From contig DVGV01000054.1 in the NCBI GenBank assembly GCA_018712545.1, positions 1 through 59,217 of the forward strand: a DNA stretch of 59,217 bases. Reading direction: 5' to 3'. A program made the position numbers and the translations under genes. Position 1 is the stretch's first letter. Every line of letters starts with the position of its first letter. Source of the DNA: Candidatus Coprenecus merdigallinarum. Lineage in GTDB: Bacteria > Bacteroidota > Bacteroidia > Bacteroidales > UBA932. A model generated the notes under the pieces. The model saw only the letters and a program-made list of their open reading frames with translations. It was not told the DNA's origin and did not search any database. This document shows positions 1-59,217 of the stretch, one piece after another.

Positions 1-41
1 ATTATTAATCAATTTGAACCTTGCAAAAGGCATTTAATGAA

Positions 42-527
42 ATGAAGAAAGTCTTGATATTCCCGACACCTTTTCTCATAAATGACCCGACAACAGACCA
101 GCAAAATGAGTATATGATCTCACTGCTGATGGAGGAAATGGCCATGGAAGGCATAGGCGATTTCATAGTGGTCAATGCTTTGGACAAATCAAATTATCAC
201 GAGGTTGTTCGCAAAATCATTGCTGATCGAAAACCGGACTGGGTGATTGCAGCCGGAGAATCAGCTACGGCTTGTATCAGTCTCCATGGGATAAAAAAGT
301 TACTGGTCAATCCTATTGTCACTTTCGATGATTTGAACAATGTGCCCGAATATGCCCGTCAGCACACCTACGGTTTCTTTGGCGCATTACCGCAGCAGCA
401 GAAAAGCTACGAATTATTTCAATCCGTCTACCCGAATGCGGCTTGGTATGTCAATGCTCCTAATCTGAGCTTGATTGATATTAAAGATATCTCCATATGG
501 ATTATTAGTGATAAATCAAATGAGTAA
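42..527 (+). CDS. Hypothetical protein upstream of rtcB, possibly alpha/beta-hydrolase-like
   Basis: About 161 residues. I chose ATG 42 over the in-frame TTG at 21 because it gives a normal MKKVLIF start; an in-frame stop lies just before both. No family is recognised with certainty. The segment WVIAAGESATA followed by LLVNPIV (about residues 70-95) resembles the nucleophile elbow and following strand of small UPF0227/YqiA-type alpha/beta hydrolases, but the elbow (GESAT) is not a clean GxSxG and no further catalytic residues can be assigned. The gene overlaps the rtcB start by 8 bases, so translation is probably coupled. It is visibly more AT-rich than the genes further right. The location suggests an accessory role in the RtcB/PrfH module; that is inference. 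Confidence 0.6.
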   Translation: MKKVLIFPTPFLINDPTTDQQNEYMISLLMEEMAMEGIGDFIVVNALDKSNYHEVVRKIIADRKPDWVIAAGESATACISLHGIKKLLVNPIVTFDDLNNVPEYARQHTYGFFGALPQQQKSYELFQSVYPNAAWYVNAPNLSLIDIKDISIWIISDKSNE

Positions 528-1731
528 AAATATGATAATCAAAGGACAATACACTTCGGCTGAGATATTCACGGAGAACATCGAGGATGCGGCTTTGCAG
601 TGGGTGAAGGCGCAATGCGACCATCCGGCGTTCGATGGGGTCAGGATAGTGCAGATGCCCGATGTTCATGCAGGAAATTTCTGCAATGTGGGGACGGTGT
701 ACCGGGTAGGGGCATATCTTAATCCCGACCATGTGGGTGTGGACATCGGATGTACCATTTCCATGCACAAGCTATCTTCCGCAGTCGCTCCGGAAGATTT
801 CGCCCTGCTTGACCACAGAATCCGTGAGGCCATTCCGACCGGCATGGAGATTTGCGGGAAGAATAGCCTGAACGAAAAGGAACTGTTCCGCTTTCTTGAC
901 TCGCAATACCGGAAAGCGCGGTCATCCGCTCCTGACCTGATTAATGAAGCGCCGCGAATAGATGCCAGCTTCGTTTCGGATTTCTGCAGCAGGATAAAGT
1001 TGCAGGAAGCGATATTCTATAAAAGCCTCGGAACGCTCGGCGGAGGCAACCACTTCATTGAATACGGTGAGGATGAGCAAACGCATGAAGGATGGCTGAC
1101 TATCCATTGCGGATCCCGGAACGTGGGGGTAAAAGTGGCAAACTATTGGCACAACATCGCTCAAAATCCCAAACGGGCGCAATTCATCGGCTATCTATGG
1201 GGCGATACTCTTAACGGCTATCTCTCCGATATGGTCATAGCTCAGGCGTATGCCCTCTATAACCATCATATCATCAGTGACCGTATTTTTGCCATACTGA
1301 GGAAACTCTGCAAGGCTAAATGCTCGGAGTCTATATTCACCACGCACAATTATATTTCCGTATGCGAGGAATATCCCATGCTGCGTAAAGGAGCAGTTGC
1401 AGCCCCTAAAGAGGAGCGCTTCTGCCTGCCTTTCAACATGCGTGACGGCATTGCCGTCTGTGTGGGCAAAGGAAATGCAGATTGGAACTGTTCCGCTCCG
1501 CACGGAGCCGGGCGTGCCATGTCGAGAAATGCCGCTAAGAAGAATATAGGGATGGAAGAGTTTGAAAAGTCCATGAACGGCATATTCTCCACCTCCGTCT
1601 GTTCCGGTACGCTCGACGAGTCGCCACAGGCATACAAACCAATGGAAGAAATATTGCGTCTGATAGAGCCGACAGCCGAAGTCATCACGATGGTCAGACC
1701 CCGCTTAAACATTAAAGATATTCCCCAATGA
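520..1731 (+). CDS. rtcB: RNA-splicing ligase RtcB family protein (PrfH-linked type)
   Basis: 403 residues from ATG 520; a longer frame exists but only via a TTG inside the upstream gene. RtcB joins 2',3'-cyclic phosphate or 3'-phosphate RNA ends to 5'-OH ends using GTP and Mn2+. Visible family motifs are MPDVH (residues 46-50), VGVDIGC (72-78), GGGNHF with H178, [12 protein letters not shown] and [10 protein letters not shown], where H328 corresponds to the guanylylated histidine. It ends in an ATGA overlap with prfH. The pairing with prfH is a known one: PrfH releases peptide from ribosomes with a damaged decoding centre and the linked RtcB reseals the 16S rRNA. Together with the upstream small gene it forms a three-gene operon. 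A second, housekeeping rtcB may exist elsewhere. Confidence 0.93.
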
Positions 1732-2327
1732 AAAAGTATATACAGCTCACAGCCGGACGGGGCCCCGTGGAATGTGCCCGTGCCGTCGCGCTGGTAGCCG
1801 GTGAACTGCTCAAGGACTTTCCGGATGCCGAACTCGTGGAAAGTGAGCCTCACAACGCGGAGCCGGACTGCTACATGTCGATGCTGTTTCTTGCCGAAGT
1901 AAATCCCGCCAAGGAACAAGAGTGGAGCGGAACGGTTCTCTGGCGTGCGGCATCAAACCCTTACCGTCCCGGCCATCCTCGCAGGAACTGGTTTGTCGGC
2001 GTGGAGTTTATTGATCCCATCTCATTTCCGGATGTGTCGGATAAAGACATTGTGTATGAAACAATGCGCTCGGGAGGACACGGAGGACAGAACGTAAACA
2101 AAGTGGAGACGGCTGTCCGGGCCACCCATCTGCCGACCGGAATTTCCGTCAAGTGCAGCAGCCAACGCTCGCAGTCGCAGAACAAAGAAAGGGCACGCAG
2201 CCTGCTTCTCCTGAAACTGCAGCAAAGAAAAGACTCCGCCGCAGCATCTTTCCGTGAGGCCAAATGGGGCAGGCATACTGCACTTATGCGCGGAAATCCC
2301 GTGAAAACATTCTCGGGAGCATTATAA
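1728..2327 (+). CDS. prfH: Peptide chain release factor H (PrfH)
   Basis: 199 residues, the usual size for PrfH, which lacks the N-terminal and codon-recognition domains of RF1/RF2. The GGQ motif is at residues 119-121 in [16 protein letters not shown], followed by the basic tail [13 protein letters not shown] typical of class I release factors. It should catalyse peptidyl-tRNA hydrolysis on stalled or damaged ribosomes. Its start codon overlaps the rtcB stop (ATGA), so the two products are probably made in fixed ratio. It is the last gene of the operon; the next gene is convergent, 226 bp away. Confidence 0.93.
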
Positions 2328-2553
2328 AGCAACTGCCATAATCAGTTACACGAAATTCAGAGTGCGGATATGCCTCTTAGGAAATTTTTTGAGTTGCTGT
2401 AGAAATTATCTCCTTACTGGCGAATTTTACGTAAAAACCGCACTCTCAACTGGCGATTTTTCTTAACTGTTCTGATAAAATTTCTGATATTCAGTTCATG
2501 TCCCGGACGGCAGACGGGCACGCGATACCGGAAAGGGAACCGCACAGCCCGGA
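2328..2553. other. Convergent intergenic gap, no gene seen
   Basis: 226 bp between the convergent prfH and acyl-CoA synthetase genes. It is AT-rich in the first half. A 9-bp inverted repeat (2359-2367 with 2438-2446) has a 70-base loop and no T-tract, so I do not call it a terminator. Two similar short tracts containing ACTGGCGA occur at about 2416 and 2450. Confidence 0.5.
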
Positions 2554-4209
2554 TTACTGATACAGGAACCGCTTGATGCTCTTCTTGGCCGTCTTCTCGA
2601 ATTCCTCGTAGCGGATCTGCACTTTGGCTATCTGGGAATAGGCCGGCAGCTGCTGGTTCAGCTCGAGGCGGTTGGCTTCCATTGCTTTGGCGACGTCCGC
2701 TTCCGTAAGGGAGGATGCATAAGCCTCGTCGAAGTCCGGGAATATCAGCGCCACCAGCTTTCCGTTCCGGAGGATGACCAGCGATTCGGCCACGTAGGGC
2801 ATGTTGTTCAGCCTGTTCTCAATCTCTTCCGGGTAAATATTCTGCCCGGAGGCCGTCAGGAGCATGTTCTTGCTGCGTCCGCGGACCGTGATGCAGCCGT
2901 CGGCGTCCATGGTGCCCAGGTCTCCGGTATGGAGCCAGCCTCCTCTGTCGATGATCTGGGCCGTGGCTTCGGGATTCTTGTAGTAACCCAGCATGGTGTT
3001 GGTGCCGCGGCATACTATCTCGCCGGCGGTACCGGCCGGATCGGGAGACAGGATGCGCACTTCCATCCGTGACGCTGCCCGTCCGCAGGAACCCTGCCGG
3101 AGGGTCTCCCAGCGGCTGGAGCAGATGATGGGCCCGCACTCGGTCATGCCGTATGCGATGGTATACGGGAAGCCTATCTGCCTGAGGAAGCGCTCTACTT
3201 CGGCATTGAACGGGGCCCCGCCTATGATGATTTCATCGAATTGTCCTCCGAATATCTCCATCGCCTCCCTGCGCGCGAAGGCCTTTACCCTGTCGTTGAT
3301 GACCGGCATGCGCAGAAGCAGCTTCCCTATGGTATTGTCCACCCTCGGCAGGATGTTCTTCTTGATGATCTTCTCCACGACAAGCGGAACGCATGAGATC
3401 ACCTTGGGCCGTATCTCCGCGAAGGACTGCGCGATGATCTTGGGCGAGGGCATCCTCGTCAGGAAGTGCAGGTGGGCGCCGGCGGCAAAGCCGTACAGGA
3501 AATCGTAGACCATGCCGAATACGTGCCCGAGGGGCAGCATGGAGACAATATTGTCGCCGGGCTCGACGCGCAGCATCTCCCGGCAATAGTCCACATTGCT
3601 CCACAGACTGCGGTAGGGAAGCATTACGCCCTTGGAATAGCCGGTGGTGCCGGATGTATAGTTTATGACCGCCAGCTCGTCAGGAGAGGCTTCACGCCGG
3701 TAGTGGATGTGCTCAGGGCGGAAATGCTTGGGATAGCGGGCTCCGTACAGGGCGTTACGCTGGCTGTAGGCTTTCCTCAGGGCCTCATTGCGGCAGATTA
3801 TAGTGGAAAAGTCCTCCATCAGCACGATGCATTCGAGCAGAGGCATCGCCGCCTCGTCCAGAGCTTCCCAGGCACGGGCTCCCACAAAGAGCAGTTTCGC
3901 TTCGGAATGGTTGACAATGTGGTGGATGTTGTCCGCCTTGAACTCATGCAGTATGGGCACAATGACCGCACCGTAGGTCACGGTAGCGAGAAAGACGACA
4001 CCCCAGTGGGCGCTGTTCCGCCCGCATACGGCGATCTTGTCGCCTGGACGTATGCCGGCACTCTCGAGCACTATGTGGAACTTGGCTATCTTGCGGGCCA
4101 CGTCCTTGTACTGCAGGGTCACGCCCTTATAATCGGTCAGGGCCTTGCGGTCCCAGTTCCGGACAATACTCCGTTCTATATAGTCAATAAAGGTAGATGC
4201 TTTTTCCAT
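2554..4209 (-). CDS. AMP-dependent acyl-CoA synthetase (long-chain fatty acid--CoA ligase-like)
   Basis: 551 residues, cytoplasmic or membrane-associated, no signal peptide. ANL-superfamily motifs are in order: the P-loop-like YTSGTTGYSKG near residue 183, the adenine-binding AYGMTECGP, LHTGDLG near 424, the hinge GRSKNMLLTASGQNIYP, and a C-terminal KTAKKSIKR carrying the lysine expected for adenylation. It should activate a fatty or other carboxylic acid to acyl-AMP and then acyl-CoA; the substrate cannot be read from sequence. It lies 9 bp after the rRNA methylase gene in a run with speA. A short relic matching the C-terminal end of a related synthetase occurs at 55303-55374. Confidence 0.88.
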   Translation of the reverse strand: MEKASTFIDYIERSIVRNWDRKALTDYKGVTLQYKDVARKIAKFHIVLESAGIRPGDKIAVCGRNSAHWGVVFLATVTYGAVIVPILHEFKADNIHHIVNHSEAKLLFVGARAWEALDEAAMPLLECIVLMEDFSTIICRNEALRKAYSQRNALYGARYPKHFRPEHIHYRREASPDELAVINYTSGTTGYSKGVMLPYRSLWSNVDYCREMLRVEPGDNIVSMLPLGHVFGMVYDFLYGFAAGAHLHFLTRMPSPKIIAQSFAEIRPKVISCVPLVVEKIIKKNILPRVDNTIGKLLLRMPVINDRVKAFARREAMEIFGGQFDEIIIGGAPFNAEVERFLRQIGFPYTIAYGMTECGPIICSSRWETLRQGSCGRAASRMEVRILSPDPAGTAGEIVCRGTNTMLGYYKNPEATAQIIDRGGWLHTGDLGTMDADGCITVRGRSKNMLLTASGQNIYPEEIENRLNNMPYVAESLVILRNGKLVALIFPDFDEAYASSLTEADVAKAMEANRLELNQQLPAYSQIAKVQIRYEEFEKTAKKSIKRFLYQ

Positions 4210-4218
4210 ATTATAATT

Positions 4219-4974
4219 TTAAGGGAGCCGTCTCCTGCGGAATTCGTAGCAGGTGACGGCGGTGGCGATGGCCACGTTGAGGGATTCGGCGGAGCCGTCT
4301 GGGTTGGAGGCGAATGAGGGGATGTGCAGCCTGCGGGTGGCGGCGGCCATGAGGGCGGGGGAGAGGCCGTCCCTCTCGCTGCCCATCAGGATCAATGCCC
4401 GGGTGGTGTCCAGGGCGGCGGAGCGGATGTCCTCTCCGTCGAGGGCAGTGGCGTAGACGGGGATTCCGGCGGCGGTGCATCCGCGCACAAGCGCATGAAG
4501 GTCGCAGGTGACGGCCCGCTGGCGGAAGATGGAGCCCATGGTGGCCTGGACGGTCTTGGGATTGTATAGGTCGACGCAGTCGGGGGAGAGGTAGACGGTG
4601 CCGATGCCGAACCAGTCGGCCAGGCGCAGGATGGTGCCGACGTTCCCCGGGTCGCGGACGGAGTCCAGTCCGAGGCAGAGGCCTGAGGGCAATGCGGGGG
4701 CCGGGGCATTGTCCTGCATCTCTTCCGGAGGGATGCGCAGCACGGCGAGGGCAGGAGAGGGGGACGAGAGATGACTCATCCGTCCCATGACCTCCTCCCC
4801 GACATCTGGGAGACGGTAGACCGCCTCCACGGGGAAGCGCTTCTGCGTCAGGGCCTCCCCGACCATTTTCTCTCCCTCGACGACGAAAAGCCCCAGCTCC
4901 TCCCGGAATTTTTTCTGTCCGAGGGAGCGGATGAGCCTGATGTCGGCCTTGGAGGGGATGCGGTCGCTTAGCAT
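4219..4974 (-). CDS. TrmH/SpoU-family RNA 2'-O-ribose methyltransferase
   Basis: 251 residues. An N-terminal substrate-binding segment (IRSLGQKKFREE, FVVEGEKMVGEAL) precedes a SPOUT knot domain with motif 1 RDPGNVGTILRLADWFG, motif 2 ILMGSERDGLS and motif 3 SLNVAIATAVTCYEF. These are the SAM-binding loops of the family that methylates ribose in 23S rRNA or tRNA. The first domain looks like the RlmB/TsnR-type, so 23S rRNA is the likelier target. It sits between speA (15 bp upstream) and the acyl-CoA synthetase (9 bp downstream), probably co-transcribed with no obvious functional link. Confidence 0.9.
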   Translation of the reverse strand: MLSDRIPSKADIRLIRSLGQKKFREELGLFVVEGEKMVGEALTQKRFPVEAVYRLPDVGEEVMGRMSHLSSPSPALAVLRIPPEEMQDNAPAPALPSGLCLGLDSVRDPGNVGTILRLADWFGIGTVYLSPDCVDLYNPKTVQATMGSIFRQRAVTCDLHALVRGCTAAGIPVYATALDGEDIRSAALDTTRALILMGSERDGLSPALMAAATRRLHIPSFASNPDGSAESLNVAIATAVTCYEFRRRRLP

Positions 4975-4989
4975 TTCCTATACTAAAGC

Positions 4990-6387
4990 TTAATAGCCGA
5001 GTATCTTGAGCATCGACTTGTAGGTCTGCTCCTTGCTGAAGAGCTTGGTGGTGTAGTCCCCGTCCGGTGTCTTGTCGATGATGATATGCTTGGGAGCGGG
5101 CTGGAGGCAGTGCTGGATGCCGCCGTAGCCGGCGATGGACTCCTGGTAGGCTCCGGTGTGGAAGAAGCCGATGTACAGGGGTTCCGGGTCGTCCGGGGTG
5201 ACCTTCGGGAGGAAGATGGCGTTGGCGTGCTCCTCGGCGTTGTAGTAGTCCTGGCTGTCGCAGGTGAGACCTCCGAGGAAGACTCTCTCGTAGGGCTTGT
5301 CCCATTTGTTGATGGGCAGGAGGATGAACTTCTGCTTGATGCCCCAGATGTCGGGGAGGGTGGTCATGAAGGAACTGTCTACCATGTACCATTTCTCGCG
5401 GTCGTTCTGCTGCTTGACTCCTAGGATGGAGAATATGGTGGCTCCGCTCTCGCCTACGGTGTAGGAACCGAACTCGGTGAAGATGTTGGGCTCGGCGACT
5501 CCGCGGGAGTTGCAGATGCTCTTGATCTGGGCCACGACCTCCTCGATCATATATTCGTAGTCGTAGTCCATGCCGAGGGAGTTCTTGATCGGCAGTCCGC
5601 CTCCGATGTTCAGGGAGTCGAGGGTAGGGCAGACGGCCTTGAGGTTGCAGTAGACGTTGACGCACTTGCCCAGCTCGTTCCAGTAGTAGGCATTGTCCTT
5701 GATGCCGGTGTTGATGAAGAAATGCAGCATCTTGAGGCTGAACTTCTTGTTCTGGCTGAGCTTTTCCTGGTAGAAGGGCATGATGTCCTTGTAGCGGATG
5801 CCGAGGCGGGAGGTGTAGAAGTCGAACTTAGGCTCTTCCTCGGATGCGATTCTTATTCCCAGCATGCTGGGCACATTTATCACGGCGTCGAGCTGTTCCA
5901 GCTCCGGCATATTGTCCAGAACCGGGATAGTGTTGTACCAGCCGTCATTGATGAACTGGGCAATATTGGATATATAGGATTCTTTCTTGTAACCGTTGCA
6001 TATAATGTATAGGTCCTTGTCCACCACCTTGCTGTCGTACAGTGATTCGATCAGGTTGAAATCAAATGCGGACGATGTCTCGATATGGATATCATTCTTG
6101 AGCGCCTCCTCCAGAACGAAGGAAAAATGAGAGCTTTTCGTGCAGTAACAATAGTGATAGTCACCCTGATAGTCAACTTTGGCCATAGCGACATTGAACA
6201 TCCTCTTTGCTCTCTGGATCTGATAGGATATCTTCGGGAGATAGGATATTTTAAGAGGCGTGCCGTACTGTCCGATTACATCCATCATGGGAATATCATG
6301 AAAATAGAGCAGGCCGTCCTCCACACGAAACTCATCCTGCGGAAACTCGAACGACTGGTTGATCAGATCAATGTACTTGTTCTTCAT
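4990..6387 (-). CDS. speA: Arginine decarboxylase, short Bacteroidetes type (PLP fold III)
   Basis: 465 residues from ATG 6387; an upstream in-frame TTG at 6396 would add three residues. The N-terminal alanine-racemase-like barrel has the PLP lysine K84 in YCTKSSH, the phosphate-binding glycine stretch LNIGGGLP, and the C-terminal barrel carries TCDSQD and FFHTGAYQES near the active site. It decarboxylates arginine to agmatine, the first step of the route to spermidine in these bacteria. It is much shorter than the about 630-residue E. coli SpeA, which has extra domains; this is usual for Bacteroidetes. A divergent promoter region separates it from the TamA-like gene. Confidence 0.85.
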   Translation of the reverse strand: MKNKYIDLINQSFEFPQDEFRVEDGLLYFHDIPMMDVIGQYGTPLKISYLPKISYQIQRAKRMFNVAMAKVDYQGDYHYCYCTKSSHFSFVLEEALKNDIHIETSSAFDFNLIESLYDSKVVDKDLYIICNGYKKESYISNIAQFINDGWYNTIPVLDNMPELEQLDAVINVPSMLGIRIASEEEPKFDFYTSRLGIRYKDIMPFYQEKLSQNKKFSLKMLHFFINTGIKDNAYYWNELGKCVNVYCNLKAVCPTLDSLNIGGGLPIKNSLGMDYDYEYMIEEVVAQIKSICNSRGVAEPNIFTEFGSYTVGESGATIFSILGVKQQNDREKWYMVDSSFMTTLPDIWGIKQKFILLPINKWDKPYERVFLGGLTCDSQDYYNAEEHANAIFLPKVTPDDPEPLYIGFFHTGAYQESIAGYGGIQHCLQPAPKHIIIDKTPDGDYTTKLFSKEQTYKSMLKILGY

Positions 6388-6458
6388 AATCGACAATCCA
6401 ATTAAGTTACTTTATCTTTTTTCAGGAGCATCCGGCTCACCCGGATTTTTTCCGCCTG

Positions 6459-6466
6459 CAAATATA
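6459..6466 (-). promoter_or_regulatory. Promoter -7 box for speA operon
   Basis: Minus-strand TATATTTG matches the Bacteroidetes -7 consensus TAnnTTTG about 72 bases upstream of the speA start. No clear -33 TTTG is found at the right spacing. Confidence 0.45.
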
Positions 6467-6475
6467 TCCAAGTAT

Positions 6476-6505
6476 TTTGATTTACGTGTAAAAATTATAA
6501 ATTTG
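6476..6505 (+). promoter_or_regulatory. Promoter of the TamA-like gene
   Basis: TTTG at 6476-6479 and TAAATTTG at 6498-6505, spaced 18 bases, fit the Bacteroidetes -33/-7 pattern. The box ends 15 bases before ATG 6521, so the untranslated leader would be about 10 bases or less. Confidence 0.55.
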
Positions 6506-6520
6506 CATAAACTAATTTTG

Positions 6521-8869
6521 ATGCATCAGGGCAGACTTCTATATATCCTCCTATTCTGCATATCAGTGCCGTCACTGTTCCTCCTGGAATCGTGCAGCAC
6601 GACTAGAACCCTGTCCGAAGGCCAGACCAGGCTGAAAAGCAACGTAGTGACAGTTGTCAACCGCAAGGAGCACCCTGATTTCCAAGACCCGACTCTTGAC
6701 AACTACATCCGGCAGAAACCGAACACCTATTTCATCAAGACCCGCCGCGGAGGCTGGAACCCTTTCCTGTACATATCCAACTGGACCAACGGAAAGGGCG
6801 GGGGATGGGACCGCTTCGTCACCAAACTCGGACAGGCGCCCGTAGTGTTCGACCCCGCTCTGATGGAGGACAGCAGGGACAACATCTCGACGCACCTCAA
6901 ATACACAGGTTACTACGGCTCCCACGTCCAGGCCATCGCCAGCGTTCTCAACAGACAGACAGTCGTCGACTACCTCGTGACCCTCGGCAAGCAGTATCCG
7001 ATAAAGTCCATTTACTACGAGGTGGACAATCCTGATCTTGCGGAAGAGATTTTCAAAGACACTGTCAACTCTCTCATTCAGAGAGGCAAGCCCCTTTCAG
7101 AAGACCTGCTTGACAAAGAATCCGAGCGGTCGGCGGCCTACCTGCGCAACCAGGGATACTACGAGTTTTCCAAGAACTTTTACTTTTTTGCCGCAGATAC
7201 CGTCTCGGTACAGGACTCCGCGCTGCTGCGTATCTCAGTCCGCAACTATCCCAGGGGAGGCAGTCCTGACGAAGCAGTCCGCCACCGGCGTTTTTACTTC
7301 GGGAAAGTGGAGATATATCCGGTATCGGACAACATACGCTACAGAGCTTCGGTCGCAAGCAGAATTCCGCAGGTCCTGGACACGGTCAACTACGGAGATA
7401 TCACTATTCTTTACGACAAAAAACGCAGGATACGTCCTTCCATGCTGGACAAGATGAACCGCATAGTGCCCGGAGAGCTGTACAACGAGAGCATAGTCAA
7501 CAACACCTACCAGAGGATGTCCAACCTACGTATCTACAACAGCGTGAGCGTCGAGCTGACCAAGGCAGACACCAATACCGTAGACTGCAGCATCCGTCTG
7601 ATTCCCTCCAAGACCCATGGATACAAGGTCAATCTGGAAGCCTCCACCAACTCCACCGGTCTTATCGGCATCTCCCCGTCGATATCCTACTACAACCGCA
7701 ATATATTCAAAGGAGGAGAGTGGCTGTCACTCTCGGTCTCCGGCAATTTCCAGTTCTCAGTGCGCAACTCCACCAGAGCTACGGAGTTCGGAGCCAACGC
7801 CGGACTGAGCTTTCCGACATTTGTCCTGCTCCCGGACCGGATGTTCAAGAACATCATACCGCGCACTGACATCGAGCTGTCCTACAACTTCCAGCGCCGC
7901 CCCGAGTACACCCGCAACATGATCGGAGCGAACTTCGGCTGGAGCTGGAGCAGCCAGTCCAACAAGTTCTACTTCAAGGTAGTCCCCCTGCAGATCAACA
8001 TAGTCAACCTGCCGGTCTACAGCGACTCATTTCTCGAGTCGCTCACCAACCCGTTTGTCCGCGAGGCCTACAAGAACCATTTCGAGGCAGGATTGGGATT
8101 TGACCTTCAGTACAGCAGCGATCCGAGCATCAACCCCGCCAATTCCTATTTCAAGGCCGATTTCCAGTTCGACATCGCCGGCAACCTTATCTCAGCCTTC
8201 AACCCCCTCATGCCGGTCGACTCATCAGGATTCAGAACCATTTGGAACTCGCCCTACTCGCAGTTCGTCAGAGGTGAGCTCTCTCTAGTGTACACATGGA
8301 AGTTCGGCCGCGACAACAAGCAGGCCTTAGCGGTCCGCGGACTCGGCGGTATAGGATACGCCTACGGAAACTCTGCCAAGATGCCGTTCGAGCGCCTCTT
8401 CTGGGCAGGCGGCTCCAACAGCCTCAGGGGCTGGACGGCCCGCAGCGTAGGTCCCGGCTCGTCCCGGATGGACCGGACCTTCTCCATCCCCAACCAGACC
8501 GGAGACATGCGGCTGGAGGCCAACATCGAGTACCGTTTTCCCCTTTTCTCCATTTTCAGGGGGGCGGTCTTCGCCGACTGGGGTAATGTCTGGAACCTCG
8601 AGCGTACAGGCAGGCACGAATCCATGGGCGGAGGCTCCGGCGAGGATCATTCGACAGAAGAGCTGTCCTATTTCAGATGGGGCGATGTTTTCAGAACTTC
8701 GGCATTCAGTGCGGGAGCAGGCCTGAGGATCGATCTCAATTTCGTCGTGGTGCGCTTCGACGTAGGCATAAAACTCTACGACCCGGCGACTCAGCTGTGG
8801 CCGAATATCCGGACCTGGTTCAGTAGGGGCGGATACGCATTCCAGTTCGGTATCGGATATCCGTTCTAG
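6521..8869 (+). CDS. TamA/BamA-family outer-membrane assembly lipoprotein
   Basis: 782 residues from ATG 6521, chosen because it starts a lipoprotein signal (hydrophobic core then LLESC lipobox). After the lipidated Cys come about 300 residues with POTRA-like alpha/beta repeats, for example RNQGYYEFSKNFYFF. The C-terminal half is a beta-barrel of the D15/Omp85 surface-antigen type, with the diagnostic FWAGGSNSLRGW near residue 630 and a terminal strand ending GIGYPF. Such proteins insert or translocate proteins at the outer membrane. The lipid anchor on a barrel protein is seen in Bacteroidetes members. Its stop codon interlocks with the kdsA stop in a shared CTAG. Confidence 0.88.
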   Translation: MHQGRLLYILLFCISVPSLFLLESCSTTRTLSEGQTRLKSNVVTVVNRKEHPDFQDPTLDNYIRQKPNTYFIKTRRGGWNPFLYISNWTNGKGGGWDRFVTKLGQAPVVFDPALMEDSRDNISTHLKYTGYYGSHVQAIASVLNRQTVVDYLVTLGKQYPIKSIYYEVDNPDLAEEIFKDTVNSLIQRGKPLSEDLLDKESERSAAYLRNQGYYEFSKNFYFFAADTVSVQDSALLRISVRNYPRGGSPDEAVRHRRFYFGKVEIYPVSDNIRYRASVASRIPQVLDTVNYGDITILYDKKRRIRPSMLDKMNRIVPGELYNESIVNNTYQRMSNLRIYNSVSVELTKADTNTVDCSIRLIPSKTHGYKVNLEASTNSTGLIGISPSISYYNRNIFKGGEWLSLSVSGNFQFSVRNSTRATEFGANAGLSFPTFVLLPDRMFKNIIPRTDIELSYNFQRRPEYTRNMIGANFGWSWSSQSNKFYFKVVPLQINIVNLPVYSDSFLESLTNPFVREAYKNHFEAGLGFDLQYSSDPSINPANSYFKADFQFDIAGNLISAFNPLMPVDSSGFRTIWNSPYSQFVRGELSLVYTWKFGRDNKQALAVRGLGGIGYAYGNSAKMPFERLFWAGGSNSLRGWTARSVGPGSSRMDRTFSIPNQTGDMRLEANIEYRFPLFSIFRGAVFADWGNVWNLERTGRHESMGGGSGEDHSTEELSYFRWGDVFRTSAFSAGAGLRIDLNFVVVRFDVGIKLYDPATQLWPNIRTWFSRGGYAFQFGIGYPF

Positions 8870-9672
8870 AAAGATCTTACAGCTTCCCTTACGGCGACAA
8901 GCTGCTTCAGCAGGCTCTCCATGAGGGAGAGCCGCAGCATATTTGCCCCGTCAGACAGTGCGGATGCAGGGTCGGGATGGGTCTCCATGAACAGGCCGTC
9001 GGCACCGGCTGCCACTCCGGCACGGGCCAGGACGGAAATCATATCAGGATGACCTCCTGTCACCCCTGAAGCCTGATTCGGAGCCTGTAACGAATGTGTT
9101 ACATCGAAAACCACCGGGAAACCTGTTTTCTGCATGACCGGTATGCCGCGGAAATCCACGACCAAATCCGAGTAACCGAATTGTGTCCCTCGCTCTGTAA
9201 GAATAATTTTCGAATTGCCCGCATGAACGGCTTTCTCCGCGGCAAACCGCATTGCGGCAGGGGAGAGGAACTGTCCCTTCTTGATATTGACCCATCTGCC
9301 CGTCCTGGCGGCAGCCTCAATCAGATCTGTCTGACGACAGAGAAAAGCCGGTATCTGCAGCATGTCAACACCGTAGGAGGCTGCGAGCCGGGCCTCTTCG
9401 GGCTGATGTACGTCGGTAACCACCGGTATCCGTAAATCCTCTCTGATCTCCGCCAGGATTTCCAGGCCCTCACGGTCACCTATGCCTGTGAATGAATCGT
9501 AACGGGAGCGATTGGCCTTCCTGTAGGAAGCCTTGAATATAAAAGGTATCGCGTATTTTTCGGTCAGTCCGCAAAGCTCAGAGGCAATCGCCCTGGTAAT
9601 GTCACGGTTCTCTATGACACACGGACCGGCAATGAGCGTGAACATGGAGGCGCTGAATGTAATTTCCCTCAT
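8866..9672 (-). CDS. kdsA: 3-deoxy-8-phosphooctulonate synthase (KDO-8-P synthase)
   Basis: 268 residues from ATG 9672; upstream in-frame starts would run into rarA. It condenses phosphoenolpyruvate with arabinose 5-phosphate to KDO-8-phosphate for lipopolysaccharide inner core. Family signatures are AGPCVIENRD, FKASYRKANRSR, VVTDVHQPEEA, NIKKGQFLSP, LTERGTQFGY and DVTHSLQAPNQ. The asparagine in KANRS indicates the non-metal enzyme type, though KDO8PS metal use should not be read from one residue alone. It is the last gene of the pfp-to-kdsA run, 7 bp after rarA, and converges on the TamA-like gene with overlapping stops. Confidence 0.93.
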   Translation of the reverse strand: MREITFSASMFTLIAGPCVIENRDITRAIASELCGLTEKYAIPFIFKASYRKANRSRYDSFTGIGDREGLEILAEIREDLRIPVVTDVHQPEEARLAASYGVDMLQIPAFLCRQTDLIEAAARTGRWVNIKKGQFLSPAAMRFAAEKAVHAGNSKIILTERGTQFGYSDLVVDFRGIPVMQKTGFPVVFDVTHSLQAPNQASGVTGGHPDMISVLARAGVAAGADGLFMETHPDPASALSDGANMLRLSLMESLLKQLVAVREAVRSF

Positions 9673-9679
9673 ATTGTCG

Positions 9680-10990
9680 TCAATGCTGGTTTTTATCGGA
9701 GTACTTAGGCCACATCTGTTCCATCCGCGCACGTATGTCCCTCTCACGGGGATTGTCCCCGGGATTGTAAAAACGGGTACCGCTCAAGTTCTCCGGAAGA
9801 AACTCCTGATCAGTGAAATTACCCTTGAAATCATGTGCATAGCGGTATCCCTCATGATAGCCCAGGTCTTTCATCAGTTTGGTGGGAGCATTGCGCAGAT
9901 GCAGGGGGACGGGGGAGTTGTCACCGCTGTTAACGAGTCCCAGAGCGGCATCAATGGCCATATAGGAAGAATTGCTCTTGGCGCATGTGGCGAGGTATAT
10001 GGCACACTCGGAAAGAATGATGCGCGCCTCAGGCATTCCTATCTTGTGGACGGCATCAAAGGTCGACTGAGCCAGCAGCAGGGCGTTAGGATTGGCCAGA
10101 CCGATGTCTTCCGAGGCCAGAATCACCATCCTGCGGGCAATGAAGAGGGGGTCTTCTCCGCCGGCCAGCATCCGGGCCATCCAGTAGACGGCTCCGTTCG
10201 GGTCCGAGCCGCGTATGCTCTTGATGAAGGCAGAGATGATGTCGTAGTGCATCTCCCCGTTCTTGTCATAGACTGTGATGTTCTCCTGCAGGCGGTCGGC
10301 CACTGTGGCGTCGTCGATGATTACAGGAGCTTCAGGAGGAAATGAATTGACAACTATCTCGAAGATATTGAGCAGTTTACGGGCATCACCGCCGGAGAAT
10401 CGGAACAGGGCTGTCCGCTCGCGTACCTCGATATTGCGGGAACTCAGATAGGCGTCCTGGTTCAGGGCCCTATCCAGCAGCTGCTCCAGATCCTTGACTT
10501 CCAGGGACTTCATAACGAATACCTGGCATCGGGAAAGCAGCGGCGTGATGACCTCGAAGGAAGGATTCTCGGTAGTGGCTCCGATGAGAGTGACCGTACC
10601 GGTCTCCACAGCTCCCAGCAGGGCGTCCTGCTGGGACTTGGAGAAACGGTGTATCTCGTCGATGAAGAGTATCGGGGAGCCTTTGGCGAAGATGGAGTTG
10701 TCCTTGGCCCGGGCGAAAACATCGCGCAGGTCCTTGACTCCGGAACTGATGGCAGAGAGCGTATAGAAGTCGCGGTGCAGCTCCTTGGAAACGATGTGGG
10801 CAAGAGTTGTCTTGCCCACGCCGGGAGGTCCCCACAGGATGAAGGAAGATATGTTGCCCGACACAATCATCTTCCGCAGCACGGCTCCGGGACCCACCAG
10901 ATGTTCCTGACCGACGAACTCCGCGAGGGAATTCGGGCGCATGCGCTCGGGAAGAGGTATGCCGGGAGCGGACGGAACCGTATTTAACAT
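9680..10990 (-). CDS. rarA: Replication-associated recombination protein A (RarA/MgsA ATPase)
   Basis: 436 residues. It is an AAA+ clamp-loader-like ATPase acting at stalled replication forks. Walker A GPPGVGKT is at residues 54-61, Walker B LFIDEIH has D110 and E111, the sensor region is LIGATTENPSFE, and the arginine-finger loop LLSRCQVF follows. The C-terminal half carries the MgsA tetramerisation motifs SDIAL-like ASEDIGLANP and AIYLATCAKSN. It begins 13 bp after the NahK-like gene and ends 7 bp before kdsA. Confidence 0.94.
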   Translation of the reverse strand: MLNTVPSAPGIPLPERMRPNSLAEFVGQEHLVGPGAVLRKMIVSGNISSFILWGPPGVGKTTLAHIVSKELHRDFYTLSAISSGVKDLRDVFARAKDNSIFAKGSPILFIDEIHRFSKSQQDALLGAVETGTVTLIGATTENPSFEVITPLLSRCQVFVMKSLEVKDLEQLLDRALNQDAYLSSRNIEVRERTALFRFSGGDARKLLNIFEIVVNSFPPEAPVIIDDATVADRLQENITVYDKNGEMHYDIISAFIKSIRGSDPNGAVYWMARMLAGGEDPLFIARRMVILASEDIGLANPNALLLAQSTFDAVHKIGMPEARIILSECAIYLATCAKSNSSYMAIDAALGLVNSGDNSPVPLHLRNAPTKLMKDLGYHEGYRYAHDFKGNFTDQEFLPENLSGTRFYNPGDNPRERDIRARMEQMWPKYSDKNQH

Positions 10991-11003
10991 AATATAAATT
11001 GTG

Positions 11004-12062
11004 TTAGAACAGTTGCTGTTCGATGGACTGCAGCAGCTTGAGCTGAGCTTTGGTCCGGACGAGGTTGTGCTCCGGATATTTCACCTTGTAGTACTTGTCG
11101 CCGTCTATATAGTCCATGAGGAAACGCAGTACCTGCTCGTATGTGATATACCTGGCAGAGAAAGGAAGATACTGCCGCTCGATGTCGGTCAGGAAGCTTC
11201 CGGCCTCGGACAGATAGCCGCGCAGGAACGCATCGTACATCTCCCGGCTCATGGACACGTTGTCCAGGTTCGGGTCGTCCTCGGCACCAGTGTTGGTGTA
11301 CGAACGGATGGAATCTCCGAAGTCATACAGGCACGGAGCCTTGAGCACTGTGTCCAGATCGAGAACACACAGTACGTTGCCTTCCTTGTCAAACAGCATA
11401 TTGGCTATCTTGGTGTCATTGTGAGTTACTCTCAGGGGTATCTGTCCGTTTTCTATCAGCTTGTAAAAATCCAGCATCACGTCTCTTCTGGACTCCACCT
11501 CGGCAATCAGGTCACGGACGGAAGCGGCTCTGTTCTGAGGATCCCTGGCCAGAGTGTCGTCCCATTGTCCGAAACGGAACTTAATATTGTGAAACCCGGG
11601 AAGAGTGTCTACCAGCGGCTGGTCAAAATCCGAGAGCATTGCCTGGAATTTGCCTATGCCGCGGCCTCCGCGCTCGGCCAGCAGCGGAGTGTCCGCCTTG
11701 TCGTAGCTGACGGAGTCTCCTATAAATACCGTTACACACCAATATTCTCCCTCATAAACATAATAGAGCCTGCCGTCATTGGCCGGCACCACTGTGAGCG
11801 CCTCCCTCATGGGATCGCCTCCGGCTGCCCGGATTTTCTTCTTGAGATGGGCTGTTATAGCCTGAATATTGTTCATCATACCGGGTATATCCTTGAAAAT
11901 GTTTGTATTCTTGCGCTGAAGAATATACTTAACGGGACTTCCCGAGAGTTTGATGATATATGTGTCGTTGATAAATCCGTCACCGAGAGTATCCACCTGC
12001 GCCGGTGTGCCGTCAAGCTGGAAGCTGCGGGCTATCTCTAGAAGCTGTGTACCTGTAATCAT
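11004..12062 (-). CDS. Aminoglycoside-phosphotransferase-fold sugar kinase, NahK-like
   Basis: 352 residues with the APH/choline-kinase fold. Visible are DGFINDTYII (nucleotide loop), YILQRKNTNIF, the catalytic loop VTHNDTKIANMLFD near residue 215 (Asp of HND as catalytic base) and the metal-binding LDLDTV. This matches N-acetylhexosamine 1-kinase-type proteins, which phosphorylate free N-acetylglucosamine or N-acetylgalactosamine at C1. It is not typical of antibiotic-resistance enzymes. The neighbours are a GH13 enzyme and pfp upstream and rarA downstream, so a role in sugar salvage is likely; the substrate is inferred. Confidence 0.78.
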   Translation of the reverse strand: MITGTQLLEIARSFQLDGTPAQVDTLGDGFINDTYIIKLSGSPVKYILQRKNTNIFKDIPGMMNNIQAITAHLKKKIRAAGGDPMREALTVVPANDGRLYYVYEGEYWCVTVFIGDSVSYDKADTPLLAERGGRGIGKFQAMLSDFDQPLVDTLPGFHNIKFRFGQWDDTLARDPQNRAASVRDLIAEVESRRDVMLDFYKLIENGQIPLRVTHNDTKIANMLFDKEGNVLCVLDLDTVLKAPCLYDFGDSIRSYTNTGAEDDPNLDNVSMSREMYDAFLRGYLSEAGSFLTDIERQYLPFSARYITYEQVLRFLMDYIDGDKYYKVKYPEHNLVRTKAQLKLLQSIEQQLF

Positions 12063-12091
12063 ATCTTTAATAGCTAGTTAAGATTTAAGTG

Positions 12092-13489
12092 TTATTGTAA
12101 TCTGAGTAATGTTCCTGCATCGGAGGCGATTCTCACATCGACCGGAGTACTGCTGTTGAGTTCCTCGGTTTCCTTCATTCCGAAATATTCAAAGGCGTGC
12201 TTCGGAATGTTTACCTTGATATGTACGCGGTCGTTTGAGAAATTGGCAGCGCAAAGGTACACACTGCTGTTGAATTTGCGCATGAACACAAAATAGCGGT
12301 CCGGATCGAAATACTCCGACCGCGGGTTGGCATACTCCAGGTCGAAGGTCTCACCACGGCGGATCGCAGGCTCTGATGCCTTCTTCATGAATTCCCTGTA
12401 CACTACGTAAAGAGCCTGTTCCTCATATCCAAGATATTTCATGGAATCCCCGGCCTTGAGACCGCGGAGCCATGCCCTGACCTTGGGCAGCGAGCAGAAA
12501 TCGAAGATAGACGTCTTCTCCGGTCCCTCTCCCAGCTCCTGTCCGAAGTAGAGCATGAACGGAGCGGTATTGAAAAACAGGGACACGAAAAGAGCCGCCA
12601 GTCCGCCGAACGGACTGCCTGCGAAATAAGGGGAGGAAATCCTGTCCTCGTCGTGGTTCTCCAGGAAATTCAGCATCCTCGCCTGGTATTTGCCCAGTTT
12701 CTGCCACTCGCCTGTCAGGCAGCTGGCCGGAGCCTCTCCCCTGACTATTCGCCTCAATGTGTCATAGAAACCGGACTTGTCGTACAGGTAGTCGAAACCG
12801 CCCCTGTCGAACAAATCCGGGTAATTGTCGGGCTGATAGGCCTCTCCTATGAATATAAGTTTCGGATATACCTTCTTTACCGAGGCGATGCACCACTGCC
12901 AGAAATCTACAGGAACGAGCTCCACCATGTCACAGCGGAAGCCCCCTACTCCCTTGGACGCCCAGAAGAGCAGGATGTCCCTCATTTTCTCCCAGGTGTC
13001 CCGGTCTGTATAATTGAGCTTCACAGTATCGGTCCAGTCTCCGTCATGGATGTGTCCGGGATAGAAGTTGTTCTCCCCGAAGCTGTTTACCGTGCTGCGG
13101 TAAGCCGGCGACACATGGTTGGGCACGAAGTCTATAATCGTGTCCATTCCTGCCTCACGTGTACGGGTCACCAGGGCCTCGAACTCCTGCATGCGGCTGC
13201 CTTCCTTCGAGGCGAGGTAAGGATTGACGTCATAGTAGTCGGTAATGGCGAACGGAGAGCCAGCACCGCCCTTTACCCCGGGGTCACCCGGGACGGCATG
13301 CCGGATTACTCCGGTATACCACACGTATGAGACATTGAGCCGGCGGATTTCCCCGAGAACTGACGCCGTAATGTCCTTGAACTTTCCGGTACCGTTCTCG
13401 GAGAGGGTTCCTCCCGGCCTGTTGGTGCTGCGCGTATTTCCGAAAACACGCGGCAGCATCTGGTATATCACGAACTTGCCTTTCATCAT
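12092..13489 (-). CDS. Intracellular GH13 alpha-amylase-family enzyme
   Basis: 465 residues without a signal peptide, so cytoplasmic. GH13 conserved regions are in order: DFVPNH (region I), GFRCDMVE with the nucleophile Asp (II), FIGEAYQ with the acid/base Glu (III) and FLENHDEDR with the transition-state Asp (IV). The remaining C-terminal part forms a small beta domain. It should act on alpha-glucans, hydrolysing or rearranging alpha-1,4 links; exact specificity is unknown. Its ATG directly follows the pfp stop codon, so the two genes are probably translationally coupled and link glucan breakdown to glycolysis. Confidence 0.85.
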   Translation of the reverse strand: MMKGKFVIYQMLPRVFGNTRSTNRPGGTLSENGTGKFKDITASVLGEIRRLNVSYVWYTGVIRHAVPGDPGVKGGAGSPFAITDYYDVNPYLASKEGSRMQEFEALVTRTREAGMDTIIDFVPNHVSPAYRSTVNSFGENNFYPGHIHDGDWTDTVKLNYTDRDTWEKMRDILLFWASKGVGGFRCDMVELVPVDFWQWCIASVKKVYPKLIFIGEAYQPDNYPDLFDRGGFDYLYDKSGFYDTLRRIVRGEAPASCLTGEWQKLGKYQARMLNFLENHDEDRISSPYFAGSPFGGLAALFVSLFFNTAPFMLYFGQELGEGPEKTSIFDFCSLPKVRAWLRGLKAGDSMKYLGYEEQALYVVYREFMKKASEPAIRRGETFDLEYANPRSEYFDPDRYFVFMRKFNSSVYLCAANFSNDRVHIKVNIPKHAFEYFGMKETEELNSSTPVDVRIASDAGTLLRLQ

Positions 13490-14737
13490 TTATTTTTCAG
13501 GGCGTTCCCAGTTCAGAATCCTATAGAAATCATACTCTTCGGGATCGGCCACATACTTCCTTGCTGCCTCGTAGTCCTCGGGGCCGATATAGTGGAGCAT
13601 GTATTTTACGATATTCTGCACCTGCTCGCGAGAGATATCCACACAGCGGGGAGGAATCTTGCCTGTCGCAGGATCCTGAAGATCCTTGAGGTACAGCGGG
13701 GTGATGTCTCCTGCGCGGTCCACGTACACCATACATCCGGTCTCACCTGCATCAAAGAGCTTCCATACGCCGTAGGCCATCTGGGAGCAGTATGTGATGT
13801 CGTAGGACACAGGGTTGTTGCATCGTACATCGTAGCCTATCTCGATGGGACGTATCTTGGCCCTGAGTCCGAGTTCTCCGAGTTTTTTCTCGAGAACTGT
13901 GCAGAAAATCTGAGCCTTGGAGACCTTTCCGAGTTCAGGATGTCCGTGCTCGTCATAGGAGAATGTCACGCCGGTAGCCTTGAGATCCTCCTCGCTGAGC
14001 TCGTAGAAGATACCCTCGGAGACTATCACTCCTCCGTAGGTGATGCCCATAATCTTGCGCTTGAGGATGGCGGATACGGCCAGACGGACTATCTTGTCGA
14101 TGGTGGCGCCGGTCCTGTTGAACATCTCGGGAATTACGAGCATGGGATAATGGCATGAGGAGGCTATGCCGAGGGCCAGATGGCCGGCGGAGCGTCCCAT
14201 TGCCGACACGAGGAACCATGTACCGCTTGTGCGGGCGTCCTCGTATACGATAGTAGCCACGCGGGTACCCTCCGACTTGGCTGACTCATAACCGAAAGTG
14301 GGCTGGTTGTCAGGCAGGGGGAGGTCATTGTCGATGGTCTTGGGAACGTGTATGTTCTGAATATGGATGTTATGCGAAAGAAGATACTTTGTGAGTCTGT
14401 TGGCAGTAGAGGCAGTGTCGTCTCCGCCGATGGTGACCAGCAGCTTGATATTGTTGTCTGTGAAAAACTTCAGGTTGAAATGATGCTCCAGGTCGTCGTC
14501 TGTGGGTTTGAAGCGGCTCATCATCAGGTAGGAACCGCCGCGGTTGTAGATGTTGTCGGCCAGGAAGAAATCTATATCGATATGGTTGGGTTTCTCACTG
14601 AAAAGGCCCTTGTAGCCCTCATGAAGTCCGATTACCCTGTAGCCCTTGGCCAGGAAAGTCTTTGCAATTGTTCCGATTACTGTGTTGATTCCAGGTGCAG
14701 GACCACCTCCTGCTAAAATTACAATTGACGGTGTCAT
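13490..14737 (-). CDS. pfp: Pyrophosphate-dependent 6-phosphofructokinase
   Basis: 415 residues. It interconverts fructose 6-phosphate and fructose 1,6-bisphosphate. The N-terminal loop LAGGGPAPGINTVIG, GGDD at residues 104-107 and PKTIDND (K133, D136) are seen; an Asp in the second position of GGDD together with the PKTIDND lysine marks the PPi-using rather than ATP-using type. GRSAGHLALGIA and the substrate loop IPEMFN follow. It is the first gene of the minus-strand run to kdsA, behind a promoter that is back-to-back with that of ligA. Confidence 0.88.
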   Translation of the reverse strand: MTPSIVILAGGGPAPGINTVIGTIAKTFLAKGYRVIGLHEGYKGLFSEKPNHIDIDFFLADNIYNRGGSYLMMSRFKPTDDDLEHHFNLKFFTDNNIKLLVTIGGDDTASTANRLTKYLLSHNIHIQNIHVPKTIDNDLPLPDNQPTFGYESAKSEGTRVATIVYEDARTSGTWFLVSAMGRSAGHLALGIASSCHYPMLVIPEMFNRTGATIDKIVRLAVSAILKRKIMGITYGGVIVSEGIFYELSEEDLKATGVTFSYDEHGHPELGKVSKAQIFCTVLEKKLGELGLRAKIRPIEIGYDVRCNNPVSYDITYCSQMAYGVWKLFDAGETGCMVYVDRAGDITPLYLKDLQDPATGKIPPRCVDISREQVQNIVKYMLHYIGPEDYEAARKYVADPEEYDFYRILNWERPEK

Positions 14738-14771
14738 AATTCGTATGATTTGATTTTAATACATATCCGTG

Positions 14772-14779
14772 CAAATTTA
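14772..14779 (-). promoter_or_regulatory. Promoter -7 box for the pfp operon
   Basis: Minus-strand TAAATTTG matches TAnnTTTG and ends 35 bases before the pfp start. No -33 TTTG is clear. Confidence 0.5.
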
Positions 14780-14812
14780 CAACTTATTATTGAAACCAGC
14801 CAACATTTTTGA

Positions 14813-14820
14813 TATCTTTG
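14813..14820 (+). promoter_or_regulatory. Promoter -7 box for ligA
   Basis: TATCTTTG matches TAnnTTTG and ends only 8 bases before ATG 14829, predicting an almost leaderless transcript. It is arranged back-to-back with the pfp promoter. Confidence 0.5.
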
Positions 14821-14825
14821 TATGA

Positions 14826-16853
<2,028 letters not shown>

Positions 16854-16867
16854 ACCTATTTTACAAT

Positions 16868-18052
16868 ATGATCCAGATCAGCAACAAAGTGTTCTACATC
16901 GGAACCAATGACAGAAAGAAACACCTGTTCGAGAACAACTGGCCCCTGCCCAACGGAGTGGCCTACAACTCATACATCATCGCCGACGAGCATCCCGCAC
17001 TGGTGGATACTCTTGAGTACGGCTCGGATCCCGACTACCTCTCCAATATCGACTCCGCTATCGGAGGACGCGACCTGGAGTATCTGGTGGTCAATCACAT
17101 GGAGCCCGACCATTCCAGCATGATCGGCGAGATTCTCCGCCGCTACCCCAGGGTGAAGGTGGTGGCCAACTGCAAGACATTCAAGATTCTCGAGTCCTAC
17201 TATCCCCTGCCCGCGGAGAACGTCTATGAGATCAGGGAGGGCGATATCCTCGAGTTGGGCTACCACAAGCTCACTTTCGTGATGGTGCCCTGGGTGCACT
17301 GGCCCGAGACCATGGTCACCTACGACACTGTGGACCAGATCCTCTTCTCCTGCGATGCCTTCGGATCTTTCGGAACCCTGGACGGCGGCATCTTCGACGA
17401 TACCGCAAACTTCGCATTCTACGAGGAGGACATGCTGCGCTATTATTCCAACATCGTGGGCAAGTGGAGCGGCATGGTGCAGAAGGCCTTCAAGAAGCTG
17501 GAGGGCGTACCGGTCAGGATTATCTGCCCCTCCCACGGCCTCATCTGGCGCAAGGATCCGGGCAAGGTACTGGCGCTTTACGACAAGTGGAGCAAGTATG
17601 AGGCCGAGGACGGCTTCGTAATAGCATACGCCTCGATGTACGGCAATACCGAGAAGTTTGCCGACGAAATAGCCCGTCAGATATCCGCTCTGGGCGTCAG
17701 GGACATCCGCGTATACGATGTGTCCAAGACACACGTATCCTATCTGCTGACGGCCATCTGGAAATACAGGGGTCTCGTACTGGGAAGCTGCGCCTACAAC
17801 ACCGGCATGCACCCGATGATGGCACTGCTGACCCATGAGATATCAGTATCGGCACCTCAGAACAAGATTCTGGGTATATTCGGAGGCTCAAGCTGGAACG
17901 GAGCGGGAGCGAAAGCCCTGAAAGAATTCGCCGAGAAGGCCAAGATGCCTGTCACAGGAGATCCGGTCGAGTTCCTCGGCCGTCCCTACACATCGGACTT
18001 AGAGAAGACTGCCGCCTTCGCCAAGAAGCTCGTAGATGCAATGCGCGGATAA
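16868..18052 (+). CDS. A-type flavoprotein (flavodiiron protein, FprA-like)
   Basis: 394 residues from ATG 16868; the frame continues back into ligA but without a suitable start. The N-terminal metallo-beta-lactamase-like domain carries the diiron ligands in NHMEPDHSS (H77, E79, D81, H82), PWVHWPETM and SCDAFG, and HGLIW. The C-terminal flavodoxin domain begins near residue 250 with YASMYGNTEKFAD (FMN phosphate loop) and contains GGSSWNGAGAKAL. There is no rubredoxin domain, so this is class A. Family members reduce O2 to water or NO to N2O, protecting anaerobes. It begins 14 bp after ligA and overlaps the yihY-like start by 17 bases. Confidence 0.92.
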   Translation: MIQISNKVFYIGTNDRKKHLFENNWPLPNGVAYNSYIIADEHPALVDTLEYGSDPDYLSNIDSAIGGRDLEYLVVNHMEPDHSSMIGEILRRYPRVKVVANCKTFKILESYYPLPAENVYEIREGDILELGYHKLTFVMVPWVHWPETMVTYDTVDQILFSCDAFGSFGTLDGGIFDDTANFAFYEEDMLRYYSNIVGKWSGMVQKAFKKLEGVPVRIICPSHGLIWRKDPGKVLALYDKWSKYEAEDGFVIAYASMYGNTEKFADEIARQISALGVRDIRVYDVSKTHVSYLLTAIWKYRGLVLGSCAYNTGMHPMMALLTHEISVSAPQNKILGIFGGSSWNGAGAKALKEFAEKAKMPVTGDPVEFLGRPYTSDLEKTAAFAKKLVDAMRG

Positions 18053-18962
18053 CATAAGACGGTTCAAGGAATTTTTCCGGGACGGCATCTGGGACATCAA
18101 CACCTCCGACCTTGGCCGGGCAAAGGCCAAGGTCGTCAGGTATATCAGGATAGTACTGCTCACTGCCCGTAATTTCTCCCACCAGAACGTCGGTCAGCAG
18201 GCCGTGGCCCTGAGCTTCTTCACGACCATGGCCTTCGTGCCCTTTCTGGCAGTAGCATTCGCCATATCCAACTACGCAGGACTGGGAGACCATCTGAGGG
18301 AGCTGATATACGACAATTTCGGACGTGATACGGTAGTCGACCACATACTCACATTCGCCGACAACATCATCGCAGCCTCACAGGAAGGCATATACGGGAT
18401 TATCTCGTCATTGATATTCCTCTGGGTGGTAATCTGGATGATGACAAGAATCGAATGGTCTTTCAACCGGATATGGAAGGCCGGACGCAACAGGATACTT
18501 TGGAAAAGGATACTGGCATATATCATTACGATTGTCTCCTCGCCTTTCATCATCATCGTATTTCTGTCAGTGGCCCTCTCGATATCTGACGGGATCAATG
18601 CCCTTGGACTCGAGATACCGCTGCTGAGCTCCATCAGCACATTCCTGGTATGGCTGGCCTTCTGCGTCTTCATGGTGATAGTCCTGACCGTGATGTACAT
18701 TCTGATACCCAATGCGCGGGTGAGACTGCTGCCGGCCCTCTCGGCCGCCGCCATCTCCTCCCTGGCATTCACCGTAGTACAGTACCTGTACATGGAAACC
18801 CAGATGTTCGTGTCCAGACTGAACGCAGTATACGGTGTGTTCGCAGCGATTCCCCTTTTCATGGTGTGGCTGAACATAGGATGGTTCATTGTCCTGCTGG
18901 GCTCTGAACTGTCATACGTGTTCCAGAATGTGGACAACTACCCGCTGGAAGACATGAGCTGA
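18036..18962 (+). CDS. YihY/BrkB-family inner-membrane protein
   Basis: 308 residues with about six hydrophobic segments, starting near residue 60 (the family motif NFSHQNVGQQAVALSFFTT just precedes TM1) and ending with GWFIVLLGSELSYVF, both characteristic of UPF0761/YihY. Function in this family is not settled; early annotation as RNase BN is known to be wrong. I used ATG 18036, which overlaps the flavoprotein end by 17 bases and gives the expected N-terminal cytoplasmic arm. Confidence 0.88.
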   Translation: MQCADNIRRFKEFFRDGIWDINTSDLGRAKAKVVRYIRIVLLTARNFSHQNVGQQAVALSFFTTMAFVPFLAVAFAISNYAGLGDHLRELIYDNFGRDTVVDHILTFADNIIAASQEGIYGIISSLIFLWVVIWMMTRIEWSFNRIWKAGRNRILWKRILAYIITIVSSPFIIIVFLSVALSISDGINALGLEIPLLSSISTFLVWLAFCVFMVIVLTVMYILIPNARVRLLPALSAAAISSLAFTVVQYLYMETQMFVSRLNAVYGVFAAIPLFMVWLNIGWFIVLLGSELSYVFQNVDNYPLEDMS

Positions 18963-18986
18963 TAACTTTTAAAAGATTGATATACA

Positions 18987-20405
18987 ATGAATACAGAACT
19001 GACTAAAGGCTTTGTCGACTTTATCGACGACAACAGGCTGCAGTCCCTGATACACGATACCAAGGAAGACCCTGCAGTCTATCGGGAAATCCTTAAGAAG
19101 TCCCTTTCCAAACAACCCCTGACCGTAGAGGAGACGGCCGCACTGATAGCGGTCAACTCCCCCGAGGGCCTGCACGAGATATTCGAGACCGCCAGGGAGC
19201 TCAAGCGCTCGGTCTACGGCAACCGCATCGTGCTCTTCGCACCACTCTACATCGGCAACTACTGCACCAATGACTGCCAGTACTGCGGATTCCGCCGCTC
19301 CCTGCGCACCACCGTGCGCCACACCCTCTCTGACGAGGAACTGGTACGCGAGGTGAAGTCCCTGGAGGACGAGGGTCACAAGAGGCTGATTCTCGTCTAC
19401 GGCGAGCACGCCAAGTACACTCCGGAGTTCATAGCGCATACTGTAAAAATGACATACGCTACAAAATCCGGCAGCGGAGAAATCCGCAGGGTGAATATCA
19501 ATGCCGCCCCTCTGGACATCGAGGGCTACAAGGTGGTCAAGGCCGCCGGCATCGGTACATTCCAGGTATTCCAGGAAACCTATCATAAGGAGACATACGC
19601 CAAATATCATCCGTACAATACCCAGAAGAGCAACTATCTCTGGAGGCTGAATGCCATGGACCGCGCCTTCGAGGGCGGTATCGACGACATGGGTATCGGA
19701 GCCCTGTTCGGACTGTACGACTGGAGATTCGAAGTGCTGAGTCTGGTATCCCACGCGATACATCTGCAAGAGACATACGGTGTCGGTCCCCATACCATCA
19801 GCTTCCCGAGGATACAGCCGGCCAACGGACTTGAGCTCGACTTGCCGTATAAGGTCTCAGACCAGGACTTTAGGAAACTGGTGGCAATCCTCAGGCTCGC
19901 AGTGCCTTATACCGGTCTTATCATGACCGCCCGCGAGTCCAGGGCCATCCGCGACGAGGTGATGGAGTTCGGCGTATCCCAGATCGACGCCGGCACCAAG
20001 CTGGAGATCGGAGGCTACAACAAGGAGCGCAAGGGCGTCGAGCAGGCCATCGACGAGGAGCAGTTCCAGGTGGGTGATACCCGCAGTCTGGACGAGGTGA
20101 TACGCTGGCTGCTGACCCGCGACTACATACCCAGTTTCTGCACGGCATGCTACCGCGTCGGCCGTACCGGAGAGCATTTCATGGAGTTCGCCATACCGGG
20201 ATTCATCAAGCGCTTCTGCACCCGTAACGCGCTTCTGACCCTGGCGGAGTATCTTGAGGACTATTCTTCCGACCTTACCAAGGACGAAGGTTACAAGCTC
20301 ATTGACAGGGAGCTGGCCAGGATGCCGGAGGGAGACGAGAAGAATTCGCTGAAAGAACGTCTGGAAAAAATCCGTAAAGACGGTACACGCGACATTTTGT
20401 ATTAG
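18987..20405 (+). CDS. hydG: [FeFe]-hydrogenase maturase HydG (radical SAM tyrosine lyase)
   Basis: 472 residues. The radical-SAM cluster motif CTNDCQYC gives C93, C97 and C100 (CX3CX2C). A second C-terminal motif C385-X2-C388-X22-C411 matches the auxiliary cluster of HydG and separates it from ThiH, which lacks this spacing. HydG cleaves tyrosine to p-cresol, CO and CN-, which form the iron ligands of the hydrogenase H-cluster. No hydrogenase, HydE or HydF is seen in the window, so partners must lie elsewhere. It begins 24 bp after the YihY-like gene. Confidence 0.92.
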   Translation: MNTELTKGFVDFIDDNRLQSLIHDTKEDPAVYREILKKSLSKQPLTVEETAALIAVNSPEGLHEIFETARELKRSVYGNRIVLFAPLYIGNYCTNDCQYCGFRRSLRTTVRHTLSDEELVREVKSLEDEGHKRLILVYGEHAKYTPEFIAHTVKMTYATKSGSGEIRRVNINAAPLDIEGYKVVKAAGIGTFQVFQETYHKETYAKYHPYNTQKSNYLWRLNAMDRAFEGGIDDMGIGALFGLYDWRFEVLSLVSHAIHLQETYGVGPHTISFPRIQPANGLELDLPYKVSDQDFRKLVAILRLAVPYTGLIMTARESRAIRDEVMEFGVSQIDAGTKLEIGGYNKERKGVEQAIDEEQFQVGDTRSLDEVIRWLLTRDYIPSFCTACYRVGRTGEHFMEFAIPGFIKRFCTRNALLTLAEYLEDYSSDLTKDEGYKLIDRELARMPEGDEKNSLKERLEKIRKDGTRDILY

Positions 20406-20414
20406 TTTTTTGAT

Positions 20415-20422
20415 TAATTTTG
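20415..20422 (+). promoter_or_regulatory. Possible internal promoter -7 box for rel
   Basis: TAATTTTG fits TAnnTTTG and ends four bases before the rel ATG, so transcription from it would start at the initiation codon itself. A TTTG at 20396-20399 is only 15 bases upstream, shorter than usual, so this may be a chance match. Confidence 0.35.
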
Positions 20423-20426
20423 CAGG

Positions 20427-22754
20427 ATGGATTTCACAAAAAGCGACTACGACCTGATTAACAAAGAATTCGAGGAACTACGCTTGGCAGCTCTGAAGCG
20501 TTGTGCCTCGCAGGAGGAGTATGATGGTGTCATCAAGGCATTCGAATTTGCCAACGAGGCACACAAAGGTGTCCGGCGAAGGTCCGGAGAGCCTTATATC
20601 CTCCACCCTATTGCTGTGGCTAAAATCGTCGTAAATGAGATAGGTCTTGGCTATAAATCGATCGTAGCCGCCCTTCTGCACGATGTGGTCGAGGACACGG
20701 AGTACACCGTAGACGACATCAAGCGGCTCTTCGGCGAGAAGATAGCCTCACTCGTGGACGGTCTGACCAAAATAAAGGCAGCCATGGACACAGATGGAGG
20801 AGGCAACCTCCAGGCCGAGAACTTCAAACGCATCATCCTGACACTCAACGATGACGTAAGGGTAGTACTCATCAAGCTGGCAGACCGCCTGCACAATATC
20901 CGCACCATAGGCTCCATGCCCGACTACAAGAAGGACAAGATTCTCAGCGAGACGATGTACATCTTCGTCCCTCTGGCCCACCGCCTCGGCCTGTACAACA
21001 TCAAGTCTGAGATGGAGAACATCTGGCTGCGCACACGCGATCCCAAGCTGTACAATGACATTGTAGCCAAAATCGACGGAGTGATTAAGGAGAAGGGAGA
21101 AGCGATGGACAAGTTCATAAGACCCGTTGCCGACGCTCTTGAGAATGCAGGTTATCGGTTCGAGATTACCAAACGGACCAAGACCCCCTACTCCGTCTGG
21201 CACAAGATGCAGCAGAAACACGTAGAATTCGAGGACATCTACGACATCTACGGTATCCGCATAATATTTACCCCCAAGCCCGACGAGGACGAGCGGACCC
21301 AGTGCTGGTACATCTACTCCCTGGTATCCGGCATCTACGCTTCCAAGACCGACCGTATCCGCGACTGGGTCACCAGGCCCAAGAGCAACGGTTACGAGGC
21401 TCTGCACTGCACGGTCATGAGCAACGGGGGCGGATGGGTCGAAGTCCAGATCCGCAGCGAGAGGATGAACGCCATAGCTGAGAAAGGAATCGCCGCCCAC
21501 TGGAGCTACAAGCAGAAAGGCGAGGAAAGCAGTTCGGAGAAAGAGATGGACCGCTGGCTGGACATGGTCCGCGACGTGCTGGAGAATCCGGATGTCAATG
21601 CCCTGGAGTTTCTGGACAAGTTCCACGACTCCCTGCTGGACCAGGAAATCTACGTATTTACGCCAAAAGGCGAGTCCAAGGCCCTGCCGAACGGATCCAC
21701 TGCGCTGGATTTCGCATACAGCATCCACTCCAAAATAGGCAACAAGGCCATTGCCGCAAAGATCAATTTCAAGCTGTCTCCCCTGTCAAGCATCCTCCGC
21801 AACGGAGACCAGGTGGAGATTATCACCGCCGAGTCCCAGAAACCCCAGCCCGAATGGCTGGACTTCCTCCATACCGGCAAGGCACGCAATTATGTATACG
21901 AGGCCCTGAAGGACGACATAGATGACAGCATCAAGAGCGGCCGCGAGATGCTCGAGAAGGAATTGGCAGGCTATGGTGTCAAACTGCAGGGCAACGTTCT
22001 GAAAAAACTTCTGCGCGAATACGGTGTAAACACCAAGGAAGAGCTGTACAACAAGATTTCTACCGGAATTATTTCTCTCAATGACCTTGAGAAAATACTG
22101 CGCAAGAACACTGAGAACAAAAATGTTATCTACTGGACCCTGCGCCTATTCCGCAGCGGTAAGAAAAACAGCGATGGAGAGGATGCGGAGGACAGCACGG
22201 CGGACACCGGCGATGAGATGACAAATGCGGAGATCCGCGACCGCCTCATAAAGAACAAGCTTGACAAGAACCGCGATCTCATACTGGCCGGCAAGGAGGC
22301 TCAGGGGAAAGACCCGGAAAGCCCCATAACCTACCGCATAGCCGACTGCTGCTATCCCATCCCCGGAGACACCATCGTAGGTTTCATCACAGACAACGGC
22401 GAGGTGGTCGTCCACAAGAAGACCTGTCCGGAAGCCGTCAACCTTGCCTCCATCCACGGCGACAGGATAGTCAACGCAAAATGGAGCAAGAACACGGTCG
22501 CCTCTTTTCTGGCCCGCATCAAGATATTCGGAACGGACAGGATGGGCATTCTAAACGAACTGACAAAAGTCACAACCCTCGTACTGAACATCAATATCCG
22601 CAAAGTCTATATCGCCACGCATGACAGCATCTTCGAGGGCTATATCGACTGTTATGTACGCAGCACGGAGGACCTTACCACCCTGATGGACCATATCAAG
22701 AAAATCAAGGGCGTTGAGAACGTCAGCCGTATAGACATCAAAGAGGACAAATAG
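20427..22754 (+). CDS. Bifunctional (p)ppGpp synthetase/hydrolase (Rel/SpoT)
   Basis: 775 residues. The HD hydrolase domain is intact, with ILHPIAVA and HDVVED (H85, D86, E89, D90) and KLADRLHNIRTI. The synthetase domain follows with TPYSVWHKM and YDIYGIRII near residue 280, then the TGS domain (IYVFTPKGESKALPNGSTA), a conserved-cysteine/zinc-finger region (YRIADCCYPIPGD) and a C-terminal ACT domain (RMGILNELTKV). Both catalytic domains look complete, so it should make and degrade the stringent-response alarmone. It lies 21 bp after hydG. Confidence 0.95.
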   Translation: MDFTKSDYDLINKEFEELRLAALKRCASQEEYDGVIKAFEFANEAHKGVRRRSGEPYILHPIAVAKIVVNEIGLGYKSIVAALLHDVVEDTEYTVDDIKRLFGEKIASLVDGLTKIKAAMDTDGGGNLQAENFKRIILTLNDDVRVVLIKLADRLHNIRTIGSMPDYKKDKILSETMYIFVPLAHRLGLYNIKSEMENIWLRTRDPKLYNDIVAKIDGVIKEKGEAMDKFIRPVADALENAGYRFEITKRTKTPYSVWHKMQQKHVEFEDIYDIYGIRIIFTPKPDEDERTQCWYIYSLVSGIYASKTDRIRDWVTRPKSNGYEALHCTVMSNGGGWVEVQIRSERMNAIAEKGIAAHWSYKQKGEESSSEKEMDRWLDMVRDVLENPDVNALEFLDKFHDSLLDQEIYVFTPKGESKALPNGSTALDFAYSIHSKIGNKAIAAKINFKLSPLSSILRNGDQVEIITAESQKPQPEWLDFLHTGKARNYVYEALKDDIDDSIKSGREMLEKELAGYGVKLQGNVLKKLLREYGVNTKEELYNKISTGIISLNDLEKILRKNTENKNVIYWTLRLFRSGKKNSDGEDAEDSTADTGDEMTNAEIRDRLIKNKLDKNRDLILAGKEAQGKDPESPITYRIADCCYPIPGDTIVGFITDNGEVVVHKKTCPEAVNLASIHGDRIVNAKWSKNTVASFLARIKIFGTDRMGILNELTKVTTLVLNINIRKVYIATHDSIFEGYIDCYVRSTEDLTTLMDHIKKIKGVENVSRIDIKEDK

Positions 22755-22758
22755 CGAG

Positions 22759-24582
22759 ATGAAGAAAGGAAAAAATCTGATCAACACACTGATAGTAGTG
22801 GGAATATTCACTTTGACAATATTTCCTCCGTCATGCGCCAACACTTCTTCCCCTCCAGAGGGAGGGCCCAAGGACACCATCCCTCCCGTACTCGTAGAAG
22901 TGCTTCCGCCGTACAACACCACAGGCCATCCGCGGGACATCAAGCACAGCACACTGTCATTCGAATTTGACGAGTATGTGGCACTGAACAGTCCCGGAAC
23001 CAATATTTTCCTGTCACCGCCACAGTCCAAGCCCCCTACAGCGAAAATCAAGGGCAAGAGAGTGCTGGTATCATTCGAGGAGCCTCTGGACTCCAATCAG
23101 ACCTACTCCCTGTCCCTCGGAGAGGCAATCAAGGACAACAATGAGGGGAACCCGTTCCCGCCCTACATCCACAGCTTCTCGACCGGAGACCATATCGACT
23201 CGCTCTTCGTCTCCGGAAACATCGTAGAAGCCGCCACTATGCTGCCGATGCCGAACATCACGGTCCTTTTCCACACCGACCCCTCCGACTCAGCGATATA
23301 CAAGCTCAGGCCCAGAGCTGCCGCCAAGAGCGATACATGGGGCTATTTTACCGTCAGGAACCTGCCAGTAGACACAGTTTACAGGGTCTTTGCCATAGAA
23401 GACCTGAACAACAACAATCTCTATGATCCGGATCAGGAGAGAGTTGCATTCCTGGACACTCTGGTACTGCCCAGGAGCGTCATGCGTCCCGGCCTGCCTG
23501 AGCTGGAAACCATAGCCATGACAGATACTCTTGCCTGCCTGGCACGTCCTGCCCAGATATCCCTGTCCATGTTCAAGGAAGTGTCACAGAAGCAGTTGCT
23601 GAGAGCACGGGAGAGAATGTCCCGTAGACAGATGTACCTCAAATTCGCCGCACCATACCCGCAGATCGACTCTATCATCCTCGATGGTATCCCCGAGGAT
23701 AAGCTCCTGATGGAACACAACTTCTACAGGGACAGCATCACCATATGGATCAACGACCAGGGGCCCGTGCCCGACACCCTGCAGATGCGTCTCACATACC
23801 ACCGTACCGATGACTCCCTGAACATACTTGTACCTGTCACCGATACTGTCCGCATGATAAGGCCCAAGGGCAAAATGGTGGAGAACCGATGGGGAGAAAT
23901 GGTCGAGGAAGTTGATACTGCGGCTGTATACGAAGTTGACGCCTCACCCGAGAAGATAGACCAGGACGGTATCGTAATCCTCTTCGAGTCGCCGATGATC
24001 CAGACCCCTTTTGACTCAATCACCATTACTTCGAAGAATACAAGGGAACAGATTGCACCGGCTCCTTTCACCGTAGAAAGGGACACAGCCAATATACGCC
24101 GTTTCATACTGCGCATGCAGGACAAGCTGACCCCGGGCTTCGAGTATACGCTCAGAATACCGGACAGCCTGTTCATGGATATTGACGGCCTCTACTGCGA
24201 CAGTCTGCTCAAAAAATTCAGTCTGCCTAATGACGAGAATCTCAGTTCACTGACAGTTGAGGCAATGAACGTACATGAGAAATACATGATAGAGCTGGTT
24301 GACGACAAGCGTACCAAGGTCTTCAGGACCTACAGCATAGACACAGCTTCAGTACTGCTCTTCCCTTACCTCAGTGCCGGCACCTATTCCATACGTATCA
24401 CAGAAGACAAGAACGGCAACGGACAGATTGACACCGGAAACCTGCTTGAACGGAAACAGCCCGAAAAAGTTATAATGTACCGTTTCAACAGTGCTTCTAT
24501 GAGCAACGATGCCTACATTCTGACTCTTCCCGAACGTACGGAACTCATACAGACAATAGATATCGGAGAGATGTTCAAATGA
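22759..24582 (+). CDS. Ig-like (SbsA/Big_5-type) domain lipoprotein
   Basis: 607 residues. The N-terminus is a lipoprotein signal ending in FPPSC. The next about 100 residues form an SbsA-type Ig-like domain (DTIPPVLVEVLPPYNTT, DEYVALN, SFEEPLDSNQTYSL), then a Cna-B/SdrD-like stretch (VLFHTDPSDSAIY, VFAIEDLNNNNLYDPD) and a longer beta-rich C-terminal part with LTPGFEYTLRIP and ITEDKNGNGQIDTG. This family is widespread in Bacteroidetes and of unknown function. It follows rel by 4 bp and shares an ATGA overlap with the beta-barrel gene, suggesting both products work at the envelope. Confidence 0.8.
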   Translation: MKKGKNLINTLIVVGIFTLTIFPPSCANTSSPPEGGPKDTIPPVLVEVLPPYNTTGHPRDIKHSTLSFEFDEYVALNSPGTNIFLSPPQSKPPTAKIKGKRVLVSFEEPLDSNQTYSLSLGEAIKDNNEGNPFPPYIHSFSTGDHIDSLFVSGNIVEAATMLPMPNITVLFHTDPSDSAIYKLRPRAAAKSDTWGYFTVRNLPVDTVYRVFAIEDLNNNNLYDPDQERVAFLDTLVLPRSVMRPGLPELETIAMTDTLACLARPAQISLSMFKEVSQKQLLRARERMSRRQMYLKFAAPYPQIDSIILDGIPEDKLLMEHNFYRDSITIWINDQGPVPDTLQMRLTYHRTDDSLNILVPVTDTVRMIRPKGKMVENRWGEMVEEVDTAAVYEVDASPEKIDQDGIVILFESPMIQTPFDSITITSKNTREQIAPAPFTVERDTANIRRFILRMQDKLTPGFEYTLRIPDSLFMDIDGLYCDSLLKKFSLPNDENLSSLTVEAMNVHEKYMIELVDDKRTKVFRTYSIDTASVLLFPYLSAGTYSIRITEDKNGNGQIDTGNLLERKQPEKVIMYRFNSASMSNDAYILTLPERTELIQTIDIGEMFK

Positions 24583-25283
24583 GACCATTACGCGAAATAA
24601 CAATAGCTTTTATCCTACTGCTCACTTCTTTGTCACTGTATGCACAGAATGACACGACCAAGATTAAACCGGGAATTCAGTGGGACACGGCGATAGTAAT
24701 CAAACCGGTCAAGTATCCCGAGCACCTTATCGGCGTACGGTATGACTACTCCTTCACCAGCGTGTCGATGACCCCTGAAATGGGTATCAAGCCCATTCAG
24801 TCTCCTGTCAACGTCGCGGTACTCTACACCTACTACCATCCTTTGTGGAGCGTCATCGACTATTTCGGAATCCAGACCGGGTTCCGATACACGAAATACG
24901 GTTTCATTAACGGCGAGTATAACTTCCCGAACTTCGAGCAGACAGTCTCCGTCATTGAGCTGCCGCTCATCTCCGCTTTCCATGTCGATATGGGCGAACA
25001 TTTCCGTATTCTGCTCAGTATAGGCCCGTTCCTTGGCTACCGCTTCGCCACTACCAAGGAAAACGGTTTTGACTGCTTTGACAACCGCATCGATTACGGA
25101 GTTCAGGGAGGCGCAGGCCTCGCATACATCATCGGAAAACGTTTCGAGCTGCATCTGGAAGGCATCTTCCACTACTCCCTGTCAATGCTCTACCATCCGG
25201 AAAAGATGAGCAGCACCACCTGGGTATACAGCTACCCCTGGCAGGCCAGCATAAGTCTGGGATTTCATGTAAAACTCAAATAG
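24579..25283 (+). CDS. Small outer-membrane beta-barrel protein
   Basis: 234 residues with a cleavable signal peptide (LLLTSLSLYAQ, cut after YAQ). The mature part alternates hydrophobic and polar residues in strands rich in Tyr/Phe and ends with the strand WQASISLGFHVKLK, a typical outer-membrane C-terminus. It resembles the porin-family/PorT-like small barrels of Bacteroidetes. Translationally coupled to the Ig-like lipoprotein (ATGA). Confidence 0.75.
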   Translation: MRPLREITIAFILLLTSLSLYAQNDTTKIKPGIQWDTAIVIKPVKYPEHLIGVRYDYSFTSVSMTPEMGIKPIQSPVNVAVLYTYYHPLWSVIDYFGIQTGFRYTKYGFINGEYNFPNFEQTVSVIELPLISAFHVDMGEHFRILLSIGPFLGYRFATTKENGFDCFDNRIDYGVQGGAGLAYIIGKRFELHLEGIFHYSLSMLYHPEKMSSTTWVYSYPWQASISLGFHVKLK

Positions 25284-25285
25284 AT

Positions 25286-26638
25286 ATGCGCTACATCACT
25301 GCAAATATAGGAGATAGCCTGCTCATCGGACACGATGCAGGCAGGACCGTCGTCCAGAGTATGTGCAACTGCGACACCAATGACCTGGACGCTGCCGTAC
25401 AGCAGTGTCTCGGCCTGTATGAGGCCGGCTCGCAGCTGGTCAGGCTCACCACCCAGGGTCTCCGTGAGGTGGAGTCTCTCGGGAAGATAAAGACCCGTCT
25501 CAGGGCAATGGGCGTTCCCGTTCCCCTGGTGGCCGACGTCCACTTCTCCTCGGAGGTGGCCATCGCCGCAGCCGCAGTGGCCGACAAGGTCCGCATCAAT
25601 CCAGGCAATTTCGCCAAGGACCACGAGGTGGCGTGCAGCCAGTTCCGCAGGTTCCTGGAAGTATGCCGCAGGCACGGTACGGCCGTCCGCATAGGCATCA
25701 ATCACGGCTCCTTAGGCTCCCGTATAACAGAACTCTACGGCAATACACCTAAAGGAATGCAGGAGGCCATGTCGGAGTGGGTACAGATGTGCATCGACGA
25801 GGATTTCTACAATGTGGTGCTCTCGCTCAAGGCCAGCAACGTCCCGGTCATGACCCAGGCCTACATCCTCCTTCAGCAGTGGATGGAGGAGCGCGGCATC
25901 ATCTTCCCCCTGCATCTCGGAGTCACCGAGGCCGGCAACGGGGACATGGGCCGCATCAAGTCGGCGGCCGGTCTGGCGACCCTGCTCTCCCGAGGCATCG
26001 GTGACACTGTCAGGGTATCCCTCACCGAGCCTCCGGTCAACGAGATATTTCCCGCAAGACTTATTGCGGAGTTCTTCGATACGGACCGGAGGCCATCGGA
26101 CTATCAGACCGGAGTGAAGGACGGAGTGCCCTCCTTCGAGCTCCGCTGCGGCTCCCATGAGGAGTTCATCGTCAAGGCCTCGTGCATCCTCGGGCCGATG
26201 CTGGTCAATAAGGAAATAGACGATTTCGACATCCGTTGCATCTATGGAGATAAGCAGGCGGATAAATCTGAGATAGAGCAGTTTAAATCCGACATAATGC
26301 AGGCCACCCGCCGCCGCATCACCCAGTGCGAGTACATCGCCTGCCCCAGTTGCGGCCGGACCCTCTACGACATCGAGTCCACCTTCAACGAAGTGAAGCG
26401 CCGCACTTCCCACCTCCGCGGCCTGACCATCGCGGTCATGGGCTGCATCGTCAACGGTCCGGGCGAGATGGCCGACGCCGATTACGGCTATATCGGCGAG
26501 GGACGCGGCAAGGTGTCCATCTACCGGGGCAAGGAGGCAGTAGTGCGCTCCGTGCCTCAGGAGAAGGCCATAGACGTGCTGCTGGAGCTTATTGAGAAAG
26601 ACGGACGCAGTACAGACGGCCGCCCTCTGCGCGGATAA
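25286..26638 (+). CDS. ispG: 4-hydroxy-3-methylbut-2-enyl diphosphate synthase
   Basis: 450 residues. IspG reductively converts MEcPP to HMBPP in the MEP isoprenoid pathway. The TIM-barrel part (about 1-255) has VQSMCNCDT, ADVHF, VRINPGN, GINHGSLG and HLGVTEAG; the Fe-S domain has CPSC near residue 353 and MGCIVNGPGEM supplying the third Cys. Between them are about 97 residues, more than the about 25 of the E. coli two-domain enzyme but much less than the large A* insert of most Bacteroidetes and plant enzymes. It starts 2 bp after the barrel gene, and its last 50 bp overlap the nfeD-like gene tail-to-tail. Confidence 0.93.
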   Translation: MRYITANIGDSLLIGHDAGRTVVQSMCNCDTNDLDAAVQQCLGLYEAGSQLVRLTTQGLREVESLGKIKTRLRAMGVPVPLVADVHFSSEVAIAAAAVADKVRINPGNFAKDHEVACSQFRRFLEVCRRHGTAVRIGINHGSLGSRITELYGNTPKGMQEAMSEWVQMCIDEDFYNVVLSLKASNVPVMTQAYILLQQWMEERGIIFPLHLGVTEAGNGDMGRIKSAAGLATLLSRGIGDTVRVSLTEPPVNEIFPARLIAEFFDTDRRPSDYQTGVKDGVPSFELRCGSHEEFIVKASCILGPMLVNKEIDDFDIRCIYGDKQADKSEIEQFKSDIMQATRRRITQCEYIACPSCGRTLYDIESTFNEVKRRTSHLRGLTIAVMGCIVNGPGEMADADYGYIGEGRGKVSIYRGKEAVVRSVPQEKAIDVLLELIEKDGRSTDGRPLRG

Positions 26639-27953
26639 CCTTCAGCCGGTCTCCGGTGCTTGCCGAACCGTATTCCATGACGGCCTCATACTGCCTGCCG
26701 CCGTATTCTACCTTACCTGAAGGACACATTTCGGTGGCAGCCGTAACTTCTTGTCCCACACATCCTGCGATGGAGCCGGTCTCCACTCCTACCCAGCCTT
26801 CGTCTCCCTTGAGCTCGGTCTTCTGAGCGATGTAGGAGAATGACTTTTTAGGGAAGAGCCTGGATGCGCCCCAGATGGACAGAATCAGGGCCAGGACGGT
26901 GGATACCAGGACTATGGCGCAGGGAGTGAGGATGACCTGAAGGTTGAGGTGCCCCTCGAAATACAGGAGGTCATTGTCCACCATTGCGAAGATGAGGGCC
27001 CCGAGGGAGAGGATGGCTCCGATGATGCCCGCCACCCCGAATCCCGGCGTGACGAATATCTCCACCCCGAGCAGTATCAGTCCTATTACGAACATCACTA
27101 TCTCCCAGTTCATGGCCAGGCCGTGGATGTACAGGGGCGAGAAATAGAGCACTGCCCCGAGAATTGCTATGATGGACGGCAGCCCGAGTCCGGGGGACTG
27201 CACCTCGAAGTAGATGCCTCCGATGATCATCATCAGGAAAATTCCCTGCAGGACCGGAGACATCATGAAGAGGATGAACCTCTCGAGAGGAGACAGCTCC
27301 TGATGGATTATATCACATTCTTCCAGTCCGATATGCTCCACTACCTCATCTATTGATTCGGCCTTGCCCTCGCAGTAGCGGGCCTCTATCGCCTCGTCCG
27401 GGGTGAAGCTGAGGACACCCGCCGTATCCACCATTTTCTCCGCTATGGCCGGGTCCCTGAACCAGGTGCCGTCTGCCCTCCTCCCGTGGGCTTCGGCGGT
27501 GGAGCGCATCATCCCGCGCATGAAGGACTGGTATTTGTCCGGCATTACCTCCCCGTTCTGATTGACCACCGTAGCGGCCCCTATCGATGCCCCGGGCCTC
27601 ATGTATATCGAGTCGCAGGCGATGGATATCAGGGCTCCGGCGGAGGCGGCCTGCAGGTCCACGAAGGCCACTACCGGGACAGGCGCATGGAGGATGGCCT
27701 TGCGCATGCTGTCTGCCGCGTCCACAGCCCCTCCGTAGGTGTCCAGATGCAGGATTATGTAGTCAGCTCCCTTGGCCTGAGCGTCCTCGAGCCCGAGGCT
27801 GAGCCTGCGCATGGAGGAGTTGTCGATGTTCTGCTTGATTTCGATGACATATACCGTGTCCTTTTCAGGCGTCTCCTGGGAATATGCCGAAGCGGCTGTG
27901 AAATAGCTGGTAAATGCCGCTATGGCTGCGAGTGTGACGAGTATTTTTTTCAT
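26589..27953 (-). CDS. NfeD-family membrane serine protease (long form)
   Basis: 454 residues from ATG 27953, which starts a signal peptide (VTLAAIAAFTSYFTAASA). The N-terminal domain is ClpP/SppA-like, with LDTYGGAVDAAD and ASAGALIS, where the Ser is the expected nucleophile; the catalytic Lys lies about 50 residues further. Four to five membrane segments follow (ILFMMSPVLQGIFLMMIIGG onward), and the C-terminal soluble NfeD OB-like domain ends the protein. Such proteins cleave membrane partners of the stomatin family and are thought to serve membrane quality control. No stomatin gene adjoins. The 3' end overlaps ispG by 50 bp. Confidence 0.88.
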   Translation of the reverse strand: MKKILVTLAAIAAFTSYFTAASAYSQETPEKDTVYVIEIKQNIDNSSMRRLSLGLEDAQAKGADYIILHLDTYGGAVDAADSMRKAILHAPVPVVAFVDLQAASAGALISIACDSIYMRPGASIGAATVVNQNGEVMPDKYQSFMRGMMRSTAEAHGRRADGTWFRDPAIAEKMVDTAGVLSFTPDEAIEARYCEGKAESIDEVVEHIGLEECDIIHQELSPLERFILFMMSPVLQGIFLMMIIGGIYFEVQSPGLGLPSIIAILGAVLYFSPLYIHGLAMNWEIVMFVIGLILLGVEIFVTPGFGVAGIIGAILSLGALIFAMVDNDLLYFEGHLNLQVILTPCAIVLVSTVLALILSIWGASRLFPKKSFSYIAQKTELKGDEGWVGVETGSIAGCVGQEVTAATEMCPSGKVEYGGRQYEAVMEYGSASTGDRLKVIRAEGGRLYCVRLSQ

Positions 27954-27972
27954 CTGTAGGTTTTTTGTACCA

Positions 27973-27980
27973 CAAAGATA
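27973..27980 (-). promoter_or_regulatory. Promoter -7 box for the nfeD-like gene
   Basis: Minus-strand TATCTTTG, a TAnnTTTG match ending 20 bases before the start codon. Confidence 0.45.
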
Positions 27981-28002
27981 AGGCACAAATGCCAATTTTT
28001 TC

Positions 28003-28010
28003 TAATTTTG
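28003..28010 (+). promoter_or_regulatory. Promoter -7 box for carA and the following operon
   Basis: TAATTTTG matches TAnnTTTG and ends 11 bases before ATG 28022, so the leader would be very short. It is divergent from the nfeD-like promoter. Confidence 0.5.
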
Positions 28011-28021
28011 CATTCTTAGAT

Positions 28022-29092
28022 ATGAAAGAAGCACTATTACATCTCGGAAAAGACTTTGCGGTCAAAGGATTTTCCTTCGGCTATGAGGGCCGTGCCGACG
28101 GAGAGGTGGTCTTCAACACCGCCATGGTCGGCTATCCCGAATCCCTCACCGACCCTTCCTACTCGGGTCAGATATTATGTGTAACCTACCCTCTTGTAGG
28201 CAACTACGGAGTTCCTGAAGAGAAGACGGCCGACGGTATTTCCGTCAACTTCGAGTCCGAGCGCATCCACGTCCGGGGCCTGATCATCTCCGACTACTCC
28301 TTCAAGTACAGCCACTGGAGCGCGGTCAAGAGCCTGGATGAGTGGCTCAAGGAGTACCGCATCCCCGGCATCTTCGGGGTGGACACCAGGGAGATCACCA
28401 AGATTCTCCGCGAGCAGGGCTCCATGCCCGGCTGTATCGTGCCCGAGGGCTTCGACGTACCGGAGACGCTTTACGATCCGGGCTCGGAAAACCAGGTGGC
28501 CATAGTCAGCTGCAAGGAGGTGATCCGTTACGGCAACCCTGCCGGGAAGAAAGTAGTGCTGCTCGACTGCGGAGTCAAGAACAACATCCTCCGCTGCCTC
28601 CTCCGCTCCGGTGACATCGAGGTCATCCGCGTGCCCTGGGACTACGATTTCAACACCATGGAGTACGACGGTCTGTTCATCTCCAACGGCCCCGGCAACC
28701 CGGAGTACTGCGGCGAGGCTGTCCGCAATATTCAGAAAGCCATGGCTGCGGAGAAGCCCATATTCGGTATCTGCATGGGCAACCAGCTGTTAGCCAAGGC
28801 CGGAGGCGCCTCGACCTTCAAGCTCAAATACGGCCACCGCAGCCACAACCAGCCGGTCCGCCTCGTAGGCACCGAACGCTGCTACGTCACCTCCCAGAAC
28901 CATGGTTACGCTGTGGACGGAGACACCCTCGGCGCTGACTGGGAGCCCCTCTTCGTCAATATGAACGACGGCACCAACGAGGGCCTGCGGCACAAGAGCG
29001 GCCGCTTTTTCTCCGTGCAGTTCCACCCCGAGGCCTCCAGCGGTCCTACCGATACCGAATTCCTCTTTGACAAATTCATTAAAATGCTGTAG
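28022..29092 (+). CDS. carA: Carbamoyl-phosphate synthase small subunit
   Basis: 356 residues from ATG 28022; a longer frame starts in the promoter. The N-terminal half has the CarA-specific NTAMVGYPESLTDPSY and YGVDTREITKILRE-like segments. The C-terminal glutamine amidotransferase domain has the nucleophile C251 in GICMGNQ and H335/E337 in FHPEAS. The usual GHQ is GNQ here, a substitution outside the triad. It supplies ammonia from glutamine to CarB for arginine and pyrimidine synthesis. carB follows after 5 bp. Confidence 0.95.
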   Translation: MKEALLHLGKDFAVKGFSFGYEGRADGEVVFNTAMVGYPESLTDPSYSGQILCVTYPLVGNYGVPEEKTADGISVNFESERIHVRGLIISDYSFKYSHWSAVKSLDEWLKEYRIPGIFGVDTREITKILREQGSMPGCIVPEGFDVPETLYDPGSENQVAIVSCKEVIRYGNPAGKKVVLLDCGVKNNILRCLLRSGDIEVIRVPWDYDFNTMEYDGLFISNGPGNPEYCGEAVRNIQKAMAAEKPIFGICMGNQLLAKAGGASTFKLKYGHRSHNQPVRLVGTERCYVTSQNHGYAVDGDTLGADWEPLFVNMNDGTNEGLRHKSGRFFSVQFHPEASSGPTDTEFLFDKFIKML

Positions 29093-29097
29093 ACATC

Positions 29098-32000
29098 ATG
29101 ATCGACACCAGTATAAAGAAAGTCCTGCTCCTGGGTTCCGGAGCCCTTAAAATCGGCGAGGCCGGCGAATTTGACTATTCCGGCTCCCAGGCCCTCAAGG
29201 CCATGCGCGAGGAAGGCATAGAGACTATCCTGATCAATCCCAATATCGCTACTGTCCAGACATCGGAGGGTATTGCCGACAAGATATATTTTCTCCCCGT
29301 CACTCCCTTCTTTGTGGAGGCAGTTATCAAGAAGGAGCAGCCTCAGGGCATTCTCCTGGCATTCGGAGGACAGACCGCGCTGAACTGCGGAGTGGCCCTT
29401 TACCGTGACGGCATCCTGGAAAAATACGGACTGAAGGTACTCGGTACCCCCGTCCAGGCGATTATGGACACAGAGGACCGCGAGCTCTTCGTCAAGAAGC
29501 TCGACGAGATTCACGTCAAGTCGATCAAGAGTCATGCCGTGAACAACATCGAGGACGCCCTCGCGGCAGCCTCCGAGCTCGGATATCCGGTGATTCTCCG
29601 CGCCGCCTATGCTCTCGGCGGTCTCGGCAGCGGATTCTGCGACAATCCAGATGAACTTATCAAGCTGGGAGAGAAAGCCTTCTCCTACTCACCTCAAGTA
29701 CTGGTCGAGAAGTCGCTCAAGGGCTGGAAGGAGATAGAGTACGAAGTGGTGCGCGACCGTTTCGACAACTGCATTACGGTCTGCAACATGGAGAACTTCG
29801 ACCCGCTCGGCATCCATACCGGCGAGAGTATCGTGGTCGCTCCCTCCCAGACCCTCACCAACCATGAGTACAACCTGCTCCGCGAGCTCTCGATAAGGAT
29901 CGTCCGCCACGTGGGCATCGTCGGCGAGTGCAACGTGCAGTTTGCCTTCGACCCCAATTCCGAGGACTACCGCGTCATCGAGGTCAACGCCCGTCTGAGC
30001 CGTTCCTCGGCACTGGCATCTAAAGCGACCGGCTATCCCCTCGCCTTCGTGGCCGCCAAGCTCGGCTTAGGCTACGGCCTGTTCGAGCTGAAGAACTCCA
30101 TCACCAAGACCACTCCGGCATTCTTCGAGCCCGCCCTTGACTACGTAGTCTGCAAGATTCCCCGCTGGGACCTCTCCAAGTTCCACGGAGTCTCCCGCGA
30201 GATCGGCAGCAGCATGAAGAGCGTCGGCGAGGTCATGGCCATCGGACGCACCTTCGAGGAGGCCCTGCAGAAGGGTCTGAGAATGATCGGCCAGGGAGCG
30301 CACGGCTTCACAGGCAATAAGGAAATACCGATAGAGAACATCGACAAGGCCCTGCGGGAGCCTACCGACAACCGCATCTTCGTCATTTCCAAGGCCCTTA
30401 TCCACGGTTATACCCCAGAGAAGATACACGAGCTCACCAAGATAGACCGCTGGTTCATCGACAAGCTGATGAACATCATCAACACGGCTGCGGAGCTCAA
30501 GGCCCTGAACTCCCTCGAGGAGCTGGACAAGGCTCTGCTGCGCAAGGCCAAATGCCAGGGCTTCTCCGACTTCCAGATCGGACGCCACATCCTCAAGGAT
30601 GGCATCGACTCCGAGGAGATGGTTATCAAGGTGCGCGAGTACCGCAAGAAGCTCGGAGTGCTGCCCGTCGTCAAGCAGATCGACACCCTCGCGGCCGAGT
30701 TCCCCGCCCAGACCAACTACCTCTACCTTACCTACAACGGTACTGCATCTGACATAGCCTACGAGCATGACGGCAAGTCGATTGTCGTGCTCGGATCGGG
30801 CGCCTACCGCATCGGCAGCTCCGTGGAATTCGACTGGTGCAGCGTCAACGCCCTGCAGACCATCCGCAAGAGCGGCTGGAGAGGCATCATGATCAACTAC
30901 AACCCCGAGACCGTATCCACCGACTACGATATGTGCGACCGCCTCTACTTCGACGAGCTTACCTACGAGAGGGTGCTCGACATCTGCGACCTGGAGGAGC
31001 CGCACGGAGTCATCATATCCATGGGCGGACAGATTCCCAACAACTTAGCCACCCGTCTCGACGCCGCTAAGGTGCCCATCCTCGGCACCACCGCCGACAG
31101 CATCGACAACGCCGAGGACCGTAACCGCTTCTCGGCCATGCTCGACCGTCTCGGCATAGACCAGCCCCGCTGGAGGGAACTGACCTCGATGAACGACATT
31201 CACAGCTTCATCCGCGACGTGGGATTCCCCGTCCTGGTGCGTCCCTCCTACGTGCTTTCGGGTGCGGCGATGAACGTATGTTCCAACGATACCGAGCTCG
31301 AGCAGTTCCTGAAGCTGGCGGCGGAAGTATCTAAGAAGCATCCTGTTGTCGTATCGGAATTTATCCAGCACGCCAAGGAGATAGAGTTCGACGCAGTAGC
31401 CGACCACGGCACCGTCATAGCCTACGCCATCTCAGAGCACATCGAGTTCGCCGGCGTACACTCGGGTGACGCTACGATTCAGTTCCCGCCCCAGAAGATG
31501 TACGTGGAGACCGCCCGCAGGATCAAGAAGATAGCCCGCAAGATAGCCGAGGCCCTGAAGATTTCGGGCCCCTTCAACATCCAGTTCCTGGCCAAGGAGA
31601 ACGACATCAAGGTCATCGAGTGTAATCTCAGAGCCTCGAGAAGTTTCCCCTTCGTGTCCAAGGTGCTTAAGATCAACCTTATCGAACTGGCCACCAAGGT
31701 CATGACCGGCGAGAAGGTCACTCCTCCCGAGAAGAGCGCCTTCGATATCGACTACGTGGGCGTGAAGGCCTCCCAGTTCTCCTTCTCCCGTCTGCAGAAG
31801 GCCGACCCCGTCCTCGGAGTCGACATGGCCTCCACCGGAGAGGTGGGCTGCATCGGCGACGACACCAACGAGGCTGTGCTCAAGGCCATGCTCTCAGTAG
31901 GCTATACCGTGCCCGGCAAGAATATCCTGGTGTCCTCAGGAGACGCCAAGCAGAAAGTCGAGCTCCTGAGCGCCTGCAGGCTGCTGGCCAAGCACAACTA

Positions 32001-32319
32001 CACGATCTATGCTACCGGAGGCAGCTATAAATTCCTGGTGGACAACGGGGTCCCTGCCACTTTGGTGTACTGGCCGTCGGAAGCCGGAGAGCCTCAGGCC
32101 CTTGAAATGCTTCACGAGCGCAAGATAGACCTGGTGGTCAATATCCCAAAGAATCTCACCAAGGAAGAACTGGACAACGGCTACCGCATCCGCCGCGCCG
32201 CCGTGGACTTCAACATTCCCATCATAACCAACACCAGACTTGCATCGGCATTTATCACGGCATTCTGCAACATGCCCCTCGACAATATCCAGATCAAGTC
32301 CTGGGACGAATATAAATAG
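29098..32319 (+). CDS. carB: Carbamoyl-phosphate synthase large subunit
   Basis: 1073 residues, full length. Two homologous ATP-grasp halves are visible, each starting with a loop of the type GSGALKIGEAGEFDYSG (residues 11-27) and GSGAYRIGSSVEFDW (about 564). ATP-grasp signatures VIEVNARLSRSSALASK and VIECNLRASRSFPFVSK occur in the first and second halves, and an MGS-like allosteric domain begins near 940. It makes carbamoyl phosphate from bicarbonate, ammonia and two ATP. The Hdr-like genes begin 17 bp downstream, probably in the same transcript. Confidence 0.96.
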   Translation: MIDTSIKKVLLLGSGALKIGEAGEFDYSGSQALKAMREEGIETILINPNIATVQTSEGIADKIYFLPVTPFFVEAVIKKEQPQGILLAFGGQTALNCGVALYRDGILEKYGLKVLGTPVQAIMDTEDRELFVKKLDEIHVKSIKSHAVNNIEDALAAASELGYPVILRAAYALGGLGSGFCDNPDELIKLGEKAFSYSPQVLVEKSLKGWKEIEYEVVRDRFDNCITVCNMENFDPLGIHTGESIVVAPSQTLTNHEYNLLRELSIRIVRHVGIVGECNVQFAFDPNSEDYRVIEVNARLSRSSALASKATGYPLAFVAAKLGLGYGLFELKNSITKTTPAFFEPALDYVVCKIPRWDLSKFHGVSREIGSSMKSVGEVMAIGRTFEEALQKGLRMIGQGAHGFTGNKEIPIENIDKALREPTDNRIFVISKALIHGYTPEKIHELTKIDRWFIDKLMNIINTAAELKALNSLEELDKALLRKAKCQGFSDFQIGRHILKDGIDSEEMVIKVREYRKKLGVLPVVKQIDTLAAEFPAQTNYLYLTYNGTASDIAYEHDGKSIVVLGSGAYRIGSSVEFDWCSVNALQTIRKSGWRGIMINYNPETVSTDYDMCDRLYFDELTYERVLDICDLEEPHGVIISMGGQIPNNLATRLDAAKVPILGTTADSIDNAEDRNRFSAMLDRLGIDQPRWRELTSMNDIHSFIRDVGFPVLVRPSYVLSGAAMNVCSNDTELEQFLKLAAEVSKKHPVVVSEFIQHAKEIEFDAVADHGTVIAYAISEHIEFAGVHSGDATIQFPPQKMYVETARRIKKIARKIAEALKISGPFNIQFLAKENDIKVIECNLRASRSFPFVSKVLKINLIELATKVMTGEKVTPPEKSAFDIDYVGVKASQFSFSRLQKADPVLGVDMASTGEVGCIGDDTNEAVLKAMLSVGYTVPGKNILVSSGDAKQKVELLSACRLLAKHNYTIYATGGSYKFLVDNGVPATLVYWPSEAGEPQALEMLHERKIDLVVNIPKNLTKEELDNGYRIRRAAVDFNIPIITNTRLASAFITAFCNMPLDNIQIKSWDEYK

Positions 32320-32336
32320 ACCACAGTATTCCTTTT

Positions 32337-33041
32337 ATGGGTAAGATATACGAACGGCTGATGAGCGACGTCCGGCTCCAGGAGGGACTGAAGGCCTGCA
32401 TCAACTGCGGAACCTGTACCGCTGTGTGCCCGGCTGCCGAATTCTACCGCTACAACCCCAAGAACATCGTAAACATCGTCCAGACTCAGGACGACGAGGA
32501 GATCATCAAGCTGCTCAAGAGCGATACGATATGGTACTGCGGCGAGTGCATGTCCTGCGTGACCCGCTGTCCCAGGACCAATGCCCCCGGGCAGGTCATC
32601 ATCGCCCTGCGTACCCTCTCCGTCGAGCTGGGCTACTTCGTGGAGTCCGAGAAAGGCCGGCAGCAGTATGCCTTAGCCAAGGTGCTCTGCGGCAATGTCC
32701 TCAATTACGGCTACTGCGTCCATCCCGAGACTTTCAAGTACGAGAATCATCCCGAATACGGGACGGTGGGCAAATGGATCGAGGACCATCTGCAGGACGT
32801 GTACGACCGCGTGGGCGCCAACTACGGCCGCAGCGGCCCGGGTCCCCTGCGCAAGATTGCCCCCGAATCCCTCGAGGACCTGCAGAAGATATTCGACGTG
32901 ACCGGCGGCTCGGCCCGGGTCGGGAAGATTAAGGACCTCTCGCGCAAGAAAGCACAGGAGATGGGACTGAGCGAGGAAGAGTATTTCAATGAAGTGTTCA
33001 ATGAGACTCATGGTGAGCACCTTAACCAACAGAATCAGTAG
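32337..33041 (+). CDS. HdrC-like protein with two [4Fe-4S] clusters
   Basis: 234 residues. Two ferredoxin-type motifs, CINCGTCTAVCP (about residues 22-33) and CGECMSCVTRCP (about 66-77), match the HdrC subunit of heterodisulfide-reductase-like complexes. The remaining C-terminal 150 residues are helical and charged, longer than in methanogen HdrC, and probably contact a partner. It should pass electrons between the HdrA-like flavoprotein and the HdrB-like subunit. First of five consecutive Hdr-like genes; 6 bp separate it from the next. Confidence 0.85.
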   Translation: MGKIYERLMSDVRLQEGLKACINCGTCTAVCPAAEFYRYNPKNIVNIVQTQDDEEIIKLLKSDTIWYCGECMSCVTRCPRTNAPGQVIIALRTLSVELGYFVESEKGRQQYALAKVLCGNVLNYGYCVHPETFKYENHPEYGTVGKWIEDHLQDVYDRVGANYGRSGPGPLRKIAPESLEDLQKIFDVTGGSARVGKIKDLSRKKAQEMGLSEEEYFNEVFNETHGEHLNQQNQ

Positions 33042-33047
33042 TACCGC

Positions 33048-34121
33048 ATGAATTACGAAGGAAAGAAAAAAATATGGTCCGAGTTCCAGAAGGAGATACC
33101 CGATGACAAGTATTTCTACGCCCGCAGCTGCATCCGCCAGAACTTCAATCCTGGCGCTGAGCAGGCCTTCTTAGACATAGTACGCAACCGCTTCGGCAAG
33201 GACTTCTACGAGGATCCCCTCCACACCACCTGCGGCGGTATAGCCTATCACAGCGACACCACCCCCGAGGAGACCTCCATGACCATCATCGCCCGTCAGT
33301 TCTCCCTGATGAACCAGGCCGGCTACAGGAATTTCGTGGTATCCTGCGTCACCTCCTTCGGTCTGCATACCGAGATTCTCCAGACATGGGAGGAGCATCC
33401 GGAGATCGAGGAGAAGATACACGAACTGCTGTGGAAAGCATGTAAGAGGGAGTTCGTAAAGCCGGACTTCCTGATGCACTCCAGCGACATGATGTACCAC
33501 TACCGCTTCCTGATCTCCGAGCAGGCCAAGTACCCGCTGATCAACGTGCATACCGGAGAGCCCCTGAAAGTGGTGGAGCACATCGGCTGCCATTATTCCA
33601 AGATTTTCCCCTCCAAGTCCGTGGGCGGAGCCGAATATCCCCGCGTCCTGGCCGGACTGGTGGAGGCCCTGGGCGGCAGCGTGGTGGACTACCCCGAGCG
33701 GAGGCACTGCTGCGGCTTCGGTTTCCGGCAGTACCTGGTCAAGGCCAACAGAGGCTACTCACTGACCAACACCTATAAGAAGTTCGAGTCGATGGAACCC
33801 TTCCACCCCGACCTGATCATCACCAACTGCCCGGGCTGCAACTACTTCTTAGACCGCTGGCAGTACGTCATCGCCGAGACTACCGGCAAGACCTACGGCG
33901 ACACCCCCGGCTACGGCATCCCCGTGCTGTCCTCCGAGGAGGTGGCCGCGCTGGTCATGGGCTACGATCCCTGGGACCTCGGCCTGCAGATGCATCAGGT
34001 GGCCGTCGAGCCTCTGTTGGATAAAATGGGTGTGAAGTACGACAAATCCCGTAAATACAAGGGACTGGGCGGCAAGGACCTCGGAGTACCCGCCAGCCCT
34101 GCCAATATCAGAATATTCTAA
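33048..34121 (+). CDS. HdrB-like CCG-domain protein
   Basis: 357 residues. HdrB holds two noncubane [4Fe-4S] clusters in CCG motifs. The C-terminal motif is complete: GCHYSK, RHCCGFGF and NCPGCNYF. The N-terminal motif is incomplete: C28 is present, but the central CC is TC (T61, C62) and the final CxxC is C100..S103. So one catalytic cluster looks intact and the other degraded or altered. An unusual C-terminal tail of about 60 residues follows. Neighbours are HdrC-like (6 bp) and HdrA-like (9 bp) genes. In known relatives this subunit handles a disulfide or a thiol-linked substrate; the substrate here is unknown. Confidence 0.82.
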   Translation: MNYEGKKKIWSEFQKEIPDDKYFYARSCIRQNFNPGAEQAFLDIVRNRFGKDFYEDPLHTTCGGIAYHSDTTPEETSMTIIARQFSLMNQAGYRNFVVSCVTSFGLHTEILQTWEEHPEIEEKIHELLWKACKREFVKPDFLMHSSDMMYHYRFLISEQAKYPLINVHTGEPLKVVEHIGCHYSKIFPSKSVGGAEYPRVLAGLVEALGGSVVDYPERRHCCGFGFRQYLVKANRGYSLTNTYKKFESMEPFHPDLIITNCPGCNYFLDRWQYVIAETTGKTYGDTPGYGIPVLSSEEVAALVMGYDPWDLGLQMHQVAVEPLLDKMGVKYDKSRKYKGLGGKDLGVPASPANIRIF

Positions 34122-34130
34122 TCTTCATAT

Positions 34131-35156
34131 ATGGAAATAAGCAATCAACAGCGCAATATAGTGGTAATCGGCGGAGGACCGGCCGGAATAGAGGCATCCC
34201 GCGCTCTGGACGCAATGGGCTATACCGTATTCCTCGTGGAGAGGGATAGCCGTCTGGGCGGACATCTGTGCCGCTGGGACAGGCTATTCCCCTACGGAAC
34301 ACCGGCGGAGGACGTACTGAGTCAGCTGACGGCATCGATGGGACGGATCAAGTGGTTCACTGCTACAGAGGTGACTCAGGTCAATAAACTCGAGAGGGGC
34401 TACAATGTCATCCTCTCCAACGGTCTCTCAGTCCTGGCCGATGCCCTGCTGCTGACCACAGGTTTCACCCTTTTCAACGCATCCAAGAAGGAGGAATACG
34501 GCTACGGCATCTATGACAGGGTAATCACCAATGCGGACTTAGAGGACTGGTTCTCCGGTATACCGGTGCCTGCCGTCGACAATCCCCGCCGCATAGGCTT
34601 CGTGCACTGCGTGGGCTCCCGCGACGAGAAGGTGGGCAACCGCTACTGCTCCAAGGTCTGCTGCGCCACAGCGGTAAAGCAGGCCTGCGAGATCAAGGAG
34701 AAGTTCCCCGATGCGGTGGTATATTGCTTCTACATGGACCTGAGAATGTTCGGCCGCGGATACGAGGACATGTATCTCGAGGCCCAGAAGAAATATGGCG
34801 TAATCTTCGTCCGGGGCCGCGTCTCGGAGGTTTCCGAGGACAAGGACGGGCATCTCTTCGTCAAGGCCGAGGACACCCTTTCCGGCAAGCCGCTCAGGGT
34901 CACTCTCGACCTGCTGGTGCTGATGGCCGGAATGTCCCACAACAGGGCCGTTGACCCCATCGCGCGCACCCTTGCGCTCTCCACCATGGAGGACGGCTTC
35001 CTCAAGCCCAAGGACTCCCTCACGGCCGCCCAGGCGTCATACTGCACGGGAGTGTTCTACGCCGGAGCATGCACCGGGCCCAAGACCCTGCCAGAGACCA
35101 TGGCAGAGGCCAGGGCCGCCGCTACAAGTATTCACGAATACCTCCAGGAGCAATGA
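34131..35156 (+). CDS. HdrA-like FAD oxidoreductase, minimal form
   Basis: 341 residues. The Rossmann FAD loop VIGGGPAGIEAS is near the N-terminus, followed by ERDSRLGGHL. The HdrA-specific iron-sulfur motif is present as HCVGSRDEKVGNRYCSKVCC (about 157-176). The C-terminal FAD segment is GVFYAGACTGPKTLPETMAEA. Unlike methanogen HdrA it has no N-terminal cluster domain and no C-terminal ferredoxin domain, so it is closest in layout to QmoA-type subunits. It could bifurcate electrons or simply relay them. ATGA overlap with the next gene. Confidence 0.85.
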   Translation: MEISNQQRNIVVIGGGPAGIEASRALDAMGYTVFLVERDSRLGGHLCRWDRLFPYGTPAEDVLSQLTASMGRIKWFTATEVTQVNKLERGYNVILSNGLSVLADALLLTTGFTLFNASKKEEYGYGIYDRVITNADLEDWFSGIPVPAVDNPRRIGFVHCVGSRDEKVGNRYCSKVCCATAVKQACEIKEKFPDAVVYCFYMDLRMFGRGYEDMYLEAQKKYGVIFVRGRVSEVSEDKDGHLFVKAEDTLSGKPLRVTLDLLVLMAGMSHNRAVDPIARTLALSTMEDGFLKPKDSLTAAQASYCTGVFYAGACTGPKTLPETMAEARAAATSIHEYLQEQ

Positions 35157-35482
35157 TAGACTTCGGATACGGCATATCACCCAGCTCCGCCATCAATCTG
35201 GACAAGTTCGACAGGACCAGATTCGAGGAACTTGCCCGCGAGGAGCCGGACGTGCTCAAGTGCATGGCCTGCGGTTCATGCGCGGCCTCCTGCCCCACGG
35301 CCGGACACAGCGACATGAACCTCAGGAGGGTGATACTGCTGCTCGGACGAGGCCGCGAGGACGAGGCCCTAAGGATGGTCTCCCACTGTATGCTCTGCGG
35401 CAAATGCCTGATAGTCTGCCCCCGCGGCATCAACACCAGGCATCTGATACTAAGTGTAACTAAAATCTACCAAAAGAAGTGA
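35153..35482 (+). CDS. Small HdrC-like dicluster ferredoxin
   Basis: 109 residues from ATG 35153, which overlaps the HdrA-like stop. Two cluster motifs, CMACGSCAASCP (about 39-50) and CMLCGKCLIVCP (about 83-94), are separated by a short helix (LRRVILLLGRGRED) as in HdrC and the soluble part of QmoC. It probably connects the HdrA-like protein to the membrane subunit encoded next, whose GTG start overlaps this stop (GTGA). Confidence 0.85.
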   Translation: MIDFGYGISPSSAINLDKFDRTRFEELAREEPDVLKCMACGSCAASCPTAGHSDMNLRRVILLLGRGREDEALRMVSHCMLCGKCLIVCPRGINTRHLILSVTKIYQKK

Positions 35483-37290
35483 AAGACAGGTTCATATCAG
35501 GATACAACGATTTCGTCCTCCCATTCGTGATAGGCATGATCTTCATCATCACCTATCTCGTCATAGGGATTATCCGGGTCATAGTTCAGCTGCCGGCCGC
35601 GGACCGAAAGAAGTTCTTCCTCTCCCTGATCAATCCCAGACTCTGGATCATCAATCTCAAGGACATCATCTGCGACGTCCTCCTGCATACCAAGATATGG
35701 AAGCGCAAGCCCCTTTTAGGCTACATGCACTCGAGCATTGCCTTCGGATGGTTCATGCTGATAGTCCTGGGCCACATCGAGACCTGGCTCTTCGTGCCTG
35801 ACCGTCTCTCGACCTTCTACTACCCAGTGTTCTTCAGGTTCTTCGTGATGGAGACCGACCACACCCTCAAGGGCTCGTTCTTCTTCTTCCTGATGGACTT
35901 CTTCCTGCTTGTGGTGCTCAGCGGAGTCTTCCTGGCCATGTTCAAGCGCATACGCTCGATGATGTTCGGCATGCGCAGGACCACCAGGAACCAGATACCG
36001 GACCGTCTTGCCATGTACTGCCTGTGGGCCATTTTCCCCGTCAGGCTCCTCGCCGAGAGCTTCACCGCCGGTATCGCCGGAGGCAGCTTCCTCACCCGCC
36101 CTATGTACTGGCTGTTCAGCAACTTCCTGACCAACACCTACCACATCCTGCCGACCTGGTGGGCCTACTCCACCCTCCTCGGCACCTTCTTCGTGCTGCT
36201 GCCCTTCACCCGGTACATGCACATCCCCACGGAAGCCTTCCTGATAGTGCTGCGCAATGCCGGCATCAAGGTCTCCCATCCCCGCAAAGGCTATTCCATC
36301 GCCCAGATATACTCCTGCTCCAACTGCGGAATGTGCATCGACGCATGTCCGATGATGGGCCAGAAGAAGAACCTGCGCTTCGCCACGGTATATTTCAACC
36401 GTCTGCTCAGACGCCGCAACTGGGCCCGCTGCGAGGAGAGCGCGGACAAATGCCTGATGTGCGGCAAGTGCGTCGCCGTCTGCCCCGTAGGCGTGGACTC
36501 CTGCAACATCAAGCGGAGCCTGAGAGGGCTCAGGGCCGCTCCCGCCCCTGCGGACTACAGCTATTTTACCTCCTACAGCCTGCCTGAGGGCGTGGAGAAC
36601 TCCCAGGAGAAAGTCCTTTACTACGCCGGCTGCATGACCCAGCTCACCCCTGTCATTTCCAAGGCCGTAGCGGTCGTCCTGGACCATGCCGGAGTGGACT
36701 GGAGCTTCATGGACCGCGACGGCGGTATATGCTGCGGACGGCCCCTGATACTGGCCGGAAGAGATGAAAGGGCTCAGGAAATGATCCGCCGCAACACCGA
36801 GCTGATACGGCAGAGCGGAGCCACTACCCTGCTGCTCTCCTGCCCAATCTGCTACAAGGTCTTCCGCGAAAACTACGACCTAAAGGGTATCCGCATCGTG
36901 CATTATACCGAATACTTCGACGAGCTCGTGCGGCTCGGCCGGATAACCCTCAGGAACTCGGGAGAGAAGATGGTTTACCACGACCCCTGTGAGCTGGGAC
37001 GCGGCTGCAAGGTGTACCGTCAGCCCCGGAGGGTGCTGAGCGCGGCCGGAGAGCTCGTGGAGGCGGAAAAGCACCACGACGAGAGCATCTGCTGCGGAGG
37101 GTCGCTGGGCTCCCTGACATTGTCATACGAGGACCGCAAGGACATTACCCTGAAGGCCCTGGACAACCTGATGTACGCCTCTCCCGAGAGGATTGTCACC
37201 GCCTGCCCCCTGTGCCTGAAGACATTCTCCCCCTATTCGCCCAGGAAGGTGAGCGACTTCGCCGAGGTGGTGGCTCAGAATATGAATTAA
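35479..37290 (+). CDS. Membrane HdrE-HdrD fusion protein (b-type, dicluster, two CCG domains)
   Basis: 603 residues starting at GTG 35479. Five membrane segments in the first 255 residues resemble NarI/HdrE, with His in YMHSS, LGHIE and RYMHIPTE as candidate haem b ligands. A dicluster ferredoxin domain follows (CSNCGMCIDACP near 280, CLMCGKCVAVCP near 325), then two CCG motifs: GCMTQ..ICCGRP..CPICY and DPCELGRGC..ICCGGS..CPLC, both complete. This fuses what are separate HdrE and HdrD subunits in Methanosarcina and resembles DsrMK/HmeCD logic. It should exchange electrons with menaquinone. Last Hdr-like gene of the five. Confidence 0.87.
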   Translation: MKDRFISGYNDFVLPFVIGMIFIITYLVIGIIRVIVQLPAADRKKFFLSLINPRLWIINLKDIICDVLLHTKIWKRKPLLGYMHSSIAFGWFMLIVLGHIETWLFVPDRLSTFYYPVFFRFFVMETDHTLKGSFFFFLMDFFLLVVLSGVFLAMFKRIRSMMFGMRRTTRNQIPDRLAMYCLWAIFPVRLLAESFTAGIAGGSFLTRPMYWLFSNFLTNTYHILPTWWAYSTLLGTFFVLLPFTRYMHIPTEAFLIVLRNAGIKVSHPRKGYSIAQIYSCSNCGMCIDACPMMGQKKNLRFATVYFNRLLRRRNWARCEESADKCLMCGKCVAVCPVGVDSCNIKRSLRGLRAAPAPADYSYFTSYSLPEGVENSQEKVLYYAGCMTQLTPVISKAVAVVLDHAGVDWSFMDRDGGICCGRPLILAGRDERAQEMIRRNTELIRQSGATTLLLSCPICYKVFRENYDLKGIRIVHYTEYFDELVRLGRITLRNSGEKMVYHDPCELGRGCKVYRQPRRVLSAAGELVEAEKHHDESICCGGSLGSLTLSYEDRKDITLKALDNLMYASPERIVTACPLCLKTFSPYSPRKVSDFAEVVAQNMN

Positions 37291-37314
37291 TAACAACTTA
37301 ACGATATACACGCC

Positions 37315-38607
37315 ATGAAGAATTTTACTCCTACAGTGTACTCACTGATGAATGTGGCTACCGGACGGATATTTCCGGACAGCGGCTGGATGCTGGCTGA
37401 CCCCGAATCGCCTAAGCCCTCGCTGGTGCGCACGGTCTATCAGAAGAAGCAGATAGACGTCAAGGGCAGCGACTGGGGATTCTACCGCTTCGCCGACTGG
37501 CTGCCGGTACACCGCCTGCTGCAGGACTCAGCCACCACCGTGACATACAGGAGCGAGGGACTGGCCCGTCACCTCGGTCTGGGCAACCTTTATATTGCAT
37601 TTTCCGGCTACTGGCCTGAGCGCGGGGCACTGATGAAGACCTGCTCGTTCAAGGAGACCGAGGCCTATTCCGTCTGCGGCCGTCTGCCCAAGGACTGCAG
37701 GCAGATACTGACGGTGGCTTCCGCTGGAAATACGGCCAGGGCCTTCGCCAAGGTCTGCTCGGAGAACGACATCCCCCTGCTGCTCTGCGTGCCTGAGGAC
37801 AATATCGACGCTCTCTGGTTCGAGAAGCCCATCAAGGACTGCGTCAGGCTCGTCTGCGCCCCCAAAGGCAGCGACTATTTCGACGCCATCGCCCTGTCGC
37901 AGGCTGCCTGCAGCTCGGGAATGTTCATCGACGAGGGAGGCGCGAAGAATGTGGCCCGCCGCGACGGCATGGGTACGACCGTGCTCTCGGCCACTGTGGA
38001 GATCGGCCGGATACCCGACGCATACTTCCAGGCCATAGGCAGCGGCACAGGAGCCATTGCGGCCCGTGAGGCCAATCTTCGTCTGCTGGAGGACGGCCGC
38101 TTCGGTACGGCTCAGATGAAGCTGCATACGGTGCAGAACGTGCCTTTCCTGCCGATGTACGACGCATGGAAGGCCGGTCAGAGGGACCTGCTGCCCTTCG
38201 ATGACGACGAGGCCCGTCAGAAGGCCGCGATGATCGATGCCAAGGTGCTCTCCAACAGACGCCCGCCCTATTCGCTCGCCGGAGGAGTGTACGACTGCCT
38301 GTGCGATACTCATGGAGATGTGTACGCCGTGACCAACGCCGAGATCCGCCATTGCGCCGCCATGTTCAAGGAGCTGGAGGGAGTTGACATCTACTCCGCT
38401 TCGGGTGCCGCGCTGGCCGGTCTGGAGCAGGCCGTGAAGGCTGGTGCCGTGGGCCGCGATGACGTGATAATGCTCAATATCACAGGCGGTGGCGAGCAGC
38501 ACTTCAAGAAGGACTGCAAGGTACACTGGCTCAAGCCATCGCTGGTCATCTCGCCCTCGGAGGACAAGGATCGGATCGTGCGGGAGATAGAGAAACTGTT
38601 TGCTTAG
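37315..38607 (+). CDS. Threonine-synthase-like PLP enzyme, probable cysteate synthase
   Basis: 430 residues, fold type II PLP enzyme. The PLP lysine lies in MKTCSFKETEA, with the Ser/Asn loop VASAGNTARAFA and the glycine-rich phosphate loop AIGSGTGAIAA. The segments DWLPVHRLL, FSGYWPERGA and GGAKNVARRDGMGT are those I associate with cysteate synthase rather than true threonine synthase. Cysteate synthase makes L-cysteate from phosphoserine and sulfite. In Alistipes-type bacteria cysteate is the head-group precursor of sulfonolipids; in methanogens it feeds coenzyme M. The gene is 24 bp after the Hdr-like set. Threonine synthase remains possible. Confidence 0.75.
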   Translation: MKNFTPTVYSLMNVATGRIFPDSGWMLADPESPKPSLVRTVYQKKQIDVKGSDWGFYRFADWLPVHRLLQDSATTVTYRSEGLARHLGLGNLYIAFSGYWPERGALMKTCSFKETEAYSVCGRLPKDCRQILTVASAGNTARAFAKVCSENDIPLLLCVPEDNIDALWFEKPIKDCVRLVCAPKGSDYFDAIALSQAACSSGMFIDEGGAKNVARRDGMGTTVLSATVEIGRIPDAYFQAIGSGTGAIAAREANLRLLEDGRFGTAQMKLHTVQNVPFLPMYDAWKAGQRDLLPFDDDEARQKAAMIDAKVLSNRRPPYSLAGGVYDCLCDTHGDVYAVTNAEIRHCAAMFKELEGVDIYSASGAALAGLEQAVKAGAVGRDDVIMLNITGGGEQHFKKDCKVHWLKPSLVISPSEDKDRIVREIEKLFA

Positions 38608-38633
38608 TGTTTAATTTTAAGTATAAACCGGTT

Positions 38634-39275
38634 ATGAAACTTTTTAGAATATCTGCCGCGGCCCTGGTATGCGCCGTGGCCCTGACATCCTGCGGGAATG
38701 GTTCAGGGACCGGGAGCACTGCTTCCGAAAAGAGTGTCTCCGACATTGTGATTGAGAATATTATGACCCGCCGTAGTGTGCGTCAGTATCAGCCTGTGGC
38801 TGTGGGACGCGACACCATGAAGACGATTCTCGAGTGCGGTATCAACGCGCCCAACGGACAGAACCGCCAGTCCTGGGAGATCCGCGTGGTGGACTCCCCC
38901 GAGTTCATTGACGGAGTGACTGAGCTCTTTGTCAAGGCCAATCCACGCGCAGCCGAGGACCCTTCGTTCAAGAATATGTTCCGCAATGCGCCCACCGTGG
39001 TATTCATCGCCCACGACCCCTCCTACGACATGTCGCCCATCGACTGCGGGCTGCTCGGAGAGAACATGATCCTCTCGGCCTGGTCCATGGGTATCGGCTC
39101 GTGCTGCCTGGGCGGACCGGTAAGATTCATGAAGTCGCCTGAGGCCGCTGATTACCTGAAGCGTCTGGGCTTCTCCGAGGGCTATGAGCTGCTTTACTGC
39201 ATCGGATTCGGCTATCCCGCCGAGAGTCCTGCTGCAAAGGACCGCGATGCCTCGAAGATTCAGTTCGTGGACTAA
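38634..39275 (+). CDS. Nitroreductase-family lipoprotein
   Basis: 213 residues from ATG 38634. A lipoprotein signal (FRISAAALVCAVALTSC) is followed by a Ser/Gly-rich linker and a nitroreductase-fold domain: MTRRSVRQYQ (FMN phosphate), INAPNGQNRQSWEI, and GIGSCCLGGP plus GFGYPAE near the C-terminus. The fold normally binds FMN and uses NAD(P)H in the cytoplasm; here the signal implies export and membrane anchoring. It lies 26 bp after the cysteate-synthase-like gene and 24 bp before the next, so it is probably in the same operon. Confidence 0.83.
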   Translation: MKLFRISAAALVCAVALTSCGNGSGTGSTASEKSVSDIVIENIMTRRSVRQYQPVAVGRDTMKTILECGINAPNGQNRQSWEIRVVDSPEFIDGVTELFVKANPRAAEDPSFKNMFRNAPTVVFIAHDPSYDMSPIDCGLLGENMILSAWSMGIGSCCLGGPVRFMKSPEAADYLKRLGFSEGYELLYCIGFGYPAESPAAKDRDASKIQFVD

Positions 39276-39299
39276 CTTCCTTTTGATTCAGTTTCCGAT

Positions 39300-39668
39300 A
39301 TGACTGGATTCTATACTGTACTGCTGCTGATGGTGTCCAACGTATTCATGACTTTCGCATGGTACGGACACCTCAAGCTGCAGGAGATGAAGCTCATCGA
39401 CAACTGGCCTCTGATCGGGGTCATCCTCTTCTCGTGGGGCATCGCCCTCTTCGAGTATTCCTTCCAAGTCCCCGCCAACCGCATAGGCTTCGTGGACAAC
39501 GGCGGCCCCTTCAACCTCGTCCAGCTCAAGGTGATACAGGAAGTAGTCTCCCTGACCATATTTTCACTCTTCACGATACTGGTATTCAAGGGCCAGACCT
39601 TCCACTGGAACCATATCGCCGCCTTCGTCTGCCTTATCCTGGCGGTGTACTTCGTATTCATGAAGTAA
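39300..39668 (+). CDS. DUF486/DMT-like small membrane protein
   Basis: 122 residues with four membrane segments (FYTVLLLMVSNVFMTFAWY, WPLIGVILFSWGIALFEY, VVSLTIFSLFTILVF, AAFVCLILAVYFVF). The conserved FEYSFQVPANRIG is the hallmark of the DUF486 family, which belongs to the drug/metabolite transporter superfamily. The substrate is unknown. Its stop codon overlaps the next start (TAATG). Confidence 0.82.
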   Translation: MTGFYTVLLLMVSNVFMTFAWYGHLKLQEMKLIDNWPLIGVILFSWGIALFEYSFQVPANRIGFVDNGGPFNLVQLKVIQEVVSLTIFSLFTILVFKGQTFHWNHIAAFVCLILAVYFVFMK

Positions 39669-39898
39669 TGATTATGGCAAAGCAATATTCGGATAAAACC
39701 AACGCAATAATTTACGCAGTGATAGGATGCGGACTCTTGATATGGGCCCTGCTCGGATACCGTGGATCGGCAGTTTTCACTTCAGCACCTTTTATCATAG
39801 CCGTAATCGATTTCATAATGGCAGGGTTCTATGCAGTACGCAGACGGAGAAGCAAAATACGCCCAGACCAAAAGACCGACGGGAATCCTGAAGCATGA
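39668..39898 (+). CDS. Small two-helix membrane protein
   Basis: 76 residues from ATG 39668; an alternative in-frame ATG is at 39674. Two hydrophobic helices (IIYAVIGCGLLIWALLGY and FIIAVIDFIMAGFYAV) and a basic C-terminal tail RRRRSKIR. No family recognised. Support comes from the one-base overlap with the gene before and ATGA overlap with the GNAT gene after, consistent with a translationally coupled operon. Confidence 0.6.
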   Translation: MIMAKQYSDKTNAIIYAVIGCGLLIWALLGYRGSAVFTSAPFIIAVIDFIMAGFYAVRRRRSKIRPDQKTDGNPEA

Positions 39899-40443
39899 AC
39901 GATATACACATTGATAACGGATATAGGCTGCGGCCGGCTGCTATGGAAGAGGTTCCGGCCATCTGGGAAATCATCCTGCAGGCCAAGGCCCAGATGTACC
40001 GCGAGGGCAAGCACCAGTGGGACGAGAACTACCCTACCGTGCCGATATTGGAGAACGACGTGCGGCGCGGCTGGGGATACGTGCTCGTACCGGATAACTG
40101 CAGTACACAGCCGGAGCCGGACATCATAGCCTACGGAGCGGTAGTCTTTGACGGAGAACCTGCGTATGACGGTCTGCGGGACGGGAAATGGCTGAGCGGA
40201 CAGCCCTATGTGGTACTGCACCGGCTGGCGGTCGCCGACTCATGGAAACGTCAAGGCATGGCCGTCCGCTACATGCAGGCAGTCTGCGACTTAGCCATCT
40301 CCCGCGGCATCCGCAGCTTCAAAGTCGACACCAACTACGACAACTTCTACATGCAGCGCGTCTTCTCCCGCCTCGGCTTCACCTACTGCGGCCGCATCCG
40401 CTACGATGCCGGCGAGCGCATGGCCTACGAAAAGCTGCTGTAA
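39895..40443 (+). CDS. GNAT-family N-acetyltransferase
   Basis: 182 residues. The acetyl-CoA-binding core is VVLHRLAVADSWKRQGMAV (motif A, with the R/QxxGxA-type loop RQGMAV), followed by KVDTNYDNFYMQRVFSRLGF (motif B). The N-terminal half is an alpha/beta region YRLRPAAMEEVPAIWEII. The substrate is unknown. Its last 58 coding bases and the stop lie in a 62-bp sequence that recurs almost perfectly at 41583-41644, beyond the rhuM gene. Confidence 0.87.
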   Translation: MNDIHIDNGYRLRPAAMEEVPAIWEIILQAKAQMYREGKHQWDENYPTVPILENDVRRGWGYVLVPDNCSTQPEPDIIAYGAVVFDGEPAYDGLRDGKWLSGQPYVVLHRLAVADSWKRQGMAVRYMQAVCDLAISRGIRSFKVDTNYDNFYMQRVFSRLGFTYCGRIRYDAGERMAYEKLL

Positions 40444-40447
40444 ACAT
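40386..40447 (+). repeat. 62-bp direct repeat, left copy (end of the GNAT gene)
   Basis: Identical to 41583-41644 except position 40434 (G here, A there), which is silent in the GNAT frame. The copies are 1197 bp apart and frame the rhuM gene. The left copy supplies the GNAT C-terminus and stop codon. Confidence 0.9.
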
Positions 40448-40464
40448 AAATTGCAAATTTTTCC

Positions 40465-40472
40465 TACATTTG
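40465..40472 (+). promoter_or_regulatory. Promoter -7 box for rhuM
   Basis: TACATTTG, a TAnnTTTG match ending 20 bases before ATG 40493, inside the inserted islet. Confidence 0.45.
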
Positions 40473-40492
40473 TTATTTTATTGAACGGAAAT

Positions 40493-41512
40493 ATGCAAGC
40501 CATGGCCGACGGAACACCACAGGGAAATATTATACTTTATCAGACCGAAGATGGGCAAAGCCGGATAGATGTCACTCTATCAGGCGATACAGTGTGGCTT
40601 ACCGCAGATCAGATGGCCGAACTGTTCCAGCGCAACAAGTCCACCATTTCAAGGCATATCCGCAATGTCTTTGAATCTGGGGAACTGAATCCGGATTCAA
40701 CTGTTGCATTTTTTGCAACAGTTCAAAACGAGGGAAACAGGAAAGTAGAACGAAACATAGCATACTACAACCTCGATGTAATCATCAGTGTCGGCTATAG
40801 GGTCAATTCCCACCGTGGCGTACAGTTCCGCATCTGGGCCACGCAAGTACTGCGCGAGTACCTTGTCAAAGGCTTTGCTATGAACGACGATCTTCTGAAA
40901 CGCGCCGGCGGAGGCAATTACTTTGACGAACTCCTGGCACGCATTCGGGACATCCGCTCCTCGGAAAAGGTATTCTATCGCAAGATTCTGGAAATCTATG
41001 CCCTCAGCATAGACTATGACCCGAGAACAGAAGCCACGCAGAAGTTCTTCAAGACAGTCCAGAACAAGATGCACTTCTCCGCTCACGGACATACTGCGGC
41101 GGAAGTCATTCACAGCAGAGCCAATGCCGACAAGGACTTTATGGGGCTGACATCTTGGACTGGAGCATTGCCGAAACGAACTGATGCCGGAATCGCCAAA
41201 AACTACCTTTCACCCGACGAACTCGATACCCTGAACCGTATCGTCAGCCTTTACCTTGATTTTGCAGAACTCCAGGCCAAGTCTCACAAACCGATGTATA
41301 TGAAGGACTGGATTCAGAAACTTGACGAATTCCTGTCACTTTCCGGCAAAGAGCTCCTGACCCATGCCGGGACAGTCTCTGCTGAAATCGCGAAACATAA
41401 GGCAGACTCCGAATACGACAAATACAGCAAACGGATACAGTATGAGCTCTCTCCCGTGGAAATCCATTTCATAGAGAGTTTTGAAAAGGAAGTCAAGCGG
41501 CTGAAAAAGTAA
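40493..41512 (+). CDS. RhuM-family virulence-type protein
   Basis: 339 residues from ATG 40493, preceded by an ACGGAA ribosome site; the longer frame would start within the GNAT gene. The N-terminal part (NIILYQTEDG, DTVWLTADQMAELFQRNKSTISRHI) is a winged/HTH DNA-binding module; FFATVQNEGNRKVERNI and YNLDVIISVGYRVNSHRGVQFRIWA form the conserved RhuM core, and the C-terminal half is helical. RhuM proteins are common on genomic islands and near restriction systems; their biochemical role is unknown. The gene is less GC-rich than its neighbours and is bracketed by 62-bp direct repeats, both signs of acquisition. Confidence 0.9.
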   Translation: MQAMADGTPQGNIILYQTEDGQSRIDVTLSGDTVWLTADQMAELFQRNKSTISRHIRNVFESGELNPDSTVAFFATVQNEGNRKVERNIAYYNLDVIISVGYRVNSHRGVQFRIWATQVLREYLVKGFAMNDDLLKRAGGGNYFDELLARIRDIRSSEKVFYRKILEIYALSIDYDPRTEATQKFFKTVQNKMHFSAHGHTAAEVIHSRANADKDFMGLTSWTGALPKRTDAGIAKNYLSPDELDTLNRIVSLYLDFAELQAKSHKPMYMKDWIQKLDEFLSLSGKELLTHAGTVSAEIAKHKADSEYDKYSKRIQYELSPVEIHFIESFEKEVKRLKK

Positions 41513-41538
41513 GAGGCAGCTCTGGGAAGACAGCAACA

Positions 41539-41640
41539 ATGATGCAACAGAATAATATAGATAATTTCTTCCGCCCGTTCCTCTGCGGCCGCATCCGCTA
41601 CGATGCCGGCGAGCGCATGGCCTACGAAAAACTGCTGTAA
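41539..41640 (+). pseudogene. Orphan GNAT C-terminal fragment
   Basis: A 33-codon open frame whose last about 19 codons repeat the GNAT C-terminus exactly (CGRIRYDAGERMAYEKLL). The preceding residues (MMQQNNIDNFFRPF) do not match GNAT. It is the right-hand copy left by the rhuM insertion or duplication and is unlikely to make a functional protein. Confidence 0.65.
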
Positions 41641-41644
41641 ACAT
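41583..41644 (+). repeat. 62-bp direct repeat, right copy
   Basis: Matches 40386-40447 at 61 of 62 positions. It ends with TAAACAT, whose AT are the first two bases of the next gene's ATG (41643). Without the 1197-bp insert, the GNAT stop would lie two bases before this ATG. Confidence 0.9.
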
Positions 41645-42023
41645 GGAACAACGGGACTATATCAAACGGCAGATTGAGCAGATCGGCATTTTGCTCGGAC
41701 GGATGCTGAGCACCCTGCTCGGATTACGGTCCGGCGGAGACACCGGCTCTGCCATCCAGCAGATATGCGGAGAACTTAAGGACGAACTGGACCTCGACAT
41801 AGATATGCTAGCCTCCGCAGATGCTGAAACGGTGATCAAGGAATTGCAGACCAAGGGTTTTGATTATGACCTGCTTATAAGGTTGCGTGGCGTAATTGAC
41901 AGCATGGCGGCCTCTCTGCCTGAAAACGACCGGCGCAGGCAATCACTGACAGATCTTTCCGATAAACTCGCCGCCGGTACACAGGCCGCCTACTCCACGG
42001 CGGATTTCTCCGATTTCCAGTAA
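41643..42023 (+). CDS. Hypothetical helical protein (DUF6483-like)
   Basis: 126 residues, mostly helix. The start RDYIKRQIEQIGILLGRML resembles the opening of DUF6483 proteins, but I am not certain. It has no signal peptide or membrane segment. The ancestral arrangement was probably GNAT directly followed by this gene, now split by the rhuM islet. Its stop is one base from the stop of the convergent regulator gene. Confidence 0.6.
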   Translation: MEQRDYIKRQIEQIGILLGRMLSTLLGLRSGGDTGSAIQQICGELKDELDLDIDMLASADAETVIKELQTKGFDYDLLIRLRGVIDSMAASLPENDRRRQSLTDLSDKLAAGTQAAYSTADFSDFQ

Positions 42024-42024
42024 A

Positions 42025-42558
42025 TCATTCCTTCAGCTTGGCTTTAAGGCGTGAAGTACGGTTGTACACCACGCTTTTGTCTTTGCCCAGCAGGACAGAT
42101 ATCATTGTCGGGGTAAAGCCGGCCGAGAGGTAGCAAAACAGCCGGATGTCCTGTTCTGTAAGTTCCGGATGCTTCTCCCTGACTTTTGCTACTATCCCGT
42201 CCTGTGAGGCATTCAGCCAGTCTTCCAAAGCCTGCAGAGCCTTCCCGTCATGCCGCAGCCTGCCGATTATCCCCTCTACCTCCCGAACAATTCCGTCCCT
42301 AAGCCTGTCCGTACTCTCATAGACATAGTACTGCTCGCAAAGCCTTTCCAGAATAGCGAAGTCCGAACCTTCAGGCAGCGGCGGTCTTTCCGTACTGTGT
42401 TTTCGGAAAGCCCTGAAATCCTGAATGAACGACTTAATGTCATTGTACGAGATTTCTTTGTACATGCCAAAACGTATGTTCCCTATTAACCTGAAATTAA
42501 AAAGCCGGCCTCTAAACAGTTTTAAATCCCCCGGAGCATTAAAAATCTTAATCTTCAT
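42025..42558 (-). CDS. HTH-ending protein resembling the tail of Bacteroidetes TPR regulators
   Basis: 177 residues from ATG 42558. The C-terminus, DIRLFCYLSAGFTPTMISVLLGKDKSVVYNRTSRLKAKL, is the LuxR-like HTH found at the end of large Bacteroidetes regulators that normally carry a signal peptide, TPRs and a membrane segment. All of those are absent here; instead about 90 helical residues precede it. It may be a free-standing small regulator or a truncated gene. Confidence 0.65.
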   Translation of the reverse strand: MKIKIFNAPGDLKLFRGRLFNFRLIGNIRFGMYKEISYNDIKSFIQDFRAFRKHSTERPPLPEGSDFAILERLCEQYYVYESTDRLRDGIVREVEGIIGRLRHDGKALQALEDWLNASQDGIVAKVREKHPELTEQDIRLFCYLSAGFTPTMISVLLGKDKSVVYNRTSRLKAKLKE

Positions 42559-42573
42559 AATTATGTGTTTTTG

Positions 42574-42581
42574 CAAAATTA
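42574..42581 (-). promoter_or_regulatory. Promoter -7 box for the HTH-ending gene
   Basis: Minus-strand TAATTTTG, a TAnnTTTG match ending 15 bases before the start codon. Confidence 0.45.
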
Positions 42582-42951
42582 CGGAATATCTCCCGGTATT
42601 CACTATCAAGGCAATAGAAAAACCTATCTCAACAAGATTTAAAAATACAGACTATCAATCACATACATAAAATCATCCAACAAAAATCTATCTTGTTTGT
42701 ATTCTGTATCTGATGCGGACAATTCAGTACTGTTGTCAACGGTAAGTACTGCAGCATCCCAAAATTGTAATACACTGATTTACACGATATTATGATTATA
42801 GTGTGTGCTTTTCGACTGGTTACTGCAGCGCGAAAAGATCACCGCCTGTCTGCAACTATCTGATTATCACAAGACTGTAAAAACACACCGCTCGCGTACT
42901 TACCGTTAAGGATTTTACCAAATGGTAAGAGAAGTTTCCGGCATAAAGTGT

Positions 42952-42959
42952 ACTTTTGC
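42952..42959 (+). promoter_or_regulatory. Promoter -7 box for the SMR-mscS pair
   Basis: TACTTTTG, a TAnnTTTG match ending 25 bases before ATG 42985. Confidence 0.45.
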
Positions 42960-42984
42960 ACCGCAAAATAAAATTCACGGATAT

Positions 42985-43311
42985 ATGAACTGGATTATTC
43001 TTTTCGTTGCAGGACTTTTCGAGTCCGGATTCGCTTTCTGCTTGGGAAAGATGAAAGAGGTTTCGGGCACCGCGTGGTGGCTGTGGGGAGCCGGTTTCCT
43101 GCTGTGTCTTATAGCCAGTATGACCCTTCTGGCCAAGGCGGTGCAGACCATTCCCATCGGTACGGCATATCCGATATGGACCGGTATAGGCGCAGTGTGT
43201 ACGGTGATTCTCGGCATCATATTCTTACATGAGCCTGCGACATTTCTGCGTCTGTTCTTCATCACTACCCTCATCCTCTCCATTATCGGACTCAAGATAG
43301 TATCCCACTGA
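42985..43311 (+). CDS. Small multidrug-resistance (SMR) family transporter, SugE/Gdx-like
   Basis: 108 residues with four membrane helices. The membrane Glu is in the first helix (AGLFESGFAF), the loop after helix 2 is KAVQTIPIGTAYPIWTGIGAV, and the C-terminal helix is LILSIIGLKIV. The GTAYPIWTGIGAV stretch is the SugE/Gdx subtype, whose best-characterised members export guanidinium; quaternary-ammonium export is the alternative. I looked for a guanidine riboswitch upstream and saw none. Two bases separate it from the mscS-like gene. Confidence 0.87.
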   Translation: MNWIILFVAGLFESGFAFCLGKMKEVSGTAWWLWGAGFLLCLIASMTLLAKAVQTIPIGTAYPIWTGIGAVCTVILGIIFLHEPATFLRLFFITTLILSIIGLKIVSH

Positions 43312-43313
43312 GT

Positions 43314-44474
43314 ATGGAACAAGAAGCATTATTGAATCTCAGTGAGCAGATGCGGGTGATCATCTCCTGCGCTCTGGTGGTCGCGGCGTATCTCGTGGAT
43401 TTTCTGTGCTGCAAGCTGTTGATCCCGGTGATAAGGAAGATTGCGGCCAGGACTGCGTTCAAGTGGGACAACTATCTGACCGGAGGCAAGGTCCTGCACA
43501 ACATTTTCCATCTGATACCGCCGGTGACTTTTCTCGTCGCCCTGCCGCTGCTCTATCCCGGCCAGAACTGGACTTCCTTCGTTACCAAGGCACTCTATAT
43601 CTACCTTATCGTCATCGGGACCCGCCTGATCAACGAGTTCATTTCCTCGCTGTACGCCATCTCCAGTGATTCCGACCTGCTCAGGGACAAGCCCATGAAG
43701 GGTGTCTACCAGATGCTGAAGGTCCTAGTAGTCTGTGTGGCCGTCATCCTGACGTTGGGCGTGCTGCTGGAAAGGGACTTCACTACCCTGCTGGCAGGAC
43801 TCGGCGCGTCGGCTGCGGTGCTGATGCTGATTTTCAAGGATACAATCCTCGGCCTGGTGGCGGGCATCCAGCTCTCGGCCCACGACATGCTGCGTCCGGG
43901 GGACTGGATAGTCATGGAAAAATACGGTGTCAACGGTACGGTGGAGGAAGTGACCCTGAATACGGTCAAGGTCCGCAACTGGGACAATACGATAGTAACC
44001 GTTCCGCCCTATGCCCTGGTCAGCGATTCATTCCAGAACTGGCGCGGCATGCGCGAGAGTGAGGGCCGCCGAGTAGCCCGTTCCCTCAATATTGACGTAA
44101 ATTCCATCCGCTTCTGCACCCCGGAAGAGCTGGAACGCTTCTCCTCGGAAGCATGGACCGAAGGCAGGGCACTGGACAGTAACACGGTGAATCTCGGTCT
44201 CTTCCGTACCGCCACCGAGCATTATCTCTGTACCCTCGCCCAGGTCAATACCGATCTCCGCATCCTCGTGCGCCAGCTCGAGCCCACATCGGAAGGTCTG
44301 CCGATACAGCTCTACTTCTTCACCCGCGAGAAAGACTGGGTCGCCCACGAGCACATAGCCGCCGATGTCATAGAGCACATCATCGCCACCATGCCACGCT
44401 TCGGCCTGCGCCTGTTCCAGAAACCCACCGGTGAGGATATAAAGAATCACTGGAAAAGCACATCCCGGGACTGA
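43314..44474 (+). CDS. MscS-family mechanosensitive channel, YbdG-like
   Basis: 386 residues. Several N-terminal membrane helices lead to the pore helix LLAGLGASAAVLMLIFKDTILGLVAGIQ (about 160-190) and the beta domain DMLRPGDWIVMEKYGVNGTVEEV. The length, the PP-YALVSDSFQNWRGM motif and the C-terminal soluble domain fit the YbdG/miniconductance branch, which opens on hypo-osmotic shock or fine-tunes osmotic adaptation. Probably co-transcribed with the SMR gene. Confidence 0.9.
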   Translation: MEQEALLNLSEQMRVIISCALVVAAYLVDFLCCKLLIPVIRKIAARTAFKWDNYLTGGKVLHNIFHLIPPVTFLVALPLLYPGQNWTSFVTKALYIYLIVIGTRLINEFISSLYAISSDSDLLRDKPMKGVYQMLKVLVVCVAVILTLGVLLERDFTTLLAGLGASAAVLMLIFKDTILGLVAGIQLSAHDMLRPGDWIVMEKYGVNGTVEEVTLNTVKVRNWDNTIVTVPPYALVSDSFQNWRGMRESEGRRVARSLNIDVNSIRFCTPEELERFSSEAWTEGRALDSNTVNLGLFRTATEHYLCTLAQVNTDLRILVRQLEPTSEGLPIQLYFFTREKDWVAHEHIAADVIEHIIATMPRFGLRLFQKPTGEDIKNHWKSTSRD

Positions 44475-44562
44475 GCGTCGATACACCGATACCGAAGAAC
44501 TTCAGGCAGCCGCCCTTCATTTTCCCAACGAATCCTTTTTCCACCGCGGCAAGAATTTATAG
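44475..44562 (+). pseudogene. Relic of an AraC-family HTH C-terminus
   Basis: A short open stretch ending at TAG 44560-44562 reads RRYTDTEELQAAALHFPNES and continues FFHRGKNL. LHFPNESFF is the second HTH helix region of AraC regulators (compare 56122-56150). No start or upstream domain is left. It begins right after the mscS-like stop. Confidence 0.6.
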
Positions 44563-44930
44563 CCGGGCTGACTGGACTGGACCCTTAACTGGACCCGCTA
44601 GGCATGGGCTTGGCTTTGAAGAGTCTGTTTTGCTTTATTTATGTTAAAGCACTATTTTTAAACTAATTGCGTCTAAATGTGAAATAACAGACTATGGGCG
44701 GAAACGGACAGTCTGTTATCATTGAATTTAGCATAATGAGCTAATTGTCAAATACTTACACAAGACACAAAATTTCAGATTCTGAGGATAAAAAAAGGAG
44801 TCAAAGAATCTCTACCCCGCTACAGTGCATCTATGACCGGTATTGAGATTCCCATGCCCAAGTCATACCCTTCTGTCTGTTTCCGCCAAAACTGCCTAAT
44901 CTATTATCGTTCAGCAAAATGTAAGATTAC
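44563..44930. other. Gene-free stretch between relics
   Basis: AT-rich, no supported gene. It contains a perfect 10-bp inverted repeat (listed separately) and a short duplicated ACTGGACCC at about 44570 and 44586. Confidence 0.5.
44684..44719. repeat. Perfect 10-bp inverted repeat with 16-base loop
   Basis: Arms ATAACAGACT (44684-44693) and AGTCTGTTAT (44710-44719). The loop is ATGGGCGGAAACGGAC. There is no T-tract on either strand, so it is not an obvious terminator. It lies between two gene relics. Confidence 0.7.
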
Positions 44931-45095
44931 CTACATTACAGACTCTACGTTGGTGCTTACCGTCAGCGGCAGTTCTTTCTCTTTAGAAATATGGTTTGTA
45001 TGCAGACTGACATTTTCAGCCACACCGTATCCTCTTCTAGGCGCACCTCCAGCCGTACTTCATCATCTGGCTGATATAGAACAATTATCTGAGAT
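44931..45095 (-). pseudogene. Relic of a second RhuM-type gene, frameshifted
   Basis: Read on the minus strand, one frame gives IIVLYQPDDEVRLEVRLEED followed by TVWL, closely like the start of RhuM (compare NIILYQTEDG..DTVWL in the intact gene at 40493). After TVWLKM a neighbouring frame continues SLHTNHISKEKEL and STNVESVM, matching the HTH/linker region (SRHIRNVFESGEL), then hits TAG at 44931. There is no start codon, so this is a frameshifted, truncated remnant. Confidence 0.65.
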
Positions 45096-45152
45096 AAATA
45101 TTAGGATTTTGTCGGTACAGACCGCGGCCTGGATTCAAATTATACAACCATA

Positions 45153-45623
45153 TCATATTTTATTTTTCCAGAACCGGCAAGTGATATCACCCAGATGCCC
45201 GTCAGCCGCCACGCGGTAGAGCCTTTGGTTGGTGGTACGGCTGGTCAGTGGGCCGAGAGCCTCGATGTAAGGACCGGTCTTAATGTAGTCGAATACTGCT
45301 GGATCAATATTCTCCGGCAGCTCTCCACGTCCCGAGTACCAGGCCGTGCGCAGGGACGGGACCGTGGAATGGAGCCAGCCTGCCAGCCGCATCACCTCTC
45401 CGGGACAGGCATCCCCGCCCATGAAGCAGACGCAGGTTATGCACCGTCCGTAGCGTCCGAGGAGGAAGGATAGTTCGGCCTCGTCCAGCTCCGCACCTCC
45501 GTCCTGCTGAAGATGCGGGCTGTGACAGCCGGGGCAACGATTCGGACACCCGGTGATATTTATCGCCAGCGTGGTCTCGTCCGGAATCTCGGCAAAGACT
45601 ATATCGCAGTTGTGGTATCTCAT
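45153..45623 (-). CDS. nrdG: Anaerobic ribonucleotide reductase activating protein NrdG
   Basis: 156 residues from ATG 45623; longer frames would enter nrdD. The radical-SAM motif CPNRCPGC gives C26, C30 and C33 (CX3CX2C), with CFMGGDACP downstream as the SAM-binding GGD-type motif. It generates the glycyl radical on NrdD using SAM and reduced flavodoxin or ferredoxin. It starts 11 bp after the nrdD stop, in the same riboswitch-controlled transcript. Confidence 0.93.
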   Translation of the reverse strand: MRYHNCDIVFAEIPDETTLAINITGCPNRCPGCHSPHLQQDGGAELDEAELSFLLGRYGRCITCVCFMGGDACPGEVMRLAGWLHSTVPSLRTAWYSGRGELPENIDPAVFDYIKTGPYIEALGPLTSRTTNQRLYRVAADGHLGDITCRFWKNKI

Positions 45624-45634
45624 GAGTCCTGCCC

Positions 45635-47725
45635 TTACATTGTTCCGTAATACCTTCTGGCTGCCTCCTTCTGCCGGGCCGCCGAGAAGTTGGAGACACG
45701 CTTCATATAGCCGATTACGCGGGTAAGATAGTCCACATCGTCCGAATGACATTCGGGACACTCGTGCAGATAGCGCTTGTCGATGTGCCCGCACTTGTTG
45801 CAGACCGTGTTGGGGATATTGAAGGTAAAATAGTTGCAGCCCTCCACGGCGGCCACCCGCAGCAGCTGGCGGTACTGCTCCTGGGAGAGGTGGTCCTCAA
45901 GGTTGAGATGTAGGGCAGAGCCTCCGGTCAGATGGGCTATGTAGCGGCGTCCGTGGAGGCGGAACTTGTCGATGACATTCAGGGAGTCGTCCTCTACCTT
46001 GTAGAAATAGGAATTGTAGCAGTCCCTCGGCACAGCATATCCGTTCTCGCGGTCCCACTTGGCATGCTTGACACCCACGTTCTCGGCTGGTATCATCTCA
46101 CAGTTGAACATCAGCTCTTTAGTCCGGTACTTGCGGTTGTACTCCTCTATCATGCCGAGCACTTCACTGACGAAGGCAGCATAGTCATCGTTGTCATCTA
46201 TCCTAAGGCCCAGGAACTCTGCCGCCTCCACCAGACCGTTGACCCCGATAGTGAGGTACTGACGTGCTATGTTGATGTAACCGGCATCGAAGAGAGGGAG
46301 CATTCCCTTCTGCTGCAGGTATTTCAGGTTCTCGTTGTAGGCGGTCTGGACTTTGTGTACGAGGTCGGTCACCTCGCGCAGGAATGTCATGTAGTGCATG
46401 CCGTTGCGGGCGGCGTACTGAACGCAGCGGTTCAGGTTGATGGTCAGCACGCTCTTCGAGCCTGTAGACACGCCTCCGGCTCCGAGGGTATAACTGAATC
46501 CATTATCCTGTATCTCGTTGCGGAGACGGCAACAGGATGAGAGGGAGTCCGCGTTGTCACTGATGTAAGTGAAGAACGAATGGCCCTCATAATACATCTG
46601 AGCGGTAAAGTCCCCCCACTCCGGATCCATCACGTCACCGTCCTTGGAAAGCAGTGCCATGGTCTCCACCGGAAACGTCAGCACCGTGCGGGTCCGTTCG
46701 CGGTTGAACCATTTCATGAAACGTTTCTGCAGCCAGGACAGGGAGGCCCACTGCGGCCGGCTGCCGTCGGGGAAACGGAACTCTCCGAAGAGCGACTCGA
46801 AGTAGTAGCGGTCGTAGTACGATATGTTCCAAAATACGGCCTGGTAGTTGCGGGCTCCTGTGGGCTGATTGATGGAATACACCACCTGCTCGAAAGAGTC
46901 AGTAATCACCTTGTCGATGCTGCGGCGGTGCGAGGACAGGTCCACCACCTCGTCCGGATGCTGCCAGTAGTCATCCCCGTACTCCTGCCGGATGAAATAG
47001 TCCATGTACATCAGGAATTCCGGAGTGGCGCAGGCCCCGGACAGCATCGAGGAGACCATGAACACCATGTTGATGAAGCCGCCGCAGAAGGACTTGAGGT
47101 TGGTGGGGCGGGTGGAGTTGCCCCCAATGTCTATCGTTCCGTTGAGCAGCCAGGGGTACATGGTGATCGAGGCGCAGTAGTTGGCCATCGAGGTCTCGTC
47201 GTTCTTGTAGATGAAATGGTTGTTCAGCAGATAAAGATATCTGTCGGCCAGTTCCTTGCCGTACATCTCCCGGATGCGGTCCGTGAGCATGCGGCGGTTC
47301 AGGCGGATGAAGTTCTGCTTGGGCAGCTCGCCGATGAGAGTGGCTATGTTCTTGTGCTCCACATTGGCGTTGGCATCGTACTTGGAGCCGGTCGCGGCAT
47401 TCTGCGCGTTGCAGTAATCGAGCAGGAACTCCAGCTTGCGCCTGTCCTCCCTGTCCTCGGTGTGTTTCTGGCGGTATAGCATGTAACTCTTGGCCACGGC
47501 GAAGTATTTTTCCGCCATCAGGGCCACCTCCACCTGATTCTGAATCTCCTCTACGGTGATGCCGTCGTAGATGTGCACACGGCTGAGGACTGCCGTAAGG
47601 TCCTCGTCGGTGGCGTATGCCCCTACTGAGAGGAATGCCTTTGAGACTGCCAGGCGGATTTTCTCAATGGAGAACGGGACCTTCTTGCCGTCCCTCTTTA
47701 CGATTTTGATTTCTGATGCGCTCAT
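45635..47725 (-). CDS. nrdD: Anaerobic ribonucleoside-triphosphate reductase NrdD (class III)
   Basis: 696 residues. The N-terminal ATP-cone (KIVKRDGKKVPFSIEKIRLAV) is followed by the glycyl-radical-enzyme barrel. The C-terminal zinc site is CNKCGHI..CPECHSD, and the radical glycine lies in LTRVIGYMKRVSNFS. It reduces ribonucleotides to deoxyribonucleotides in the absence of oxygen. A cobalamin riboswitch occupies its leader, which fits a B12-independent enzyme that is switched off when a B12-dependent class II reductase can work. Confidence 0.95.
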   Translation of the reverse strand: MSASEIKIVKRDGKKVPFSIEKIRLAVSKAFLSVGAYATDEDLTAVLSRVHIYDGITVEEIQNQVEVALMAEKYFAVAKSYMLYRQKHTEDREDRRKLEFLLDYCNAQNAATGSKYDANANVEHKNIATLIGELPKQNFIRLNRRMLTDRIREMYGKELADRYLYLLNNHFIYKNDETSMANYCASITMYPWLLNGTIDIGGNSTRPTNLKSFCGGFINMVFMVSSMLSGACATPEFLMYMDYFIRQEYGDDYWQHPDEVVDLSSHRRSIDKVITDSFEQVVYSINQPTGARNYQAVFWNISYYDRYYFESLFGEFRFPDGSRPQWASLSWLQKRFMKWFNRERTRTVLTFPVETMALLSKDGDVMDPEWGDFTAQMYYEGHSFFTYISDNADSLSSCCRLRNEIQDNGFSYTLGAGGVSTGSKSVLTINLNRCVQYAARNGMHYMTFLREVTDLVHKVQTAYNENLKYLQQKGMLPLFDAGYINIARQYLTIGVNGLVEAAEFLGLRIDDNDDYAAFVSEVLGMIEEYNRKYRTKELMFNCEMIPAENVGVKHAKWDRENGYAVPRDCYNSYFYKVEDDSLNVIDKFRLHGRRYIAHLTGGSALHLNLEDHLSQEQYRQLLRVAAVEGCNYFTFNIPNTVCNKCGHIDKRYLHECPECHSDDVDYLTRVIGYMKRVSNFSAARQKEAARRYYGTM

Positions 47726-47849
47726 ATCGTTGTGTTTATTATGATTTTCACATTCTCAGGCAGAGCCTGAAGCACACCGAAGAAAGACAGTATCATTGTA
47801 TATGAGAGTCATCGCCGGCCCGCCTCTGTTCCCGAAGGCTCACACCTGT

Positions 47850-48030
47850 AATACGACCGGGCAGGTCTTCTGACTCGTTCCAACCGTACGCCTTCCCGTC
47901 ATCACTGACAGTGGCTTTAGAAAGTACGGTCTGCTTACAGAACTTACAGCTACGGGTATAGTCCCTGATTCTCACAGGAGTTCCCTTTTCATCCTCCGGG
48001 ACGGATGTCCCTTCCGGAACCCGATACTTC
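47850..48030 (-). promoter_or_regulatory. Cobalamin (AdoCbl-type) riboswitch upstream of nrdDG
   Basis: On the minus strand the conserved elements appear in order: AAAAGGGAA, GTGAGAATC, the CCCG..CTGTAAG core, GCCACTG, CGGGAAGG and GAGTCAGAAGACCTGC (47861-47876). About 125 bases separate the aptamer end from the nrdD start. Within that gap a 6-bp stem TCAGGC/GCCTGA (47756-47770) could be part of the expression platform. No T-tract terminator is evident, so control is probably at translation, with B12 lowering NrdDG synthesis. Confidence 0.9.
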
Positions 48031-48032
48031 CG

Positions 48033-48040
48033 CAAATATA
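48033..48040 (-). promoter_or_regulatory. Promoter -7 box of the nrdDG riboswitch transcript
   Basis: Minus-strand TATATTTG directly upstream of the riboswitch; no clear -33 TTTG at normal spacing. Confidence 0.5.
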
Positions 48041-48046
48041 AAAGAA

Positions 48047-48075
48047 TTCCCCATAAGTCGGTGCTATATGGGGAA
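48047..48075 (-). terminator. Terminator of the btuB operon
   Basis: A 9-bp perfect stem (TTCCCCATA / TATGGGGAA) with an 11-base loop, followed on the minus strand by TTCTTTTATATTT. It lies 45 bp after the last gene of the btuB operon and immediately before the nrdDG promoter. Confidence 0.65.
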
Positions 48076-48119
48076 ATACTTCTGAACAAGTTTTCAACAA
48101 TATGTCCTGCGGCCAGTAT

Positions 48120-49835
48120 TTATTTTAGGAGATTAAAATCCTTTACACCGAAAACCTCGGTAGACACTTCTCCAAGCCAACCGCTCTTGGTATTTATGCC
48201 TACCTGCACCTTCACAAAGTCGATATACTTAAGTTCTGCAGGTCTGCCGTCAAAGGTAACGGCATCGCTGATACGGAAATGATTGTCAGCCGGCGCGGCA
48301 TTGTAGTTGTCATCCTCTGTAAGGCGGTCTATGCTGCTGAAGTTGTCCACATAGCCCCAGTCGTATGCCGGATTGACCCAGTAGGTCCCGTTGCCGGAGG
48401 CATCGTAGTTCCGGGCTTTAAGACAGGTGCCCCGGAGTGTATAGCTGTCTTCCTCAACCCATTCCGGATAATAATAGTCCTGACGGTGGAATGATCCGAG
48501 ATAATCTATCTCCCCACTGCCGCCCTTGTTGTCGGTCCAGGGGACAGCCATGGCAGGGGCTTCCGGACGATAATAAGTCACGGCATAGTCCTGACAGGTC
48601 TCCGCCTTGCCGTACTCGGAACCCTTCAGTTCGTACCATGTATCGTTGGGCAGACCGTCTCCGTTCTCATCCTGCATGACCCATACGATGCCAGGTTCAG
48701 ACGAACCGTCGAAGGCATTGCCGGTAATGGCCAGATTGTAGTCTCCGTCATTGTCGATACTGTGGTCGAATCCGACCACAATATATCCTCCGAAACCGCC
48801 CAGAGACACATACTGAGTCTGAGCCATCCTGCTCTCCGCATAGGCACAGGCCTCTTCCATGGTGGCGGCAGTATAGTATTCATTGACAAACTGTCCGGGA
48901 GCAGGCAGGAACTCATAGACCTTATTGCACTCCGGAAGGCTTGCGGAAGATCCTTGGCGGTAGTACGTCCCTTCAGAAGGACACACATTGATTGTCAGTT
49001 CCTGGGTTGCGGTGAGATAACTGCTGCGCATCTCTACCATTACTGTGAATGTGCCCTCCTCCGTACCGGAGAAAGCATATTCAGTCCGTTCGCCCTGCTG
49101 CACCTGCGAGCCGTCCACATACCAGGTGTAGACTGCATCGAAAGCATTCTGTATGTCCAGTATCCTGAGAAGAATACGGCGGCCCAGAGACATGTTGTAC
49201 TCTGTCTGAGGGAATGTCCACGAGAAATCCACTTCTTCGGGGGATTTTACACTGACCGTGAACTCAACGCTGTCATTGCCATCCTCGTTGGAGGTTTCAA
49301 GCCTGACCAGGTAATCACCTTTATCTTCCCCGACAAAAGTATAGACAGGTTCTTCCGACACCACACTGCCGTCAACGCTCCATCTGTATGCCGTCTCCAG
49401 GGAGGAGGCTACCGACGGCCTGAATTCCAATGACGAACCCTGCAGCACCACGAATCCCTCATCCGCTCCTGGCAGAGTGATAAGAGGAGGCGTAAGTTCC
49501 TGGACATTAATCATGATATCAGCCTTGTCAGAACCACCTTCATTTGTTACCGTCAATGTGATGTAGTAACGGCCAGTCTCATCGCTTACAAATTCCAGGA
49601 CCGGAGCCGAGGAAATCTCCTCCCCGCTCTCGAAAGTCCACGAATACACTGAACCGTCCACATTCTCATATTCCGGCGAGATAATTATGGGACGACCGGT
49701 CTTTGTAGTATATATACCGCTTTCACTGTCAAGCGTTATGCGTGGAGCCGGAGGAGTGATGCCGTTCTCCCTGCAGGAAAACAGCATCATTCCGGCCGAC
49801 ACGATTAAAATCAGACTGTATATTCTTCTCATCAT
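48120..49835 (-). CDS. PKD-domain surface lipoprotein of the B12-uptake operon
   Basis: 571 residues from ATG 49835 (a TTG at 49847 would overlap the previous gene). A lipoprotein signal ends at LFSC. Three PKD/Ig-like domains (about 25-110, 115-195 and 200-290) carry motifs such as YSWTFESGEE, YRWSVDGS and YTWYVDGS. The C-terminal domain (about 300-571) contains GGFGGYIVVGFDH and NDGDYNLAI and is of a type common in Bacteroidetes cofactor-uptake loci. Position in the operon suggests a surface B12-binding helper, possibly BtuH-like; that is inference. It starts 4 bp after the DUF4465-type gene. Confidence 0.75.
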   Translation of the reverse strand: MMRRIYSLILIVSAGMMLFSCRENGITPPAPRITLDSESGIYTTKTGRPIIISPEYENVDGSVYSWTFESGEEISSAPVLEFVSDETGRYYITLTVTNEGGSDKADIMINVQELTPPLITLPGADEGFVVLQGSSLEFRPSVASSLETAYRWSVDGSVVSEEPVYTFVGEDKGDYLVRLETSNEDGNDSVEFTVSVKSPEEVDFSWTFPQTEYNMSLGRRILLRILDIQNAFDAVYTWYVDGSQVQQGERTEYAFSGTEEGTFTVMVEMRSSYLTATQELTINVCPSEGTYYRQGSSASLPECNKVYEFLPAPGQFVNEYYTAATMEEACAYAESRMAQTQYVSLGGFGGYIVVGFDHSIDNDGDYNLAITGNAFDGSSEPGIVWVMQDENGDGLPNDTWYELKGSEYGKAETCQDYAVTYYRPEAPAMAVPWTDNKGGSGEIDYLGSFHRQDYYYPEWVEEDSYTLRGTCLKARNYDASGNGTYWVNPAYDWGYVDNFSSIDRLTEDDNYNAAPADNHFRISDAVTFDGRPAELKYIDFVKVQVGINTKSGWLGEVSTEVFGVKDFNLLK

Positions 49836-49839
49836 ATGC

Positions 49840-51516
49840 CTATTCAAATCTTACGGCCACATCGTCATAACAGAAATATGCCGGCTGGCTGAAACCGTAG
49901 CCGTTGTCGCTGTCTCCGGCAACATTGAACTCTATCTTGGACACTTTCCCAAGCGAGGAGAGATCCCACTTGGTCCACTCCCGGATATTGCCTTCGCTAC
50001 TGGCCAGAAAAAATTCCGGTTCCTGCTCTATCTTCACTCCTTCAGCATCGTATCCTATGGCTATTACCTTTACATATCCGTCCGGTGCCAGAGGGTCTGT
50101 AAGCCCGTTGCCGTTGGACACACAATTAGCAAGATATGTATTCCACATGATGTAAAGATGATCCACCACGCGGGCCACTCCGTCACCGAACTCTATGGAC
50201 GGCAGGTTCTCAGTCATATTATACGGAGATTCATCCTTGTAACCGAAATGCACGCAGAAATTCTCCGAACCGTTGTGCCCGCCGAAACCAGTGACAGGGT
50301 CCTTATAGTACACTGCCAGCTGATGCAGATAGTCACCGTTGGCAATATCAGTCTCGATGTAGTCGGATACTGCATGTCCTCCACCCCAGTAGCACGTCGT
50401 TCCGTAATTTTCAGGCATCACATGTTTGAGAAATGTATTGCCGTCATCGTACCATTCGTAATCCGCCGGGCCTGCTCCGCTCTCTCCGTAAAGCAGCGGC
50501 CCTCCATATTGGGGAGTATCTATCAGCGAAGACCAGTATTCTCCTTCAAATGTAAGCACACGCAACTCATATTCCACAGCCTTGACACGGAAGGTCACCA
50601 TAGACACCTCGCCGGTCATGGACTGGAGGCTGAATCCGATCATGCCCTCAGTCTCAGCATACGTATTTTCCCTGGTCGGCGCAGTAACAGTAAGAGTCGT
50701 ATCCTCCGCCATGGACAGAGTCACCCTCCAGCCGTCCGGCTTACTTACCACATAGGCGAACATTCCGGATATCTCCACATTGTATGTTCTACTACTGCCG
50801 TAAAGGTAACTCTCCACTCCTTCCGATGAAAGTCCATCGATATTGAATTCAACGCTTATGGTTTTCGGCACCGATATCCTGGTCCCGTCTGCAAGAATGA
50901 ATATTACATTGTAGGCATCGCTCTCGTAGTCCACATCCGCGATAATCCCGGAGCCGCCGGTTCCCGGCTCTCCGTCCTGTCCCTCGGCAACTATACCTGT
51001 AGACTCCCAGTTCAGACCTCCGTCTACAGATATTTCCCACATCTTGGTGTCCGGGTTAATTCTTACCTGCGGGGAGACGGCATCCTCTCCCGGCTGGCCG
51101 TCTTCACCGTCGATGCCCTGGGCCCTTATCCTCTGGCCGTCAACTACGAGCCATTCCCCGTCTATAGTCCAGTACCACAGTCCATCAGTATCATCCTGAG
51201 CCACGGATATTACCGGAGCATTCGCTCCGTCCTTCCCGTTTGTTATCTCAGCCGTCGTCCCGTCAGAGAAATATATCACATAACCGTCAGTACCGGCCTC
51301 TACCCTGTCGATTGTCACATTCTGCCGCAGAGCGTCGACTATCTTCTGTAAAGCATCAATATCCGAATTGATGCCCTTGACAGTCTCTTCCAGCGATGCA
51401 ATCTTGTCATCGATTCCGTCCAAACGGTCACGCAATTCAGTGTCGTCATACATGCTGCACGCACTTACTGCGGCAGTTACCAGCGCAATAAGCGCGGTCC
51501 GAATAATTCTTTTCAT
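49840..51516 (-). CDS. Surface lipoprotein: PL29-N-type coiled start, collagen-like linkers, DUF4465-type end
   Basis: 558 residues. Lipobox VSAC, then a coiled-coil segment (LRDRLDGIDDKIASLEETV) of the PL29 N-terminal type, a DGTTAEITNGKDGANAP domain with short Gly-X-Y runs (GEDGQPGED, GQDGEPGTG), an Ig-like middle and a C-terminal jelly-roll part (about 330-558) resembling DUF4465: LTFEGEYWSSL, GHNGSENFCVHFGY. Its start overlaps the btuG-like stop (ATGA). The coiled coil may trimerise and lift the C-terminal domain from the membrane. A role in corrinoid capture is inferred from the operon. Confidence 0.75.
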   Translation of the reverse strand: MKRIIRTALIALVTAAVSACSMYDDTELRDRLDGIDDKIASLEETVKGINSDIDALQKIVDALRQNVTIDRVEAGTDGYVIYFSDGTTAEITNGKDGANAPVISVAQDDTDGLWYWTIDGEWLVVDGQRIRAQGIDGEDGQPGEDAVSPQVRINPDTKMWEISVDGGLNWESTGIVAEGQDGEPGTGGSGIIADVDYESDAYNVIFILADGTRISVPKTISVEFNIDGLSSEGVESYLYGSSRTYNVEISGMFAYVVSKPDGWRVTLSMAEDTTLTVTAPTRENTYAETEGMIGFSLQSMTGEVSMVTFRVKAVEYELRVLTFEGEYWSSLIDTPQYGGPLLYGESGAGPADYEWYDDGNTFLKHVMPENYGTTCYWGGGHAVSDYIETDIANGDYLHQLAVYYKDPVTGFGGHNGSENFCVHFGYKDESPYNMTENLPSIEFGDGVARVVDHLYIMWNTYLANCVSNGNGLTDPLAPDGYVKVIAIGYDAEGVKIEQEPEFFLASSEGNIREWTKWDLSSLGKVSKIEFNVAGDSDNGYGFSQPAYFCYDDVAVRFE

Positions 51517-52694
51517 TTTTCTAATGGTATTAAAGGTTTATGTGTAAATACTATATGCGCAGGTATATCTCCTGTGGTGACGGACCATTTGCGCTTTCCG
51601 TCAGGAGAGAAGCAGTGCAGAGTGCCGGGACTTACATAGTCCTTTGCGTCTGTCACCAGAAACTCTTTTGTCACCGGATGTACCGCCAGTCCGTAAGGTA
51701 CCTGGATATTTTCATCTGTTCCGTCCGTAATGAAGTTGCGGGTCACTACCTCACGTGTAAGAGTATTGAGAATCGCGTAGGAGACTGTCCAGTCGTTGGT
51801 AAGATAGCTGAACTCCGTACTGTAAATGTAGAGAGAGTCTCCGCAGAGGGTCATATTGCTGTTGGGCAGCAGATGAAGGGTATCCGTGCAGATATCCCTT
51901 TCAGTATCAATAATGAAGGTCTTGGAAGGAGTATAATAGTAGTCTCCACGGGATGATACGTACAGGTTGCCGTAGCGGTCGGGCTCGAGACGATGCAGGT
52001 TGATGCCGACCGGAATCTTGTACATCTCACTGAAGTTGACCAGGTCGATCACGGAGACCGTGCTGTCGTAGTCGGGAACGCGGTATCCGCCTGAATTGGC
52101 CACATACAGCTTGTTGCCCACTATGGCCATCTCCTCGGGCTGGTAGCCCACAATGCACGAGTCCACTATTTCCAATGTCGCAGTGTCAATCTTCACGACC
52201 ATGCCGATGCGTGCGTCCGGGTCAATCTTCACCGGACCGGCATACGCGCTGACGTAGGCGTACTGGTCCTTGAAGGCCAGGTAGCGGCAGTTGGGAACGG
52301 CTATCTTCGTTATGTGCTTGACGCTCCGCACGTCCATTACCTCCACGTAGTTGGAGCAGTTGATCACCGCCCACAGCTTGCCGCCGTAGATCTTGATGTC
52401 GTTGCCCACATCTCCCAGATCCTTGACTTCATTCGGGTTACGCTCCCCGTAGATGTTGCGGGTGTACACGCCGGTGGTGTAGTCGTAGTAATCCAGGGAG
52501 GCCTTGTTGCTGCCCATGTTGCCCTCATTGAGCAGGAAGAAGCCGCAGACATCGCCCGAGACAGTGTCCCAGGGATTGACTTCCACCGGCTCAGAGGGCA
52601 GCACAGGGTACTCGCCGCGGCAGCCTGTGACTGCCCATGCGAGCGGAAGTATTGAAATTAGCAGAAAAATGGTCCTGATGTTAATTGTTCTCAT
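51513..52694 (-). CDS. btuG: BtuG-like beta-propeller surface lipoprotein
   Basis: 393 residues from ATG 52694; the longer frame overlaps btuB. Lipobox VTGC. The mature protein is a YncE/YVTN-type seven-bladed propeller (DUF5074-like), with repeats such as KLWAVINCSNYVEVMDV, QYAYVSAY, KLYVANSGG and NLYVSSRGD. In Bacteroides, BtuG sits on BtuB at the cell surface and captures cobalamin with very high affinity. The gene directly follows btuB with a 4-base overlap, the same arrangement. Confidence 0.82.
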   Translation of the reverse strand: MRTINIRTIFLLISILPLAWAVTGCRGEYPVLPSEPVEVNPWDTVSGDVCGFFLLNEGNMGSNKASLDYYDYTTGVYTRNIYGERNPNEVKDLGDVGNDIKIYGGKLWAVINCSNYVEVMDVRSVKHITKIAVPNCRYLAFKDQYAYVSAYAGPVKIDPDARIGMVVKIDTATLEIVDSCIVGYQPEEMAIVGNKLYVANSGGYRVPDYDSTVSVIDLVNFSEMYKIPVGINLHRLEPDRYGNLYVSSRGDYYYTPSKTFIIDTERDICTDTLHLLPNSNMTLCGDSLYIYSTEFSYLTNDWTVSYAILNTLTREVVTRNFITDGTDENIQVPYGLAVHPVTKEFLVTDAKDYVSPGTLHCFSPDGKRKWSVTTGDIPAHIVFTHKPLIPLEK

Positions 52695-54745
52695 ATTGTA
52701 AGGCTTAATGTTATCCTGAAATTGGTGCCGGGCATGGGATACCACTTCACTACCTCGTACTGTTGGTTGAAGATGTTGTTGACCTCCGCAGTAACTCCCA
52801 GGTCCACCTTCTTGATGTGGAAGACCTTGGAGAGCGAGAGGTCGCTGGTGTACCAGGGCTGGATGTAGTTGACTGGCACATTGCCGCCGAGCATGTATCT
52901 CTCACCGGTATAGACGAAGCTGTAGTGGAAGTCCCAGGTCCGGTAGCTGACACTTACGACGGCCGAGCCGCTGTGCAGCGGCACGTAGGGTATCTGGTCG
53001 CCGTAGGTGCTGATGACACCCTCGTATCCCTCGTCCTTCTTGGTGTCGGTGAAGTCCTGGGCCTTCTGATAAGTGTAGTTCAGCCTGGCGGATATATCCA
53101 CCGGACCGAAGCGGAATGAGGGTGTCAGGACTACATCCATACCCCGTATCTCCACGTAGCCCAGGTTGACCATCGTCCATACCAGCTGGTTGGATGTCGG
53201 GGTGGCGATAATCTTGTCCTTCACTGTATTGTAGTAGACGTCCACACTGGCCTGAAGTCCGGCAAACCATGAATAGAAGGCCTTGTGGTATGCGGCGCCC
53301 ACATTGTACTGTGTGGTGTATTCGGGCCGGAGGTTGCGGTTGCCCAGTTGGACGTAGTAGAGGTCGTTGAAGGTGGGCATGCGGAATATCTTCTTGTAGA
53401 AGGCCCTTAGACTCAGGCCGACCCTCTTCCACGGAGTGTAGGATACTATCACCGTAGGGGTCCACTCATTCTTGTCGCCGGCCGTCTCCATGTTCCTTTT
53501 GCTCATATCGTGGACGTAGGTGTAGAGCAGGCTGGCCTGGGCGCTGAGACCGAAGTCGAAATTGACCGAGGTGGCCGCAGCGGAGAGGACGGTCAGCCTG
53601 CGCGGCTGTATGAAATTGGCGTTGAACATCTCCGTACCGTCGGCATCCAGACTGTTCCACTGCAGATCGCAGGAAAGGTTGGCACTCCAGATCTTGCCCG
53701 CTGAGAAAAGATGCGAAGTGGTCAGGTACAGTTCCTGTTGCCAGTAGTGGTTGTCCATCGGCTGGACAGTGCTGTGCGGAGGCATTATGTAGTTCATATA
53801 GTCATTGGCGTACTTGGCCTGCACCTTTAGGCTGTAGAAATCAGCCGCTTTATGCGTCAGGGCCGTCTGCACGAAGATGTTGCGGTCCTTCTGCCGGTCC
53901 TCGTTGAGCAGCGAGATGCCGTAGTCCTTCTTGACCGCCGCACCCGGATAGCCCCTCTCCGACCAGTAGAAATAGCCTTTGAGCATAAAGTCCGTCTTAG
54001 GCATCTGTCCGAACAGGCCTGCCTCCGCACGGACATACATCACATCCCCGTTGCGGCGCACCTCTGTCGTATCGTAGCCTCCGTCCCTCTGATATCGGAA
54101 CTTGTAGCGTCCGGAAGTATTGAGGAACTCTGCATTGACCGAGGTACTGAAATATTTTCCTATGCGGTGCTCCCACAGCCCCGAGAGGTCAATGAGGTCG
54201 AATGAGCCGCTGCGCAGCTTGAAATTCAGATTATTCCCTCTGTCTCCGCTGAACTTCGGCCTCCTGGACACCATGTACAGCGCAGCCGCCGAGGCATAGT
54301 CCCTGGCCGACTGGAAGATATCACTCTTCTGCCCGTTGTACACCGACAGGACTTCCATATTGTCCATGGAGAACTTGCCCAGATCCACCGTCCCGTTCTG
54401 GGCATTGGAAATCTGGATGCCGTCATAGAAGACCCCTACATGCTGACTGCCGAGGCTGCGGACATTGACCGTCTTGAGGCCGCCTATGCCGCCGTAGTCC
54501 TTGATCTGCACGCCCGAAAAATATCGGAGCGCGTCGGCTATCGAATTGGAGCTCAACCGTTGAAGCTGCTCTCCGGAGAGCTTCTGAGCCGGCACGATCT
54601 CCCTTATACGGTCGGCCGTGACCACCACCTCTCCGAGGGTGTCTGCGGGCAGCTCCGGGATTCCGTCCTGGGCCCGGAGTGAAGCTGTCAGCGACAGCAT
54701 GAGCACAATAATAGGTAAAACAGTATCTGCTTTCTTATAGTTCAT
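52691..54745 (-). CDS. btuB: TonB-dependent cobalamin receptor BtuB
   Basis: 684 residues from ATG 54745 (an upstream TTG at 54763 is less likely). Signal peptide ending SLRAQ, then a TonB-box-like stretch GEVVVTADR, the plug domain (LRYFSGVQIKDYGGIGG, NVRSLGSQHVGVFYDGIQ) and a 22-strand-type barrel ending NFRITLSLTI. Without the riboswitch it could be any TonB receptor; the cobalamin riboswitch and btuG-like partner make BtuB the best call. Its start region can pair with the palindrome arm described at 54774-54896. Confidence 0.9.
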   Translation of the reverse strand: MNYKKADTVLPIIVLMLSLTASLRAQDGIPELPADTLGEVVVTADRIREIVPAQKLSGEQLQRLSSNSIADALRYFSGVQIKDYGGIGGLKTVNVRSLGSQHVGVFYDGIQISNAQNGTVDLGKFSMDNMEVLSVYNGQKSDIFQSARDYASAAALYMVSRRPKFSGDRGNNLNFKLRSGSFDLIDLSGLWEHRIGKYFSTSVNAEFLNTSGRYKFRYQRDGGYDTTEVRRNGDVMYVRAEAGLFGQMPKTDFMLKGYFYWSERGYPGAAVKKDYGISLLNEDRQKDRNIFVQTALTHKAADFYSLKVQAKYANDYMNYIMPPHSTVQPMDNHYWQQELYLTTSHLFSAGKIWSANLSCDLQWNSLDADGTEMFNANFIQPRRLTVLSAAATSVNFDFGLSAQASLLYTYVHDMSKRNMETAGDKNEWTPTVIVSYTPWKRVGLSLRAFYKKIFRMPTFNDLYYVQLGNRNLRPEYTTQYNVGAAYHKAFYSWFAGLQASVDVYYNTVKDKIIATPTSNQLVWTMVNLGYVEIRGMDVVLTPSFRFGPVDISARLNYTYQKAQDFTDTKKDEGYEGVISTYGDQIPYVPLHSGSAVVSVSYRTWDFHYSFVYTGERYMLGGNVPVNYIQPWYTSDLSLSKVFHIKKVDLGVTAEVNNIFNQQYEVVKWYPMPGTNFRITLSLTI

Positions 54746-54773
54746 TGCCAAATTATTTTCCAACTCCCGGGAT

Positions 54774-54896
54774 CCTTAGCGTCATATTTGGCAAATCACA
54801 AGGCGTCAAGACTCACAGCGAGGGAGTTTACTGACGTAAATGACTGAGCTGTGATGTCGCAGACAACGCAGTGATTTACCAAATATGACGCTAAGG
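54774..54896 (-). repeat. 123-bp nested palindrome in the btuB leader
   Basis: Outer arms are 54774-54799 and 54871-54896, 26 bases each with one mismatch that is a G-U pair in the btuB-sense RNA (but A-C in the other strand). Inside are TCACAGC/GCTGTGA (54813-54819 and 54848-54854) and TTTAC/GTAAA (54827-54831 and 54836-54840) around a TGAC loop. It lies between the riboswitch aptamer and the start codon. Confidence 0.9.
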
Positions 54897-54898
54897 CA

Positions 54899-54967
54899 GA
54901 CTGTCTGTTCCTGATGAAGAAAAATCATTCAGCATTGCCGCACCCGACTCCCGCAGGGCAGACAGTC
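54899..54967 (-). repeat. 9-bp inverted repeat next to the riboswitch aptamer
   Basis: GACTGTCTG (54899-54907) and CAGACAGTC (54959-54967), loop 51 bases. It fills the space between the aptamer 3' end and the large palindrome and may belong to the expression platform. Confidence 0.55.
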
Positions 54968-54969
54968 AA

Positions 54970-55162
54970 ACTTGAAAGCAGGTCTTCTGACTTATTCCTC
55001 ACAGCGGCAGCCTTCCCACCTTACAAGGCAGTGGCTCAATAGATTACCGCGTGACTTCCGCCCAAAAGGACGTGGAAATTACAGCAGCGGGAACTGTCCG
55101 GGATTCTCACCCGGTTCCCTTTTAATTCCTCCACCGCAGAGCGGCGGACAGGAAACTTTCAG
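54970..55162 (-). promoter_or_regulatory. Cobalamin riboswitch of the btuB operon
   Basis: Minus-strand order: AAAAGGGAACCGGGTGAGAA, TCCCGGACAGTTCCCGC, CTGTAA, GAGCCACTG, GTGGGAAGGCTGCC and AAGTCAGAAGACCTGC (54978-54993). All core elements of the AdoCbl aptamer are present. About 225 bases, including a large palindrome, separate it from the btuB ATG. It should lower BtuB synthesis when B12 is plentiful. Confidence 0.93.
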
Positions 55163-55167
55163 CGGTG

Positions 55168-55198
55168 CAAATATAGACAAACTTCCGTTTTCTCCAAA
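55168..55198 (-). promoter_or_regulatory. Promoter of the btuB operon
   Basis: Minus-strand TTTG (55195-55198) and TATATTTG (55168-55175) spaced exactly 19 bases, the full Bacteroidetes consensus. Transcription would begin at about 55162, at the riboswitch 5' end. The -33 element overlaps the T-tract of the preceding terminator. Confidence 0.75.
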
Positions 55199-55276
55199 AA
55201 AAGAATCACCGGAGGGCCATTGCTAAAACCACCACGGCCGACGACAGATACTGGCCATGAGCCACTCCGGTGATTC
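55196..55276 (-). terminator. Rho-independent-type terminator behind the acyl-CoA synthetase relic
   Basis: Perfect 11-bp arms GAATCACCGGA (55203-55213) and TCCGGTGATTC (55266-55276), then seven T on the minus strand (55196-55202). The loop is long (52 bases), so efficiency is uncertain. It lies 27 bp after the relic's stop codon. Confidence 0.6.
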
Positions 55277-55302
55277 GGATGAACGGAATAAAAAGAGTAG
55301 AT

Positions 55303-55374
55303 TTATGCGTGTGAAGGGGTAATATAGAGGAAGCGGCGGATCTTCTGGGTCGCGGTCTTCTTGAAGGGTTCGGC
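55303..55374 (-). pseudogene. Relic of an acyl-CoA synthetase C-terminus
   Basis: The minus strand reads AEPFKKTATQKIRRFLYITP then stops at 55303-55305. The KTATQKIRRF pattern is the C-terminal adenylation-lysine end of ANL enzymes (compare KTAKKSIKRF in the intact gene at 2554). Upstream of 55375 the frame meets a stop and different sequence, so only about 23 codons and the terminator remain. Confidence 0.7.
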
Positions 55375-55375
55375 A

Positions 55376-55660
55376 AGCTACTGGCTAAACATTATCCCAA
55401 TAACAGGGCAAACGAATATGGAAGGAAATGGCCGTGCTACCCGTATTTGGCTCGACTTGATGCTAAAACGGTCACTCAAAAGGTGTGTGGATTGGAGTCA
55501 GATAGATAAGAACGAATATTTGGCAGCCATGCGTGAAGGTGTGACGGACGGCACTCACATCAAAGCCTTGGTAAAGCCCGCATTGACCACTAAGATTGAT
55601 GACCGCGAGATGTTTATGAAGGGAATAGACTACTCTTATTATTACGAACAGAATGACTGA
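55376..55660 (+). pseudogene. Relic of a Fic-family protein (C-terminal part)
   Basis: From about 55418 the frame reads MEGNGRATRIWLDLML..CVDWSQIDKNEYL..IKALVKPALTTKI and ends REMFMKGIDYSYYYE, the C-terminus of the common Bacteroidetes cell-filamentation Fic protein. The catalytic HPFxxGNGR motif has lost its start: QTNMEGNGR replaces HPFMEGNGR, so the essential His is gone, and everything N-terminal is missing. A dead fragment. Confidence 0.75.
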
Positions 55661-55665
55661 TTCTC

Positions 55666-56212
55666 ATGAAAAAGACACTGCCGCTGATACGTCTCGAGCT
55701 GTTCCACGAACTCAGAAAGAGCCTTGCCATAGACCGGGACATCTTCCTGGATGACAATCTGGATGATGACCGGACTCTCACCTCGTATGCCCAGGACGGG
55801 GAGGCAGCGCTCCACGTCGGAGGTGTCCTCGCTCATCCAGCACCGGGCTTTTCCAGTAACGGTGCATCTGGAAGAGGAGGCCATGCACAACTATATCCGG
55901 CTGTACAGGGCCGTAAAGGGGATATACCGGTTCACCGAGCAGCGGTTCAGAGGGGATGTAGTCAGGGGCTTCCTACAGATATCCACCTCCTCCTCCGCCC
56001 GTCAGGTCAAGGCCGCCTCCGGCAAAAGCCCCGGCCGCATCATCCGCGAGCGCGTCCTCATCGAGGCCAAGGCCCTGCTCAACTCCACGGACCTCTCCGT
56101 CCGCCAGGTCAGCGACACCCTGCATTTTCCCAACGAATCCTTCTTCTGCCGCTGGTTCAAGGAGGCCTCCGGCCTTACTCCCGGTGCCTTCCGACGCGGC
56201 AGGAATACATGA
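55666..56212 (+). pseudogene. Broken AraC-family regulator
   Basis: The first frame (ATG 55666) gives about 35 residues like an AraC N-terminus (RLELFHELRKSLAIDRDIFL). The match then moves to the next frame with HLEEEAMHNYIRLYRAVKGI and the HTH end ERVLIEAKALLNSTDLSVRQ, LHFPNESFFCRWFKEASGLT. Most of the cupin domain and the first HTH helices before ASGKSPGRII are missing. So at least one frameshift and internal deletions have occurred. A 153-residue open frame (55751-56212) could still make the second HTH half. Confidence 0.65.
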
Positions 56213-56216
56213 GAAG

Positions 56217-56591
56217 TTATTGTAAATCGTGAATAATTTGTCTTACGACATTAAGCATCTGAGGCAAATTGTTTTTAACAACATCATAGACAATCTCCGC
56301 ATCAAGATCAAAATAGTGATGTGCTATTATGTCCCGTATTCCCATAGCACCTTTCCAATCTACCTGAGGGTAATTCTGTAGCAACTGTTTATCGGTAAGT
56401 TTATCTACCCCTTTAATGCTTTCGCCCAAAGCTATTAACAGCATACATGTACTTTCAAGTCTTTCCATGCCGGAAGGACTTGAGGCATAGTACTGATATG
56501 AATTGATTTCAGATGAATTGCCGATAATTCTCTCCAATGTGGTTTCTATCTTCTTCAAAAGATATTCAGTCTGTTTCTTCCTATCATACAT
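56217..56591 (-). CDS. HEPN-family toxin HepT-like (DUF86)
   Basis: 124 residues, all-helical. The HEPN RNase motif RX4HXY is complete: R86, H91 and Y93 in RDIIAHHYF. In MNT-HEPN modules the HEPN protein cleaves RNA and is silenced when the nucleotidyltransferase partner adds AMP groups to the motif tyrosine. It follows the mntA-like gene with an 8-base overlap. Confidence 0.87.
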   Translation of the reverse strand: MYDRKKQTEYLLKKIETTLERIIGNSSEINSYQYYASSPSGMERLESTCMLLIALGESIKGVDKLTDKQLLQNYPQVDWKGAMGIRDIIAHHYFDLDAEIVYDVVKNNLPQMLNVVRQIIHDLQ

Positions 56592-56877
56592 AAATGCTGT
56601 CCTCCATTATATTTTGGCGTAAGAGAGAATCCATATCATCGCGCATGCGGACTATATCGACCTGACACCCGAAAAGCTGCTCCAAATCATCCTTTATATG
56701 AACCATATTGAACATACTGGGTTTGTTAAGACTCACGCAGATATCTACATCGCTGCCCTCAGTCTGCTCGCCTCTGGCTACAGAACCGAATATGCCGATA
56801 CTTGCAATACTGTATTGTATCGCTTTGGCGGCTTTAAACCCCCTTAAAATGCTCAGATATTCGCCTGTAGTCTTCAT
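56584..56877 (-). CDS. MNT-family nucleotidyltransferase antitoxin
   Basis: 97 residues from ATG 56877. The minimal nucleotidyltransferase motif GSX10DXD is complete: G31, S32, D43, D45 in GSVARGEQTEGSDVD, followed by strand VDIVRMRDDMD with the third Asp. It is the antitoxin that adenylylates the HEPN partner encoded next. Confidence 0.88.
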   Translation of the reverse strand: MKTTGEYLSILRGFKAAKAIQYSIASIGIFGSVARGEQTEGSDVDICVSLNKPSMFNMVHIKDDLEQLFGCQVDIVRMRDDMDSLLRQNIMEDSIYV

Positions 56878-56883
56878 ATTTTG

Positions 56884-56915
56884 CAAATATACTAAAATCT
56901 TGTAGTCTTATCAAA
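56884..56915 (-). promoter_or_regulatory. Promoter of the mntA-hepT pair
   Basis: Minus-strand TTTG (56912-56915), 20-base spacer, TATATTTG (56884-56891). It ends six bases before ATG 56877, so the message should be essentially leaderless. Confidence 0.65.
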
Positions 56916-56924
56916 TGTTGAGAC

Positions 56925-57902
56925 TTACTTCAGGTACTCGCGGAAGAAGGCCTCTATCCGGTCGAAGGGAATCTTCTCGAGGTTGTCGTAGAGGTCGGTG
57001 TGGACTGCGCCGGGGACGATGAGCAGCTGCTTGTTGTCGCCTTGGAGCTTCTTGTAGGTATCCTCGCTGAAATAGCGGGAATGGGCGTTCTCGCCATGAA
57101 CGAGGAGGACTGCGCTCTGGATTTCACCGGCATACGTCAGGATCGGCATATTGAGGAAGGACAATGAGGAGGTTCTGTTCCATCCGTTGTTGGAGTTGAG
57201 CGAACGCCCGTGATAGCCGCGCGGAGTCTTGTAGTAGGCGTAGTAGTCTTTCACGAACTGGGGAGCGTCCTCAGGCAGAGGGTCGACGACTCCTCCGGCA
57301 AGCGCGTATGTGCCGTTCCGGTAGTCCTCGGTACGCTGGGCGTTGAGCTGACGGCGGGTCTCGTGGCGGGCATCGGCATTGTCCGCTGCATCGAAATAGC
57401 CGTTGGCTGTAACCCGGCTCATGTCGTACATCGTAGAAGCCACAGTGGCCTTGATGCGGGTGTCTATGGCCGCTGCATTGACCGCCAGTCCGCCCCAGCC
57501 GCAGATGCCCAGGATGCCGATGCGCTCCGGATCCACATCATCGCGGGTGGACAGATAGTCCACCGCTGCGCAGAAATCCTCCGTATTGATGTCGGGCGAG
57601 GCGACATAACGGGGCTGTCCGCCGCTCTCTCCGGTAAATGAAGGGTCGAAGGCAATGGTCAGAAAGCCGCGTTCGGCCAATGTCTGCGCATACAGTCCGG
57701 ATGCCTGCTCCTTCACGGCTCCGAAAGGACCGCTGACGGCTATTGCGGGCAACTTGCTGCCATCCGTATTCTTGGGAATGTAGAGATCTGCGGCGAGTGT
57801 TACGCCATAGCGGTTGTGGAAGGTGATCTTGCTGTGGGTCACCTTGTCGCTCTGGGGGAATACTTTGTCCCACTCCTGAGTGAGGTTGAGTTGTTCTTCC
57901 AT
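56925..57902 (-). CDS. Alpha/beta hydrolase with Cys nucleophile (dienelactone-hydrolase-like)
   Basis: 325 residues from ATG 57902. The nucleophile elbow is GICGWGG with C134, as in dienelactone hydrolases, instead of GxSxG. FDPSFTGESGG, LLVHGENAHSRYFSED (Asp region) and GAVHTDLYD (His) complete the fold. The same frame extends upstream through a signal-like LLFCGISLPVIAQE, but that part has no ATG or GTG, only a TTG at 57953. The promoter box at 57933-57940 favours the internal ATG and a cytoplasmic product. The substrate is unknown. Confidence 0.8.
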   Translation of the reverse strand: MEEQLNLTQEWDKVFPQSDKVTHSKITFHNRYGVTLAADLYIPKNTDGSKLPAIAVSGPFGAVKEQASGLYAQTLAERGFLTIAFDPSFTGESGGQPRYVASPDINTEDFCAAVDYLSTRDDVDPERIGILGICGWGGLAVNAAAIDTRIKATVASTMYDMSRVTANGYFDAADNADARHETRRQLNAQRTEDYRNGTYALAGGVVDPLPEDAPQFVKDYYAYYKTPRGYHGRSLNSNNGWNRTSSLSFLNMPILTYAGEIQSAVLLVHGENAHSRYFSEDTYKKLQGDNKQLLIVPGAVHTDLYDNLEKIPFDRIEAFFREYLK

Positions 57903-57932
57903 AAATCCTGTATTTTCTTGTGCAATGACTGG

Positions 57933-57940
57933 CAAAGATA
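57933..57940 (-). promoter_or_regulatory. Promoter -7 box for the alpha/beta hydrolase gene
   Basis: Minus-strand TATCTTTG matches TAnnTTTG and lies 30 bases before ATG 57902; it falls within the signal-like upstream frame. Confidence 0.4.
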
Positions 57941-58015
57941 TTCCACAAAACAACAGACCCCAGTATCTGATTTACTGAGGTCTGTACGCATTTTACGGAT
58001 TCCGCCGCTTAATGA

Positions 58016-58408
58016 CTATCGGACGAAGTTGGTCTTGACGGCGGGCTCTTTCCCGGGCAGGGGCTGAGTCTTAAGGCCTTTCAGTACCCAGGCCATGTTG
58101 CGGCCGAGAGTGCGCATGGTCTGCATGCCCTCGGCATCCCGGGCCGCCTCGCCGGGCTGAGAGCCGTATGCGATATTCCAGTACTGGGAGCTGACCACCG
58201 GCATATTGCTGATGGAAAAATATTTGTTCAGACGGTCCAATGCCACGCTGGCTCCTCCCCTGCGGCAGGCGATACAGCCCTGGACGGCCTTCGCCCCTAT
58301 CGGCACGATCTCAGCTTCCATACCCTCCGCCTCGAGGGTCCCGGCCACTTCCTTCAGGGCCATGAATGTATTCCCGTTGCTTCTCGGGCTTCCGTTGATT
58401 AAAAGTAC
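58016..58408 (-). pseudogene. Broken NADPH-dependent FMN reductase (flavodoxin fold)
   Basis: The C-terminal half (LNKYFSISNMPVVSSQYWN, DAEGMQTMRTLGRNMAW) is a typical FMN-reductase ending. Two defects are visible. The FMN loop VLLINGSPRSNGNT (58367-58408) has no ATG, GTG or TTG start before an in-frame stop and overlaps the upstream S41 gene end. And GCIAC is joined directly to RRGGAS, where intact family members have about 70 more residues containing the rest of the FMN site. Only an internal ATG at 58363 could start a 115-residue remnant. Confidence 0.7.
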
Positions 58409-59217
58409 ATCAGTCTCAGCACATGATTCAATATGGCGTCGGTCCCGTCTTTTAACTCATCGACTGTGCTTTGTATCTCTATATCAGGAATCAGACCGGC
58501 ACGATATGTGGGATTTCCATCACTGTCCAATACGGATACTCCGCTGAGCCCCGTCAATACACCTCCCGGCAACCATATTGTCGATATGTCTCCGTCTGTT
58601 CCGGAGGTCTGTCTGCCTACTGACTTTGCGTTGGGCAATGACGTAAGGGCCAGCGCGGTATATTCTGACTGGCTGAATGTGCTTTCATCGATTAGCACGT
58701 AAACAGGATTTTTGTAACAGGATAATCTGCTGCCTCTCAAAGGCTCCGCATCGATTATCTCAAAATCACGGGGCCTGACAGTTCGTAACTGGCGGATTTT
58801 CGCAAATCTGTAATTGCCGTCAGCGAGCATATCACCCAATCTGTACAGAATATACTCATTCGGGTACGGTCTAAGGTCGATTATAAGTGCCTTTGTCCTT
58901 TTTATTGAATTCCATAAGGACCCAATGTATTCCTGCCTCAGATTCCCAACATCGATATACCCGACTCCGTCTATCTCTTTATAGCATGTGTCGGATGTTG
59001 TCTCTGATGTAGCAGGCATAGTGTTGAATGCCGGTATTGTTCTTTCTTTCGGCGCACTATTGTCCGCTGACTGCAAGACAATGGTCAGAGAGTCTCCATC
59101 TGTCCTGAAGATTTCCTCACTGATTCTAAGTTGGATTGCGCCCTGGTTTGCAGCTGTTGTCAAATCCTGCCTCTGGCCGAATATTTCGCTTACGCCTTGT
59201 CCATTGATGGAAATCAC
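58399..59217 (-). CDS. S41-family peptidase (C-terminal processing protease-like), 5' end outside window
   Basis: 272 residues visible, continuing past the window edge. The start MISINGQGV resembles the PDZ-like ISINGxxV segment that precedes the S41 catalytic domain. The catalytic part has IGYIDVG-like VGYIDVGNL, ALIIDLRPYPN and VLIDESTFSQSEY, where the Ser of SQSEY is the probable nucleophile. GRQTSGTDGDISTIWLPGG and RAGLIPDIEI close the domain. S41 peptidases in Bacteroidetes act in the periplasm. Its 3' end overlaps the broken FMN reductase. Confidence 0.8.
   Translation of the reverse strand: MISINGQGVSEIFGQRQDLTTAANQGAIQLRISEEIFRTDGDSLTIVLQSADNSAPKERTIPAFNTMPATSETTSDTCYKEIDGVGYIDVGNLRQEYIGSLWNSIKRTKALIIDLRPYPNEYILYRLGDMLADGNYRFAKIRQLRTVRPRDFEIIDAEPLRGSRLSCYKNPVYVLIDESTFSQSEYTALALTSLPNAKSVGRQTSGTDGDISTIWLPGGVLTGLSGVSVLDSDGNPTYRAGLIPDIEIQSTVDELKDGTDAILNHVLRLMYF

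Follow-up and report, generated by a model that had tools for sequence, protein, structure and literature searches.

A MITE-like interspersed palindrome as the probable source of a hairpin in the btuB riboswitch leader of Candidatus Coprenecus merdigallinarum

The 123-bp palindrome in the btuB leader of Candidatus Coprenecus merdigallinarum is very probably an old member of a MITE-like family of interspersed palindromes, one whose hairpin is self-contained, leaves the start codon outside and acts at most as a spacer or insulator. What appeared to be an oddity of a riboswitch leads to a family of small palindromes, probably mobile, in metagenome-assembled genome (MAG) records assigned to four phyla. 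No description of this family was found in the Rfam models searched or among the papers listed by full-text literature searches. The features of the leader within the window (the whole stretch of 59,217 nucleotides that was analysed) are as follows.

52691-54745, minus strand: btuB-like TonB-dependent receptor gene, AUG at 54745-54743 (ORF list)
54745-54753, minus strand: AUUUGGCAA, start region, complement of 9 nt in the proximal arm (sequence)
54774-54896, minus strand: palindromic element, 123 bp, oriented GCTCAGTC...GTAAACTCC on the minus strand, which is the btuB-sense strand
54774-54799, minus strand: proximal (3') arm, presumed element end (inverted-repeat search)
54818-54849, minus strand: apical core GCTCAGTCATTTACGTCAGTAAACTCC with flanking bases, exact core at 54823-54844
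54871-54896, minus strand: distal (5') arm, presumed element end (inverted-repeat search)
54899-54967, minus strand: stem-loop between aptamer and palindrome, in which GACUGUCUG (54967-54959) pairs with CAGACAGUC (54907-54899) (sequence)
54960-55175, minus strand: cobalamin riboswitch aptamer (Rfam RF00174, 104.1 bits, gathering threshold 31.5)

The open reading frame of the receptor gene spans 52691-54763 on the minus strand in the ORF list; the AUG at 54745 was picked by its signal-peptide-like N terminus, and the putative name btuB comes from the first-pass annotation and the riboswitch. The leader is 446 nt long, and the coordinates given for its features in that annotation hold. The stem-loop at 54899-54967 is probably the expression-platform stem; by eye, an identical or near-identical stem is found in the other btuB leaders compared. 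The palindrome lies past this stem-loop and before the ribosome-binding region.

The two 26-nt arms (54774-54799 and 54871-54896) are confirmed as a 96% inverted match, 71 nt apart, and the lone imperfect position is indeed a G-U pair when read in btuB sense and an A-C mismatch on the opposite strand. A 135-nt stretch holding the palindrome folds at -64.5 kcal/mol (z -10.8); this is equalled by none of 200 shuffles, and the structure is therefore not due to chance. The G-U pair had been taken as a sign of selection on the RNA. This does not hold for the window copy, as its antisense strand folds slightly better than the sense strand (-67.7 vs -64.5; -66.5 vs -63.4 in a second calculation).

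Copies of the element are dispersed. In its own genome, blastn finds it at six places besides btuB (C49, C69, C76, C71, C19 and C52, the last a partial, 33-bp match), and 15 of the 19 genomes of the genus, its own included, contain matches (E up to 0.001). A scan of a contig collection for the core pattern returned 98 stretches, mostly in records titled Candidatus Coprenecus or uncultured Bacteroidales and some in Alistipes; the remainder include Mucispirillum, Oligoflexales, Clostridia and a genome of Oscillospiraceae. Almost all of the records in the scan are MAGs, whose individual taxon assignments may be wrong. A looser core occurs in 38 of 295 Bacteroidales genomes and 30 of 183 genera, with up to 56 matches per genome, counted on the core with arms not confirmed match by match; the reversed pattern gave no match in the same 295 genomes. 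In an even draw over the phylum, two of 395 genomes match, one of them the element's own. The spread is patchy, and one genus may hold both rich and empty genomes (G137 vs G238; G216 vs G309). All pattern searches would pass over copies with a different apex. The first-pass annotation had offered a switch element or a mobile palindrome recruited as one, and had stated that many dispersed copies unrelated to leaders would mark it as an ordinary palindromic repeat. Such copies were found in the genome and its relatives; together with target-site duplications (TSDs) in relatives from other genomes, they favour the mobile palindrome, the window's own subfamily being without TSDs.

A phage or plasmid vehicle was considered and rejected. 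The 123-bp element has no match in plasmids or phages, and two elements from other genomes have none in plasmids; of ten viral contigs with the core, nine look by eye like protein-coding sequence or unrelated coincidences and one (L241) carries a true element.

The scan comprises 101 copies, 96 with full flanks and 66 non-redundant at 85% identity. The apex GCTCAGTCATTTAC-n-GTAAACTCC is constant among them since the search demanded it; independently of this requirement, the core is exact in six of the seven own-genome blastn copies and carries a single change in the other. TCGC, CTGCGTTG-like and GCCTTGCA-like stretches, none of them part of the search pattern, keep reappearing in the flanks. 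The outer arms extend to about -46/+49 from the core; they vary between loci and match within a copy, with a mean score of 23.5 vs 10.9 for swapped partners and a top shuffle mean of 11.6. Across all 66 copies, 86.4% of cells are paired vs 65.5% when shuffled, and the covariation score is 0.507 vs 0.150 shuffled and at most 0.153 for slid versions, under an RNAalifold structure that was derived from 56 of the same copies and so favours itself. That subset, which omits ten copies, several of them badly paired, reaches 88.5% and 0.553. The number of pairs in which both sides have changed does not separate the real copies from shuffles (21 vs 19.9 shuffled; 37 of 500 shuffles as high). In the outer arms, A-C outnumbers G-U by 68 to 12; over the whole structure the counts are 62 and 75, and the attempt to read a strand of selection from the outer-arm excess was dropped.

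Related copies in other Bacteroidales have transposed: they carry 6-bp TSDs, and near-identical copies stand at unrelated loci in G222. Identical 6-bp flanks border 18 of 30 copies from four other Bacteroidales genomes (permuted mean 3.2, maximum 8 in 200 permutations); this test used near-fixed ends, set after some of the same loci had been viewed. Several offsets were permitted, equally so in the permuted control, and by chance alone about three of the 18 are to be expected. The sites favour TAnnTA, with GAAGTA once. An automatic end-finder gives a weak signal in the other genomes (4 of 22 at 6/6 vs 3% in the control), one reason being that a TAnnTA site is itself close to a palindrome. Copies in G222, G132 and G266 start GTGTCTC- or GTGTCTG-like and by eye finish, on the 3' side, with one more inverted copy about 80 nt past the core. 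This outer inverted repeat passes the score threshold in 5 of 27 copies (G222, G132, G266, G137).

In the window's subfamily, a further inverted repeat beyond the arms is found in only one of 60 copies, and TSDs at 6/6 in 2 of 66 with near-fixed ends (permuted mean 1.3) and 0 of 95 with the automatic end-finder. Since TSDs are present in the relatives and absent from this subfamily, transposition of the btuB copy is inferred from homology and dispersal. In the proposed course of events, an element with one apical hairpin, the same across phyla, and long locus-specific arms kept complementary would have moved as its TSD-flanked relatives have done, and a copy would have settled downstream of the riboswitch stem-loop, ahead of the ribosome-binding region. 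This copy would have stayed intact in three leaders and, judging from scars at other loci, apparently shrunk to a short hairpin elsewhere. In the mRNA it is predicted to fold as its own hairpin and to leave the start region outside.

The family is called MITE-like on the strength of the TSDs in the four other Bacteroidales genomes. Like MITEs, it is short, has no gene of its own that was noticed, is bounded by inverted repeats (the arms) and is found in multiple copies at unrelated loci, near-identical ones in G222. Unlike MITEs, its arms differ by locus while the centre is constant; in addition, the window's subfamily lacks a TSD and a parent transposon was not found. In the element loci examined, an autonomous parent element was not found: the only end-pattern pairs spaced by more than 0.6 kb are those of L307, L315 and L319, and these link adjacent elements. 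In 12 viral contigs with the end pattern, no matching inverted partner was recognised.

A REP-associated tyrosine transposase (RAYT) acting on the element as a REP-type repeat is scarcely credible as the mobiliser. Inside the genus the agreement is perfect: the 15 of 19 genomes with the element are precisely those with Y1_Tnp matches. Among Bacteroidales, an alignment built from the genus RAYTs matches 14 of 18 carriers vs 12 of 20 non-carriers. Outside the genus the association fails: Y1_Tnp is present in only 7 of 29 other carrier genomes and missing in 22. The alignment matches the non-carriers G004 and G005, misses the carriers G266 (27 core matches), G123, G322 and G254 and all 12 tested carriers from the contig collection, and finds nothing in 16 of 30 carriers overall. 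The association fails by neighbourhood too, as 39 of 40 RAYT loci retrieved (of 42 matches) have no core in the retrieved flanks and the one core found is 2.5 kb off. The GT[AG]G tetranucleotide is not seen at the hairpin foot, where the core letters are GTCATTTAC..GTAAACTCC and the reverse strand has GGAG at just one of the feet. Y1 transposition is not known to leave a TSD. Several divergent families of RAYT-like proteins of about 300 aa with a long C-terminal part were observed in genus genomes (L173-L212); five of them, when tested, scored 25.7-39.1 bits against NCBIfam NF047646, whose cut-off is 80.

Three other known systems invite comparison. Integron attC sites are imperfect palindromes directly behind a stop codon, with poorly conserved stems and RYYYAAC/GTTRRRY boxes. 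The element is likewise imperfectly palindromic, right after a stop codon and poorly conserved in its stems; unlike attC, it shows by eye no RYYYAAC/GTTRRRY boxes at its ends, its apex is the conserved part, and no cassette arrays were noticed. ERIC is a palindrome with conserved ends, whereas the ends of the element vary. The ERIC and RU repeats of enterobacteria are described as intergenic and about 127 bp long in PMC2759123; the element, compared by description, is an intergenic repeat of comparable length. Like the REP/REPIN sequences with RAYTs treated in PMC3733652 and PMC6006769, the element is palindromic, intergenic, mostly downstream of genes and found in several phyla; in contrast to the 20-40 bp given there for REP, it is about 120-200 bp long. 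It also differs in having no GT[AG]G foot, relatives with TSDs and no consistent RAYT link.

Copies turn over at fixed loci. Of 18 genomes compared at GDH, 4 have the full element, 7 a scar with the left arm only, 2 some other remnant and 5 no clear trace. At 19 PEPCK loci the element is full in 6, core-deleted or reduced to short remnants in 4 and not seen in 8, with one locus unreadable; at 16 PGK loci it is full in 2, scarred in 4 and not seen in 10. The core can also be inverted relative to its flanks at the same locus (L126 and L022 vs L059, L033, L074, L103 and others); the flip in L126 and L022 is an in-place inversion between the arms. At the 3' end of PGK (L252, L257), each arm of the G003 copy is by eye longer than its counterpart in the G010 copy, and the extra stretches match, which gives the impression that one arm was copied onto its partner.

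Placement is biased towards the ends of genes. A crude custom gene caller was used to orient the genes around the 66 non-redundant copies. In 49 of them the closest frame upstream runs in the same direction, in 15 it runs in the opposite one and in 2 it is uncalled (49/64, p 2e-5); the downstream frame is random (23 vs 30, 13 uncalled). An upstream open frame of at least 100 aa ends near the core in 47 of the 66 copies, and 30 of these 47 stops sit at the edge of the element, 42-52 nt before the core; frames converging from the opposite side are scattered (27 copies, 3 in the same 42-52 nt bin). By eye, four copies begin at an apparent tRNA 3' end (L041, L066, L088, L116). At GDH of the element's own genome, the stop codon is followed by the element and then by an ordinary terminator, and scar alleles of GDH, PEPCK and PGK keep this order. 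The element itself was rejected as an intrinsic terminator, as by eye no T-run follows it and the ordinary terminator stands further downstream at the own GDH and the scar alleles. In L004, the left arm (about 1475-1489) apparently codes for the final residues of the upstream YggS-like gene (name by eye), whose stop codon falls within the arm. This 3'-end placement means that copies can alter mRNA ends.

The codirectional upstream genes, the stops at the element edge and the covarying stems are what would be expected if the family were a functional 3'-UTR RNA, protecting or processing mRNA 3' ends, that also spreads. This is unlikely: among close relatives the copies at GDH, PGK and PEPCK may be intact, decayed or missing, the core has been flipped in place (L126 and L022 vs L059 and others), and the strand preference is unclear, as the A-C and G-U counts differ between the outer arms and the whole structure. 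The reading as a MITE-like interspersed element is preferred, and its bearing on btuB can be judged from the leaders of relatives.

Ten leaders of the same btuB were recovered (83-100% identity over a 147-aa query); the other nine genomes of the genus yielded only more distant paralogues. The full palindrome is present in three (G000, G002, G016), and a shorter, different hairpin occupies the same point in seven (G001, G007, G008, G010, G011, G015, G017). The G010 leader is interrupted by a contig end; all nine leaders readable across the site have a hairpin, with differing sequences. The btuB site is a series of the full element and shorter hairpins within one riboswitch leader. Given the deletion scars at other loci, the short hairpins are best read as deletion derivatives of the full palindrome; an older short hairpin may instead have received the element. 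The G015 leader, which keeps the right-arm sequence CCAAATATGACGC with a matching stem, prompted a fold-back insertion model in which arms are copied from the target; this was set aside, deletion being simpler given the scars elsewhere.

The first-pass annotation had proposed a switch acting below the cobalamin aptamer, and as a rival reading this switch would be under the aptamer's control: pairing of the proximal arm with the distal arm would leave the start free, and pairing with the start would mask it. The complementarity on which this was built is real: UUGCCAAAU (54786-54794) is exactly complementary to AUUUGGCAA (54745-54753), including the A of the AUG, and only 27 of 2000 shuffles of the start region reach such a 9-nt complement, a figure that precedes correction for after-the-fact selection. 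By eye, 9 and 8 nt of complement are kept in the nearest kin, G015 and G016; in G015, a close relative without the palindrome, a loop is complementary over 9 nt to its own start, which 34 of 500 shuffles equal. The palindrome also resembles a cobalamin riboswitch expression platform in lying downstream of a genuine RF00174 aptamer.

The switch is nevertheless highly improbable. On a 173-nt segment without the aptamer, the start-masked fold has -38.9 vs -66.6 kcal/mol, a penalty of 27.7, and the masking pair has a probability of about 1e-18; moreover, both arms are transcribed ahead of the start region. The palindrome lies beyond the platform stem, unlike a platform, and seven of the ten leaders lack its sequence, the pairing arm included. 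By eye, UUUGGC(A/G)AUG at the start is conserved across all ten, also in those without the arm, and no comparable complement to the start is seen in G001, G007, G008, G011 and G017. Among eight distinct leaders (G002 counted with G000, G010 with G007), hairpin-to-start complementarity is equalled by 34 to 332 of 500 shuffled starts and is clearly above shuffles in none. A conserved alternative pairing with the start region, as in a riboswitch platform, was not found in these leaders, with G015 and G016 as partial exceptions; the absence of palindrome or start pairing in close relatives, which had been named as grounds for giving up the switch, is true apart from these two. The palindrome does not look like an element that toggles with the btuB start codon or was built as a switch for that gene.

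A looser role may be considered, in which the btuB hairpin has been co-opted as an RNA spacer or insulator that parts the riboswitch stem from the ribosome-binding region; its sequence would be irrelevant and any hairpin would suffice. A hairpin of differing sequence in all nine readable leaders is consistent with this, as are mRNA-strand folds more stable than the antisense in G001 (-12.0 vs -1.5), G007 (-13.7 vs -5.0) and G017 (-31.2 vs -20.2), and G-U pairs that are commoner on the mRNA strand in seven of eight leaders. On the other hand, the antisense strand is slightly more stable in G000, G016 and G015, deletion of a palindrome may leave hairpins anyway (PEPCK scars), other loci have lost the hairpin (GDH, where 7 of 18 have the left arm only), and independent alleles are few. 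The strand-biased stability is a suggestive hint at co-option, which is possible and held tentatively.

A wider reading of the MITE-like family takes the same apex in four phyla, together with arms rewritten at each locus yet complementary, as the mark of a cross-phylum mobile element that is recognised by its folded apex and not by its ends, inserts preferentially right behind stop codons and tRNAs, and can be made into leader hairpins by its hosts, as at btuB. This is a speculative and rather doubtful proposal. For a transposon it is unusual to combine an invariant centre with arms that covary and are specific to each locus, and this combination opens the way it moves to testing.

Rfam covariance models report nothing on the element in the window, nor, at E up to 1, in L001, L002, L040, L054 and L058. 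A sub-threshold match to Gut-1 RNA (29.8 bits vs gathering threshold 50) lies at 3687-3766 on the minus strand of L058, a Clostridia record, about 600 nt from an element copy. The window contains a second cobalamin riboswitch (47843-48039, minus strand), and the palindrome core is absent before the gene behind it; by eye, the N terminus of this gene resembles a ribonucleotide reductase ATP-cone. Just upstream of the btuB riboswitch, a 12-bp inverted repeat with a minus-strand T-run (55203-55276) is probably the terminator of the preceding gene. Neighbouring small genes at 56217-56886 on the minus strand resemble, by eye, a HEPN/MNT nucleotidyltransferase pair.
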